Positions 1 through 64,000 of a stretch of DNA of 64,000 bases are shown one piece after another (the first letter of the stretch is position 1; every line of letters starts with the position of its first letter). This stretch comes from Panopea generosa (lineage: Eukaryota > Mollusca > Bivalvia > Adapedonta > Hiatellidae), in contig CM055903.1 in the NCBI GenBank assembly GCA_029582155.1, forward strand, positions 42,795,769 through 42,859,768. The letters are read 5' to 3'. The position numbers were made by a program, and so were the translations under genes. The notes beneath the pieces are model-generated. The model ran no database searches, was not told where the DNA came from, and saw nothing but the letters and a program-made list of their open reading frames with translations.

Positions 1-93
1 TACACGTACAATCCAAATATTACAATATTCAAAAACGATGAAAATAGCAATTTGATCGAATTTGACCCTAGTGAAGCCAAACTCACAATATCA
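1..93 (+). CDS. Plexin-like gene, partial exon: start of last IPT domain
   Basis: Open from the window edge to a GTCAGT donor at 94, giving 31 codons in phase 0. The residues read YTYNPNITIF then acidic linker then AKLTIS. This fits the IPT/TIG opening pattern (Y-x-x-P then I-x-x-F then L-T-I-x-G). Joined to the next exon it reads LTIS|GEKL, the expected G-x-x-L turn, which is the main reason for accepting a weak donor. Confidence 0.65.
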
Positions 94-3000
94 GTCAGTA
101 TTTCAATATCATATACTGAACAGCTAACCTCCACTTTTTATATTTCCTATATCTTCAAAATATTGAGTATCGTTATAAAAATGTGTATATGACAATAATT
201 GTTAAATTTGATAATACAAACTTCGCCATTGTTATCCTAGCAAATAGTATTTCTAATTCAAGTCAAAATCTCAAAGAAATTGCTTTTAAACTTTTTGGGA
301 ACGAGCTTGGTACATAAAATAATGGGTGGCGGTTTAGCTGTTCCGTTCAGTATATTACAAACATTTTAAAATATGAAACTAGTGCATAATTTTTGCTATT
401 GATGTGCGTTGTTAATTGTATCAATTTGTCAAACAATATATTATAGCTTCTTTTCATGTTCACTTAAAACACAAAGGATTATTCATGAAATTAAAAAAAA
501 TATAAATAAGTATTTATATAAATTAACTTTTTTTAATTTTTGAATTGACATACCAAAAAATACAAATTAATACCACATACTTTGATATGTATGCCGACTG
601 TTAAACATCGGCCCGTACTTTGACCCATTTTTTCTAATATCTTGGAATCCTGGAGCATATTTCGTGCTAGGGGATATGAGGTGTGTTGCATATTTCATAA
701 CACCTCATGAACAGAATCAACAAAACTGAATCTGCTTTTTTCTTATGCCGCGTTTCCAAGATATATTTTTATCAGATAGTATTTCACAAACGCGGTGAAA
801 AAAATCTATATGTATTTTTTTTGTTAAATTGTTGTCATGCTATATATGAACTTACATTATAATTGTGTATTGTGAATAATTACAGTCATTACATTATAAT
901 TAATCATAATTATGCATTGTGAGCCATAACAGCCATTACATTATAATTATATATAATTGTGCATTGTGAGCCATTACAGCCATAACATTATAGTTGATTC
1001 TAATTGTGCATTGTGAGCCATTACAGCAATTATATTATAATTGATTATAATTGTGCATTTTGAGCAAATATAGACATTACGTTATATTTGCAGATTGTGA
1101 ACAATTGTAGTCATTACATTATAGTTGTGCATTGTAAAAAAAATCCGGCCTTTACACTATAAGTGTGTATTGTGAACAATTACAGCCATTATATTATAGT
1201 TGTCTATTATGAACAATTACAGCAATAACATTATAATTGTGCATTGTGAGCCATTACAGTCATTACATTATAATTAATCATAATTATGCATTGTGAGCCA
1301 TAACAGCCATTACATTATAATTAAATATAACTGTGCATTGTGAGCCATTACAGTCATTACATTATAGTTGATTTTAATTGTGCATTGTGAGCCATTACAG
1401 CCATTATATCATAATTGATTATAATTGTGCATTTGGAGATATTACAGACATTACATTATATTTGCGGATTGTGAACAATTGTAGCCATTACATTATAGTT
1501 GTGCATTGTGAAAAACTACAGCCTTTACATTATAAGTGTGTATTGTTAACAATTACAGCCATTATATTATAATTGTGTATTGTGAACATTTACAGCCATA
1601 ACATTATAATTGTGCATTGTGAGCCATTACAGCCTTACATTATACTTGTGTATTGTGAATAAATACAGTCATTACACTTTAACAGTGCACTGTGAACAAT
1701 TACAGCCGTGAACATTGTGAACACCGGAAACCATTGCAGCCATGATAAATGTGCAAATACAGCCATTACATTACACTAATACAATGTAAACAACTGCAGG
1801 CATTGAAACGTAATTGTGAATTGTTAACAATTACATCCATAACATTATAGTTGTGCATTGTGAACAATTGCAACTACTGCAATAAAAGTTTTTACTGTGA
1901 ATAATTGCTGCCTTGATACTATAAGTGTGCATTGTGAACATTGGTAACCATTGCAGCCATTATAATTGTGCAAATACAGTTATTACATTTCACTAGTGCA
2001 ATATTAACAATCACAACCATTACAGTACACAATCATTTTAAACATATCTTATTTATTCAAATTTACATACATAAAAATCTGTTTAAATATAAATATGAAA
2101 TAAAACGGAAGATAAAATCTTAAACAATTGCAGGGAGAAAAGTTAAACCTAGCTGCTACTATGTCTGACTTTACTGTCACGGTTGGTATAGAAAACTGCA
2201 CAATGGTAGAATTGACCGATACGAAACTAGTTTGTATTCCACCGAGCAAACAACCACAGCCGGGAATACCAGGGGCAGAATACCCGGAAGTTAATGTGAG
2301 TTCTTAGAATAAATTACATTATTATTACAATAAAATACCATAAAAACTAGGATTGTTTGTTAGATTGTTTATGCTAATAATTGTGTTATTAAATACAGGC
2401 ATTGTTCAGTCTACTCTTATTTATTAATTAGACAACTCAACAATACAAATGTTTACTTGGCTGTCAAATGTATTTTATAACACATAATTTATATATATAA
2501 TCGACCAAAGGCCGTAAAATAATGTATAATGACACACAATTGTACCAAATCTCGATATTGAATCTATGTTCATGTTTGATTTAACATTCATTTACCTTGT
2601 ATAACAAACAAGCAAAAACATTACATTTCACATAATATGTCCTAATTTTCAATCCATTTACCACGCTAACACAAAACAAAATCAACATTTAATTTTGGCA
2701 GGTCAAAGGTTTTGTTATAAGAAAAAATATTGAAGTAAGAAGATGGCAGATTATTTAACTGAAAGCATGAGCATAACAATAGGAAGACTATGGTCCTAAA
2801 CTATTCACCTGATACAGAAGAAACTATTCTGATTAATTTTTTAAGGTGGTACATGTATACTGTCATGTGACATGTTATAGATGGTATATCCCGTTTTATT
2901 GGTTAAAGAAGACTTCAGAATGAAAAGGAGTAGAACAATCGTCCTGTCGCAAGTAACTGACAAACTTTCTCACATAATTATTTTTTTAAGCACGGGCTCG

Positions 3001-6000
3001 AACCGAAGACCTTCAGCGGTGTGATGTACATTTTAATTAAATGACAGAAACTTAGACCATTCACCACAATGGACCATGTATTGATGATTCAAAATAGAGA
3101 TGAAGCTAAAAATAGACATAAACCGCTGTCTAAAGAAGTTTGATTTGACTTAGATGACTTACATGTTATGACAATATTGGACCTTTTGATGCCAATTAAA
3201 TTGATTAACAATATTAACAATTCAGTAAATTCAACACTTCGCTAGCGTTCCAGTGCGTGAGATATGTTTAAATATCTTAACTCATTAAAATAATGTCTAA
3301 GTTACATTTTACTTCCTTGATACTCCATTAAACTTCAAGAAATAGTTACCTCAAAGCTACTTACAAAACGAGTACAAGTATCCGTGTGGGTCGAAATTAC
3401 ATGCAGGGACGAGGCTCTCAATGGGAGAAAACAGACATATACAATCTCAGGACGGTTTATTTGTGTTTTTATCCTCCAAGCGTATTGTGTAATATCTTAT
3501 TTGTTATTAGTACTGGCAAATGTGATAAAAGAATTTTCAGTAAGTTAACTATTAATTACTGTATAAACAGAACTGTGTAATGTTAACTGGTATCAAAATA
3601 TATATACCATCCTGTTCAAGGTTACCGTGGGAAACATTCAGAAGACGGTTGGGTTTCTCAGGTACAAGAAGTTAGAAGAGCTGGTGACCCACCTGACCAT
3701 TATCATCGCCGTTGTCATTAGTGTATTGGTCGTTTTAGTAGCCTTAGGTAATGTCTATCTTTAAATTCAATGACATCCATCATTTGCTATATATATATTG
3801 TTTAATAACTCAACATTGTTTTACAATGATACTAACAAAATATACATAATAATTCCACTGAAGACTCGCTGAAAATAAAAAATCTGAAATAAATTGAACA
3901 ATTCTGCCTGATGTTTATCGTGTATGTATTATATATAATCAGAAACCGGCATACACATTTTTTGACCTTTTCTTTTAAGATCTTGGAGTCTTGCACAAAT
4001 TTCTCAAGCACACAAAATAAATGTGCCGTTTCTTTTACAAATCCTTTGGATCACTTTTTAATATAGGTAAAAAAAACCAAACTCATTCCATCAAAATATA
4101 TATCAACTACATTGAATATGTAATGAATATTATTTGTGTTAAGTCGTACTTATGAATTAATTAATGAGTCACCGAAATTAAACATTTTTAAGTTTTTTTT
4201 TTATTTTATTTTCACCCCATTCAGATCACCCGTAATTCGTAATATTTTCATGTTTAATACATTGTGTACCATTCTAGGAATAACGACAGCGTGTTTCCTG
4301 TACAGGAAGTTTGGAAGTAAGGTAAAGGAACTAGAAAGTATTTCAGCTGCAAAAGATGTGAAACTATCTTCGATAGAGGGCAGGTGAGACTATTAAACGG
4401 GGGTCGTGCAAAATGTTTTGTCACTAATGAGATTCTGTATTTTTATCCCAGGTATATTTTAAAACGCCTCACTGCATTTCATTAATGTAAATTGCTTTTC
4501 AAATGACCGAAATATTTAAGTCTGAAATATATGCAGTCATATACAATGACCATTTTATAAGTCACTAGGCTTGGTATAGATGCAAAGCAATAATTGATGA
4601 ACTGTGTGATATTTCTATGCGTACAGTATTGGTGGGTTAAAACTTTTTACAGCGCTGGGAAATTGTCTGTCAAAGATGACACCCGCCGAAGACCTAAAAC
4701 CTCTATTCTCTATTCAAACATCGGTACTGTACAGACTGTGGTGGAGCAAAATGCCCGATTGTCGGTGAAAGAAATAGCCAGTAGAGCTTGCATATCAGAA
4801 AGCAGCATACAAACGATTCTCAAAAAGCATCTGCACCTGAGAAAGATTTGTGCTAGGTGGGGACTTCATTTGGTCACTGAGTAAACAGCGTCTAAAATGT
4901 GCCTGGGAACTTCTGAAAAATACAACTGTAATAGTCGGGTTATTTCTAACTTGCTAACAGTTGACGAAACTTGTGGGTACATATGTTTAAGCCACAGAGA
5001 AAGGCTGATAACGAGCAATGGAATCGAAAAATCAAGCTCGCCTATGTACGCCAAGAGAACCATCAGTACGAAGAAAATGCTGTACGCCATTGTCATGTGT
5101 CTTGTCCATCTGGTCATACAGTCACTGGACGCTTCTATAATAACTGTGCTGAAGAAAGCCAAAAAAATATCGCCAAATCGACCAAGCAAAGGATGGTCAG
5201 GGGTCTATCTGATTCATGACATCGCCTCCTCTCCTCAGGTGCGAGGATATTTGGGCTTTCTTGGCTTCTGAATACGTGCATGTTGTAAACAATCCGCCTT
5301 ACTCACCAGACCTGGGTCCATGCGACTTCTTTTTATTTCCAAGTCTTAAAAATGTTTTCTGGGAAGAAATATTATACCAGAAATTCTCTTGGCAGCGCTA
5401 TCTACCAGTGTCTCCAACAAATACCAAAATAATACTATCTAACTGCATTTCACGACTTGGTAACAAAAATGTGTTTCGGTAAAGGGGAAATACCTTAAAC
5501 GTTTGCAATAAATATATCTTTGATAAACGATGCACTTCAGAAATCCAACCCCAATGACTAAATCTTTTGCAGTAACCTCGTATATAAAATGTTAATATTC
5601 CTGTCATTGTACAGAACACATCTATTCAATTTTAAATTCCTCATCAAAAAGGAGTATTTCTAAGATATGGGTAATCATATATGTTTGTACGTTGTTTGGC
5701 TACTGCTCACTCTATATACACCTTCCCATGAACAGGGACAGTACCCTTTAGCTTGGGATGATCTAGCATAGAACTACCACATCCCTGGATTCGCCATTGT
5801 TGTTAAAATGAGGTATGGACGTCGTAATACCGTGTCAAAATATGAAGGTCTTGAATTCAATGTTGGATTTAGGATTTTGTGAAATCCGGAATCTCATGAC
5901 TAGCTGATATCATTTTCATTATTATTATGTTTTCTTCTTTATCCTTACTAATTATCAACGGGTCTTCACGTTTTATTCGTTTGTGCATCCATTCGTTGTG

Positions 6001-7217
6001 TGTGTGTGTGTGTGGGGGGGGGGGGATAGAGGGCGTTAGGAATGTCAACGAAACAAATATATTATCTTTTTTCTTGGGTGCGACAAATAATCCAACACGG
6101 CTTTAGGAGAAACACCCATAGTTGTGTCCCTTGTTCTTGCAGTCGCTGCACGATCAAAGAGGCATATTTTGCGGTCGGCCGTAAAAGCGTAACCACAGAA
6201 TCAAAATTGTATTTTAGTTAACTGTTGTATTTACAAACTAGCGAACAAATAATTTAGATAAAATATAACCCATGTGTTCGCTCTCGCGTGACGAATAGTA
6301 GTTGTGCTCGTTTAAACGAGTATTAAAACTTATTATACGCACGTGATAATAAATTTTGAGAAACAAATTGTTTCGAAACCTATTTATGTTTAAATAATGT
6401 TTTCTCTATACTTTATACCTGTAAAATAACTAGAAAAGGGTAAGAAATTAGTAAATCATTCTAGAGGTATTAACTATAATGTATTGTGTTTTATATCTAC
6501 AGGTTACAAGAATCGGAGGCACGTAATAACGAGTCTGTTACCCAGTCTACAAATGTGGATGATCCGTATGCGTATATAGATGATCCCTACCACGAGATTG
6601 ACACCGATAAAACTGCGAATACATATCAAGATCTTGATGCTACAACTAGAACCGTTGGCTACACTGAAGCTGTATCAAGGGACTCTGGTTACATACACCC
6701 ACAATCTACATCTAGAAGCTCTGACCAAGGGCAAACAGATAACGAACATGGAAATGACGGCTATATACATCCTCAGTCGGAGCTGAAGAATTTCGACTAT
6801 GAGCATCCACAAGCTACATTTAAAAGCTTAGACCAAGGGCAACGAAATGACGAATCTGGAAAAGACGGTTACATACATCCACAGTCGGAGCAGAAGAATT
6901 TCGACTATGAGCATCCGCAAGCTACACCTAAAAGCCCAGAACAAGGGCAACCAAATGACGAATCTGGAAAAGACGGTTACATACATCCACAGTCGGAGCA
7001 GAAGAATTTCGTCTATGAGCATCCACAAGCTACATCTAAAAGCTCTGACCAAGGGCAACCAGATGACGAATCTGGAACAGACGATTACATGCATCCACAG
7101 TCGGAGCAGAAGAGTTTCGATTATGAGCAGCCACAAGCTAAACCACCAACTTATCTGCAGCTACAAGGTGATTCGAGTGATTCGAGTTATGAGGATACAG
7201 ATGCACTCCGAGCATAA
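1..7217 (+). CDS. Plexin-like receptor with YxxP-rich tail (3' part of gene, five exons)
   Basis: Five exons join in frame with GT..AG introns: 1-93, 2134-2295, 3621-3747, 4278-4383 and 6503-7217, with phases 0, 0, 1 and 2, giving about 369 visible residues; the 5' part lies outside the window. Residues 1-85 complete an IPT/TIG domain. About 86-105 match the plexin pre-membrane segment (VTVGN then GFLRY). About 110-136 form one transmembrane helix, followed by a basic juxtamembrane helix (LYRKFGSKVKELES). Plexins then carry a split RasGAP domain. Here the last exon instead encodes 237 residues of acidic, Tyr-rich repeats and a stop, followed by AATAAA. The ectodomain kinship with plexins is well supported. 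Signalling through SH2 adaptors is inferred from the motifs. It could be an alternative 3' end of a longer plexin gene. Confidence 0.8.
112..354. mobile_element. MITE-like element, copy A
   Basis: About 243 bp with imperfect terminal inverted repeats: left TATACTGAACAGCTAACC, right GGTTTAGCTG-TTCCGTTCAGTATA. It has no coding capacity and lies 18 bp inside the first visible plexin-like intron. A diverged second copy, with similar ends and interior (CAAGTCAAAATYTCAA and nearby), is at 33748-33985. A TA-rich junction is visible but a clear target-site duplication is not. Confidence 0.6.
355..844. other. Intron sequence, nothing recognised
   Basis: AT-rich with A and T runs. No exon, tRNA-like promoter or repeat unit seen. 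Confidence 0.6.
845..2040. repeat. AT-rich minisatellite with higher-order structure
   Basis: Imperfect units of about 40-50 bp built on GTGCATTGTGAGCCATTACA and CATTACATTATAATTG. A block of about 300 bp starting near 884 is repeated 374 bp downstream, with the same order of variant units (TAATTAATCATAAT at 897 and 1271). It fills the intron before the exon at 2134. Short ORFs here are by-products of the repeat. Confidence 0.85.
2134..2295 (+). CDS. Plexin-like gene, exon: IPT/TIG domain core
   Basis: Acceptor TTGCAG at 2128-2133 and donor GTGAGT at 2296; 54 codons, phase 0 on both sides. It contains the motif run D-F-T-V-T-V-G-x-x-x-C, then L-T-D-T-K-L-V-C-x-P-P, then Q-P, which is close to the last IPT domain of plexins. 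Two cysteines are placed as in that family. Confidence 0.9.
2296..3620. other. Intron, mostly unremarkable
   Basis: AT-rich; apart from a minus-strand tRNA-like SINE fragment near 2960-3080 nothing is recognised. Confidence 0.6.
2960..3080 (-). mobile_element. tRNA-derived SINE fragment
   Basis: On the minus strand a B box (GGTTCGAGCCC) lies about 60 bp after an A-box-like TGGTGAATGG. The downstream piece (ACTTTCTCACAT on plus) is shared with the SINE at 31450-31690. The pairing is too decayed for a functional tRNA. Confidence 0.5.
3621..3747 (+). CDS. Plexin-like gene, exon: pre-membrane and transmembrane segment
   Basis: Acceptor TTCAAG ends at 3620 and donor GTAATG begins at 3748. It encodes VTVGNIQKTVGFLRYKK, the plexin pre-membrane pattern V-x-x-G-N...G-x-x-x-Y. 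This is followed by a run of I, V and L residues that begins the membrane helix and finishes in the next exon. Entry phase is 0 and exit phase 1, matching both neighbours. Confidence 0.9.
3748..4277. other. Intron, nothing recognised
   Basis: AT-rich; no repeat unit or coding potential seen. A possible polypyrimidine tract precedes the acceptor ATTCTAG. Confidence 0.6.
4278..4383 (+). CDS. Plexin-like gene, exon: end of membrane helix and juxtamembrane segment
   Basis: Acceptor ATTCTAG ends at 4277 and donor GTGAGA starts at 4384; phases 1 and 2. It encodes the last turns of the membrane helix (ITTACFLY), a basic stop-transfer (RKFGSK) and a charged helix. Plexins have a similar short charged helix just inside the membrane, which dimerises. 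Confidence 0.82.
4580..5510 (+). pseudogene. Mariner-family transposase remnant
   Basis: Decayed mariner-like (DD34D type) transposase in intron 4, same strand as the host gene. The N-terminal helix-turn-helix is readable at 4725-4860 (VKEIASRACISESSIQ). The three catalytic aspartates can still be found: first within VDETCGY (about 4960), second within LIHDIASS (about 5208) and third within YSPDLGPCDFFLFP (about 5300-5342). These pieces lie in different frames, separated by frameshifts and stops, so no intact protein is made. The W normally following D-E-T is C here. I could not find terminal inverted repeats. Confidence 0.9.
5521..6502. other. Intron 3' part with GT/poly-G microsatellite
   Basis: Contains a (TG)n run followed by 12 consecutive G at 6014-6025. 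Otherwise nothing is recognised. The 3' end is the TATCTACAG acceptor at 6494-6502. Confidence 0.7.
6503..7217 (+). CDS. Plexin-like gene, last exon: tyrosine-repeat cytoplasmic tail
   Basis: Entry in phase 2 (AG|G = Arg), 237 further residues, TAA at 7215-7217. The tail has 16 tyrosines. Nine are in Y-x-x-P motifs (YIHP four times, YMHP once, YEHP three times, YEQP once). Others are in acidic contexts: PYAYIDDPYHEI, TYQDL, GYTEA, TYLQL and SYEDT. Y-x-x-P repeats are the Crk-type SH2 docking sites of p130Cas-like substrate domains (known); this tail resembles such a scaffold (inference). It contains no catalytic domain. Composition is rich in D, E, Q, S and P and poor in hydrophobics, so it is probably disordered. 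Confidence 0.87.
6690..7137 (+). repeat. In-frame 108-bp coding repeat
   Basis: Four copies of a 36-residue unit, plus a shortened first copy lacking the middle, within the last exon. The start GACGG lies at 6756 and 6864 (108 bp apart) and recurs at the same spacing. Each full unit carries one Y-[IM]-H-P and one Y-E-[HQ]-P. The nucleotide copies are close enough to suggest recent duplication and possible copy-number variation. Confidence 0.9.
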
Positions 7218-7268
7218 TAAGTAAAGGAATACAATATATGCTTTAAATGCAATATGCAGAAGGTTATT

Positions 7269-7274
7269 AATAAA
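7269..7274 (+). terminator. Polyadenylation signal of plexin-like gene
   Basis: AATAAA 52 bp after the stop codon, the expected place if the last exon is terminal. Confidence 0.7.
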
Positions 7275-10200
7275 TTATGTATATTATTTTTACACATTAT
7301 AGTAATTTGTGCCTAATGTAATTCGTCACACTACAGACTCGCGTCCTCCTTTAGTTACGGCCATACACATTTTGCGCTAATTACAAAACGTAGTTTGGTT
7401 TAAAATATTCTAAAGAGGGTTCATATAATATAGAGGGATGTTTTGCTGCAGATTAATAAGGCAAATGCTTGCCTAGCATATACTGCAATTAGAAATCACT
7501 TTTTTAAAAAATGTGACTTCATTAGATTTATAAACCGGGTGTAATTAAGAGCAGTTACCGCACTGTCCTGCCTTTTTAATGGCTGATGAACATGTTGATG
7601 CATTTTTATGAGCGGATACATTTTTACTATGGAAACATACTTTAAAGGCTTTTTAATGGAAATTGATTTTACATTGGGAGAGCTAACTTTATTGTATGAT
7701 AGAACATAGAGCTTTATTCAACTGTGTGGTGACACCATGTATGGAGTTTCACAGTAGACTGCACAGGTTACTTTTGCTGTCTTACTTGTTAATTTGTTGA
7801 ATTTGGTTAAGCAACGTACAAGTGTCATAATCCTGGTATATGGAAAACAAGGAAGGATTCTGTTCGTGTTATTGCGTTTGTTGCGTTAAAGAAATTACAG
7901 ATGACACGTTCTTTTGAAGTCAATTCATTCAATAATATGATTTCATCAATAAGATATATGTGCAAAATATATTCAGTCGATTCCATCGGCGGAAACAACT
8001 ACATATGATGATGGATAGACATATGACGATTTTATCAAGAAAAAACAACAACATTACATACTGTAAACATAATATATTTCTTATTCTTGTACGAAGAAAT
8101 TGTGGTACCTAAAGCAAACAAAGGAAAATTAATGAATTTATCGAAACAATTCGCAATAAAAATATTTTTTTCTAATACGCAGTATACGTGTGTTATTAAA
8201 AATAGATGGACAGACATTTATTTCCAGCTTTCAGAGATATGGTAAACTTCATCTCAACATACTACTAAAGCAATGTCAACTATCTCTCCATGGTCTGTTT
8301 GTCATAAAAACAATCTATTATACAAAGTAAATACGTTGGAAGGTGCATAGCTTGATATATTTTATAACGTTAATTATCAATTCAGAAAAGACATTTATAA
8401 AACAAAATGATGGACATGTGTAACAAAAAGACCGAAGGACATGTCATGTTATAATTAATTTGAACAGACATTCCTGTTTGAGGCCATATTGCATTGGTTA
8501 TAAACAGTACATGCTATATTAAGGTTTAATTTATGGTAATGCTGTAACAAGTAAAAAATGTGTTTGTGTATGTATTACAGTTGTAAGTAAAAATGTTGGT
8601 AAACGTGTACTAATTTACAGGATGAATGAAGACTGAACTTGCATATACTTCACTATTGAGAAAAAACAACAACGATTTTTTTAATGAAACGTGTATTGAT
8701 GTTGAAACAAATTAACATATGACTATGTAGTGCAGTAGTTAACCAAAATATTGAACACTTGTATTAAATCGTATATACATTTGTATTAATGCACATTATA
8801 ATTTCTTAAAGTAAAATGGATATAAAGTGTGGACATGCATCACGCCTTATTGTTTTCATATTACATTTATCTAGTATTTTCAGCTTTTGATGATGTATTT
8901 ATTAATATGTGTGTGTGAGTGTAAACATTACTACAAACTTAATTAAACAAAATGTATTAACATATCCTTTTTTATTTTTACATATGGCTTTTGTAATATT
9001 TTTGTATGTTAGGGCGATCCAAGCATGTTTGGTAGAACAAGTGTAATATTATATAAACATTTATATAAAAGTGAAATATATTCATATAACTTCTTATTCA
9101 CATGTTTCGTCTTTAGTATATAAGGGCAGTCTCAAGCGGACATACGCCGTATATGTGTCAAAAAAGAACCTAATACAATATATGATATAAAACTATAAGA
9201 CGTCAAAATTTGGTTTAAAGTAGAGCTTAACAATAAAATATATTATAAATATATCAGAAAATATGTGAGAAGTTTATTGAAATAGGTATATGATATATGA
9301 CTGTTTTGAACACTTTTCAGTAATTATTAACGTATGTAATGATACACTTATATTCAACATGTTTTGGATATAGTATGAATTTAGTTATAGTGTGATACTG
9401 GATACTGTTTATCAACGTTAGTTAAAAGCATGCATACATATATGACAATCTATTACAATACATTACTATAAGGGAAAAGGATTAATATTATTTTGTATTA
9501 CAAATATAACTTATATGGTAATAATAAGTGAAAAGCAAACGACACAAATAGGAATTTATTGCATTTCTCAAATACTTTTGTATCATTTAGAATTTTCACC
9601 TTTTTTACATAGACATGCTTTATGCTATTCATGATTATATAAAATATTAATTTGGAATGGTATAAATATTCATATGATACACTTAATTGTACTTGTTAAA
9701 AACTATATGTAGATAATATCGGAAAAAATGTATATATTGTATACGGTATGCGAGTGAAAAGTAAAGAATATACAGAAATAATGTGAAACATAAAGCGACA
9801 AGTAAAGCCTCTTAAAATATTAGGAACGATTCGTCCTGTTAAATCATGCTGATTGGTGCTCAATATGTCATAGGACATTTGTTTGATATTTTGGATTTAG
9901 TAGTTTTGGCAATAAAAATATTTTTTCCATTATAGTTTTGATAATATATAAATACATGTATATAATCTTTAAACGAAATAAATGCGAAAACTATTTATAC
10001 ATCAAATTGACAAATAAAGGTAATACATGCTCATACACCAATAAAATATTTAAAAAAAATGTTGATTCTTATTATATTTTGCAAAACATTACTGTATATA
10101 TATTGCATGTTTGTAATCATTAGTTAGTATCTCCTTTTGAAGATAGAAAATGCAACTCTTGACAAACAATTGAAGACGAATATCATTTCATTATGGAGTG

Positions 10201-11194
10201 ATCATTATATGTAGAATTACGTAGAACATTTATAAATAAATACTTTTGGTATAAACCAAGTATGTATAAACTAGTACAACTTTTCGGTAGTAAAGATGAA
10301 AATGAAGTTAGAAATTTAAGCATATATATTTTTAAATCTTTTGACAAGCGGAATATCATTGAAAATACATAACACTATTGTATTTACCGTGTTTCTGGCT
10401 TAAACTGTATTTGATATATATGTAAAATATATATACGTATGAATGTGTACATGTATATGCATATCGTATGTGTAAGTAAGTGCTTGTGTAATGACATGTG
10501 TTACTAAATTATATGCATAAATAAATTGTTAAGCATATTCATTTTTCAATCATATGAAATAAATTTATATTTTTCAATGATCTGACTAAAAAAAAAGTCT
10601 CCTTGTAAACATGTTGATTGTGGCTTAAAAAATAAATAAATAATTTGTATATTCTAATAATTATAAAGGTTACTTACTTGTGTTTTATCATCATACATGT
10701 ACTTTCTCCGTAACAAGAATACATGACAGTATTTCTCTATTTCTGTGTTTGCTTTTCCACAAATTTTTGATGTATGGATTTGAGAAAATGTAACTTCATT
10801 AAATAAAACCAATTGATTAACATGCATCTGGTATATTTGTTTTATGTATGTATATATGTATGCACATTGCGTTATGCATACGTGATATTTTCGCTCTCTT
10901 TTTTTTACCATTTTTTGTAATATTAGAAACAGTATGTGTTACGTCATGTATGTAAATTTATTCCTGTTTTGTATATGTTCACACTGGCCTATGCCTTTTG
11001 AATTCAAATAAAAGTTTCGTCTTATATGCATGTTTGTAATCATTAATTGTTTAAAATGGCGCATACCTTTGTGATTGTGAAATGTTGTTTGTTATACTGT
11101 TTGTATGGTCATCAATACATGTGATACTTGTTATATCCACTTTTTTACCCTTGTTCTCACCAACACACTTAGTTTGCAACATAATGGACATAGC
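7275..11194. other. Intergenic AT-rich stretch, no gene seen
   Basis: About 3.9 kb with many A/T runs and short TATATA tracts. No splice-bounded coding exon, tRNA-like promoter or tandem array recognised; short ORFs have no domain pattern. Confidence 0.6.
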
Positions 11195-11363
11195 GAATAT
11201 TAAAGTACCTTCCCCAAATAACGATATAAATGATATGTGGAGAATTCTAAATCCAAATTCAAAACATTATACATGGCACTCCTACCACAAAAACGCCCAT
11301 ATTTGGCAGGCTAAACTTTTTTCTTGTTTCGAACAACCTAGTAAATGCTATAACAGAATGTAA
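11195..11363 (+). pseudogene. LINE endonuclease fragment
   Basis: The frame ending at 11363 reads D-I/M-W-R-x-L-N-P-N-S-K-x-Y-T-W, the pattern of AP-endonuclease domains of non-LTR retrotransposons (D-x-W-R-x-x-N-P-x-x-x-x-Y-T-W). The usual following R-x-D-F/Y-x-L is replaced by AKLFSCF. It is a short 5'- and 3'-truncated fragment. Confidence 0.65.
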
Positions 11364-11380
11364 AACTAAATAGAGGATAT

Positions 11381-11491
11381 TTGTTTGTTTCGGTGTAAGA
11401 TCGAATTATATTTCACCAAGAGATCACCAAAAGTCATATTTTGGTGATCATGAGATGAAATATCATTTAATCTTACACCAAAACAAACAAA
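11381..11491. repeat. Long hairpin (foldback)
   Basis: Arms of about 50 bp: TTTGTTTGTTTCGGTGTAAG at 11380-11399 pairs with CTTACACCAAAACAAACAAA near 11472-11491. Inner parts AAATATGACTTTTGGTGATC-like are also complementary, leaving a loop of a few bases. Probably a small foldback/MITE copy. Confidence 0.75.
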
Positions 11492-12024
11492 GTTTATATT
11501 TATTTTATGCATTTACATATTTTTTGTTTATTTTTACCTAAATTCGCCATTATATATTATTGGATTTATAAAAAAAATATTAAGTCCTTTTTTTTTTAAA
11601 TATTTTGTTTTCAAATTAATATACAATGACAAAAAAAATTTAAATTCATAATTTCACTGTTTGAAACAGTGAATTATCAAAAATAATCCACTGAGAAATC
11701 TCTATAACTCACCAAAAAGCATAAAATAAAACGTGTTTGCTGCCATATCATTCGTTAGTATACTTTAATATAAATGTAGATAATCAACATCGAGGTCAAG
11801 AATTTTTAAATTTAATAATAGGATTACTTATAAGAAAAGAATTATCAAAACAACATAAAACTCTCGATACAATAAATAGCCGATATCAATAAAGAAGCTA
11901 ATCTTAACACGTTATGGGGGAATTATTACACGTGTTACTAAATATAGTAACAGATTTATACTAAATTTCGTCTTTTACCACTATTAAAATAAGCTCATAT
12001 TGACCTGACTATTGACGTAGTAAA
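11492..12024. other. AT-rich, nothing recognised
   Basis: Runs of T and A; a short palindrome TTCACTGTTTGAAACAGTGAA near 11655 is the only structure. Confidence 0.5.
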
Positions 12025-12323
12025 TCATTTCTTTTGGCGCAGTATTCTTAGTCGTTGTATTGGAGCATACTTCCCTGCAGGAATTGATTTTATCTTAGTT
12101 AAATTAGCATGCATGAGCCAAGGTTTTCCGTCATGATAAACCACCGTTTCAGTCCACTTTACATTTGGTAAAGAAGCATTATAAATTAAGATGGTGAGCT
12201 ATCTCTCATTATTCTTTCGGAGCAGATGGGGTCAGATGGATCAATTGCGTTTTTGAAAGCTACAACAGTAACGTATTTGATGCCAGTAAAGTTTGCTGGC
12301 AGCTTTATGGAATTTTCGCCAGG
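12025..12323 (-). pseudogene. FN3-like extracellular repeat, broken fragment
   Basis: On the minus strand a frame reads LPANFTGIKYVTVVAFKNA, then DPSDPICSERIMRDSSP; after a one-base shift near 12190-12196 it continues LIYNASLPNVKW..TVVYHDGKPWLMHANLTK and ends at TGA (12025-12027). The first part matches the end of an FN3-like repeat (Y-V-T-V-x-A then an acidic S-P pair). The second reads like the start of the next module. An in-frame TGA also lies just upstream at about 12324. It is probably a decayed or mis-sequenced piece of the same locus as 12483-12592 and 13908-14158. No specific protein name is assigned. Confidence 0.5.
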
Positions 12324-12482
12324 TCATTTTGATAATTTCATAATGCGTGGATTCGTTTAACATTTGTAATTCGTTTATGGCTAAGCATTTATCAACAAAC
12401 CTACTCTATAAAATTTAATTCCGCTCTCTAATTGAAACGACTTATAAACATACATTTAGTCTATTATTTGATATCGACTAAC

Positions 12483-12592
12483 CTTCAAATACGATGTCCG
12501 GTTCTGGTGGTGATCCATCCATGATGACATCAATATGCTCCACGTTGGATAGTTTGGCCTTGTTTGTCGCCTTGACGGTGAAATGATAACGA
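12483..12592 (-). CDS. FN3-like domain exon end, 5' side abutting a SINE
   Basis: Minus-strand frame RYHFTVKATNKAKLSN, then D-V-I-M-D-G-S-P-P-E-P, then VFEG, with a GTTAGT donor (phase 1) at 12482. The Y-x-F-T-V-x-A-x-N core followed by D-G-S-P-P is typical of FN3-type strands F-G and the linker to the next module. No acceptor is visible: directly upstream on the minus strand is SINE sequence (12593-12708), so the exon seems truncated by, or fused to, the SINE. Confidence 0.6.
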
Positions 12593-12708
12593 CGATTGTG
12601 TACCCCGATATTCTTACTTAAGTTGACCACTGGCCGGGCAGGGATTCAAACTCACGACTGATGGATTGATAGTCAGACGCGCTACCGCTTGTGCTAATCG
12701 GGCCTGGC
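12593..12708 (-). mobile_element. tRNA-derived SINE
   Basis: tRNA-like head on the minus strand at 12631-12708: A box TAGCACAAGCGGTAGCG, B box GAGTTTGAATCCC. The tail then runs toward the FN3-like exon and resembles the tail of the SINE at 21671 (CGTY-GTTATCATT). Confidence 0.7.
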
Positions 12709-13408
12709 AAAGAATAAAAGAGACAAGAAGACATCCTATAACAAGGTTGTTGTTGTTTTACTTTAGACGTTAAGCAGGAACCAACCCAAATGTTAGCTCA
12801 CTCATCAGCCTAGACGGCTAATTCATATAAAATATATCGATATACATCTATGTGACATAATACATATATATGTATAGTTTCGATGCTTTTATTATTTTAC
12901 GTATACTGACTGCAGGGAGGAGTGGCGTATGTCTTAATTCTGAGGTCAAATGTCGATATTGAAAAAGAAATCACCAAATCTAATAATTCCGAGTTTATTT
13001 TGCTGTTCTTTTGGTTTGACTGGATGTTATGTTATTCTACAGCATACAATACATCTATTTGATATCACCTTTATATCTTAATGATATTCAAACCAGTCGT
13101 TCGATATTGCTGTTATTACACTTGTTATATATTTGTACTACATATAGTAAAAAAACAAGCTTGTATTTTTTGTATGATATAGCTTCAGTCCACAGGGCAT
13201 ATTAAAAGTCACGTGTGACGACAGGGCAAAAATTCATATGCGAGGGCCAAAACATCCATATGTAAGGGCCAAAAATCCATAATAATTTCCATGTTATAGT
13301 GTTTTAATATAAATGTTTAGCGAATTATGAATGAAACATATGCCAAAACCCGTCTATTCGTGTATTCACACATGCATCCAACGACGACAACCGTCAGCAA
13401 CAATTAAA

Positions 13409-13705
13409 ATGGCAGAAGCAGTCATCGCCTCTCTGTCTAACACACTTTTGGAGTTATACCAACCGATAGCACAGAATAGAAGTAATGGTTGTGCAAACGA
13501 AGTGCCCACTGGAACTGTGCAATTTGTCGAAGACATCAAGGAATTATCTAGAGTCCATAAAGTCCTTGAAGACATGACGAATAAAAAAACAAAATGTAAA
13601 ATAAAATACGACGTGAAAAAATTGTGCAACTGCTTCGGAATCCCGCTGGAAGAACTAAATATGCATTTAGCCAGATTTTTTCTTGCAATTCACTCCTTGG
13701 TGAAG
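13409..13705 (+). CDS. Putative first coding exon, unknown family
   Basis: ATG at 13409 in a strong context (AAAATGG), 99 codons open to a GTATAT donor at 13706 (phase 0). The frame is open from 13331, but the earlier ATG has a poor context and a low-complexity lead, so I prefer 13409. The protein is amphipathic and helical-looking, with two short Cys-containing stretches (KTKCKIKY and KLCNCFGIP); no signal peptide or known motif. I do not recognise it. The codon use and balanced composition are unlike the AT-driven ORFs around it. It lies between FN3-like pieces on the other strand; no following exon was found. Confidence 0.5.
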
Positions 13706-13907
13706 GTATATTTAGTTTTAATCGTTGAATAAACCATGCTTTGTTAACTGATTGTTAATGGACACCACGTCGTCATGTCGTGCATAAACAAAAGAGCGAT
13801 AACTCAAAGGGAAGTAACTGTACACTATCTGTTTGAGAGGCACGCAGTGGGGTTTCATATGCATTAGTGTGCTATTTTCAATATAGTCTTTTTACGAACA
13901 AATAGGT

Positions 13908-14158
13908 TCAGTCGTAATAAGCATCTTTATATATTTTCAGAATGTTTGATGAAATAGTTATTATTGGTATCTCCTTGGTATCTTGAACTGATATGTGATA
14001 TTTTACCAAATCGTTACTAGCGTCCGAACTGCCGAACGACCATTTGATGGTTTCAATACTACCGCGCAGATCAAGGGTTGCGAATGAAAGTCTTTGTCCC
14101 CATGGACATCTCACGTGCCAAACATTGTTGATATGGGGTTTCGAAGCAACACTGTGCA
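13908..14158 (-). CDS. FN3-like/CUB-like extracellular module exon
   Basis: Minus-strand frame from acceptor CAACAG (ending 14159) to TGA at 13908-13910. Motifs in order: I-N-N-V-W-H-V-R-C-P-W-G-Q-R, then L-S-F-A-T-L-D-L-R-G, then I-K-W-S-F-G-S-S-D, then I-P-I-I-T-I-S-S. W-x-V...P-x-G-Q-x-x-x-F-x-x-x-D-L has a CUB-like flavour, but the run fits the linker-plus-strand modules of FN3-like repeat proteins. It is most likely upstream of 12483-12592 in one gene. The closing stop may be real or decay. Confidence 0.45.
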
Positions 14159-14159
14159 C

Positions 14160-14509
14160 TGTTGTAGATTCATTATAAGTATTATTTACAATGTGAATGG
14201 TGCGAAATTAAAAGTGTAAATCTCACCATTTGAAATTTTGGTTAAAGATTTTTTTTCAATGTATGAGTATTGCAGTTATAAGGTCTATTTGTTTGTTTGT
14301 TTGGATTGATTATCAGCCTCAACCAAATTTGTACTTTTGTGACAAATATCGGAATATTCGAGCGCGCTGTCCCTTCGACAATTTTTTGCTTTTATTCAGA
14401 TCACTTTCAACAAGGACCTAAATTTCTATCTAATTCATTGCTTTCAGTTATACAATAAAATAAATATTGAGACTTAGTGGTGAAGGCCATTCCCTGGCTA
14501 AGATATAGT
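14160..14509. other. No gene seen
   Basis: No exon or repeat unit recognised in this short intergenic stretch. Confidence 0.5.
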
Positions 14510-14790
14510 GGAGAGTGTTGTTTAGTATGACTTACTTGTGGAATCTGTTACCGGTATTTGGAGAGTGTTTTTTAGTGTGATTTAGTTGTGGAATCCGTTA
14601 CCGGTACTTCGAGAGTGTTGTTTAGTGTGACTTAGTTGTAGAATCTGTTACCGATATTTGAAGAGTATTTGAAGAGTGTTGTTTAGTGTGATTTAGTTGT
14701 GGAATCCTTTACCGCTATATGGAGAGTGTCGTTTAGTGTGATTTAGTTGTGGAATCCGCTACTGGTATTATATTAGGTGGAGACTTTGGT
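14510..14790. repeat. 50-bp minisatellite
   Basis: Five to six imperfect copies of a unit containing TTTAGTGTGATTTAGTTGTG then GAATCCGTTACCGGTATTTG; the period is about 50-55 bp. Confidence 0.85.
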
Positions 14791-14929
14791 TAGTGCTGAA
14801 ATCCGTTCCGATGTTTTGATAAAGTACAGTGTGTGGTCTATAATTAAGGATTCTTCCCAGTTTCTGATAAGTTTAGTCGTTCTTGTGCAGTTATAAAATA
14901 TAGTATGTGATTTAGAGTTATCGGTCCAT

Positions 14930-15395
14930 CCCAGGTTATGATAAAGCGAAGTGTGTGAAAGCCATTCTCGAGTTATAATAAAGCGAAGTGTGTGAAAGCC
15001 ATTCCTGGGTTGTGATATTGTACAGTATGTGGAAGCCGATCCCGGGTTTTGATATTGTACAGTGTCTGGAAGTCATTCCCTGGTTGTTATATTGTACAGT
15101 GTGTGAAAGCCATTCCCGGGTTGTGTTTGTGTACAGTGTGTTGAAGCCGTTCCCGTGTTGTGATATTGTACAGTGTGTGAAAGCCATTCCCAGGTTGTAA
15201 TATTGTACTGTGTGTAAACCATCCCTGGTGGTGATATTGTACAGTGTGTGAAAGCCATTCCCGGGTTGTGATATTATACTGTGTGAAAGCCATCCAGGGT
15301 TGCGATATTGTGCAGTGTTTGAAAGCCATTCCCGGGTTGTGATATTGTACAGTGTATGGAAGTCATTTCCGGGTTATGATTTTGTACAGTGTGTG
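14930..15395. repeat. 37-bp minisatellite
   Basis: About 12 copies built on GTGTGTGAAAGCCATTCCCG and GGTTGTGATATTGTACA. It abuts the 34-bp array that follows. ORFs in several frames are by-products. Confidence 0.9.
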
Positions 15396-17650
15396 GAAGT
15401 GTCAACAAAGGAAGTGTCAACAGTATAACAGCCATCACCAAAGGAAGTGTTAACAGTCTCACAGCCATCACCAGCCAGGGGGAAGTGTCAACAGTCTTAC
15501 AACCATCACCAAGGGGAAGTGTCAACAGTCTTACAGCCATCACCATAGGGAAGTGTCAACAGTCTTACAGCCATCACCATAGGGAAATGTCAATAATCTT
15601 ACAGCCATCACCATAGGGAAGTGTCAATAATCTTACAGCCATCACCATAGGGAAGTGTCAATAGTCTTACAGCCATCACCATAGGGAAGTGTCAACAGTC
15701 TTACAGCCAAGACCATAGGGAAGTGTCAATAGTCTTACAGCCATCACCATAGGGAAGTGTCAACAGTCTTAAGGCCATCACCATAGGGAAGTGTCAATAG
15801 GTTTACAGCCATCACCATAGGGAAGTGTCAACAGTCTTACAGCCATCACTTAGGAGAAGTGTCAACAGTCTTACAACCATCACCACAGGGACGTGTCAAC
15901 AGTCTTACAGCCATTACCATAGGGAAGTGTCAACAGTCTTACAGCCATCACCAAGGGGAAGTGTCAATAATCTTACGGCCATCACCATAGGGAAAAGTCA
16001 ATAGTCTTACAGCCATCAATAAAAGAGGGTGTCAACAGTTTTACAGCCATCAACAAAGGCAGTGTCAACAGTCTTACAGCCATCAACAAAGGCAGTGTCA
16101 ACAGTCTTATAGGCATTAACAAAGGAAGTGTCTACAGTCTTACAGCAACAACCATAGGGAAGGGTCATCAGTCATGCAGCCATCACCAATGGGAAGTGTC
16201 AACTTCCTTACAGCCACCATCAAAGGAAGAGTCAACAGTCTTACAGCCACTATCAAAGTATGTGCAACAGTCTTACAGCAATCACCAAAGGAAGTATCAA
16301 CAGTCTTACAACCTTCACCAAAAGCAGTGTCAACAGTCTTACAGCCATCACCAAAAGCAGTGTCAAGAGTTGTACAGCCATCACCAAAGGCATTGTCTAC
16401 AATCTTACAGCCGTCAACAAAGGCAGTATCAAAAATCTTACAATCATCAACAAAGGCAATGTCAACAGTCTTACAATCATCAACAAAGGCAATGTCAACA
16501 GTTTTACAGCCATCATCATAGGGAAGTGTCAACAGTCTTACAGCCATCACCATAGGGAAGTGTCAACAGGCTAACAGCCATCACCAAGGGGAAGTGTCAG
16601 TAGTCCTACAGCCATCACCAAAGGAAGTGTCAACAGTCTTACAGCCATTACCACGAGGAAGTGTCAGTAGTCCTACAGCCATCACCAAAGGAAGTGTCAA
16701 CAGTCTTACAGCCATCACCATAGGGAAGTGTCAACAGTCTTACAGCCATCACCATTGGGAAGTGTCAACAGTCTTACAGCCATCACCGTAGGGAAGTGTC
16801 AACAGTATTATAGCCTTCACCATAAGGCAGTGTCAATAGTCTTACAACCATCACCATAGGGAAGTGTTAACAGTCTTACAGCCATCACTTAGGGGAAGTG
16901 TCAATAGTCTTACAGCCATCACCATAGGGAAGTGTCAACAGTCTTACAGCCATTACCATAGGGAAGTGTCAACAGTCTTACAGCCATCACCAAGGGGAAG
17001 TGTCAATAGTCTTACAGCCATCACCATAGGGAAAAGTCAACAGTCTTACATCCATCAACAAAGACAGGGTCAACAGTCTTATAGGCATTAACAAAGGAAG
17101 TGTCAACAGTCTTACAGCCATCACCATAGGGAAGTGTCAATAATCTTACAGCCATCACCATAGGGAAGTGTCAATAGTCTTACAGCCATCACCATAGGGA
17201 AGTGTCAACAGTCTTACAGCCAAGACCATAGGGTAGTGTCAATAGTCTTACAGCCATCTCCATAGGGAAATGTCAACAGGCTAACAGCCGTCACCAAGGG
17301 GAAGTGTCACTAGTCCTACAGCCATCACCAAAGGAAGTGTCAACAGTCTTACAGCCATCACCATAGGGAAATGTCAGTAGTCCTACAGTCATCACCAAAG
17401 GGAAGTGTCAGTAGTCCTACAGCCATCACCATTGGGAATTGTCAGTAGTCCTACAGCAATCACCAAAGGGAATTGTCAACAGTCTTACAGCCATTACCAT
17501 TGGGAATTGTCAACAGTCTTACAGCCATCACCATAGGGAAGTGTCAGTAGTCCTACAGCCATCATCAAAGGAAGTGTCAACAGTCTTACAGCCATCGCCA
17601 TAGGGAAGTGTCAGTAGTCCTACAGCCATCACCAAAGGAAGAGACAACAG
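15395..17650. repeat. 34-bp minisatellite, about 65 copies
   Basis: Unit GGAAGTGTCAACAGTCTTAC followed by AGCCATCACCATAG, 32-34 bp. Sub-variants (CAACAAAGGCA, CCAAAGGA, CATAGGGA) are clustered, which suggests block duplication. Because 34 is not a multiple of three and the unit lacks stops in some frames, several overlapping ORFs appear; none looks like a gene. Confidence 0.95.
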
Positions 17651-17654
17651 TCTT

Positions 17655-17728
17655 ACAGCTTTCATTTAGAATCTTTGTAAAACTTTGTCAACAAAATAAA
17701 AGTTCATTTAATTTTACTTGGAGTATAT
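17655..17728 (+). repeat. Dispersed repeat, copy 1
   Basis: About 72 bp (TTTAGAATCTTTGTAAAACT ... ACTTGGAGTATAT) found inverted and nearly identical at 35235-35312. It begins directly where the 34-bp array ends. Family unknown. Confidence 0.8.
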
Positions 17729-18898
17729 TGGCACTTTATTCTTTTACCGTTTTGATGAAGAAGTCTATAAATTGCCCTGTTACCATGAAACAAAAAACAT
17801 GAGTTTCAAATTATATGCCAAAATCCTGCTGCCCACCTGCCTCATCTCTTGTCCCATTACAGCAACTACCAATCTTTCTGAGCAACTGCATCGGTTCTGT
17901 TTACCTTTATGGTTGTTTGTGTTCAGATATGCAATTGACAATTCTTTTACATATTCTTTTATATAAAATGATCAATATCATTATATTTTCACCAAATAAT
18001 GCAATACTACATTACCCATACAACGAAGACAGCAAAACGACTAATGTAAAACCCAACAATACATAACTAACATTACGCGTTGTGTGCGAAAGGTACACTT
18101 TTAGAAAATCGTCACTCAACGTTATTAGTAACTTAATAGTTTAATTAAGAGTCATTAGTACAAATTAAAAATATATAATTGATATGTCAGAGTACCAATG
18201 CCGATAATATTTTATTTGTCTTTAAGAAAGACGTGTATTTAGCACACATATACTACATACTAATTGCATACAGAATGGTGTACTCTGTGAACAGTATTTT
18301 ATTTATTTTCAATAGTTTCTCAACAAAAGAAATGTTATAACAACGCAATAAAAAATAATTAAAAAATAACGCCTTAAAATACTTTCACTAAATTATCAGT
18401 ATGTTTCGAGATCATTTAAACCATTGTAAAAGTAATTAAGAATGTTACTAGATCGTTCATCTGTGGCAGAGGAGACAATGCCAATGAAAATATTGTTGAT
18501 AAAGCAAGGGATATACCCCAGACATATAAATTCAGTCAGTTAAACTACAATCACATGTACTGTGTAAGTTTATTGAAGCTCAAGTGAAAACTGCAGGTGC
18601 TAAAGTGTACATACCATCATATATTACACTTTTGACAGATAAAGGGTCGTAAGCTCTACAATAACACTTATTATCGTATTTGGTGCATCGCGTGATCACG
18701 CCGACATTAGCAGGACTTTGCCTTTGGCATAAAAATCGCCAAAAAACTGTTGTTTTCGCTCCTTGAAATTTAGTTCATTATTTTTTAAAAATGCCATATT
18801 AATTTTACAGCATTTCATCAGTTTATCAATGGCACTTTTGTTATAAAATGATCAAAAATAATACATTTCATCAAAAATACAACATCGCTATAACAAGA
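17729..18898. other. No gene seen
   Basis: AT-rich sequence; ORFs at 17718-18066 overlap one another and have no recognisable domain. Confidence 0.5.
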
Positions 18899-18899
18899 C

Positions 18900-19070
18900 A
18901 GCGGGGCGGTGGTCTAATGGATAGAGTGTTTGCCGCTCACGCCAGAGGTTGCGGGTTCGATCCCCCGCTCAGCCCGATGCCTCTCATAAAACAACACTCA
19001 GTACTGGTTCTACCCAGGAAGCGGACTCGAGAGCAACTAATATAAGCTCTGAGCTTTCATCGCAATCGAG
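18900..19070 (+). mobile_element. tRNA-derived SINE
   Basis: tRNA-like head 18901-18977: A box TGGTCTAATGG, B box GGTTCGATCCC. This is followed by a body with TACTGGTTCTACCCAGGAAG, a block also seen in diverged form in the SINE at 21671 (GAGTACTGGTTAAC). The shared body block suggests a common SINE superfamily core. Confidence 0.8.
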
Positions 19071-21670
19071 CTAAAAGAAATTAGTATAAACTAAGACAAC
19101 AAAGACAACAAAACGTCTAAGACTACAAAACAGAATATTACATGGTGTGCACGGAAGGAATTATAGAGTAACATTAGTTAATCCTCTCCAAACTTTATTT
19201 TTGACCGAGTCTAAGTAGTCTAAAATGTCGTCCAAGATTTTGTTATGTAACTATTTGGCAAAAAAATCTAGTGAAAACACGTGTGTTTGAGTTCACTCAG
19301 AGTCAAACAACTCAATTTTCTATTATAACTCCAAAATTTATTATCTAATTTGTCAGATTCAAAATTCCTTCCGATGATTTTTGTTTTTAAGTTAACAACT
19401 GTGTAAGTTTGATGATGATGATGATGATGATAATATGAACAATATGTGAGCCAGAGTGCACACAAGGTAAAATTGGACATTCTTTTATAATTCCATGACC
19501 ATAACGATGGTCGATTTACTCAGGGCTATAACAGCTCGACTTCAGCTTTGCTCAGCTGAGCTAAACTGGTCTGAAATACAATGGACGATCAACATATGGC
19601 ACGCCGTACACCAGAAGACAGGTAATTGTAGCAATATTGTTTATCTTTCTCTCTATATATATGTATGAATTTTTATTGTATTGACTATAATACGAAATTA
19701 ATAATTATATTCTTTTGAATTCTATTATTTTAACCTACTAAATCCTTACTGGACGAAATAAAAAATAAAGAAATATAAAAGTAACTTGAGACGTAGCATT
19801 CAAAGGTCACATACATCTAACAGCATGGCACATTTAATATAAGAAATAATTGCAATATACAAAATATATACATAGATAAGAAAAAACAACATGGATCAAC
19901 GCCTAAATATTACATATTTTAAGAATGTAACATATCAAGATAATAAAACAGTATAAACCTTATTTACAATATGGCATTCTAATCAACATTAGCATTATAC
20001 AAACATAGAAGAAATGAAAAATTAGATAAGAAATAACAACAGAGCGCAACGCTTCAGAACGACCCGTAGCAAAAGACGCACTGGGGACATTTAACTTGAT
20101 TAACGTGTAAATGTAACCTCGCTCTTATCCCGTCGTCATACCAATATCATAAGATGAAACAGTGTAAATGGAATTATCCTCGCCAGGCTATTCTCTTACA
20201 AATACTGCAGCATTCATTTGTTGTTATTGTAAAATACAGAAATAAGTTTAGCAAGTATTTCCATATGAATTTTATATTTGCCAAAGACTTATTGTTTTGA
20301 TTTTTTTTCACGTAAAACAGTATTTTATGAGATAAATTTGCTAGATTTTTATGTCTGCACAGAACTTTGGCCTAAGAATAAAACGCTGCACAGATTGTTT
20401 CCAAACAGGAATCCCAATTCTTGTTTTAGGTATAATCCGAAGTTCGAATGTAAGTAATCACCTCCGTTTGTATTAAAAATACATGTTTTGAAGTGGAATA
20501 ATATCGGAAGTGATATTAAACTAGCTTAATATAGGAAAGAAACAATTTAAATTGACTTTTAAATCAATGTTTTATCTTTGTTGCTCCACATATTCAATAA
20601 ATAAAATATATGTTTTAATGTTAGTTAATTACAAAACTAGCTGGGTTCGTTTGTACTGATAATGTTTTTAATTTAATAGTGAAGACCGCTTGATTCTCGT
20701 TTGAATGTCTGGAGTATTTCATCACACCATTATCTGTTAACGAGTCATTAGATTAACAATAATCGTTGCACACATGCATACTGTAGGTAGTGGGTTTGTC
20801 GCACCGTTCAAATCATCTGAAAAGTACATAATTATGATTATAATGACATAAATATCATGACTCTACAACTTATAAATACTGATATTGCAAACAGTAAATG
20901 TCGAATCTCTCGGATTTGCAATAATAATATCATAATTATATAGCATCCGTAATCAATAAAATTTATATTACAAGTAAATGCAATTTTATTTTCCTAAATT
21001 CTGCAAATACATGAAAAAATAATGGCAATAGCAGACACCATATGGTTTCGCTTAGAGGCGTAGTATTATCATTAGAAGCATAAATGCTTCCGAAGGGTAG
21101 TCGAATATTGACAATTATAAATAATCATTGTTTCTTCTTTTTTTTTAAAATTCTCCTTATTCCTTATTTCAATGCGCATTGTTTGAATGACATTATTGAT
21201 ATATTTTGAAAGTATCACATGTTTGAGTCCAGAAAAATAAATGATGCTTGGAAATTGGGTTATGAATACATGATTTTGGCGACTACTTTCACTTTGTTAA
21301 CAGTGTACACATTGGTCAGAAAAAAATATCTTGGATGACAATTGACCACTACTTTTCGCATCATATTTCGGTAGTGCAAAGATTGACAAACAATAAACTA
21401 TCAGTTTCACTTCTTTTATGTTGGTCTCTCAATGAATGACAAACATGTACGTAAATGTCATAGTACTTTGCGTCTTGGTCGAATATATTAATTACGTTAA
21501 TTTGTCATTCTAAAGTTACACGTGCCAGTGACAATCCAACTGTTTCTTGTGCTACGTTGTCTTTTATTGTAATGTTCTGTACCTATGCGTTTTATAAGAC
21601 TTATAAGAGGATATTAGCATATTAGCAGTAACGTTACGTCTTTACTTACCAGCAGCACTTTAAATTTGCT
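19071..21670. other. No convincing gene; one weak candidate mini-exon
   Basis: AT-rich. Only 19581-19621 is notable: ATG in context ACAATGG, 13 codons (MDDQHMARRTPED), then AG|GTAATT donor. It could be a 5' exon, but no partner exon was recognised. A (GAT)n run lies near 19410. Confidence 0.35.
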
Positions 21671-21940
21671 GCCGAGCCCAATTAGCTCAGTCATTAGCGC
21701 GTCTGACTGTGAATTCAGGGTTCGTGAGTTCGAATCCCCGCCCGGCCACAATCACCGTGATGTTTGATGAACGACATTACGTCTATTATCATTCGTCTCT
21801 CACCGCTGATTCAAGTGGAAAAGGTATCAGTTAATTGAGGAGATGGGGTGTGCTTGAGTACTGGTTAACATTCCAGGATCACAGAAATCGTCTGACAGGC
21901 CTCGATGGCATAACAATGACGCTAAATTTTCAATTAATCA
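21671..21940 (+). mobile_element. tRNA-derived SINE (tRNA-His-like head)
   Basis: Head 21671-21748 has A box TAGCTCAGTCATTAGCG, a GTG anticodon-like loop and B box GAGTTCGAATCCC, but the acceptor stem mismatches. The body continues about 190 bp with GAGTACTGGTTAACATTCCA and ends near TTAATCAATCACT. Treated as a SINE, not a tRNA gene. Confidence 0.8.
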
Positions 21941-23084
21941 ATCACTGTGGTTCAGCTTAGATTAGCAGCAACGTTGTGGTGTTGACATGCCGGTTACCCT
22001 GTTGTTTTGCTTAGTTTAACAGCTTCTATGAAGCATGTAATTACCTGTGATTTGTTGCTTTTTGAACTACGATGCGACATGCACTCACGGTCTCACTTAA
22101 GACTTATCTCGCTTACCTGACGGTAGGAGTATTCTTGTGCCCGAGAAATAATAGCTGTGTAAATCGGTTGGGCATTATTTTTTTATGAAAATGCATAAAA
22201 ATTTTATATTTCGTTGTGCATATGAAAACATTGGAACATTTTTTTGAGTTCTGTCCAGATTGAATGACATTGTGCACTGTTTAATTAACATAAGATAACA
22301 GTATTGCATTTATATAACAGCAACAGCAAGCAAAACTCCATGTTGTTTTTGCTTATGTGGGCCAAAAGAGGACTATCTATAGAAATAAGGCACTTTTAAA
22401 GCCATTGGTAATGTGTTCAATGTTCAAGAAGTACATTCCTCTATATGTAATACAGTAAAAAGTTAGTTGTTGTTTTTGCGTTAACTGTCACACTGTTGTT
22501 TTATTAAGTTCGACAGCTATGCTGTGCTGTATACATAGAGTCACACTTAGATTTTCTATTAATTTGGCAGAGATGTTGCCGTGTGCGTCCACCCGTCATA
22601 GTAAGGGTTTGTTTATGGAATAGTTGATTTAACTTCAACAGCTGCTACACTATGGTGTGCATTTACCAAAGGTATACACACATTTATATACGCACCTGTC
22701 ACATAGTAAGTAGTCACATACTCTGTTAAATGCTCGTCCGTGCTTTCTGTTTGTGTCACTGTCAATTGCAATAATTATGAATTGATTAATAATTAGAAAT
22801 AACATCCATTTCAATATTTTAAAAAGTTACGTATGATTTACACGTGGCACGAACATTCTCAGTGTTGATGGGGGTATAAACAATAAAATAGTTAAAACAT
22901 GTAACACAATACTGCTAGTTCAAAATAAATGATAAGGTTACTTACTGTGTTCATATACAATTTAACGTAACTATATCCATATGTGAAAGAACATAATATA
23001 ACAAACACAAATTCTAGATACTCGCACGGGCAAAACAACAACAACAGCAAATATGCAAAAATGCATTTATAATAAAGTAAAACT
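21941..23084. other. Degenerate repeats, no gene
   Basis: Loose recurrence of CAGC-A-CGTTG/TGTGCA-containing segments every 120-130 bp (about 21965, 22505, 22570, 22640) suggests a very old tandem array. No exon seen. Confidence 0.4.
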
Positions 23085-24265
23085 ACATAATAAACAAGGG
23101 ATACATCCTATTACCGACTAAAGCACACGCAGCTGTCCATCATCATATAACATTCAAAATCATCCATACACGACTAAATCACACACAGCTGTTCATCATA
23201 ATATAGCATACAAAATCATCCATACACGTCTAAAGCACACACAGATGCCCATCATCATATAACATACAAAAACATCCATACACGACTAAAGCACACACAG
23301 CTGTCCATCATCATATGACATTCAAAATCATACATACACGACTAAATCACACACAGCTGCTCATCATAATATAGCATACAAAATCATCCATACACGACTA
23401 AATCACACACAGCTGCTCATCATAATATAACATATAAAATCATCCATACTTGTCTTAAGCACACACAGCTGCCCATCATCATATAACATACAAAAACATC
23501 CATACACGACTAAAGCACACACAGCTGTTCATCATAATATAGCATACAAAATCATCCATACACGTCTAAAGCACACACAGCTGTTCATCATCATAAAATA
23601 TACAAAAACATCCATACACGACTAAAGCACACACAGCTGTCCATCATCATATAACATTCAAAATCATCCATACACGACTAAATCACACACAGCTGCTCAT
23701 CATAATATAGCATACAAAATCATTCATACACGTCTAAAGCACACTCAGCTGCTCATCAACATATAACATACAAAATCATCCATACACGACTAAAGCAAAC
23801 ACAGCTGCTCATCATCATAAAACATACAAAAACATCCATACACGACTAAATCACGCACAGCTGCTCATCATAATAAAGCGTACAAAATCATCCATACACG
23901 ACTAAAGCACACACAGCTGCTCATTATATTAAAGCATACAAAAACATCCATACACGACTAAATCACACAGCTGCTCATCATCATAAAATATACAAAAACA
24001 TCCATACACGACTAAAGCACACACAGCTGCTCATCATCATAAAACATACAAAAACATCCAACGCGACTAAATCACACAGCTGCTCATCATAATATAGCAT
24101 ACAAAAACAGCCATACACGACTAAAGCACACACAGCTGCTCATCATCATATAACATACAAAAACATCCATACACGACTTAAGCACACACAGCTGCTCATC
24201 ATCATATAACATACAAAAACATTCATACACGACTAAAACACACAAAACACTATATACAACATAAA
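23085..24265. repeat. 56-bp minisatellite, about 21 copies
   Basis: Unit CATACACGACTAAAGCACAC then ACAGCTGCTCATCATCATAT then AACATACAAAAACATC. Alternating AAATCATCC and AAACATCC variants show pairwise higher-order order. CAGCTG occurs once per unit. Confidence 0.95.
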
Positions 24266-24589
24266 ACTTTACAGTTAAAGACAACTAAGATGGCATAGTA
24301 TATTTTGATACAAATACGAGGAGGTTTCGTAAAGTTAGCGGAACATATTTATAACAAGTTATAAGTTGTTAACAAGTTCCGTTTTATTAATAGAAATTCG
24401 TATTGATAGAAATTCATACTAGTATTCCGACAAATAGCACAATAAATTTCACCGATACAGTTTTAAAACTGAAAAGCGTTACCGTTATTTCAATAACGCA
24501 TACCAAGCGTGACCGGATTAAAGTCAAAATACTCTAAATTAATTAACGTCATGTCATTCTCAAATTACATTACTTAAAAATCATATGGT

Positions 24590-24860
24590 ATTACAATGAT
24601 AAAACCAGAGTTATGGTTCTTGTCTCTGTGTGTTCCATTGATGATGGTGAACACTATTGCGAAGTTTAATTCACATCCAATGAGTGGTTGCATAGATATC
24701 TAAAACTTAAGCGCAAAAGTTTAACCTGAGGGTCTACAGACGACGACGACGACGACGACGCCGACGACGACGCCAGGGTCATGGCAATAGCTCTCCTTGG
24801 ACTCGGCGAGCTCACACTCCGCATTGGTAATGGGGATGCAGGTGTTTTCTAAATTGATGA
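24590..24860 (+). repeat. Dispersed repeat ending in (GAC)n
   Basis: Contains AACCAGAGTTATGGTTCTTG, then AGTTTAACCTGAGGGTCTAC, then a (GAC)n tract at about 24738-24772, then GCCAGGGTCATGGCAATAGC. It looks like a 3'-end family with a simple-sequence core. Family assignment is from general impression of mollusc repeats, not from a search. Confidence 0.45.
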
Positions 24861-25630
24861 CATTTGTTTGATTTGTTTAGTTTTAGGATCGAACGATGAT
24901 ACCCATGTTTCATTAACTGTCACTTTCAAGACCCACCGAGCGACTTTCATTATGGCTTGGAAATCCAATATGGCCGCCAAATAGGTTACCATACTATTCA
25001 ATTTTCACGTTTGTCATTTACAGTATTTTATCACATATTTTTTTTTATGTCAAGTGTTATCACATTTTACTTGTATTTAATAATTTTAATAGTTTTATTG
25101 CGACAAAATATTCTGAAGAGAAAAGAAATGCAAACTAATGGCTAAACCTGTAAAAATTACAAACATTTCCATTATTCAAATATTATGTTATACTTTTGCT
25201 CAACATTTTCATCGAATTTTACAAAAATACATGCTAACATACGTGCGATAAAAATATTTTAAAACAAAGCAAATGTTTGTATCTATATGCAAATTAAAGT
25301 GGTTTGGGTAAATCAATATGACGTTATGTAACCGCTATTGGTATATTACTATGATGTGCACAATACTTTAGCCTTTGTACAATACCTTGTACATTTACAT
25401 AATTTTAAATACCATTTTTCAGCATGTAGACAGACGACAGATATGTTCCAATATTTTTCCAAATCTTATTTTTGGCTCGGAATGGTGATAGGAAAATAAC
25501 TGGTAAACTGTTCTTTTGATGCTTTATATCTTAGCTGCCGATATAAAGGTTGGTCACCTTAATGTGTGAATAATACCTTTAAGGACTTTACATTTGAAGA
25601 AGTGCTTGTTGGCACAAATACAAATTACTT
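24861..25630. other. No gene seen
   Basis: AT-rich; the frame at 24957-25145 looks hydrophobic but is only T-rich sequence. Confidence 0.5.
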
Positions 25631-25855
25631 GTGGAGTGCGTGATCTAGTGATAGAGTGCCGAATTCATGGTCGTATGGTCGTTGGTTTGATCCTTCACCA
25701 CGGCGTTGTATGGTTTTCTGTGCTTGGAAACACACCATAAATGAATGGAATGCTGGAAAGGATCCCGTCCTCGCTTTATCAAGTTGATATGAAACGGTAT
25801 GCATGCATACGAGAAGTATTTTCCAGCTGTAAACCCAACTTAATTCACACTCAAA
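25631..25855 (+). mobile_element. tRNA-derived SINE
   Basis: A box GTGATCTAGTGATAGAG and B box GTTGGTTTGATCC about 45 bp apart, then a body with TGTGCTTGGAAACACACCAT. The ATG-less frame on the opposite strand is a shadow of the element. Confidence 0.6.
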
Positions 25856-27052
25856 CAAGTTTGTAAACTTAAATCAATCGCTTATACAAGAACGCATGTA
25901 TCAACAGTTATTGCTTTCTATCATGACCTTTCATAGACATTTAGTCGAAGACCATATGTGCGCTTGTCTGAAACACATATACTGTCTATTGTTGTGAAGA
26001 ACAGAAATATTGAACTAGTTCTTTCTTGTTGTCATCAACCCGAAGAAATGCGTCCCGGACGTTATGGAGCTTTGCATAGCTTTGTATCTCGTTTCCTATC
26101 GTAGATCATGCTAAAGACTACAGTGCATATATCCAATCGCTACAAATCTGCTGACTGATGGGAGAGTTCTCTTCTTATAGTTATAGTTTTAACACACTTT
26201 AACTCTACTTTTAGAATGGCAGGCATGTTATGATTTTAACTTAAACTGTGCTACCAAGAATAACATAGTTTACCTCGTGTTTTCCTAGTTGTACACTGGA
26301 CTTAGTTTTAAGATCAGATTAAATCCAATGCGAATGTTGCCCTTGATGAAGAGGCACTGGCGTTTTTGGTGTCAGAAAAACTAGGCAGGATCGGCCTTTT
26401 TCACTTGACTTGGCACACGGAGTGGTAAATCCTTTGATATCAATGGCCGCTAATGTCTCTGGTCTCTCAAAACCAACTCTTGTTCTACCTAGAAGAGGGA
26501 CTCCTGAGTGATTCATATACTTTCTGATCTTGCTTCATAGTCTAGTTAGCTAAATTGAACTAAACCTATATTATCTATACCAACGTATTTCCAAAGTGCT
26601 CTACAAATAGATTTCCCATTGCTTCCATAGTACACATTTACTCATTTACTTCTAGCCATAATTAACACATTTGACCTGTTTGCAATGTTCAACATTTGCT
26701 CCTTTTCTCTATGTTTTTTTTCTTTATTTTCTAGTGACGTCTTAAATTTAACTGCTTTCCCCATTACAGATCCGAATACCACTCATATATAAAGCTTGTT
26801 ATTTGATTTATATGCTTTATCTGTTGGTTCTCAAGAAAATAATGATATTATATTAATTGTTCACTACACTTTTGCCATTTGCAAACTTTTTTGCTATCTC
26901 GTCCATCAAAGTCGTGTCATAAACGCAACAAGGAACCAAGTAAAAGTTCAGCAAGAGTTATTTGTTAAGCTGAGATTGCGTTCTTACCGCGATCTGACGA
27001 AACTTCAGTGTAACAGATCAATGGAAGTTCAAAGATTGTTCCAAGCAGTTAT
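25856..27052. other. No recognised gene
   Basis: An 88-codon frame at 26796-27062 and a 65-codon frame on the minus strand at 26319-26516 show no motif and no convincing splice sites. Confidence 0.4.
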
Positions 27053-28045
27053 TCCAATGTGAAGCTTTCCAAACAACACTGAATACTTATACCTTCGAAT
27101 ATACCTGGTCTGTTTTATTGATTTGTTGGTTGCTGATCACAAGCAATACATGTAGTTTGGGCATGATTAAAAAAGTCTGCAGACGCCCTATAATGTTTAA
27201 TGTTTTATGCATTCGGTTAAAAATGTTTATCATGAAACTAACGATGGATTTGAATTCAAAATTTGCAAAATGCTGAATAAGCAACAATTTGTGACTGATA
27301 GTTTAGAGACAACAAACAATTAACATCAACCCCTTTAACTTATAAATGTATTTATACATATGTCTGCTCTATTTGTCTTTAGAGTTTTGCATAGAAATTA
27401 TAAGAATCAGTACAACAAAGCATTAAAACAATAAAAACACAACCGACATTTCAGTATCTTTTACATTTTAAACCAATACATTTTTTTTCAAAGAAGCCAT
27501 TCCAAAGTGATGCTTTCCAAACAACACTGATTACTAGTACCTTCGAATATACCTGTCAGTTTTATTGATTCGTTGGAGGCTGGTCACAAGCAATACATGT
27601 AGTTTGGTCGGGATTGAAAATGTTTACAGACGCCCTATGATGTTTACTGATTTACAAATTATGACAACAGACTGATCAGATTGAGGTAGAAGGTCGCATT
27701 TGTCAATGATTGAATATTTAGCTGATCCTTCCAACATATTGGCGTGACAAAACGACTATGGGTATTGTGCATTCGGTTAAAAAAATATCATGAAACTAAC
27801 GAAGTTTTTGAATTCTAAATGTTTAAAATGATGACTAAGCAACAACTTGTAACTGATAGTTTTGAGACAACAAACATTTAACATCAACCCCTTTAACTAA
27901 TTTATGTTTATATACATGTGTCTGCTCTATTTGTCTTGTTTTGATATCTGTATTGCATAGAAACTAAATGAATCAGTACAGCAAAGCATTAAAACAACCA
28001 CAACCGACATTATCAGTACCTTTTACATTTTAAACCAATATATAT
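27053..28045. repeat. Tandem duplication, unit about 430-540 bp
   Basis: 27053-27480 is repeated at 27502-28045: shared markers GCTTTCCAAACAACACTGA, ACAAGCAATACATGTAGTTT, GCATTCGGTTAAAAA, AACATCAACCCCTTTAACT, ACATTTTAAACCAATA. The second copy has about 120 extra bases (27650-27770) between ATGTTTA and GCATTCGG, or the first copy lost them. Confidence 0.85.
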
Positions 28046-29160
28046 ATATTCATATCACTCACTTACATCTGAATTCTTTAAATTTAATTATGAACCTTTC
28101 ATACATTTCATTGAAGTTGGCCTAACACAGTAAAGTACACTAAATAATGTAAATATAACGTCACATCAGTACTTATATACATTTAAAATTGATTTCCTTC
28201 ACCCACGTAAATTTGCATATATGATACAATGTTTTGATCTTTATCATTAGAAAATATATTTCTATATGTTTACAAAGTGTGTAACTGTTATTTTGTAATA
28301 AATCTGACAAAATAGAAAAAACTTTAATAGAATATTCAAATTATAGAAATTGTAGCTATTTTTTTATGATTTTAAACCTATATTTCGCATATATCTATAT
28401 ATATTTTAAAATATGTTTTCGCAATAAAAACATTTAAATCAACAAATATAAATATATTTTAAAAACATTAGCCATAAAGAGCTATCAAATACCATTAACT
28501 ATTGTAAATATAAAGCCAAATAAGGATTTTGTCAAAGTTGAAGACCCTTTTGGTGACCATCAAGGATTTTCCGGCATTTTTAAAGTGGGTCTTTGTTAAA
28601 ACAGTTAATCTTGATCTATGTTTGTTCCATGTTTGGTGCTTTCTCAGAAATGGCTCCACAATAGAAATGATTCAAGCGTTTAGACGTTGCATGACTTATG
28701 TCTTTTTCCATGGCCGTTGGTTAATTGACGCCTTCGCTGACTCTGTTGTATAATTTTTTTTTTCTTCAAATTTTTTTCACCATATGTTTTCATAATGTTA
28801 GTCACAGTTTCTGAATAAGTTTTCTTTTTTAAAACACAAAACTTCATTGCATTCCACCGTATTGGCGTACGACACAAAAAACGTCATAATGTTCTACTGA
28901 CGTCACATTATGAAAGCTATTGACCTGTGGGTGGACGGGATATTATTGTTATGAAAATATATCAGCGCATATAAAAGTAATGAACATGTAAAGTAGTAGA
29001 AAATTTCGAAAATATCTGCCAAATAACGAAAAGTGATCCGGTTACGGTCGATGTACGTTACTGTAGTAACGATAAACATATTATTGGTATGACTATAGTG
29101 CTGATTTCTGGCCAATTAAATAAAGAATATAACAAAGGCATTTGATGAAGTTAAATTTCA
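28046..29160. other. AT-rich, no gene seen
   Basis: Long A/T runs; the 74-codon frame at 28529-28753 has no recognisable domain. Confidence 0.5.
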
Positions 29161-29164
29161 TATA

Positions 29165-30352
29165 ATATGGTTTAATAATTGTTTTACATGCAACACATCT
29201 TGACTAGACGGACAATTTACATACATGATCATTTACCAAGTATGTGGTTTTGTAGATGCCTTGATATTGTGTCTATGGTTTACATTAGAGCTAGGCGCAC
29301 TCCCTGTAGTCTGACCTATACATTTATGTCTGGTTGTTCACAAATAATTATCTCCATACTTTATTATACATTGTGAAAAGATCCCACAAAGCGGAAATTC
29401 CGTTGTTGTGATTTCAATTATCTTCCTTAAAATCACTCAGCGTAATTTACGTAAATTACAGACCTGACACAAAGTGTCAAGGTATTATTAAGACTGAAAA
29501 TGTGATCATGGCCTTGAGGTATGGGTCTGGATATTAAGCGCGACACTTCGTCACGTCATGTTTATCAATTAAACGATATAGTTTTAAAAAAAAAACATTC
29601 CTGGATGACAAAGTTACGAACCGAACACAAATTCAAAATGATGTCAAACAAACGAACAGTATAACCTTGAAAATTAAATTAGGGCTCTGGGTAATACGCT
29701 CTATGCGCCGTCGTGTCCTGTTGCTTTTGAAATGTTTCCATGGAGGACATTTGGTGTGTGACAGCCGCGTGTAAATGGAGATCATCTTATATTGAGACAG
29801 ATAAAGCATGTTTCTAAAACGAAAATATGAAATGTGTTGGTTTGAAATAATAGCATATGAAGGAATAGTTTAATTTTCCTTTCCTTTTATCTTAAAATAA
29901 CGAATAAGAGAGTAGTCTTCTTTTACAAATCAAACTATAATTGCATAACGCAGTCATCAGAAGTAAACACAATACTAATACAGCACCTGTGGATGTTGCT
30001 AGGATTGAAACAAAAAGGCGTTATATTCAGGTTCGACCGTTGTTTAAACAATAGCGACATATATAAGTTACATTTATAATACATTTAAAGACGTCAGACT
30101 TCGCGACGTTGAGAAATGTACCATGTGAAAAGCGCGCCAAACATATATATATATATATACATGGAGATAATTATTTTGTGAATAACCAGACATAAATGTA
30201 CAGACCAGATTATGGCGAGCGCGCCTAGCTACAATGCAAACAATAAACACAATATCAGGGCATCTGCCAAACCAATAAATGGTGTCAACCATTACTTATG
30301 TGCTATGGTTTTTTATTCAACATATCTGGACTGGACAGACAATTAACATACA
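29165..30352. repeat. Diverged foldback with an extra direct copy
   Basis: About 120 bp at 29245-29365 (GATGCCTTGATATTGTGTCT ... ACATTTATGTCTGGTTGTTC) is inverted at 30155-30275. In addition 29180-29225 (GACTAGACGGACAATTTACA) recurs in direct orientation at 30320-30350 (GACTGGACAGACAATTAACA). The interior has no coding sequence. Confidence 0.65.
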
Positions 30353-30793
30353 TGAACGGATAGTTTATATGAGTAAGATTCAGTTAAAGAGATGTATGAC
30401 TACTCACATGCTATATAAAGGACATGTGTATAAATCATTTCGATATATTCTAGTTACATTTTAGGTCTACGAGGGAATAAAACCAACACAAAATGTTTTA
30501 ATTGTTGAGTGACTGAATGACCGTCACACATCGTTATACTTTGTTATTATATTCACTGTTGTAAAAGTAGAAACCAGTTTATTTTGACAGAACAGCATCA
30601 TAATCTTATGTGACGGCACTCAATAACCGATGAAGAAGCTAGAACAAAGACCATATATATTTGGCTATAAGGTATTTGGCTATTTGGAAGGTACTGATAC
30701 AACATTCAGCTGAGTCAACGTGGTTACACGATTACACAAACATTGTAGTAATAGGTTATAAGAGTCCTCGAATAAATCAAAACAAACGTATAC

Positions 30794-30920
30794 CTGTCCG
30801 TTCCGAACATTTTGGAATATCATAGGACTTTAGTTTACGGTTGACGACACACCAGAATCCACTTCCTTGAGGTAGAGAACGGCAGAAATTATGATTTATA
30901 TCGTATTGTATCAGGTGACC
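30794..30920 (-). CDS. Kringle 2, C-terminal half exon
   Basis: Acceptor TTGTTTCAG before 30920 and donor GTATAC at 30793; phase 0 in, 1 out; 42 codons. Kringle signature H-N-F-C-R, G-F-W-C, then S-Y-D-I-P-K-C, matching the family pattern N-x-C-R-x-P...W-C...C-x-I-x-x-C except that the usual cysteine before D-I-P-x-C is Y here. Confidence 0.87.
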
Positions 30921-33900
30921 CTGAAACAAATAGTTCCCATATAGAAATACCATATAACAAATGATATGCATTTATCATATTTCGTCTTTTATCACTACTG
31001 AAATGAGTTCGTAATCAAAGACCTCGCATAATTCCTGAACAATGCATATCATAATCTAGATCTCATTTAGGCATTGCGTTATCATTTGAATTTACTAAGA
31101 ATCTTCTAGGTTACAGTCCCGGTCAAAGGCCAATGACATGGGGAAGGAAAATGTTCATAGGAACATTATATGCCATCTCTCTATGACAGAACGAATACAC
31201 TGTCTTATTACCTCAGTTACTACATAGAGAGTCATGTAAAGAAGCGCCAAATAGAAATAGGGGAGTTACTTAAGATGTCACATTACTTATTGTGACTTAT
31301 TGTGACTTATTGTGACGGTTTGATAATCAGTAAAGCTAAACTGAAATTGAAGATGTAATTTTTCAGATAAAATAACAACATTTGTTTGCATAATAAAAAA
31401 CAGACAGGTTTATAATAGACAGACGTTTTTATTCATAATATTTTGTTGTTTTTTTTTAACGAGGTTTAACGCCGTTTTAACACGTTTCAGGTTATATATG
31501 GCATATCCAGTTTCATTGAATGAATAAATGAATCTGAGTAAACCATCATTCTACCGAATGAAACTTGCAAACTTTCTCACATGAAGTTTATTTGAAGCGA
31601 GCGGGTCTCGAACCTTCAACCTTAGCGGTGAGAAGTAAATGATCTTTAGACAGCGCCTTAGACAACTCGGCCACGGATAAGCCATTTTTGTAAGAAATAA
31701 TGTAAGAAAGACAAACAAAGATACACATAAATAGCATGTGTTTGCATACATTTTGAGTTTTAATTTCAATGCCGTTTCCAATTTAGACAAATCAAGTTAA
31801 CTGTTCCCAAATTTAAAACACCCCAACCCAATCCCCACAAAAACATATCATAATAAAATATTATGGTAGCATCAATTAATATTCTGGAATGCTACAGTTG
31901 TGATTAGCAGTGCCTTGTTGTAACGACAGCCTTGGAAAGTGATACAATACCTTATTCCATTATCACTAATCGAGTTTATCTTCATATTAACCTCTTATTG
32001 TTTTTGAAACAAACACAACCGTCTATAAAAGGCTAACAAGTGTAGCGTATTCGGAGTACAAGTACATTTACAAAGCGGATAAGACAGAGAGTGTAACCGC
32101 TGGCAAAAACATCAGTGTAAGACAATTCATATAAGTCGATATAAATAAATGCAGAATAGCCAAATGTAAAATAACAGGCAAAAGGCGTCACAAATGGATG
32201 AAATGAAATATAAAAACAACTAGAGATTTATGGAAAATATACAAATTAGACACCCCAACCAAACGATAATGTTAATTTGGCTGGTTTTATTACTATTCTA
32301 AAGATTCATCTTCGGTATTCAAAACTGAACAGGACTCAAGATTTCTGCATAATTTTTATAACAATGCAGACAGACGTTAAATTGATGGACTAGATTTACC
32401 ATTTACTATAAAAGAAATTATGAAATCAATTAAGTTAGTAGGTACACATAAATATTGCTCTTTTAATAACATAATAAATTATACGAATATTTTCAAGGAA
32501 AGACTAGACATATTAGACAAACTTTAGGCATTTTTATTCAATTATATCCTCTATAAACAACGTTTCCCCAAATCATGATCTAAGGGAGTTTTTATCCCAG
32601 TTTATAAAAAAGGAAGACTCTAATGACCCCGCCAATTATAGAGAGAGATTGCACTAGTATGTCGTTTCGCCAAATTATCCACTTTTGTTATAAATGGAAG
32701 ATTAAAAAATACATAAGGCAACGAGATCGTTACAGATGCGCAATTTGATCTGAAGGCAAATTATAGCACTGTAGATGCGATATATATTTAAAATTATTTT
32801 ATATATATTTATAGAAATTCTCTTTGGCCAAAATTAATAAGAGCAGGTGCTTTTCAAAACTATTCGGTCGTTGTATGATGATGTAAACGTGTGTATTCTG
32901 ATCAGATGTTTACAACTGGGAAGTTGGATTGTTACAAGTGGAAATAATTTCGCCATTTTTTTATTTTCATTGTTCGTTAATGATATTGAATTTTTATTCA
33001 ACGTGATCAGAATTCGGGCTTGACTTTAAATCAACCTTCTATTTGTATATTACTGAAATAGCAAGCGGACTTCAAATGTTATTAAATAATCTAGAAGACT
33101 ATTGCACCAAATTGAAACTTAAAGTAAAAAACAACAAAGGTAATAGTACTCTGAAAAAGAATAACAATTAATAAAAATTAATAAAAATGATGTTTTCATT
33201 ATAATGGGGAAGCATTTGAAAGAGTCCCTAGTTTTAATTATTTAGGAGTGTCTCTACAAGTGAAGATTCATTTTAAAATGCTACAAAAACGTTGACGGGG
33301 AAAGTTGTTAAAGATATTGGTTCTTTGTTCTTTGGGGGGGGGGGGGGGGGGGGGGGGGGTTGATAGGACGAATAATATAGAACGGCTACACAGGACATAA
33401 AATATGGGGTTTCGATAGGACGAACAATAAAGAACGGCTACACAAGACATAAAATATGCAGTTTTGATAGGACGAATATTATAGAACGGCTACACAGGAC
33501 ATAAAATGACTACTTCATGTTAAAATGTCAACAAGTAGTTCACTATTGTATAGTGAGTTAGGTAGTTACCCATTGTATATAGTAAGACAAATAAGAATAA
33601 TTACAAACATTTATATTTCCTTGGGTTGTGTTCTGCAAAAACATAGTAATTATATATTATGAGTTTGCACGTTCATAACTGCAAATATGGATATTATCAT
33701 TACACTTTTAGATATCATTGAAGCGTCGAACCCGGTTTCACCCTACATATACTGAACGTAACAGCTAACCCGCCACTTTTATATTTACAGTATATATGTA
33801 TAGCAGTGTCGATATATTGAGAAGTGTAATCAAAATTGTTTGTTGTTTCATTTTATAAAGCATTATTGTTGTTTTTTTATCCAAGTCAAAATTTCAATGA

Positions 33901-36900
33901 AATTGCGTTTATAATGTTTGAGAAAATTCATGAAATGTCAGTTACATAAAATGTCAGGTGGCGGGTTAGCTGTTCCGGTCATTATAAAACTTTAGATTTT
34001 CCTCAACGGTTTTTTATTGAATACTGTTACCTCACTTAAATTGATTATGTCGCATGATATATTTACCAATTAATGCATATGTGTTATGAATGTACATATG
34101 CAATTGTCTTTCGTTAAGCAATTTTGTTGGGAAGAATTCAATTTAAAAGTATGTTTTCTAAAACTACGTGAAACGGACCCCTTGACTCTGAGTGGCACAA
34201 AATATAATTTATAGATAAAGTAAGTGATGCTTGTTACTCAACCATTTTTCTCAGGCACGTATTGGCTATCAGAAATTAGTAAATGTACCAACAGGTCTGA
34301 ATTTGAACAACTATGCTTAATAAAAACTAACCGATTACCGAGTTTAATCAATATTATGTAATCTGCATTGCTTTAGTTGATTCATCAAATATTTTTAGCA
34401 TACCACAAAATTGTATACCCTTCCAAAACGCCATGCATCACATGTTTCGCCGTCAGCGGCAGTATTCCATGTTCCGAAGTACACATCAACATCCTCAAGC
34501 ACACAGTTAGTTTCTGTTAGAATTTAAAAGAATTAAAAATGATCAGTTTGATTAAACATCGCTATTTCTAACTTTATTTCTATAAAACATTATAAAGGAC
34601 ACAGCATTTTTACTATACTTATATTGTAATTATTTAGGATTTATTCGTTTGCATTTCTAGATTGTAAATGTCTACTACCTCAAGTTAAGGCGTATACATA
34701 ACTACATGTAATAATACACATCGCATATCATGTTTTAAAACAAATATATCAAAGTAAATGTAGGCTACCGTAGGCAGAGAACATGCATGTAAACGATGTT
34801 TTATAGGGAAAGCAAATAAATCTATATTTAAAGGGCAGAGCGAAGCTTGTGTAGCCTATTTTGATCATTTAAAACTGTATATTACGGTGTTCAACGATAC
34901 AACGCTGACGTTACCGAAATTTTCAGGGATTATACATATTCCCTGATTATACATATTCCCTGTAACATATATATATATATATATATATATATAGCTCGGT
35001 TACATCATAACAAGTTATAACTGCGTTTATTTGTGTAAATAATGAGGATTTTATTGGCAACCATAAAATCAAATTCAGACGAAAAAAATCAGTATGTATA
35101 CATTTCGGTTATATTATAGTCCACCTGTTATCAATTAATCAATGGTTTAAGCGGTGCCCTGTGGCTTTGTTGTTGTTATTGTTGTAGTGATTTTTTCTTG
35201 TTGTATCGTCTGAGAATAGAGCAAGTTTGTATTAAAAATATACTCCAAGTAAAATTAAATGAACTTTTAATTTGTTGACAAAGTTTTACAAAGATTCTAA
35301 ATAAAAGACAGAATAGACAGCCGTATTAGAATTACTTAGAGATTGTATTCCCTATTCTCAGTTCAGTGAACAAACCAATGAAAACTGGTGGCCCCGGACC
35401 GACAATGAGAGATGGGCTAAAGATCAACGCGTATGCCATTACGCAGCTTACCTGTAAGGATTTTGTCTTCGAAGAAGTTGTGTCAAGGAAGTGGCCGAAC
35501 AAAGAAAGCCATAAATTGGAAATCGCATTACAATACAGAAATAGTTGTCTTTTTATCAAACAGCTGACGGCATACTTATCAGTATAAACAAAGAGACCAG
35601 GCGTTGTTTTCGAAATCAACTATTTATACTTAAACGAACTCCGGATAAAAAGAAGATGACCTTTGTCACATTTTTTCTCCAGTTCAGCCAGGAGAACACT
35701 ATTCTGTTCATATTCCGGTTATTATTATTACACGTCTGTTACAATTAGGCTTTTCAGTATAAAATAAGCTTACCGTGGTCCATCCGAGCCACGAAGCATC
35801 CTTCTGGGTACATTCCGGTTACATTATTACACGTTTGTTAGAACAAGACTTCTCTGTGTATAATAGACGATTACCGTCGCAACAATTTTCTAGCCCAGCC
35901 AAGAGATCACCCTTCAGTACATACTCCGGTTACATTATAACACGTGTTTTAAAACTAGACAGCTCTGTGTATAAATGACGATTACCTTTGTCACATATTT
36001 CTCCAGCCCATCCAGGACAACATCCGGTTACATTATAACACGTGTTTTACAACTAGATATCTCTGTGTATAAATGGCGATTACCTTTGTCACATATTTCT
36101 CCAGGCCATCCAGGACAACATCCGGTTACATTATAACACGTGTTTTACTACTAGATATCTCTGTGTATAAATGACGATTACCTTTGTCTCATTTTTCTCC
36201 AGCCCATCCAGGAGAACATCCTTCTGGAGACATTCCAGTTACATTATAACACGTGTTTTACAACTAGACCTCTCTGTGTATAAATGACGATTATGTTTGT
36301 CTCATCTTTCTCCAGCCCATCCAGGACAACATCCTTCTGGATACATTCCGTTTACATTATTACACGTCTGTTACAACAAGACCTCTCTGTGTATAATAGA
36401 TGATTACCTTCCTCACATTTTTCTAGTCCATCCAGGCTAATATCATTCTGGACACGTTTCGGTAAAATTATAACGTGTTTGTTACAACAAGACTCTCTTT
36501 GTTTAAAAGAAGGTTACCCTCGTCATATTTTTTATCCAGCCCAATCATGAAATTATTCTTCTAGACACATTCAATCACATTATTACACATATGTTGCACC
36601 TAGACTTCTTTGTGTATGAAAAAATAAAACGATTACCTTTGTCCCACTTTTCCAGTCAAGCCAGGAAAACATCCCTCTGGACACATTCCAGTTACATTAT
36701 TACACATACTAGACTTCTCGATGTATAAAATAAGCTCACCTTCGTTACATTTTTCTCTAGCCTAGCCAGAAGAACAACCTTCTTGACACATTCCAGTTAC
36801 ATTATTCCACGTATGTGATAACTTAACTAGACTTCTCTGTGAATATAAAAAGAAACTTACCTTCGTCACGTTTTTCTCCAGCCCAGCCAGAAGAACATCC

Positions 36901-39900
36901 TTCTTGACAAATCATTCCAGTCACATAATTACACGTATGTTATGACTACACTTCTCTGTGAATACAAGAAGCTTACCTTCGTCACATTTTTCTCCAGCCC
37001 AGCCAAAGGAACAGCCTTCATGACACATTCCAGTTAAATTATTACACGTAATACTATGTTATAACTAGACTTCTCAGTGAATAAAATAAGCTTACCTTTG
37101 TCACATTTTTCTCCAGCCCAGCCAGAAGAACAATCTTCTTGACACATTCCAGTTACATTATTACACTATATGATAAATTACACTTTATGATAACTATACT
37201 TCTTTATTAATAAAAGAAGCTTACTTTCGTCACAATTTTCTCCAGCCCAGCAAGAAGAACATCCTTATTGACACATTCCAGTTACATTATTCCATGTATG
37301 TTATAACTAGACTTCTCTGTGAATAAAAGAAGCTTGCCTTTGTCTCACATTTCTCCAGCCCATCTAGGAGAACATTCATCTGGACACATTCCGTTTTCAT
37401 TATTACACGTATGTTACAACTAGACCTCTATGTGTATAAAAGATGATAAACTTCCTCATATTTTTCTCCAGCGAATAACATTCTGGACACGTTTTGGTTA
37501 AATTATAACATGTCTGTTACAACAAGACTCTCTTTAAAAGAAGGTTACCCTCGTCTTATCTTTATCCAGCCTAGTCATGAAATCATTCTTCTAGACACAT
37601 TCAGTTACATTATTACACGTATGTTACACCTACACTTCTTTGTGAATAAAAGAAGCTTACTTTCGTCACATTTTCTCAAATCCAGCAAAACAATAAACTT
37701 ATTGGCATATTCCAGTTACATTATTCCACGTACGTGACAACCAGACTTCTCGGTGAATAAAAGAAGCTTACCTTCATTACATTTTTCTCTAGCCCAGCAA
37801 GAGGAAAGGCCTTTTTGACACATTCCCGTCACATTATTACGCGTATGTTATACCAAGACTTCTCTGTGAATAAAAGAAGCTTACCTTAGTCACATTTTTC
37901 TCAAACTAAGCTAAACAATAAACTTATTGACACATTCCAGTTACATTATTCCACGTATGTGATAACTACACTTCTCTGTGAATAAAAGAAGCTTACATTC
38001 GTTACATTTTTCTCCAGCCCAGCAAGAGGAACACCTTTCTTGACACATTCCCGTCACATTATTACACGTATGTTATAACAAGATTTCTCTGTGAATAAAA
38101 GAAGCTCATTTTTGTCGCACTTTTCTCCAGCCCAGCCAAAGGAACAGCCTTCTTGACACATTCCAGTTACATTATTAACGTAATACAATGGTATAACTAA
38201 ACTTTTGTGTGAATAAAAGAAGCTCATTCTTCCCTAGCCAAGCCAGAGAAACATCCTTCTTGACATATCCAGTTACATTTTTACACGTAATACTATGTTA
38301 TAACTTGACTTCTCTGTGAATAAAAGAAGCTTACCCTCGTCACATTTTTCTCCAGCCCAGTCAGGAGAACATCCTTCTAGACACATTCCAGGTACATTAT
38401 TACACGTCTGTTTACACTGGTAGCATCCATGCTGACATCGTTTTCCAAAGTAGTACTTCGGGCAATGATATTCTTAAACATATATTGCACAATCTAAAGT
38501 ACGAACTAAATATTTGAACTCGATGATAGAACTGCAATTACATAAGAATTCTCGGGGAGTGGGGGGGGGGGGGGGGGGGGGGGGGGCAGAAATAAAGGTG
38601 AATGAGTAACAGAAACTTTGATTAAATAGACGTTTAAATTTAATTTACGTGTTTTTGTTGAACTATTCATCATAAGCATTCTCAGAAATACGTATTATGT
38701 TAAATCAAACATGTTTCACGGATAATGTTAAATCAAACATGTTTCACGTAATATGTTAAATCAAACATGTTTCACGGATTATGTTAAATCATATGGAAGG
38801 GTATCACCGCCATAACGTTTAGTCTGAAATCTGTCGTTTGTTATTTGTGCAATGGATGTAAATGTTTCTTTCTTCTTAGTTCTTTGTGGAAAATGAAAAA
38901 TTTCACCTTTGTAACTTTGCTATTTGTCTATCCGACTATATCCTATCATTGTAAAAGTTACATACGTCTTGTCTCTTTGTGTCAGATTAAACATTACTTG
39001 CTGTGTAAAATTTATTTTTAGAATTTGATGTATGTTTCGATATGTGTTTCGGCTGCAGTCAGTCACGTATCTTTTTATGCCAATGTTCTATCCCTTTGTA
39101 ATGAGTGTAGGGAATGTTTTTGGACAGGGTATCAGACTGTTTCGACTGTGCTGCCGCTGAACGTCATCATTGTAATAAATCACAACTTCCCTTTATAACG
39201 TTCAGTTACAGACAGGTCCCCTGTAAACAACCCAAGAAGTTGCGAATGGAAATATTTGCTGTAAACAATCGTCAGAATTCGCGACTCTAAATACAGCCTT
39301 ACTTTAGGTCAGCTACCACCATTGAGAGGATCTCTCTGATTGGCTGAAAAAAGTATAGAGATGTTCAGGGCAAATATTTTTATAGAAAGCTTATTACTGG
39401 TTGGATGAAAATGTCAAACTGTCACTTGATCACAATAAAATATATATTATGTTTGTGTCAATAAAAAAATTTTTTTTTTGTGCGACAGACGAAATTCATT
39501 TTATTAAGGAAACTGTATGAAAAGTAAAACTGGTGAAATTTATTTTTTTTATGCTAAAAGTGGGGGTACCAAACTTCAGGGGGCAAAAAGTGGTAAAAAG
39601 TGGTACTTTTGAATCTAGGATAGTACTTTAATATGATGTAGGACTTTTCAGTGCACGAATGTAAGTGTGAGGTTTCTTTTAGGTCAGCCACCACCATTGC
39701 GTTTTCCATAGACTTACATTATAACGTTTGACCTAATGTTCACTATTTCTAGCATTCGCGGACAAACAGTTTAGTTTAAACTTATTTATTTTACTTCGAT
39801 TGTGAAACAAGTTATTACATCTTAACAATCACGCTCGAAGTATTCATGGTTCGAACCAGTACAAAGCATATGCTGAAAAGTGTCTTGCTCGAGAACACCA

Positions 39901-42900
39901 CACAAAGTCGTAGCAGAGGATAGAACCCACGATTCTCCGATCATTAGTTCGATGCTCTACCACTTGACCACGCGCTCCACCAAAATGTCCTTCATCATAG
40001 TAAAGTACTATCCTAGACTCAAATTAATATGTCCCCAAAACGGGATCAAAAGTATCACTGTCTAACACTTGTTGCCACCTGAAGTTGGATACCCCAACTT
40101 TCAGCATGAAAAAAGTAAATTTCACCAATTTTACTTTCCACTCAGTTTCCTTGATAAAATGAATTTAGTCAGTCACAGAAACATAATTCTTTTATTGACA
40201 CAAACATAATAAACTTATATTTTATTGTGATCATTTGCCAGTTTGACATTTTCATCCAACCAAAATTAAGCTTACTATAAAAATATATGCTCTGAACATC
40301 CCCTATACTTTTTTCAGTTGATCAGAGAGATCCTTTCAATGGTGGTAGCTGACCATATGTTCCATATGACTAACGATGAAAACAAAGCAACACCGATTCT
40401 ACTAGGGACCAGTCGTTATTCTTTTATATAGCGGCACCTGTCGTCATAATTGACAATGCAAACTGTGTATTTCGCATTGTTACATATGCCTAAGTGCATT
40501 GCACAACATGCTTACTGCATAGTTAAACGTTTGCACAATTCGATCCTTTTGAAACTTTTTTCACGTGATTATGCTGAACTCGTTATATTATGACAGGAAG
40601 TATGTAACTTTTACAATGATAGGATATAGTAGGATAGACAAATTGCAAAGTTACAAAGGTGAAATGTTTCATTTTCCACAAAGAACTAAGAAGAAAGAAA
40701 CATTTACACCCATTGCACAAAGAACAAACGACAAATTTCAGACTAAGAGTTATGGCGGTGATACCCTTCCATAAAATCAAACATGTTTCACGGATTATGT
40801 TAAATCAAACATGTTTTACGGATTATGTTAAAGCAAACATGTTTCACGTATTATGTTAAATCAATAACGGTATCACGATTATGATTTACTGTTCCGTTAA
40901 AAACTGAAGTAATATTATTTCCTGTTATTTCTTATAGAAATAGTCTTAGAATTTAATTTGCAATACATACAGCATTGTCATTACGAGAGTGGTCCAGGTT
41001 ACATAAAGGCTGTATAAATTGTCAGTTACATATGGTGTACAATATATTTCAGTCATCTTTACTGCTTTGCATCAATATTTTCTTGTAACAATTTGTAAAG
41101 AAACTCTTGTTCAAAAAAAGTTGAGAAGTGTTTAATAATTAACATACATATTTGTTTTCCATTTTTGATATCGATTTGATTGCTGAATTACGAAATCCGA
41201 AAACTTTGAAAGTGAAATAATGAATGAATGAATGGTGTTTTACGGCACGTCGACACATAAATAGGTCATTTTGTGCGTGCATAAATTGAAATAAAATTTG
41301 ATATTCATAGTATAATGTTTCATAATGAAATTTTTTATTAACATGTTTTGCATATCATTGAATGGAAAGGTAAGTCTTTGAATGTTGGACGGTAACGAAG
41401 CGAAAAATAATGAATAAATTAGGATGTATTCTAAGGTCTATTGGATGAAAGGAACAGCGCAGGTGCTTGATTATTCTACGGAAGTTACCATGAAAAGAAG
41501 AAAACGCGTATTCAAAATAAAAGACTTAATGAATTGACATGCTTTTAACTAATGAGAATTAGTCAAAATTTGGTATTTACACATTTGAATAGAAAAGCAC
41601 CTTAAGAATGAAAGAGTATATACCATGTGCAATTATTAGCATATAAAATGAATTGCACTTTTTTTTAATGTTTTGAAGTACGAACATATCATCTGAAATT
41701 ATGTTAAAAATTGTGTTAAAATACATGTTTTTATAGAAATATAAAGGCTCGCCAAATCTAACAAATTACTCAAAAGACGCATTGATTTTACAGTCTGAAA
41801 CGCTGTATATTTAATAAAGGTTTGTCTACAGAATGACTCGTAACAAAATTTAAGCTGTTTGTTATCTGTGGCCATATGTTAAAATGTTCCATCCGACATG
41901 CTTCACAATATATTTTGATTGTTTGATAAGTTACATGTATGAAATATAAGTAAAAGTGAAATTAGACTAATAAAAAGTATTCCTGTTACTTATATTCATT
42001 TTGGTGGTGACCTGGACTACAAAGCTTGATCACGAGGACATAAACGGTGTTATACGATTGACATTATGTCCAACTGATAATAGTTTCTATTTTTTTTTAT
42101 ATTTTATTCAATAATTTTGTGTGTACATATTAAATATATGTCCCAGTACACAGTTACGCCCCTTTTTTCACGGTTACATGATTCTTACGCTGATAAAAGG
42201 GCCTTTATAATTTGGTTTTGAATTTTTTCAAAATTGTTCAATAAGACATCGCTGGTGTTAAAAAAGTGAATTTTTATACGATTTCAACATGTGTTTATGT
42301 GCATTTGAGGATTTCTTTTTTAAAAAAATCTCTAGGTGTCTCTGCATCCTCTTTAAAAAATACAACCTGGTCAACCAACCAGTAATTGTGCATTTTTATG
42401 TAGGTATACATTCCTGCTATAAAAAATTATATGTGGAATTCTTTTTTTACCACGGAAATCCTTAACCTTATTTTATATAGAACAAAAAAAATTCAACTGT
42501 GTAGTGAGATCTTATACAGAACATAACGTAATTATACATTGTTACATATGTAATATATAGGCTGCGCATAAGAAATATGATTTACATAGCAGGAATGTTT
42601 TTAGTTTAACTACATTGTATAACCATACGTATCGTACAGTATTTCCTTTAGTTATGTTATTTATAAGTTACATTGAACTACATTCCGCCTTGCTTTGATA
42701 TTATCAGATTTTTCCAAGTGGTACATAAATGTTGAAAACAAATTCAATATTTCTATAACTTTTTACTTTTTCATTAAACACTGAATTTATATGAATAAAT
42801 ATTGTTTGTATGATTACCGTGATTACTATAAGGACATTGCTCAATATCGCAGTCATCGATATCGATAACACCTCGTCCCTTGTCAACAATGCAATACGTT

Positions 42901-45900
42901 GTGTTGTATCCAATATAATAATTGCGGCAGTAGTTATGATCTTTTCCTGTTGGCTATAATAATAATTCATGATCAAATAAACTGAAAACTGATAGATATG
43001 AACAACACTACACATTCTGGGTTCAGTATCTGTTTTTATTATTTTGAGCCCAAACAAGTTTAAATGGGTCACAGTAAAACAGGACAGGTAGGACAGGTGG
43101 GACAACAGGTAACATTTTCGCACTATATTACCGACCATCAGTATGGCAAAGGACAGTCAATATATTGCAAATCCAATACACTCTTTGTTTAATATCGAGT
43201 TTTTTTTTATATATCGATGGCAATTTAAGAAACCAGATCATATTATGTATAGTTATAGTTTTATGAGAATCTATATGTACATAACTTTTATTTAGAAGAA
43301 AGGTGTGTTCAAGTGGTTTAATAAATTAAGATATCAGAAGCCTAGACTGGAGTTTTTGATATTTTAGTTTTAAACGTAATTGCTTAACGTCGATTCTGAA
43401 ACAAGTTCTGACAACTTGAGCAAATCACGTTCGAAGTCTTCCTGGGTAGAACCATTACTATATGTATTTGTAGACATCCTATATTTGGATACTGTGTCTA
43501 CACATTTAATATTGAGTTAAAATTTACTAATATTGGTGTATGTGTCTATGACTTGATGGAATATATACGCCAAATATGGAATCATCTAGACGACTCCGGT
43601 TTGTTACAGTCAGTTCGAAAACGCCCTTTTGTCAAGAAAATCATTGTAAAACTACAATTCATAGTTGAAATATGATTGATTTAGATTTTCAAATCCACCA
43701 TAAACGTGACGAATATTAAATAATATTTTAACGGATTTGCTAAAGGGAATTATTATATAATATTAAAATAAATACATTCTGATTGGCAAGAATGATCTCT
43801 CATTGAACACAATACTGTATGATATTGCAACGATGAAAACTGAGATATTCCGAATGCGGCGTTGTTTTCAAATTGCTATCAACAAGAGATTTGCGTCCGA
43901 TTTGAGCAAAATTATCGATAACAAAGATGCCGATACGACAAAAATGGCAACTGTTCCATTAATACATATATGTCGTCAGTATTAACAAGAAAAACACAAA
44001 CATTCAAATAATTAGTTTAAATATAAATATAACAACTATTTATCAAGATGTGTCTGTGGCAGAGTGGTGCTATGCAAGATTTTGTTTTTTTCCGTCATGG
44101 TTCGAATCCCACCTGAGGAATTATATTTTCAATATATTTTTTTATGTTGATGTTATTTAATATCTTTATTTAAATAGGGTCTACTATTGTTTTATAAAAT
44201 ATATATATATGATATTCACCAACATTATTTAAGAATAGTTTTAGAACTCATGAATCAATTATGAAAAACACAATGAGAGTCATTTTTTAGACCAAAATGT
44301 GCAAGCATGTAAGGACACCGGATATATAATCAAATACACTCTCACAATTATTTTATCTGGCATGGTAAACTAGATATCTAGATTTGAAATTTGGATTTTC
44401 AAGCTTAAGTCTATGAATATTCTCACGAATGATTGGTGAATACGACACTAGATCTAGTAAAGTAAACTAACTCATTTATTTTTATTTTATATAACAAAAC
44501 ATTATAGAAATTTCACCTGTGCAATATGATGTTCTATGCGCCAGAAAAACAAAAACAAATTCTGGTGCATAACACATCATATTGCACAGGTGAAAAGTCC
44601 ATAATTGTATAATGTAATGTCACCTCAAAAGCTAGATAGCCGCACTATTAGACAACGTCCACCTCGCCATAGAGGTTGCTTCTAAGATAAACCAAAGTTT
44701 ACAATATGTAAGAAATGTGACTGTGGTTGTGGTATAATCCTGTTTTGCACAACCTAAATTTTGTTCTGACATCCTAATCTACTGTCCATAGAAAATAAAC
44801 GTTTTGTTATATTGCAACACACACCCTGTATGCAATCAATACGCTGATAAAGTTGGGATAAAACTGCCAATGGGTAAGTCACGGAATATCTTATAAAATA
44901 TTTTACTAACACCATATCATACCGTGTTCTTTGCGGCTTGTTCTGGATGGTCACTCCATCGTAGACACGTGTACCCGTTAATCGATGTTGATTAAATTCC
45001 ACGGTATAGTCGACCGTCTCCAATTTGGCACTCTGTTTTGAGAAAACAAAATGTAACTTGTTGGGATATACAGATTGAAACATATTTAAATGCTGTAAAA
45101 ATATTATTGTAGTTATTATGATTCTTTATTATTTTTGTTACTATTGCTATCATCATTAATATCATTGATATCTACCACTACTTATTATTAATATTATTAT
45201 TATTATCATTTATATCATTATTATAATTATAAATATAATAGCTATTTTTATATTCCTATTATTATCATTATTATTTTTTAATAGTATCATTTTTATAATT
45301 ATAAATATAATAGCTATTTTTTATTATATTGTTATTGTTAATATCATTATTACAATTAAAAATAAAATATCTATTTTTATTATATTATTATTATTATAAT
45401 ATCACCAGTATCTTTAAAATAAAAATCATAATTATACTTATCACTATTATAATCATCATATTATCATTAATATAAATATTATAGTTATACTTATAACTAT
45501 TATTATCATCATTATTATCATTAATATAAATATCAAAATTATACTTTTAACTATTATTATCATCATAACTATCATTAATATAAATATCATAGTTATACTT
45601 ATAACTATTATTACATCATCATTATCATTGATATAAATATCATAGTTATACTTGTAACTATTATTATCATCATTATTATTATTAATATAAATATCATAGT
45701 TATACTTATAACTATTATTATCATCATCATATCATTGATATGAATATCATAGTTATACTAATAACTATTATTATCATCATCACAATTATCATTAATATCA
45801 ATATCATAATTATACTTATAACTATTATTATCATCATTATTATAAAATTCTATTATCATTGTTATTATTTGCAATTTTTGAAAGACTTGTAAATTATTAT

Positions 45901-48900
45901 TGATAGAATGTTGTCCAGAATTGTATGAATGTGGTGTTACACATGTTATATATTTACCAATGAATTACAACGAGAAAAAAATACAACGCATTGTGACTTT
46001 GAAAGAGCCCAAGTTTGAACGCAAAACATAGCAAATCTCATTATCATTACATTCAACTTCGATGAAACTTTGGGATGCATCTAAAATTTATAACTTTTGA
46101 AAGTGGAAATTCCGACATAAAAGAGACAATGAAAGCAATGTGTTTTTATATCCGAATGTTTTATTGATTTGAAACATTGCAAACTGCAATGGGTATAATT
46201 TAAGACCATTTTTCAAGATGAAAATATTATGAACATTAACGCTTATGTACATTTATGTTCAAGACATCAAATACGAGTACATGGCATTTTGAATGATTTG
46301 ATATACTCTAAGCCAGCTAAGTGCAATTATTATAATTCTCTATGTAAGTCATTACTAGTACATTATATGTACCGTAAATATATTGTCAACAAAACGAATA
46401 AATATATGCATACATTTTCATAATAAAGTATAAAGACGGTCGACAATCATTAACTCAAAGTCGCTTAATGCAAATACTCCGGTTAATTCGAATTGAAATC
46501 CAGGGGTCGTATTCACCAACCATTCTTGAGAATATTCTAATACTTGAGCTTGAAAATCTAAATTTCAACCTTAGAGATCTAGTTTACCATGACAGGTAGA
46601 GTCATTGTTAGAGTTGTTTTGACTATGCATTAGGTGTCCCTACATGCTTGCAAATTAAGGTCTCAAAAACGAGTCTCTAAATGTGTGGTTTTTTTTAAAT
46701 CCATTCAAGAGTTCAATTCTAAGAATATTCCTAAGAATGTTGGTGAATACCAACCCTTGTCTCGTTTTAAATTCTTATATATCTATATAAATGTAGAATG
46801 ATACTTTGCCTCCCAGATCAGAAAGGAACTGTGAGACAACTTAATATAAAAATGTTCTGCTTGAAACCGACGATACCATTGCAAACAAGAATTATATTTT
46901 TGTTGATGATAATGGCATTTTTATGCATATAATAAAAGCTGTATGGACAATAAATAAGCATGTGTTCGTATGGTGTTTAACGCCACTTTCATCAATGTTT
47001 CAGCTTTATTGCGACTGTGTCCACTTAAGACAGTATTTTAGGCGCTGGTATATGACTTTCTGAAGATACTCGCTCACAAAGACTTACTTCCCTGTTATAA
47101 CATATTGTGTATTGATATATCTGTTAACAAAGCGAGAGTGGGCCTGTTTGGTTACTATCCATCAAAAAACGGTTTAAACCGATAAACAGTTTCGATTGGA
47201 TTATTTGGCTTTCCGTTTTACTTAATAATATTCTGTCAGGTGACGTCCACGAAAATCCAGGTCAAGCTTCATCTAATACATCCGATATGAGTTCCGGCTC
47301 GTCCTCAACTATGCCTAACGGATCATTTGACCTCTCAGAACTTATTTTTAGCCATCTCTCATTTATTCATTATAATTTCTAAAGCTTTGCCCCAAAGATA
47401 CACCAAATGTATGCTGATGTATGCTCTTTTGAATTATTGGCTGTCACTGGTTTAATAACAATACATCTACAATCGGATCTTGCCTTTGTTAACTACCAAA
47501 CAATCTTCCGTAAGGATCGCCTGACTAATAGATAAAGCGGTGTCCCAGTTTATAATAAGGATACGATCACTGCTCGCCGAGGGCAAGAATTAGAGGTAAA
47601 CGTCATTAAATGTATATGCTTAGACATGAACGTGAAACATCAACCTATTCTGTATGGCGTTTTCTACCGTCTACCGAATTCCATTGCTGATGTCCTTTCG
47701 TGAATTCAGGATTCCATAGCCGTATCTGTCGATACTCATATTAAAGACATAGGTACTATGGTTACTGGTGATTTTAATCTCGACTGTCTCAAACCTGCAT
47801 CTCGATTGAAAATTTGTATGCAAATCCGCATTTCCCAACTTATTTCAGAACCAACCAATTTCACCGAGTCTTCACTATTGACATTTTTCTTGTATCCTCC
47901 CCCAATGTATTATTCATTTGTGGTGTAGGTAAACCCTTTTTTGAGCAGAATATTCACTACCATTGTCCAGTTTTTGTTGTACCAGATACCCTAAACCCCG
48001 ACACAAACCATTCAAGCTCAAGTTGGATATTTAACTTGGTGTCAGCATAATCAAATAATATAAATACAAAAGTCATGTAACTTTAATTCCTCACTTAAAT
48101 CATCCTGAATGTAAAACTTTCAAATTTGAGTTCAAGTCAAGTGTTTCTTTAATAGCTGGCTTTTATATGAATCATGCAAATTGTATTTGAGTTCAACAAA
48201 ATGATACCTTAATTTTTATTCAAAATTTTATGTTTTTTCTTTATTTTAACTGTATTTTTTTCTTTTAAGATTTTGTTTGTCAATTTTATTCTTTTGCTTG
48301 ATACAATTTCATATCATATCATCTATAAAATTTGTTTCTACATTTTAAATCATTAAAGGTTAGTATATCATGTGTTAACAGTAAATACATTCTTGCCACA
48401 AGATAACATTCACACACATTACTCAGAGTGTACCAGACAATTATCAGCATAAATATCTTGTGTGGTAAAAATGCATTCATCATTATTTTTTTATTTAAAT
48501 GAGGGAAATTGAACAGTTTCTTTAATTTTACCTTCTTAGGACTCAACATAAAATTAAAAGATAAAATATACACATTTTGGAAGAATAAAGTACATTTGAA
48601 ACAAACACATCAAACTTTGAAGAAAACAATATTTAAAAGAAATGCGTTTTACAGGGCCGATATTGCAACATGTAACTTTAATCATGTTGTTTCAAAATAG
48701 TTTGATTTAAAAAAATCGACATTTGATGAGATGAGATTTGATGAGAATAAATTCAATGCTTATTTGGCTAAAACCATTTATACTAAATCATGGAATTTTA
48801 ATAATTAAAAAAACCCATTTTGTTTCAATATTGAACACATATGTATGTCACTATGCAAATGTAAGCACCTTTTTCGCTACGATCAGCAAACCATCCAGGT

Positions 48901-49000
48901 ACGCATCCGTCCATGCATAACCTGGAAACATTGTAACACGGTTCCTGACAATGTATGCAGGGCTCTAAACACTTCTCGTCATAATAGTAAGGTTCGAATT
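30794..49000 (-). CDS. EGF/kringle multidomain gene (partial, minus strand)
   Basis: Six splice-bounded exons on the minus strand in the order: 48869-49000 (EGF-like, decayed), 44923-45032 and 42818-42953 (kringle 1), 38335-38472 (EGF-like), 34419-34513 and 30794-30920 (kringle 2). Phases chain without conflict: EGF exons are 1-1, kringle halves 1-0 and 0-1. EGF and kringle modules are extracellular and disulphide-bonded; such proteins act as receptors, secreted ligands or proteases (known). No signal peptide, membrane helix or catalytic domain exon was found, so the role stays open. An in-frame TAA in the first kringle and lost cysteines in the first EGF exon mean the locus may be a pseudogene, or that exons are skipped. 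It may also be two neighbouring genes. Confidence 0.65.
30921..31449. other. Intron sequence, nothing recognised
   Basis: A short TTATTGTGAC triple repeat near 31290 is the only structure. Confidence 0.5.
31450..31690 (-). mobile_element. tRNA-derived SINE
   Basis: Head on the minus strand at 31608-31690: A box TGGCCGAGTTGTCTAAGG, B box GGTTCGAGACCC (Leu/Ser-like). Tail ends with GGTTTAACGCCGTTTTAACA on plus at about 31460, as in the SINE at 63070-63300. Confidence 0.75.
32230..33290 (+). pseudogene. LINE reverse transcriptase remnant
   Basis: Decayed non-LTR retrotransposon RT in shifting frames. Readable blocks in order: RFLHNFYNNADR (about 32340), DLPFTIKEIMKSIK (32390-32430), GVFIPVYKKG (32585-32615), D-P-A-N-Y-R (32628), AQFDLKANYSTVDAI (32735-32780), SLFVNDIEF (32970-32995), LQMLLNNLEDYC (33073-33108), FNYLGVSL (33233-33255). 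The F-x-D-D catalytic box is not readable. Many stops and frameshifts. It lies in the EGF/kringle locus on the opposite strand. Confidence 0.85.
33334..33505. repeat. 26-G tract plus three 57-bp repeats
   Basis: 26 consecutive G at 33334-33359, followed by three copies of a unit with TTGATAGGACGAATAATATA and GAACGGCTACACAGGACATA. The G tract is a quadruplex candidate. Confidence 0.9.
33748..33985. mobile_element. MITE-like element, copy B
   Basis: Ends TATACTGAACGTAACAGCTA and TTAGCTGTTCCGGTCATTAT are inverted; the interior resembles 112-354, including AAGTCAAAATTTCAATGAAA. No ORF. Confidence 0.6.
34419..34513 (-). CDS. Kringle 2, N-terminal half exon
   Basis: Acceptor TTCTAACAG before 34513 and donor GTATAC at 34418; phase 1 in, 0 out; 31 codons: TNC, then DVYFGTWNTAADGETCDAW. 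This matches the kringle start C-x-x-x...Y-x-G-x-x-x-T-x-x-G-x-x-C-x-x-W. Joining to 30794-30920 gives one kringle. Confidence 0.82.
34514..35234. other. Intron with (TA)n microsatellite
   Basis: A TA repeat of about 26 bp at 34968-34993 and a doubled ATTATACATATTCCCTG; nothing else seen. Confidence 0.6.
35235..35312 (-). repeat. Dispersed repeat, copy 2
   Basis: Inverted near-identical match to 17655-17728. Like copy 1 it lies near the edge of a tandem array. Confidence 0.8.
35332..35619. other. Segment open in several frames, unassigned
   Basis: Open on plus (35366-35587, beginning MNKPMKTGGPGPTMRDG) and on minus (35332-35619, with GPGPPVFIGLFTEL). Base composition is richer in GC than the surroundings. 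I cannot say which strand, if any, is coding; it may be part of a dispersed element with 35235-35312. Confidence 0.3.
35640..38334 (-). repeat. Tandem array of EGF-exon fragments with splice donors (about 23 copies)
   Basis: Units of about 95-120 bp. On the minus strand each reads like the 3' half of the adjacent EGF exon: TGTAATAATGTAACTGGAAT, then TGT-CAAGAAGGATGTTCTTC, then GGCTGGGCTGGAGAAAAATG, then GTAAGC/GTAATC donor, then a short intron piece ending TTTATTCACAG. Residue pattern per unit is C-N-N-V-T-G-M-C-x-E-G-C-S-x-G-W-A-G-E-K-C-D. Upstream of each, in-frame TAG/TAA codons block translation, and the 5' half of the exon (the first four cysteines) is missing. The array is therefore intronic debris amplified from the exon at 38335-38472 rather than a string of coding exons, but each copy keeps a plausible 5' splice site. 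Confidence 0.85.
38335..38472 (-). CDS. EGF-like exon (8 cysteines)
   Basis: Acceptor ATGTTTAAG before 38472 and donor GTAAGC at 38334; phase 1-1; 46 residues. Spacing C-x8-C-x3-C-x2-C-x3-C-x6-C-x3-C-x8-C, including YYFGKRC, CYQCKQTC and DWAGEKCDEG. This is the laminin/MEGF-style EGF module common in scavenger-type receptors. All eight cysteines are present and there is no stop, so this copy looks functional. It is the likely source of the array next to it. Confidence 0.9.
38561..38586. repeat. 26-G tract
   Basis: 26 consecutive G, preceded by CGGGGAGT. Same length as the tract at 33334. Confidence 0.95.
38692..38791 (+). repeat. 30-bp minisatellite, left part of a split array
   Basis: Three copies of GTTAAATCAAACATGTTTCA-CGGATTAT. 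The array resumes in the same orientation at 40774-40862 (three more copies), so it was split by the element at 38792-40773. Confidence 0.85.
38792..40773. mobile_element. Inverted-repeat (foldback) DNA element with target-site duplication
   Basis: Ends TATGGAAGGGTATCACCGCC (38792) and its inverse GGCGGTGATACCCTTCCATA (to 40773). Outer arms about 200 bp (38792-38990 with 40585-40773) and inner arms about 330 bp (39320-39645 with 39990-40357) are complementary, while the pieces between them are not. AAATCA flanks both ends (38786-38791 and 40774-40779), and removing the element restores an intact 30-bp repeat unit, so this is a good 6-bp target-site duplication. No transposase ORF; non-autonomous. 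Confidence 0.85.
39760..39985 (-). mobile_element. SINE nested in the foldback element
   Basis: Minus-strand A box GTGGTCAAGTGGTAGAG and B box GTGGGTTCTATCC at 39905-39985. Its tail (TGGTTCGAACCATGAATACT and onward) resembles the fragment at 43370-43460. It fills the loop of the inner inverted repeat. Confidence 0.75.
40774..40862 (+). repeat. 30-bp minisatellite, right part of the split array
   Basis: Continues the array of 38692-38791 in phase with it. Confidence 0.85.
40863..42817. other. Intron sequence, no exon seen
   Basis: AT-rich. At 41220-41260 TGAATGAATGAATGGTGTTT and TTACGGCACGTCGACAC resemble a SINE tail end. Otherwise nothing. Confidence 0.5.
42818..42953 (-). CDS. Kringle 1, C-terminal half exon
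   Basis: Acceptor TTATTATAG before 42953 and donor GTAATC at 42817; phase 0 in, 1 out; 45 codons. Motifs D-H-N-Y-C-R-N, then T-T-Y-C-I-V-D, then D-D-C-D-I-E-Q-C-P. Kringle cysteine order is kept (C-R, Y-C in place of W-C, C-D-I-x-x-C). The intron position is the same as in kringle 2. Confidence 0.87.
42954..44040. other. Intron sequence, no exon seen
   Basis: Contains a truncated SINE tail at about 43370-43460 (GAAACAAGTTCTGACAACTT, CACGTTCGAAGTCTTCCTGG) related to that at 39790-39850. The 60-codon frame at 43803 has no motif. Confidence 0.5.
44050..44120 (+). mobile_element. tRNA-like SINE head
   Basis: A box TGGCAGAGTGGTGC and B box GGTTCGAATCCCACC, spacing about 45 bp; arms do not pair as a tRNA. 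Confidence 0.6.
44213..44443. mobile_element. MITE-like element (TATTCACCAAC family), copy 1
   Basis: Ends TATTCACCAACATTATTTAA and ATGATTGGTGAATA are inverted. The interior (AGATATCTAGATTTGAAATT) matches 46510-46749 in inverted orientation. No ORF. Confidence 0.75.
44512..44594. repeat. Near-perfect hairpin, 35-bp arms
   Basis: TTCACCTGTGCAATATGATG plus 15 more bases (44512-44546) pairs with 44560-44594 with three mismatches, loop 13 nt (AAACAAAAACAAA). Size fits a foldback MITE or a small-RNA precursor; nothing shows it is transcribed. Confidence 0.85.
44923..45032 (-). CDS. Kringle 1, N-terminal half exon with in-frame TAA
   Basis: Acceptor CAAAACAG before 45032 and donor GTATGA at 44922; phase 1 in, 0 out. 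The kringle pattern is clear: C-Q-I-G-D-G-R-L-Y-R-G, then S-T-S-I-N-G-Y-T-C-L-R-W-S-D-H. Between them TAA (44992-44994) replaces the residue usually next to the S-T-S. A premature stop here would end the protein in its first visible kringle, so this is a null allele, a pseudogene exon, a skipped exon pair or a sequencing error. A longer frame open across the exon (44754-45083) lacks the kringle cysteines and is a shadow. Confidence 0.75.
45120..45860. repeat. 54-bp AT-rich minisatellite
   Basis: (ATT)n-like sequence that resolves from about 45400 into a 54-bp unit: ATAAATATCATAGTTATACT then TATAACTATTATTATCATCA then TTATCATTAAT. Spacing of ATAAATATCAT is 45579, 45633 and 45687. Confidence 0.9.
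45861..46509. other. No exon seen
   Basis: AT-rich; the 64-codon frame at 46229 has no motif. Confidence 0.5.
46510..46749. mobile_element. MITE-like element (TATTCACCAAC family), copy 2
   Basis: Ends TATTCACCAACCATTCTTGA and TAAGAATGTTGGTGAATA are inverted; interior AGCTTGAAAATCTAAATTTC matches copy 1 in the opposite orientation. Confidence 0.8.
47185..48060 (+). pseudogene. LINE 5' end: 2A-like leader and endonuclease remnant
   Basis: Frame 47194-47380 reads D-W-I-I-W-L-S-V-L-L, then LSGDVHENPGQ (2A-like block at 47239-47265), then a Ser-rich stretch and a stop. Further on, in other frames: ELLAVT (47432), RKDRL (47512), QPILYGVFYRLPNSIAD (47642-47692), MVTGDFNLDCLK (47758-47793), ISEPTNFTESSL (47845-47878). 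These are the N-terminus and AP-endonuclease blocks of CR1/L2-type LINEs (N-x-T-E, Y-R-P-P, G-D-F-N). Such elements in invertebrates are known to carry 2A-like sequences at this place. Stops and frameshifts show it is dead. Confidence 0.8.
48061..48868. other. No exon seen
   Basis: AT-rich; several 60-85-codon frames without motifs. Confidence 0.5.
48869..49000 (-). CDS. EGF-like exon, decayed (two cysteines lost)
   Basis: Acceptor TTTACCTAG before 49000, donor GTGCTT at 48868; phase 1-1 as in the other EGF exon. Residues FEPYYYDEKC, then CIHCQEPC, then LCMDGCVPGWFADR. Spacing equals the 38335 exon, but the first cysteine is E and the last is S, and the donor is weak. No stop. Probably an older, degrading duplicate or a diverged module. 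Confidence 0.62.
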
Positions 49001-49715
49001 CTAGGTAAAAAAATGAAAAAAAAAAAAAAAAAAATCAACTTGAATAGGTTTTTACATATCGTTACGAAAGAAGGTATAGTGCATTCAAAGCTTGTGAATA
49101 TTCATTTTTTTTAATTATTCGAAACATTGTTTTTTTCTGAATATAATGTATAAAATAAATTTGATACGAAACATTTTTTTCTATATTTGCATTTATAGTA
49201 TTCCTTTGCATAAACGTCTTCGAGGCTTGACAATCAACGTTTAAACGTCGCCATGAATATAAAATAGTGTTATCTATAATGCAATTTATATAATTTTAAT
49301 TAATTCAATTTACATGTGTGAAACAAAGTATGCAACTAACAGGAAACGTATAAGCCTACACATCAACACCCATACTCTTTATAAACAGAATAATTAAAAA
49401 ACGAAAATACTGTAGTTCAAAACAGGAGTCACCTCCTTGGAATTATCAAAAGCAATAGACACCATTTTAAACATGGAAAACGGGTAGGGCCCAAGCCCCA
49501 ACTATTTTCTTACCATTACGACAGCATTTACATTTTGTAACGTATAGAATGCTCAGGTAAATAGATATAAAATACAATACATGAACAGTATACGTGAAAG
49601 GTCAAGGTCATGTCAATGTGAGATGGTCGTGTAATTTTAGCAAGGAGCGTTAGTTTGCCTAGTATTTTCGTAAGGTTTTGCGTGTCAGTGGTGTGTAGCG
49701 GATATAATTAACAGC
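49001..49715. other. No exon; LINE 5' flank likely in the last 250 bp
   Basis: A long A tract (49015-49034). From about 49440 the sequence becomes less AT-rich, consistent with the 5' UTR of the LINE that follows. Confidence 0.4.
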
Positions 49716-51510
49716 ATGGATATGAGAAACAGTATAGTCGGGACACAAAATGTGACTTTTGATTTCAAAACAAACAATCGCTTTCAACACCTTCTGTAGG
49801 AGGGAAACGAACATTTGGCGCGAAATGAGGAAAAAAATGGACGACCACTCGATCTTTCAGGTAGCGTTAACTCTTCAAATTCGTTAAATTCTCTTTCAAA
49901 GTCATTATTACTGTCATAGGACGATAAATATTTAATCATTTTGGAGAAAATAAAACAACTTGAGAAATGTAACAGTAATATCATGTCAATGGCCGCCAAA
50001 ATCAATCAAACCCAAATAAAGGTAAACTCGGTCTGGCGGATATTGAACATGAGGATACAGATCAAGTGTTACACCGGTTTTTTGAAGACCATTTAGATAT
50101 TGACATGTCTGATATGTACATACAACGGGTTCATAGACTGGGCTCTATACATAACGCACGACGAATAACACAGACTCCCAGACGGCCGGTTATTGCAGCT
50201 TTACGTAATTGCAGAGACACGGAATTAATTTTGGAACAGGCTGGAAATTTACGCGGCATCGATATGGTAATTACCTCGACAACCCAATATAGATATCCGC
50301 CACTAGGAAACGACACTGGAATGGATATAAATTAGCCAAATCAAACCCGGGGTCAACGGTCAAAATTGTCTTTCCGGCAAAACAGTCAAGTAGTAGCAGA
50401 CGAATTCCCCGACTGGCAAGGATCATAAACCGTTACAGGTGAGCCATGTTCAAAAGTGCTAATGTTAATCGGACAGATATAAACTGTAGCGTCTATTCGG
50501 CAGCTACATAAATAGATAAATGAAACCAAAGGGCAAGTGTGGAAGTTAGAGTCGCGACGCCGCCCAAAAACCAACAGCAATCACTTCATGTGGAAACATC
50601 ACCGCGACGCGACCAGCTCCTAACTCACACCAGCAATCTCGTTGTCACTCATGCGCCAGCCGTGGATAATATGATTGCTAGTCAACCGCACTACCCCATC
50701 GCAAATTAGTGATTCTAAATTTATCCCGGCGCTGGTTGATCAAAACGATTATAGGCACAGTGTAACACCATATGTGCACACCATAGCAAAACGAGAAGAC
50801 TCGCACGGGATCGGAGCAGAGATTGCCACGCAGATTCATAATCATCCGCCGGTCAAAACAGCAGCCGAATTTAAACTTTAAAGATTGTAACCAAAAATGT
50901 TAATTAAGTACAATCTTAAGAAATGAGAGATATTTGCACAAATGATTTTTTTATTAAAGGAAACAATAACGAATACATCAACTGATTTAAATGTTGACGG
51001 GTTCACAGTATTCCCGCTACACAGAACAGAGAAAAAAAGCAGGCAGTTAACGTGACTCGGGGGTACTGCTTGTTAAATTAGAAATTGCTTATTGGGTGAC
51101 GTTGACTTGTATAGTAGTGACATTGATGCTATTTTATGGTTTAATTGTAGAGTTTTAATCTTGAGACGGATGTTTATTTATGTTTAATATGTTATGTGAT
51201 ACCACGAGGCAGTTCCCGTGAAGTATTTGTTGAAACACACGTTTATGACAGAGTTCTGAATAAGATAGAGTCAATAACAAACTTATCAAATGGACAGTGT
51301 AATTGTGTGGTCCTTGGGGATCTTAATAGTAATATAGGACAATTAAGTGATATATGTTGAACACGATGAAGTTGATCTGATATGGGAGTACTTCCGGAAC
51401 ACTATCACCTAGACTCGCCAATTGCAAGAGCTTCACAAGATACATTTACAAATCAAAATTGGTCATTGCTTTTGTACTTTTGCAAAGAAACCGGCTAATG
51501 CATGCTTCAT
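49716..51510 (+). pseudogene. LINE with ORF1 and endonuclease remnants
   Basis: ORF1-like frame from ATG 49716 (MDMRNSIVG..) with stops, continuing at 50066-50335 with RFFEDHLDIDMSDM, IQRVHRLG, RRPVIAAL and LEQAGNLRG, the pattern of LINE-encoded ORF1 nucleic-acid-binding proteins (F-F...V-x-R-x-H-R-L-G...R-P-I-I). Then at 51170-51500 endonuclease blocks: IPRGSSREVFVETHVYDRVLNKIE, VVLGDLNSNIG, LPEHYHLDSP. The RT domain is absent because the copy ends where the 21-bp array begins. Confidence 0.75.
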
Positions 51511-51529
51511 TGGCGTATAAATGTAACAC

Positions 51530-52430
51530 CCGAGTACAGGTATGTATAACACAAGTGCAGGAATGTATAACACAAGCGTAGGAATGTATAACTCAAATGC
51601 AGAAATGTATCACACAAGTGCAGGAATGTATAACACAAATGCAGGAATGTATAACGTTAGTGTGGAAATGTATAACACAAGTGCATGAGTGTATAACACA
51701 CAAGTTCAGGAATGTATAACTATAGTGCAGGAATGTATAATTCAAATACATGAACACTAGTGCAACATGGTACAACACAAGCACAACATGACATAACACA
51801 AATGCAGAATTGTATAACACTAGTGCAACATGGTACAACATTAGCACAATATGACATAACACAAATGCAGGAATGTATAACACAAGTGCAAGAATGTATA
51901 ACACACGCGAAGGAATGTATAAATCAAGTGCAGGAATGTATAACACAAGCGCAGGAATATATAACATAAGTGCGGAAATGTATAACCCAAGTGCAGGAAT
52001 GTATAACACAAATGCATGAGTGTATAACACAAGCTCAGGAATGTATAACTCAAGTGCAGGGATGTATAACTCAAGTGCAGGAATGTATAACACAAGTGCA
52101 GGAATGCATAACACAAGTGCAGGGATGTATAACACAAGCGCAGGGATGTATAACACACGTCCAGTAATGTATAACACAAGCGCAGGAATGTATAACTAAA
52201 GTGCAGGAATGTATAACACAAGTGCAGGAATCTATAACAAAAGTGCAGAAATGTATAACACAAACCTAAAATAGTATAACGCAAGCACAACATGGTAAAA
52301 CACAAGTGCAGGAATGTATAGCACACATGCAGAAATGTATAACACAAACCTTAAATAGTATAACGCAAGCGTAACATGGTAAAGCACCTGGGCAGTAATG
52401 TGTAGTGCACAAAGGTATATCATGTACACA
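51530..52430. repeat. 21-bp minisatellite, about 42 copies
   Basis: Unit GTGCAGGAATGTATAACACA+A. Because 21 is divisible by three, frames stay open and give false repetitive proteins on both strands (T-Q-V-Q-E-C-I on plus). Begins right after the truncated LINE. Confidence 0.95.
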
Positions 52431-52564
52431 ATACTATATAAGAAGATTCAAGGAAGGTATAACGCATGCCCAAAACGAACGTACCACCAGTGCTGTTAAA
52501 CACACATTCAGGAAGGTATAACACGATCACAATACAGTATTAAATTAATTTTTCTGTTTTCATG

Positions 52565-52991
52565 CATGTGTAAAGAATGCCGCAACACGCACAGATCAAA
52601 TCAAGTACGAATAACACAATGATAAAAGGCGGGTTTAATAATTTCACCTCAAAATATTTCGTCATTTTACTTAACCAACCATTGTTTGCAGAGTTCAGCT
52701 TATAGTGGTAAGAATAACTATTACGATGCTATTGCATATTAGATATAGTGAATTTGATGACAGACGTGATGTATCCCTACGTGGTTACTTTGCAGCGGAC
52801 AGTTTATATTTCCATTCACTTGAGGAGTCTGAGCTAATTAAAAATATATATCATCAGGATTGGAATTGTAAGGATTAAATTCATTTTTTCTCTGCATGTG
52901 TAAAGAATGTCGAATCACGCAAAAATCTGACATAATAAAGTTCCTCGGATTTAATTTGACTTGTGCGTGATTCGACATTCTTTACACATAC
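52565..52991. repeat. Triple copy of a 27-bp sequence, two forming a hairpin
   Basis: CATGTGTAAAGAATGCCGCA (52565) recurs as CATGTGTAAAGAATGTCGAA (52895) and inverted at 52963-52991. The last two form a hairpin with about 27-bp arms and a 41-nt loop; the first and last could be terminal inverted repeats of a 427-bp element. Inside, 52751-52878 is an open frame (ending at TAA) reading RYSEFDDRRDVSLRGYFAAD, which I cannot assign. Confidence 0.7.
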
Positions 52992-53844
52992 ATAAAAAAA
53001 AAACAATATAATTTAATCCTATTAATAAACTTCACTTTAATATTTTGAATAAAAATGTTCATTTTCTAAATAGTATATAATTCTTGGCCTTTGTAACATA
53101 CAAACTTTGCACCGAACCATTTTCGTACCGGGAATATTACTGACCATGACACTTTTTTATGCAAGGAACGGTATTATCTCTTGGATTCACCAAACCACTT
53201 AAATTAGAACAAATTGAGTGTTTGAATGCTGTTTCGGTGGAATAGGGCGCCATTGCGGCACTCCTGATTTGTCACGGGAAAATTTCGAAATAAAAACAAA
53301 TAAAATAGTCATCCACTATTTGCAAAGGTGTTTAGAGCTGGATCGGCCATTTCCGAAGTTATGGTTTAATTAGAATATATTTTTCAAATAAAATCAGTAT
53401 CCCACTTTGATGACATAATTATGTCCATCAATTTTTTGGCGTGACTGTTTCTAACTGAAGAATATTTCATTTTTCTCCATATAAAATTATTCCGAGAATA
53501 TATGAAAATATCGAGATAAGTGAGATAATTAAGCAGGTTCCGTGAGGAAACCACGCTCAGTTGATAAGATTCTAAACTCCGTATTTTTGTTATTAGTGCC
53601 TTATTTATGGTGATGCTATGTATCCAATATAAATAAAATATGATCTTCAAATACTACGTTTAGAGAGCATGGAACCATTTTCTAAAGTAAACATGATTAT
53701 ATGCCATGTTCGGGAATATCGGTATGGGTGGTAATTTTCAAACATTGGTTATGTAGACCTATATAGAATAAAAAAACTGTATTGACGAAATAGGATAGTC
53801 GGTGTCATTATGGATTCCAGTGTGAAATGAGTTAAATAATGCTA
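52992..53844. other. No gene seen
   Basis: AT-rich; the 88-codon minus frame at 53384-53650 has no motif. Confidence 0.5.
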
Positions 53845-55135
53845 TGACAACACAACACAATGATTATACAACCGAACATAGTGATTCTACAAACCAACAC
53901 AATGCCATGGAAACCAAGCACATTGAACACATTGATTATACAACACAACCTGATGATATTACAATCGAACACAATGGTTACAACCTAACACAATGTCATG
54001 ACAACCCAACACAATGATTATACAACCCAACATAATGATGAGACAACCAAACACAATGTTATGATAACCAAACACAATGATTATACAAAAAACCAACCTG
54101 ATGCTATTACAGTCAAACACAATGGTTACAACCCAGCACAATGTCATGACAACACAACACACTGATTATACAACCGAGCATATTGATTATACAAACCAAC
54201 ACAATGCCACGGCAACCAAACACATTGAACAGATTGATTATACATCACAACCTGATGCTATTACAGTCGAACACAATGGTTACAACCCAGCACAATGTCA
54301 TGACAACACAACACAATGATTACACAACCGAGCATATTAATTATACAAACCAACACAATGCCATGGCAACCAAACACAATGAACATATTGATTATACATC
54401 ACAACCTGATGCTATTACAGTCAAACACAATGGTTACAACCCAGCACAATGTCATGGCAACACAACACAATGATTAAACAACCCAGCCCTAATGTTGAGA
54501 CAACAAACATAAAGATGAGACAACCAAACATAATGATCAGACAACCAAACAAAATGATGAGATAACCCAATCCTAATGTTGAGACAACCCAACATAAAGA
54601 TGAGACAACCAATCATAAAGATATGACAACAGAACAAAATGTTATGACAACCCATTATAGTGCTATTACAACTGACATTGATTATACAGCCAAACACTAT
54701 GCCAAGACAACCCAATACAATGACTATACAACCCAAAATAATGATGACACAACCGAACATAATAATGAGACAACCGAACGCAATGCCATGACAACCCAAC
54801 GCAATGATTATACTACCGAACATAATGATGAGACGATCAAACACAATGCCATGACAACGCAACACAATGATTATACTACCCAGCATAATGATGAGACAAC
54901 CGAAAATGATGATGAGACAACCGAACGCAATGCCATGACAATCCAACGCAATGATTATACAACCCAACATAATGATGAGACAACCGAACACAATGTTATA
55001 AACATGCATAATAATATGACTACTAAACTAAACATGTTCATACGACCGAACATAATGTTATTACAACCCAACACAATGCTAAGACAAGCCATCAAAATGA
55101 CCCATAACCAAAGACAATGACACGAAAACCCAAGA
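53845..55135. repeat. 21-bp minisatellite with 153-bp higher-order unit
   Basis: Units like ACAACCCAACACAATGATTA+T. CCTGATG(C/A)TATTACA recurs at 53949, 54098, 54251 and 54404, showing a higher-order period of about 150-153 bp in the left half. The right half (54780-55000) has a different order with GATGAGACAACCGAACGCAA. Long open frames on both strands follow from the 21-bp period. Confidence 0.93.
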
Positions 55136-56314
55136 TAATAATACAATGACCCACTGACAGTAAAACACATCAGATAAAAAAAGTATGAGAAACAAGACAA
55201 CACACCAGACGACAGTTAAATACACCCGATTAACCAGACGATAGTGATATTTTTAGAACACATCAACGGATATGCTTATTACTTGATACTTATAACAAAT
55301 TACGAATTCAGGAAGAAAATCTCCCGTTTTCAGCTTAAACGGGGACCATAAGTGTTGAACGTCACGTATATGATCGTGTGAATAAATACTAACTTTTGGA
55401 AAAGTGCATAGATCTATTGCCGTTTATGTATTAATTATTCTAGAAAGTTAATCGTATACATGCTGTTAAAGATATCGGGACTTAAAACAGGTAATACTTT
55501 TCTGATACTGTGATTATTGATCTTATAAGGCACACCTGTTGTTTGTATAGGGTATTATGTGCAATGCACTTAAAATGGAGTACACACCAAGGTGACGTTT
55601 AAAAAATCATTACAGATGAAAAAATTCCATAAATTGCTCTTGTTATTTCTACTGTGAATAAAACATGTTTAAAGCCGTGTCATTCATAAAAAGACCCGAA
55701 TCAAAGCATGGAAGCTTAAATTGTAGTTTGTTTACATCTGCAGGGCCAATATACAAGTAGAATTACAGGAGTCATGTCTCACCCAAGATATTTATTCTAT
55801 GTTGACTAAGCGAAAGTAGACTTCAGAAATAATGTATTTATACACAAACTTCCAAGAATATTTTTTTCTAAATTAACAATTCAAACATGACAGTGCTTTC
55901 AAAATCGTTCAAGTACATCATTACTATTATCTATCTCCGCCATTATGCGACTGGGAGCACTTCCTGTTTCTTGATCTTGCTAAAACTTTTATTATATAAA
56001 AAGCATTAAGAAAAGAAACATTATACACTCGATAATCTAAACTTCCTCTTTAGTTGATATTTGAAAGTTTGTATGTATAAAAAAAGGTATTTGATAATGT
56101 ATAGGGGCCTACATAATTCTATTACAATTTATAATGACTGAAATGAATCATTAAATTGAATCAGATATGTATAAGGCATTGACAACTTATGTATGGCTGT
56201 ATTTTAACATGTGCATCTATCTGTTTATTTGTATTTTGTTATTTACCTGGTGTTTCCCAAAGGAAATTACAGCTATGACGTAATTAAATAAAATGGCGTC
56301 TATCTCAAGAAAAC
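55136..56314. other. No gene seen
   Basis: No exon, SINE head or repeat unit recognised. Confidence 0.5.
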
Positions 56315-56590
56315 CGAAGCGGTGATCTAGGGGTAGAGCGTCCGCTTCGCATGCAGTAGGCCGCTGTATGTTTAATCCCAGGCCGGGTTATACCAATGAC
56401 TTGAGCATTAATACTAGATGCTTCCTCGCTTGGCGTTCAGTATTTAGAGGTTAGTTCTAGGTTTGATCGGTCCTGTGTCAGTATTATGTGACTGGGGTGG
56501 GGTATAATAACGTGTGTTTGCAGCATGATACCTCAGTGTGCCAGCGCTTAGAATACTGATCTAATTAGACACCGTTGCAATATAACTTAA
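56315..56590 (+). mobile_element. tRNA-derived SINE
   Basis: A box GTGATCTAGGGGTAGAGCG, B-box-like GTATGTTTAATCCCAGGC, then a body of about 190 bp containing GATGCTTCCTCGCTTGGCGT and ending near TGCAATATAACTTA. Confidence 0.7.
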
Positions 56591-56649
56591 ACAATGTTGA
56601 AAGCGACGGCAAACACTTAATAATAACAACAGCATCATCTCAAGTAGGT

Positions 56650-59600
56650 GTACTTACATAGAATCCTTCTAGTGATATCGCAATTAAGGTATCGGTGAGA
56701 GTGATTTATACTTACATAGTTTCCTTCTAGTGATATCGCAATTAAGGTATCGGTGAGCGTGATTTATACTTACATAGTATCCTTCTAGTGATATCGCAAT
56801 TAAGGTATCGATGAGAGTGATTTATACTTACATAGTATCCTTCTAGTGATATCGCAATTAAGGTATCGGTGAGAGTGATTTATACTTACATAGTATCCTT
56901 CTAGTGATATTGCAATTAAGGTATCGGTGAGAGTGATTTATACTTACATAGTTTCCTTCTAGTGATATCGCAATAAAGGTATCGGTGAGAGTGATTTACA
57001 CTTACATAGTATCCTTCTAGTGATATCACAATTAAAGGTATCAATGAGAGTGATTTATACTTATATAGTATCCTTCTAGTGATATCACAATTAAGGTATC
57101 GGTGAGAGTGATTTATACTTACATAGTATCCTTCCAGTGATATCACAATTAAAGGTATCGATGAGAGTGATTTATACTAACATAGTATCCTGCTAGTGAT
57201 ATCGCAATTAAGGTATTGATGAGAGCGATTTATGCTTACATAGCATCCTTGTAGGAATATCGCGATTAAGGTATCGGTGAGAGTGATAAGATATCACAAT
57301 TAAGGTATCGATGAGAGTGATTTATACTAACATAGTATCCTTCTAGTGATATCGCAATTAAGGTATTGATGAGAGTGATTTATACTTACATAGCATCCTT
57401 GTAGGAATATCGCGATTAAGGTATCGGTCAGAGTGATTAGATATCACAATTAAGGTATCGATGAGAGTGATTTATACTTACATAGTATCCTTCTAGTGAT
57501 ATCGCAATTAAGGTATCGGTGAGAGTGATTTATACTTACATAGTATTCTTCTAGTGATATCGCAATTAAGGTATCGTTGAGAATGATTTATACTTACATA
57601 GTGTCCTTCCAGTGATACCACAATTAAAGGTATCGATGAGAGAGATTTATACTTACATAGTATCCTTCTGGTGAAATCGAGAGTGATTTATACTTACATA
57701 GTATCCTTCTAGTGATAGCGCAATTAAGGTATCGGTGAGTGTGATTTATACTTACATAGTATCCTTCCAGTGATACCACAATTAAAGGTATCGATGAGAG
57801 AGATTTATACTTACATAGTATCCTTCTGGTGAAATCGAGAGTGATTTATACTAACATAGTATCCTTCTAGTGATAACGCAATTAAGGTATTGATGAGAGT
57901 GATTTATACTTACATAGTATCCTTGTAGGAATATCGCGATTAAGGTATCGGTGAGAGTGATAAGATATCACAATTTAGGTATCGATGAGAGTGATTTATA
58001 CTTACATAGTATCCTTCTAGTGATATCGCAATTAAGGTATTGATGAGAGTGATTTATACTTACATAGCATCCTTGTAGGAATATCGCGATTAAGGTATCG
58101 GTCAGAGTGATTAGATATCACAATAAAGGTATCGGTGAGAGTGATTTATACTTACGTAGTATCCTTCTAGTGATATCGCAATTAAGGTATCGGTGAGAGT
58201 GATTTATACTTACATAGTATTCTTCTAGTGATATCGCAATTAAGGTATCGGTGAGAATGGTTTATACCTACATAGTATCCTTCCAGTGATACCACAATTA
58301 AAGGTATCGATGAGAGTGATTTATACTTACATAGTATCCTTCTGGTGAAATCGAGAGTGATTTATACTTACATAGTATCCTTCTAGTGATAGCGCAATTA
58401 AGGTATCGGTGAGTGTGATTTATACTTACATAGTATCCTTCCAGTGATACCACAATTAAAGGTATCGATGAGAGAGATTTATACTTACATAGTATCCTTC
58501 TGGTGAAATCGAGAGTGATTTATATTTACATAGTATCCTTCTAGTGATAGCGCAATTAAGGTATCGGTGAGTGTGATTTATACTTACATCGTATCCTTCC
58601 AGTGATACCACAATTAAAGGTATCGATGAGAGTGATTTATACTAACATAGTATCCTTCTAGTGATAACGCAATTAAGGTATTGATGAGAGTGATTTATAC
58701 TTACATAGTATACTTGTAGGAATATCGCGATTAAGGTATCGGTGAGAGTGATTAGATATCACAATTAAGGTATCGATGAGAGTGATTTATACTTACATAG
58801 TATCCTTCTAGTGATATCGCAATTAAGGTATCGGTGAGAGTGATTTATATTTACATAGTATCCTTAAAGTGATATCGCAATTAAAGTATCGGTGAGAGTG
58901 ATTTATACTGATGTAGTATCCTTCTAGTGATATCGCTATTAAAGTATCGGTGAGAGTGATTTATACTTAATATATAATATCCTTCTAGTGATATCTTAAT
59001 TAAGGTATCGGTGAGAGTGATTTATACTTACATTGTATCCTTCTAGTGATATCGCAATTAAGGCATCGGTGAGAGTGATTTATACTTATATAATATCCTT
59101 CTAGTGATATCTTAATTAAGGTATCGGTGAGAGTGATTTATACTTACATAGTATCCTTCTAGTGATATCGCAATTAAGGTATTGATGAGAGTGATTTATA
59201 CTTACATAGTATCCTTGTAGGAATATCGCGATTAAGGTATCGGTGAGAGTGATTAGATATCACAATTAAGGTATCGATGAGAGTGATTTATACTTACATA
59301 GTATCCTTCTAGTGATATCGCAATTAAGGTATTGGTGAGAGTGATTTGTACTTACATAGTATCCTTCAAGTGATATCGCAATTAAATTATCGGTGAGAGT
59401 GATTTATACTTATATAGTATCCTTCTAGTGATATCGCTATTAAAGTATCGGTGAGAGTGATTTATACTTACATTTTATCCTTCTAGTGATATCGCAATTA
59501 AGGTATCGGTGAGAGTGATTTATACTTACATAATATCCTTCTAGTGATATCTTAATTAAAGTATCGGTGAGAGTGATTTATACTTACATAGTATCCTTCT

Positions 59601-59940
59601 AGTGATATCGCAATTAAGGAATCGGTGAGAGTGATTTATACTTACATAGTATCATTCTAGTGATATCTTAATTAAGGTATCGATGAGAGTGATTAATACT
59701 TACATAGTATCCTTCTAGTGATATCGCAATTAAGGTATCGGTGAGAGTGATTTATACTTACATAGTATCCTTCTAGTGATATCGCAATTAAGGTATCGGT
59801 GAGAGTGATTTATACTTACATAGTGTCCTTCTAGTTATATCGCAATTAAGATATCGATGTAAGTGATTCATACTTACATATTATCCTTCTAGTGATATCG
59901 CAATTAATATATCGGTGAGTGTGATTTATACTAACAAATG
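56650..59940. repeat. 58-bp minisatellite, about 56 copies, with a donor-like site per unit
   Basis: Unit GTGATTTATACTTACATAGT then ATCCTTCTAGTGATATCGCA then ATTAAGGTATCGGTGAGA. Truncated units (GGTGAAATCGAGAGTG; AGTGATAAGATATCACAATT) recur in blocks near 57290, 57420, 57960, 58110, 58750 and 59250, showing higher-order duplication of several hundred bp. On the minus strand each full unit reads GAAGGATACTAT|GTAAGTAT, a consensus 5' splice site. Confidence 0.95.
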
Positions 59941-60216
59941 TGTTTATTTATCATCATTGGACAACAGAAATAATATCTCAGACAGTTTAACAAATATTTT
60001 ATATTTGTTTTCAAACACGTTATGAGCTACCTTAGAAACTTTACAAAAGAGGGATTTTAATTCTAAATAAAAGTCAAAACGTGTGTTACCTGAAACGATC
60101 AAGTGTTCTCAATTAAGCAAAAAACGAAACGCAAAACAGATTTAACAAGAAAAACTATAGCCTATTTACATAGAGTATAAAATACGAGCGACAAGATGAA
60201 TGCACTTGATGATACA

Positions 60217-60477
60217 CTACGAATAAAGAATTAGTTTGACGAAAAAGGTGATCTCCCGCGACTTTATTACATACAAATGTACTTTTGAATGAAATGATCT
60301 GAATATGAATCTATACGACGTAGCGCCCAATACATAAATTTTCTGTAAATGTGAAACATAGAATATTGGCATATTAAACTTTTTAAGCAGAAAGCCGGTA
60401 ACATTGGCTTCAGGGACTTTTTTCATTTTTGCTATCCGATATGCTAATTTGTATGGACACTCCTGCATTTCAGCCAT
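60217..60477 (-). CDS. Small ORF, unknown
   Basis: ATG at 60475-60477 in good context (GCGATGG), 86 codons. Basic, begins MAEMQECPYKLAYRIAKMKK; no signal peptide, no known motif; the C-terminal half is F/Y/S-rich and may be intron read-through. No polyadenylation signal close by. Could be a first exon or chance. Confidence 0.25.
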   Translation of the reverse strand: MAEMQECPYKLAYRIAKMKKVPEANVTGFLLKKFNMPIFYVSHLQKIYVLGATSYRFIFRSFHSKVHLYVIKSREITFFVKLILYS

Positions 60478-60619
60478 CGCTAACCTCCATTAAATAGCGA
60501 TGTTGTTCTTGTAGTATTAAACCATGAGGAAGCAGTTCTTTGGTGAATATGAAATGAGTAACAGATAATTAACCTAAGATATTGAAGGAATTGCCTGAAA
60601 GTCTGGCGCCTCAAAAATC

Positions 60620-60930
60620 ACTTTCCGCAATAATATTCCTATATAGAAGTAAATGTCACCTTATACAGAGTCCCAATATATCCCAGTCCCTTGATTTGCC
60701 GAATCTCCAATCACTTGCTGATGCTAGGATAACTTATATCATATATGATCAAGTTTGACATGAAGAGGAAAAATGATGCTTCAAAACTCAAATTGAATAA
60801 AAAAAATCATAAATGGATGAAAAAAATAGAATGTCCATTCCCCATAGTATTCCTATGTAAAACTGAAGTCTCCTTACAGGACCCATATACACGCAAACCC
60901 CTTGATTTGTACAAACTTTTCATAAGGACA
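60620..60930. repeat. Diverged direct duplication of about 95 bp
   Basis: ATATTCCTATATAGAAGTAA ... CCTTATACAGAGTCCCAATA ... CCCTTGATTTG (60630-60705) is matched by GTATTCCTATGTAAAACTGA ... CCTTACAGGACCCATATACA ... CCCTTGATTTG (60845-60910). A frame running through (60745-61227) is not supported as a gene because its C-terminal third lies in the next repeat. Confidence 0.6.
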
Positions 60931-61109
60931 ACTATATCAAATATGAACAAATTTTTGGAAATTGTCTATTTTAACTCTTTTTATACAAAACATGAACCAG
61001 CAACTTATGTAAATAAAGGCAAACGCAGTTCCATTAAAAAAGTAATAATGTTTATTATAATTTTAGTTGAATATCATTACTACCTATATACTTTCAAAAG
61101 CGGTTCATC

Positions 61110-62515
61110 AGAAGATTTTTATACCCCCCTAAAAATTGTTGGTGTGGCATATAGTAATCGCAGCGTCCGTCCGTCCTTCCGTCCGGTATTTCGTTTCCGG
61201 CCTGTATCTTTGTCATGCATAGATTGATTTTGTTGATACTTGGTACAAATGATCAACATAACATGACGACGTGTCGCGAGTATGACCCACACCCGTACCT
61301 CAAAGGTCAAGATCACAATCTGAGTTTGTTTGAATACACTTTGAGTCTGTGTGAGATTTCGTGTCCGGCCTGTAACTTTGCCATGCATAGAAGGATTTTA
61401 GTTATACTTGCTACAAATGATCAACAAAACATGACGACGTGTCGCGAGTAAGACCCACATCAGTAATTCAAAGGTCAGGGTCACAATTTGAGTTTGTTTG
61501 ACAACACTCTGAGTCTGTGAAATTTTGTGTCCGGCCTGTAACTTTGTCATGCATAGATGGATTTTAATGATACTTGCTACAGTTGATCAACATAACATGA
61601 CAACGAGTCGCAAGTAAGACCCATACCCGTAACTCAAAAGTCAAGGTCACAAATTGAATTTGACAACACTTTGAGTCTGTGTACGATTTCGTGACCGGCC
61701 GGCAACTTTGTCATGTATAGATATTTTTAAAATACTTATTATAAATGATCAACATAACATGACGACGTGTTGCACTTAATACCCAAACTCCAACTTCAAA
61801 GGTCAAGGTCACAATTTAACTTTGTTGGCAACACTTTCAGTCATTTTGACATTTCTAGTATGGCATCTATGGGTGAATGTTACAAACACTTGGCTCAGTT
61901 GATCAACATGACAAAATTAAGTGTCGCATGTAAGACCCAGAACCTTTCCTCAAAGGTCACACTTTCGATTTGTTTGATATTGTGTGTCTGGTCTGTGACT
62001 TTGCCTTTAACTTGTCTCAATTTATCAAGATGACATGACGACGTGTCATAAGTATGACCTAGACACATACCTCAAAGGTCAAGGTCACACTTTAAGTATG
62101 TATGACAACACTTTGAATCTGTCTGAGATTTCAAGTCCGTCCTTTTAAACATGGTTGGATTTCAAAAACACTTGGCTCAATTTATCAATTGATCTGTAAC
62201 TTTGTCTTACATTTAGGGATTTTAAAATAGCTTGACACAAGTGATCAGCATGTCATGATGATGTTTCAGCAGCATTTAACTGTTGAAATACCCAGACTAT
62301 TACATCAGATGTCGATGTCAAGGTCAAGGTTACACAAAGGTCAAGGTCACACTTTAATGTAAAAAAACATGAAATTGCATGTCTAGTCTGAAACATCAGT
62401 CCATTACTCTTTATATTCATGGATACATCGCTACCTATTATAACATAATTATATTGTTATTTTTCAACGACCATTTGGGGGTCATGCGACACTTACCAGT
62501 AACATTTCTTGTTTT
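61110..62515. repeat. Interspersed element with about 150-170-bp internal repeats
   Basis: Six to eight diverged units with CATAACATGACGACGTGTCG, AGTAAGACCCA, CAAAGGTCAAGGTCACA, TGAGTCTGTG and CCGGCCTGTAACTTTG. Outer ends TATACCCCCCT (61120) and TTTGGGGGTCATGCGACAC (62475) look like inverted termini. TCAAGGTCA occurs exactly at 61641, 61803, 62079, 62318 and 62341. Confidence 0.8.
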
Positions 62516-62914
62516 TAAGTTTTGAAAATTTTTAATAATGAGGACCATCTTGAGTTTCACTTGAATAAAAATACAATAGAAACATCCATGTTAATTGACC
62601 TAGTGGTTTCAGAGGATGTGCTGCTAAAGTACGACTGACAAGGGAAAACGCTCCATCGAGTAAGCCCTTTAGGCATTAGAGCTAAAAAATTGTACCCTAA
62701 AATGTTATCTAAACTAGGCTTTTTATTTGAAAATACACCTACACACATAATACAAATATAAACAAAAAATTATATCATCATAAATGGGTGCTGATCACAA
62801 AATGTTTTCAGGACCTCCTGACATGTTTTTTTTCTCCTGTTTAATTAATTTGTTTTTGCATAATTTAAATGTCACAGTGTGTTCCTAACCTGTTAGGAGA
62901 CTAATATTATATGC
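62516..62914. other. No gene seen
   Basis: AT-rich, nothing recognised. Confidence 0.5.
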
Positions 62915-62990
62915 CAGCAGTCTGATTAGCTCAGTCGGTAGAACATTTGCCTTGTAAGCAAAAAGTTCCGGGTTGAGACACAGACTGGCT
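62915..62990 (+). mobile_element. tRNA-Thr-like SINE head
   Basis: A box TAGCTCAGTCGGTAGAACA and anticodon-like loop CTTGTAA; the B box is decayed (GGGTTGAGACAC). It is not a working tRNA gene for that reason. Confidence 0.65.
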
Positions 62991-63069
62991 GAATATTTTT
63001 CTTGTCCTGTAACATAAACAAAATAATTTTTTAAACTATGATTTACACTTTGTCAATAACCAGTATTTA

Positions 63070-63300
63070 TTTTAATAGGGGTTAACGCCAATTTAAAAAA
63101 AACAAACCTAGAATCCCTAATAATGAATCTCAGTAGAGCCACTATTCTTATGCAAATTACCTCTTAATAATTTTCACACAAAATGTTATCTGTCCACCGG
63201 AGCGGGGATTTGACCAACAATTTAAGCGATGAGAAGAAAGTGGCCATTTGACAACACCACCTTGGACAACTCTGCCACCGCAAGAGCCATTTGTATAATA
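63070..63300 (-). mobile_element. tRNA-derived SINE
   Basis: Same family as 31450-31690: tail GGGGTTAACGCCAATTTAA on plus at 63079, head on the minus strand with GGTGGCAGAGTTGTCC and B-box-like GGTCAAATCCCCGC. Confidence 0.65.
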
Positions 63301-63592
63301 CTCAACACCAGACATCAATGCTGTATTCAAGCCTTAGTAGAGTTTTTTGTGCTTTAAATGTTAAACAATGAGTTATTAAAAATATTTCTCTGGACAGGAT
63401 TAATCAAATGTTGGAAACTTCAGTGTCATTTAACTAGAAAAAACAATTTAAAAGAAGTCTTTGGACATATCAGTAATTTGGACCTCCATCTCCCATGTAC
63501 CAAGGAATACTATATTTACATTGTCACCATAAAAGCATGACTACACATGTACTTAAATTCCAAAATTAGTAGCTGAAGTATCCAAATACAGC

Positions 63593-63764
63593 CAAACCTG
63601 TGAAGGCAACCACCTTTATTAAGCAGCCACCTGGCATAAGCAATCATATTTTCTATTTCCCCATATCTATGTTTTAGAGTAAATTAACTTAATAACCTGT
63701 ATTAAGCAACAACCTCTCACGGTCACTTGCTCATTTCCTTGTCTGGCTGCTTAACACAGGTTTG
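63593..63764. mobile_element. MITE-like element (CAAACCTGTG family)
   Basis: Left CAAACCTGTGAAGGCAACCA and right GGCTGCTTAACACAGGTTTG are inverted. Inside, TTAAGCAGCCACC/TTAAGCAACAACC recur as short direct repeats. No ORF. Confidence 0.65.
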
Positions 63765-63859
63765 AATGAATGAAATATACAATCTGGACATAAGTTCCTT
63801 TCAGTTCTTGTCCAAACTCTCCTACAATCTAGTTATATAATTTAAATAGATAAAAAATA

Positions 63860-63935
63860 AAGCATAAGCTGGGATTTGAATCCAAATCTATTTACTTTGT
63901 ATATTAATCACTCTACCTTTATAACACTATCTTTT
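63860..63935 (-). mobile_element. tRNA-like SINE head
   Basis: Minus-strand A-box-like AAAGGTAGAGTGATTAA and B box GGATTCAAATCCC. Short and decayed. Confidence 0.5.
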
Positions 63936-64000
63936 GAAAAAAAAAAAAAGTAAACTGAAGTCCACGGAAAATGTTTATTAAATATAGTTTAATGTATAGC

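Follow-up and report, generated by a model that had tools for sequence, protein, structure and literature searches.

A plexin-like receptor family of Panopea generosa with a tyrosine-rich tail and no recognised RasGAP domain

The window analysed here is a stretch of 64,000 nucleotides (C10:42795769-42859768) from the 1.47-Gb genome of Panopea generosa, and at its left end it carries the 3' exons of a gene whose 5' part is located upstream of the window. A model of the gene was built by comparing 60 kb of upstream sequence in each reading frame with a diverged C13 paralogue and selecting splice sites manually so that the phase is kept; all introns are GT-AG. The predicted gene consists of 22 coding exons (C10:42755853-42802985) encoding 1515 amino acids with zero internal stops, the phases are consistent through all of these exons, and it shares with the C13 paralogue a colinear series of exon-like blocks that are about 44-85% identical per exon. 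Exons 1-17 (C10:42755853-42794793, plus strand) lie before the window. Exon 18, belonging to the IPT region and matched in 13 of 13 C10 copies of the gene, starts at C10:42795616, before the window, and its 3' part occupies positions 1-93 of the plus strand. It is followed on the same strand by exon 19 with the last IPT domain (2134-2295, phase 0 at both ends, 84% identical to the C13 paralogue), exon 20 with the pre-membrane segment and the membrane helix, the latter judged by eye (3621-3747, ending in phase 1), exon 21 with the juxtamembrane segment (4278-4383, ending in phase 2), and exon 22 with the cytoplasmic tail (6503-7217), which closes with the stop codon TAA at 7215-7217. A polyadenylation signal AATAAA is read at 7269-7274 (plus strand). 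The last three exons were found where the original prediction had placed them, with splice phases that fit. Its order of the last IPT and the membrane exons before the tail also stands, but the last-IPT exon lies just outside the span (3621-7217) that it had given for the gene.

Several other features share the window with this gene. A broken transposase-like stretch is located in intron 21 (4594-5480), and by its motifs we take it to resemble a mariner relative; its four transposase-like pieces and two other open reading frames of the window gave no Pfam match at E 0.01. On the minus strand, positions 36121-38412 hold about 20 copies of a 113-bp repeat, which is in part similar to EGF-type exons (CxEGCSxGWAGEKCDEG) followed by a donor-like GTAAGC; the array may represent partly broken exons of a scavenger-type or MEGF-like gene. 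Long minisatellite arrays with 34-, 56- and 58-bp units are present at 15402-17659, 23115-24244 and 56651-59936, and a match to the tRNA family at 62920-62980 (plus strand), barely above the Rfam gathering score and not called by ARAGORN, is possibly a tRNA-derived repeat.

The plexin-like extracellular architecture that had been proposed for this gene is confirmed by a single alignment to Plexin-A4, which covers residues 69-1184 with E 7.3e-70 when a 1278-amino-acid query including the helix and the juxtamembrane part is compared with solved structures; the HGF receptor follows behind it with E 3.3e-18. The PSI and IPT repeats are colinear with those of plexins in that alignment. The Sema exon (exon 1) alone finds fly Plexin A with E 3.1e-16, as expected of a plexin-type N-terminal Sema domain. 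In the 1515-residue model four TIG and two PSI stretches pass the cut-offs of their Pfam families, whereas Sema stays under its cut-off (E 0.021) and a third PSI appears only as a weak PSI_Plexin-B match under the cut-off or by alignment. A query that contains exon 19 also gave a TIG hit. The alignment keeps the order described for plexins, in which Sema precedes three pairs of PSI and IPT and then a further three IPTs (PMC6374515, excerpt). Behind the PSI2 exon of the C13 paralogue stand ten or more degenerate PSI-like coding repeats spaced 97 bp apart (C13:66988196-66989563).

The tail is of a different kind. Exon 22 encodes 237 amino acids in its own frame, with 16 tyrosines, nine of them in YxxP motifs (YIHP and YEHP, also YMHP and YEQP) and seven elsewhere, in agreement with the counts and positions originally reported for the terminal exon and the stop and AATAAA behind it. 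Most of the nine motifs sit in a 36-amino-acid (108-bp) tandem repeat that carries YIHP and YEHP (6699-7140, plus strand, 88% match, 4.1 copies) and are therefore not independent. Shuffled tails contain 1.13 YxxP on average and at most six in 10,000 shuffles, which rules out a chance origin of the motifs, with the caveat that, owing to the repeat, most of them are one event multiplied. YxxP is the Crk SH2 consensus, three or more of these motifs are rare in 100-kDa intracellular proteins, and p130Cas has 15 (PMC2689226, excerpt). The tail thus resembles a Cas-type scaffold in having multiple YxxP with conserved Tyr and Pro; SH3 and Cas C-terminal domains have no Pfam match in the 1515-residue model, and the tail itself gave neither a Pfam match above cut-off nor any PDB match at E 1. 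Outside the array, YHEI-x8-YQDL (6588-6635, plus strand; tail residues 29-44) satisfies the ITAM pattern YxxL/I-x6-12-YxxL/I. This ITAM-like pair arises in 369 of 20,000 shuffled tails, is kept in nine of nine aligned C10 tails and lost in the tail at 43.455 Mb; no such pair was noticed on reading the tails of C13 and C23.

The claim that the tail takes the place of the GAP domain was examined across the genome. The plexin GAP model PF08337 has 40 matches (80 of 80 candidates scored), none of which falls at C10:42.28-43.60 Mb, and neither PF08337 nor the Rho-GTPase-binding domain PF20170 has a match in the 1515-residue model. Neither kinase nor GAP motifs turned up in a scan (by motif, not by profile) of the 124 kb made up of the window and the 60 kb before it. 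The juxtamembrane exon ends in phase 2 in the window gene and, reading by eye as for all of these ends except that of the window gene, in phase 2 in the C13 copy and in phase 1 in both the canonical plexin at C10:38.69 Mb and a GAP-bearing gene at C10:64.72 Mb. Exon 21 at its present donor therefore could not join such a GAP exon in frame. The original prediction would have fallen if exon 4278-4383 always joined a GAP exon; with no GAP match nearby and the phase predicted to bar an in-frame join, alternative splicing to a GAP end is ruled out on present evidence. Several similar GAP-bearing plexin loci were also seen at C22:4.17-5.09 Mb and on C26, on short contigs; they may reflect another recent expansion of plexins or haplotypes that were not collapsed.

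A tail without GAP could also have come from a receptor tyrosine kinase. Met-LP, reported from an annelid and a mollusc, has a complete plexin ectodomain (PMC6374515, excerpt), and loss of its kinase would leave a tyrosine-rich docking tail of the present kind. Against this descent, kinase-motif patterns match nothing from 60 kb upstream of the window to its end (-60 kb to +64 kb), by which a hidden kinase was also discarded, and the 1515-residue model has no Pfam kinase match, so that the plexin-ectodomain-plus-kinase combination of Met-LP is not seen in it. One RTK loop pattern has three exact matches in the genome, all far from the C10 cluster. Moreover, reading by eye, the GAP-bearing gene at C10:64.72 Mb also has the phase-1 intron that follows exon 20, between helix and juxtamembrane segment. 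Not all plexins share this intron: in the canonical plexin at C10:38.69 Mb helix and juxtamembrane part form one open frame. Descent from a Met-LP-type receptor is accordingly regarded as quite unlikely.

The window gene is one of 13 tail-bearing copies that span 1.25 Mb on C10, a number that may be inflated by uncollapsed haplotypes in the assembly. For each of the 13 tails the nearest same-strand upstream matches are the juxtamembrane, helix, exon 19, exon 18 and Sema exons, the Sema exon lying 35-54 kb upstream of its tail and being only partially matched for the tail at 42.494 Mb. Because all 13 C10 copies and the C13 paralogue have the same exon order, the tail exon is assigned to the window gene, as had been proposed, and the possibility that it belongs to another gene is rejected. 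Two Sema exons, at 43193927 (plus strand) and 43200986 (minus strand), have no tail. A second Sema exon piece, 34-59% identical to the main one, lies about 1.6-2.5 kb upstream of it in many copies (C10:42753990, 43377845, 42424228, 42571396, 42865506 and others; some with stops); it could stem from an old duplication of the exon or serve as an alternative first exon.

The reading frame of the Sema exon stays open throughout the compared part in all 14 full-length members of the cluster, and likewise in the copies at 64.78 Mb and on C13; the comparison omits the partial 42.440 copy and the C23 pieces, several of which have stops. Pooled over 15 C10 copies, including that at 64.78 Mb, Sema dN/dS is 0.62. 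The most variable stretch, about alignment columns 131-192, has in-frame indels; dN/dS is 0.54 outside it, 0.96 inside it and 2.1 in columns 141-160, values that are a lead and not a test of positive selection, since the stretch was picked after viewing the alignment. In fly semaphorins, some loops of blade 3 align with the face of MET that binds HGF (PMC6695400, excerpt).

Searches of the genome for homologues of the tail, one scoring 63 of 63 candidates and another 150 of 364, gave 18 clear cases, comprising the 13 at C10:42.28-43.54 Mb, four on C23 and one on C13. Weak matches elsewhere, among them those at C16:47.99, C7:32.7 and C18:18.83 Mb, have 21-29% identity and a best E of 1.1e-7 among the 150 of 364 candidates scored; they were dropped as likely due to repeats or composition. 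The C13 and C23 tails are shorter and, where aligned, 52-60% identical to the window tail; they have one and two YxxP, respectively, keep some of the other tyrosines, and one of the C23 copies carries a stop. Because these five diverged tails keep other tyrosines but have only one or two YxxP, a tyrosine-rich tail was probably ancestral, with the YxxP array growing later, in the C10 cluster, through the 36-amino-acid repeat. The 13 C10 tails differ in length: seven have 237 amino acids, two stop nine residues early and lose the last Tyr, one has 201 amino acids and seven YxxP, one is doubled in frame to an open frame of 422 amino acids in which 16 YxxP were counted by hand, and the remaining two are cut short by premature stops and show Tyr-to-Asn changes in YEHP.

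Constraint is uneven within these tails. On the one hand, pooled dN/dS is 0.86 (36 pairs, nine tails), which indicates that the tail as a whole drifts or is weakly constrained. On the other hand, 0 of 16 Tyr columns vary among the nine tails (the two that end before the last Tyr being counted as gaps there), against 47 of all 237 columns, and for Tyr and YxxP proline columns together the count is 1 of 25 (hypergeometric p 0.023). Within the repeat units, pN/pS is 0.022 for the Y and P codons, with 850 silent and 38 other differences in 39 units from ten tails, counts that are pooled over pairs and thus do not represent independent events; it rises to 0.195 for whole motifs and to 0.505 for the eight residues in between. 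This set leaves out the doubled tail and the two that are cut, and the pattern that defines the units permits only N in place of Y and Q in place of the second P; by position, 39 units are expected (four in nine tails and three in one) and 39 were found. By these codon counts the Tyr and Pro codons of the YxxP repeats are protected.

This contrast bears on two other explanations. A GAP-less plexin could serve as a decoy or scavenger that binds ligand, acting in cis with true plexins or being internalised, and its tyrosines would then be mainly YxxPhi sorting signals. The tail has four such sites (YAYI, YHEI, YQDL and YLQL), it is weakly constrained as a whole, and among 13 tails two are cut and two shortened, all of which would suit a decoy; sorting signals, however, would not need the YxxP Tyr and Pro codons to be the best protected part of the repeats, and the array was amplified rather than lost, so that we consider this role unlikely. 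It is also conceivable that the cluster is simply decaying, its recent tandem copies becoming pseudogenes and its YxxP array being a neutral, in-frame coding minisatellite, which would account for the two cut tails, the two tail-less Sema exons and the tail dN/dS given above. The open Sema exons of the cluster and their lower dN/dS, the window gene model without a stop and the protected Y and P codons argue against decay, and its probability is very low.

Further information about the origin of the family comes from the GAP-bearing gene at C10:64.68-64.78 Mb (minus strand), about 22 Mb from the window gene. It has the family exons in order, with Sema 78% and PSI3 80% identical to those of the window gene, and downstream of PSI3 it continues with a diverged last IPT (36%), helix and juxtamembrane exons and GAP/Rho-binding pieces (PF08337 E 3.7e-28 and PF20170 E 1.4e-11 on hand-joined exon peptides); ectodomain and GAP pieces are treated as one gene on the basis of order, strand and spacing. 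In a tree of 16 Sema exons, with the variable stretch removed and rooted on the C13 copy, the 64.7-Mb copy falls into one group with 12 of the cluster's 14 copies (98/99). A tree in which those 14 form a group that excludes it is rejected (p 0.036), although the value is modest and gene conversion among copies could make it misleading. On a simple reading, heads and tails have been exchanged: an ectodomain of the tail-bearing family may have acquired a GAP-type end, or the change may have gone the other way. Four more ectodomain relatives at C16:2.16-2.67 Mb and one at C13:12.34 Mb are about 50-57% identical in the matched exons; they have neither a YxxP-tail nor a GAP match, and in the 5.5 kb read at C13:12.3485-12.354 Mb no helix or tail exon was recognised.

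Considering these results together, the window gene is best explained as a member of a plexin-derived receptor family that lost the RasGAP half and has a phosphotyrosine tail in its place, a reading to which we assign a probability of roughly 0.6. It is favoured by the ectodomain alignment, the exon order in 13 of 13 copies, the absence of GAP and kinase matches, and the constraint on the Y and P codons. Against it stand the tail dN/dS of 0.86 and the two cut, two shortened and one 201-amino-acid tails among the 13 on C10; in addition, the C13 and C23 tails show that a long array is unnecessary in every member, and repeats can amplify without selection. The analysis goes beyond the first reading of this gene: it belongs to a multigene family, and its long YxxP array is, judging from the tail comparison, a recent amplification.

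If the tail signals, a semaphorin-like or other ligand would cluster the receptor, and a separate tyrosine kinase, of the Src family or belonging to a partner receptor, would phosphorylate the tail; the kinase must be borrowed, because none was found in the window gene. The tail tyrosines, once phosphorylated, may bind Crk-type adaptors, and the YxxP sites could gather several of these SH2 proteins in the manner of p130Cas. Such adaptors would bring DOCK/Rac or C3G/Rap exchange factors and thereby activate small GTPases, an outcome opposite to that of an ordinary plexin, by which Rap would be inactivated. An additional, Syk-type input could come from the ITAM-like pair. PLC-gamma and RasGAP are other possible SH2 readers of YIHP. 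The YxxI-x8-YxxL spacing of the window tail is also that of ITAM-bearing phagocytic receptors such as Draper, the ectodomain of which is unrelated to that of the window gene.

Among known systems, plexins share with the window gene the Sema-PSI-IPT ectodomain, the helix and the juxtamembrane exon, class A being the best-scoring among solved structures; the window gene differs in having no RasGAP or Rho-binding match and a one-exon tyrosine tail entered in a different phase, and its family in forming a 13-copy cluster with a variable Sema stretch. Met-LP likewise combines a complete plexin ectodomain with a tail other than a GAP, but that tail carries a tyrosine kinase; it is reported in the surveyed annelid and mollusc, each with two plexins (PMC6374515, excerpt). 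The p130Cas substrate domain shares the YxxP array, with 15 motifs (PMC2689226, excerpt) compared with nine here, whereas the window protein is predicted to be a membrane receptor, has no SH3 or Cas domain match, and carries its motifs mostly in a recent 36-amino-acid repeat. The literature search, judged largely by titles and the openings of abstracts and with subscription journals mostly outside it, found no GAP-less plexin with a tyrosine tail, an absence that is provisional. To that extent the suggestion that the combination is undescribed as a family holds; a plexin ectodomain on a non-GAP tail, on the other hand, is already known from Met-LP.

From choanoflagellates to humans the RasGAP domain is the best conserved part of plexins (PMC6374515, excerpt). 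A family with the ectodomain retained and the GAP gone would disentangle the role of the head from that of the GAP, a natural experiment in many copies. If its tail recruits Crk, a similar ligand would activate small GTPases in a setting in which plexins turn Rap off. The C10 cluster is also suited to the study of how receptors that have one tail in common diversify. More tentatively, the Sema-variable tandem cluster with its shared phosphotyrosine tail might be a plexin-built recognition system, an immune, self-recognition or gamete repertoire, in which head and tail are separable cassettes, a notion that derives from the GAP-bearing relative at C10:64.7 Mb. Were this so, a similar recognition head could be coupled either to a Rap-inactivating GAP or to a Crk-recruiting tail that activates Rac or Rap.
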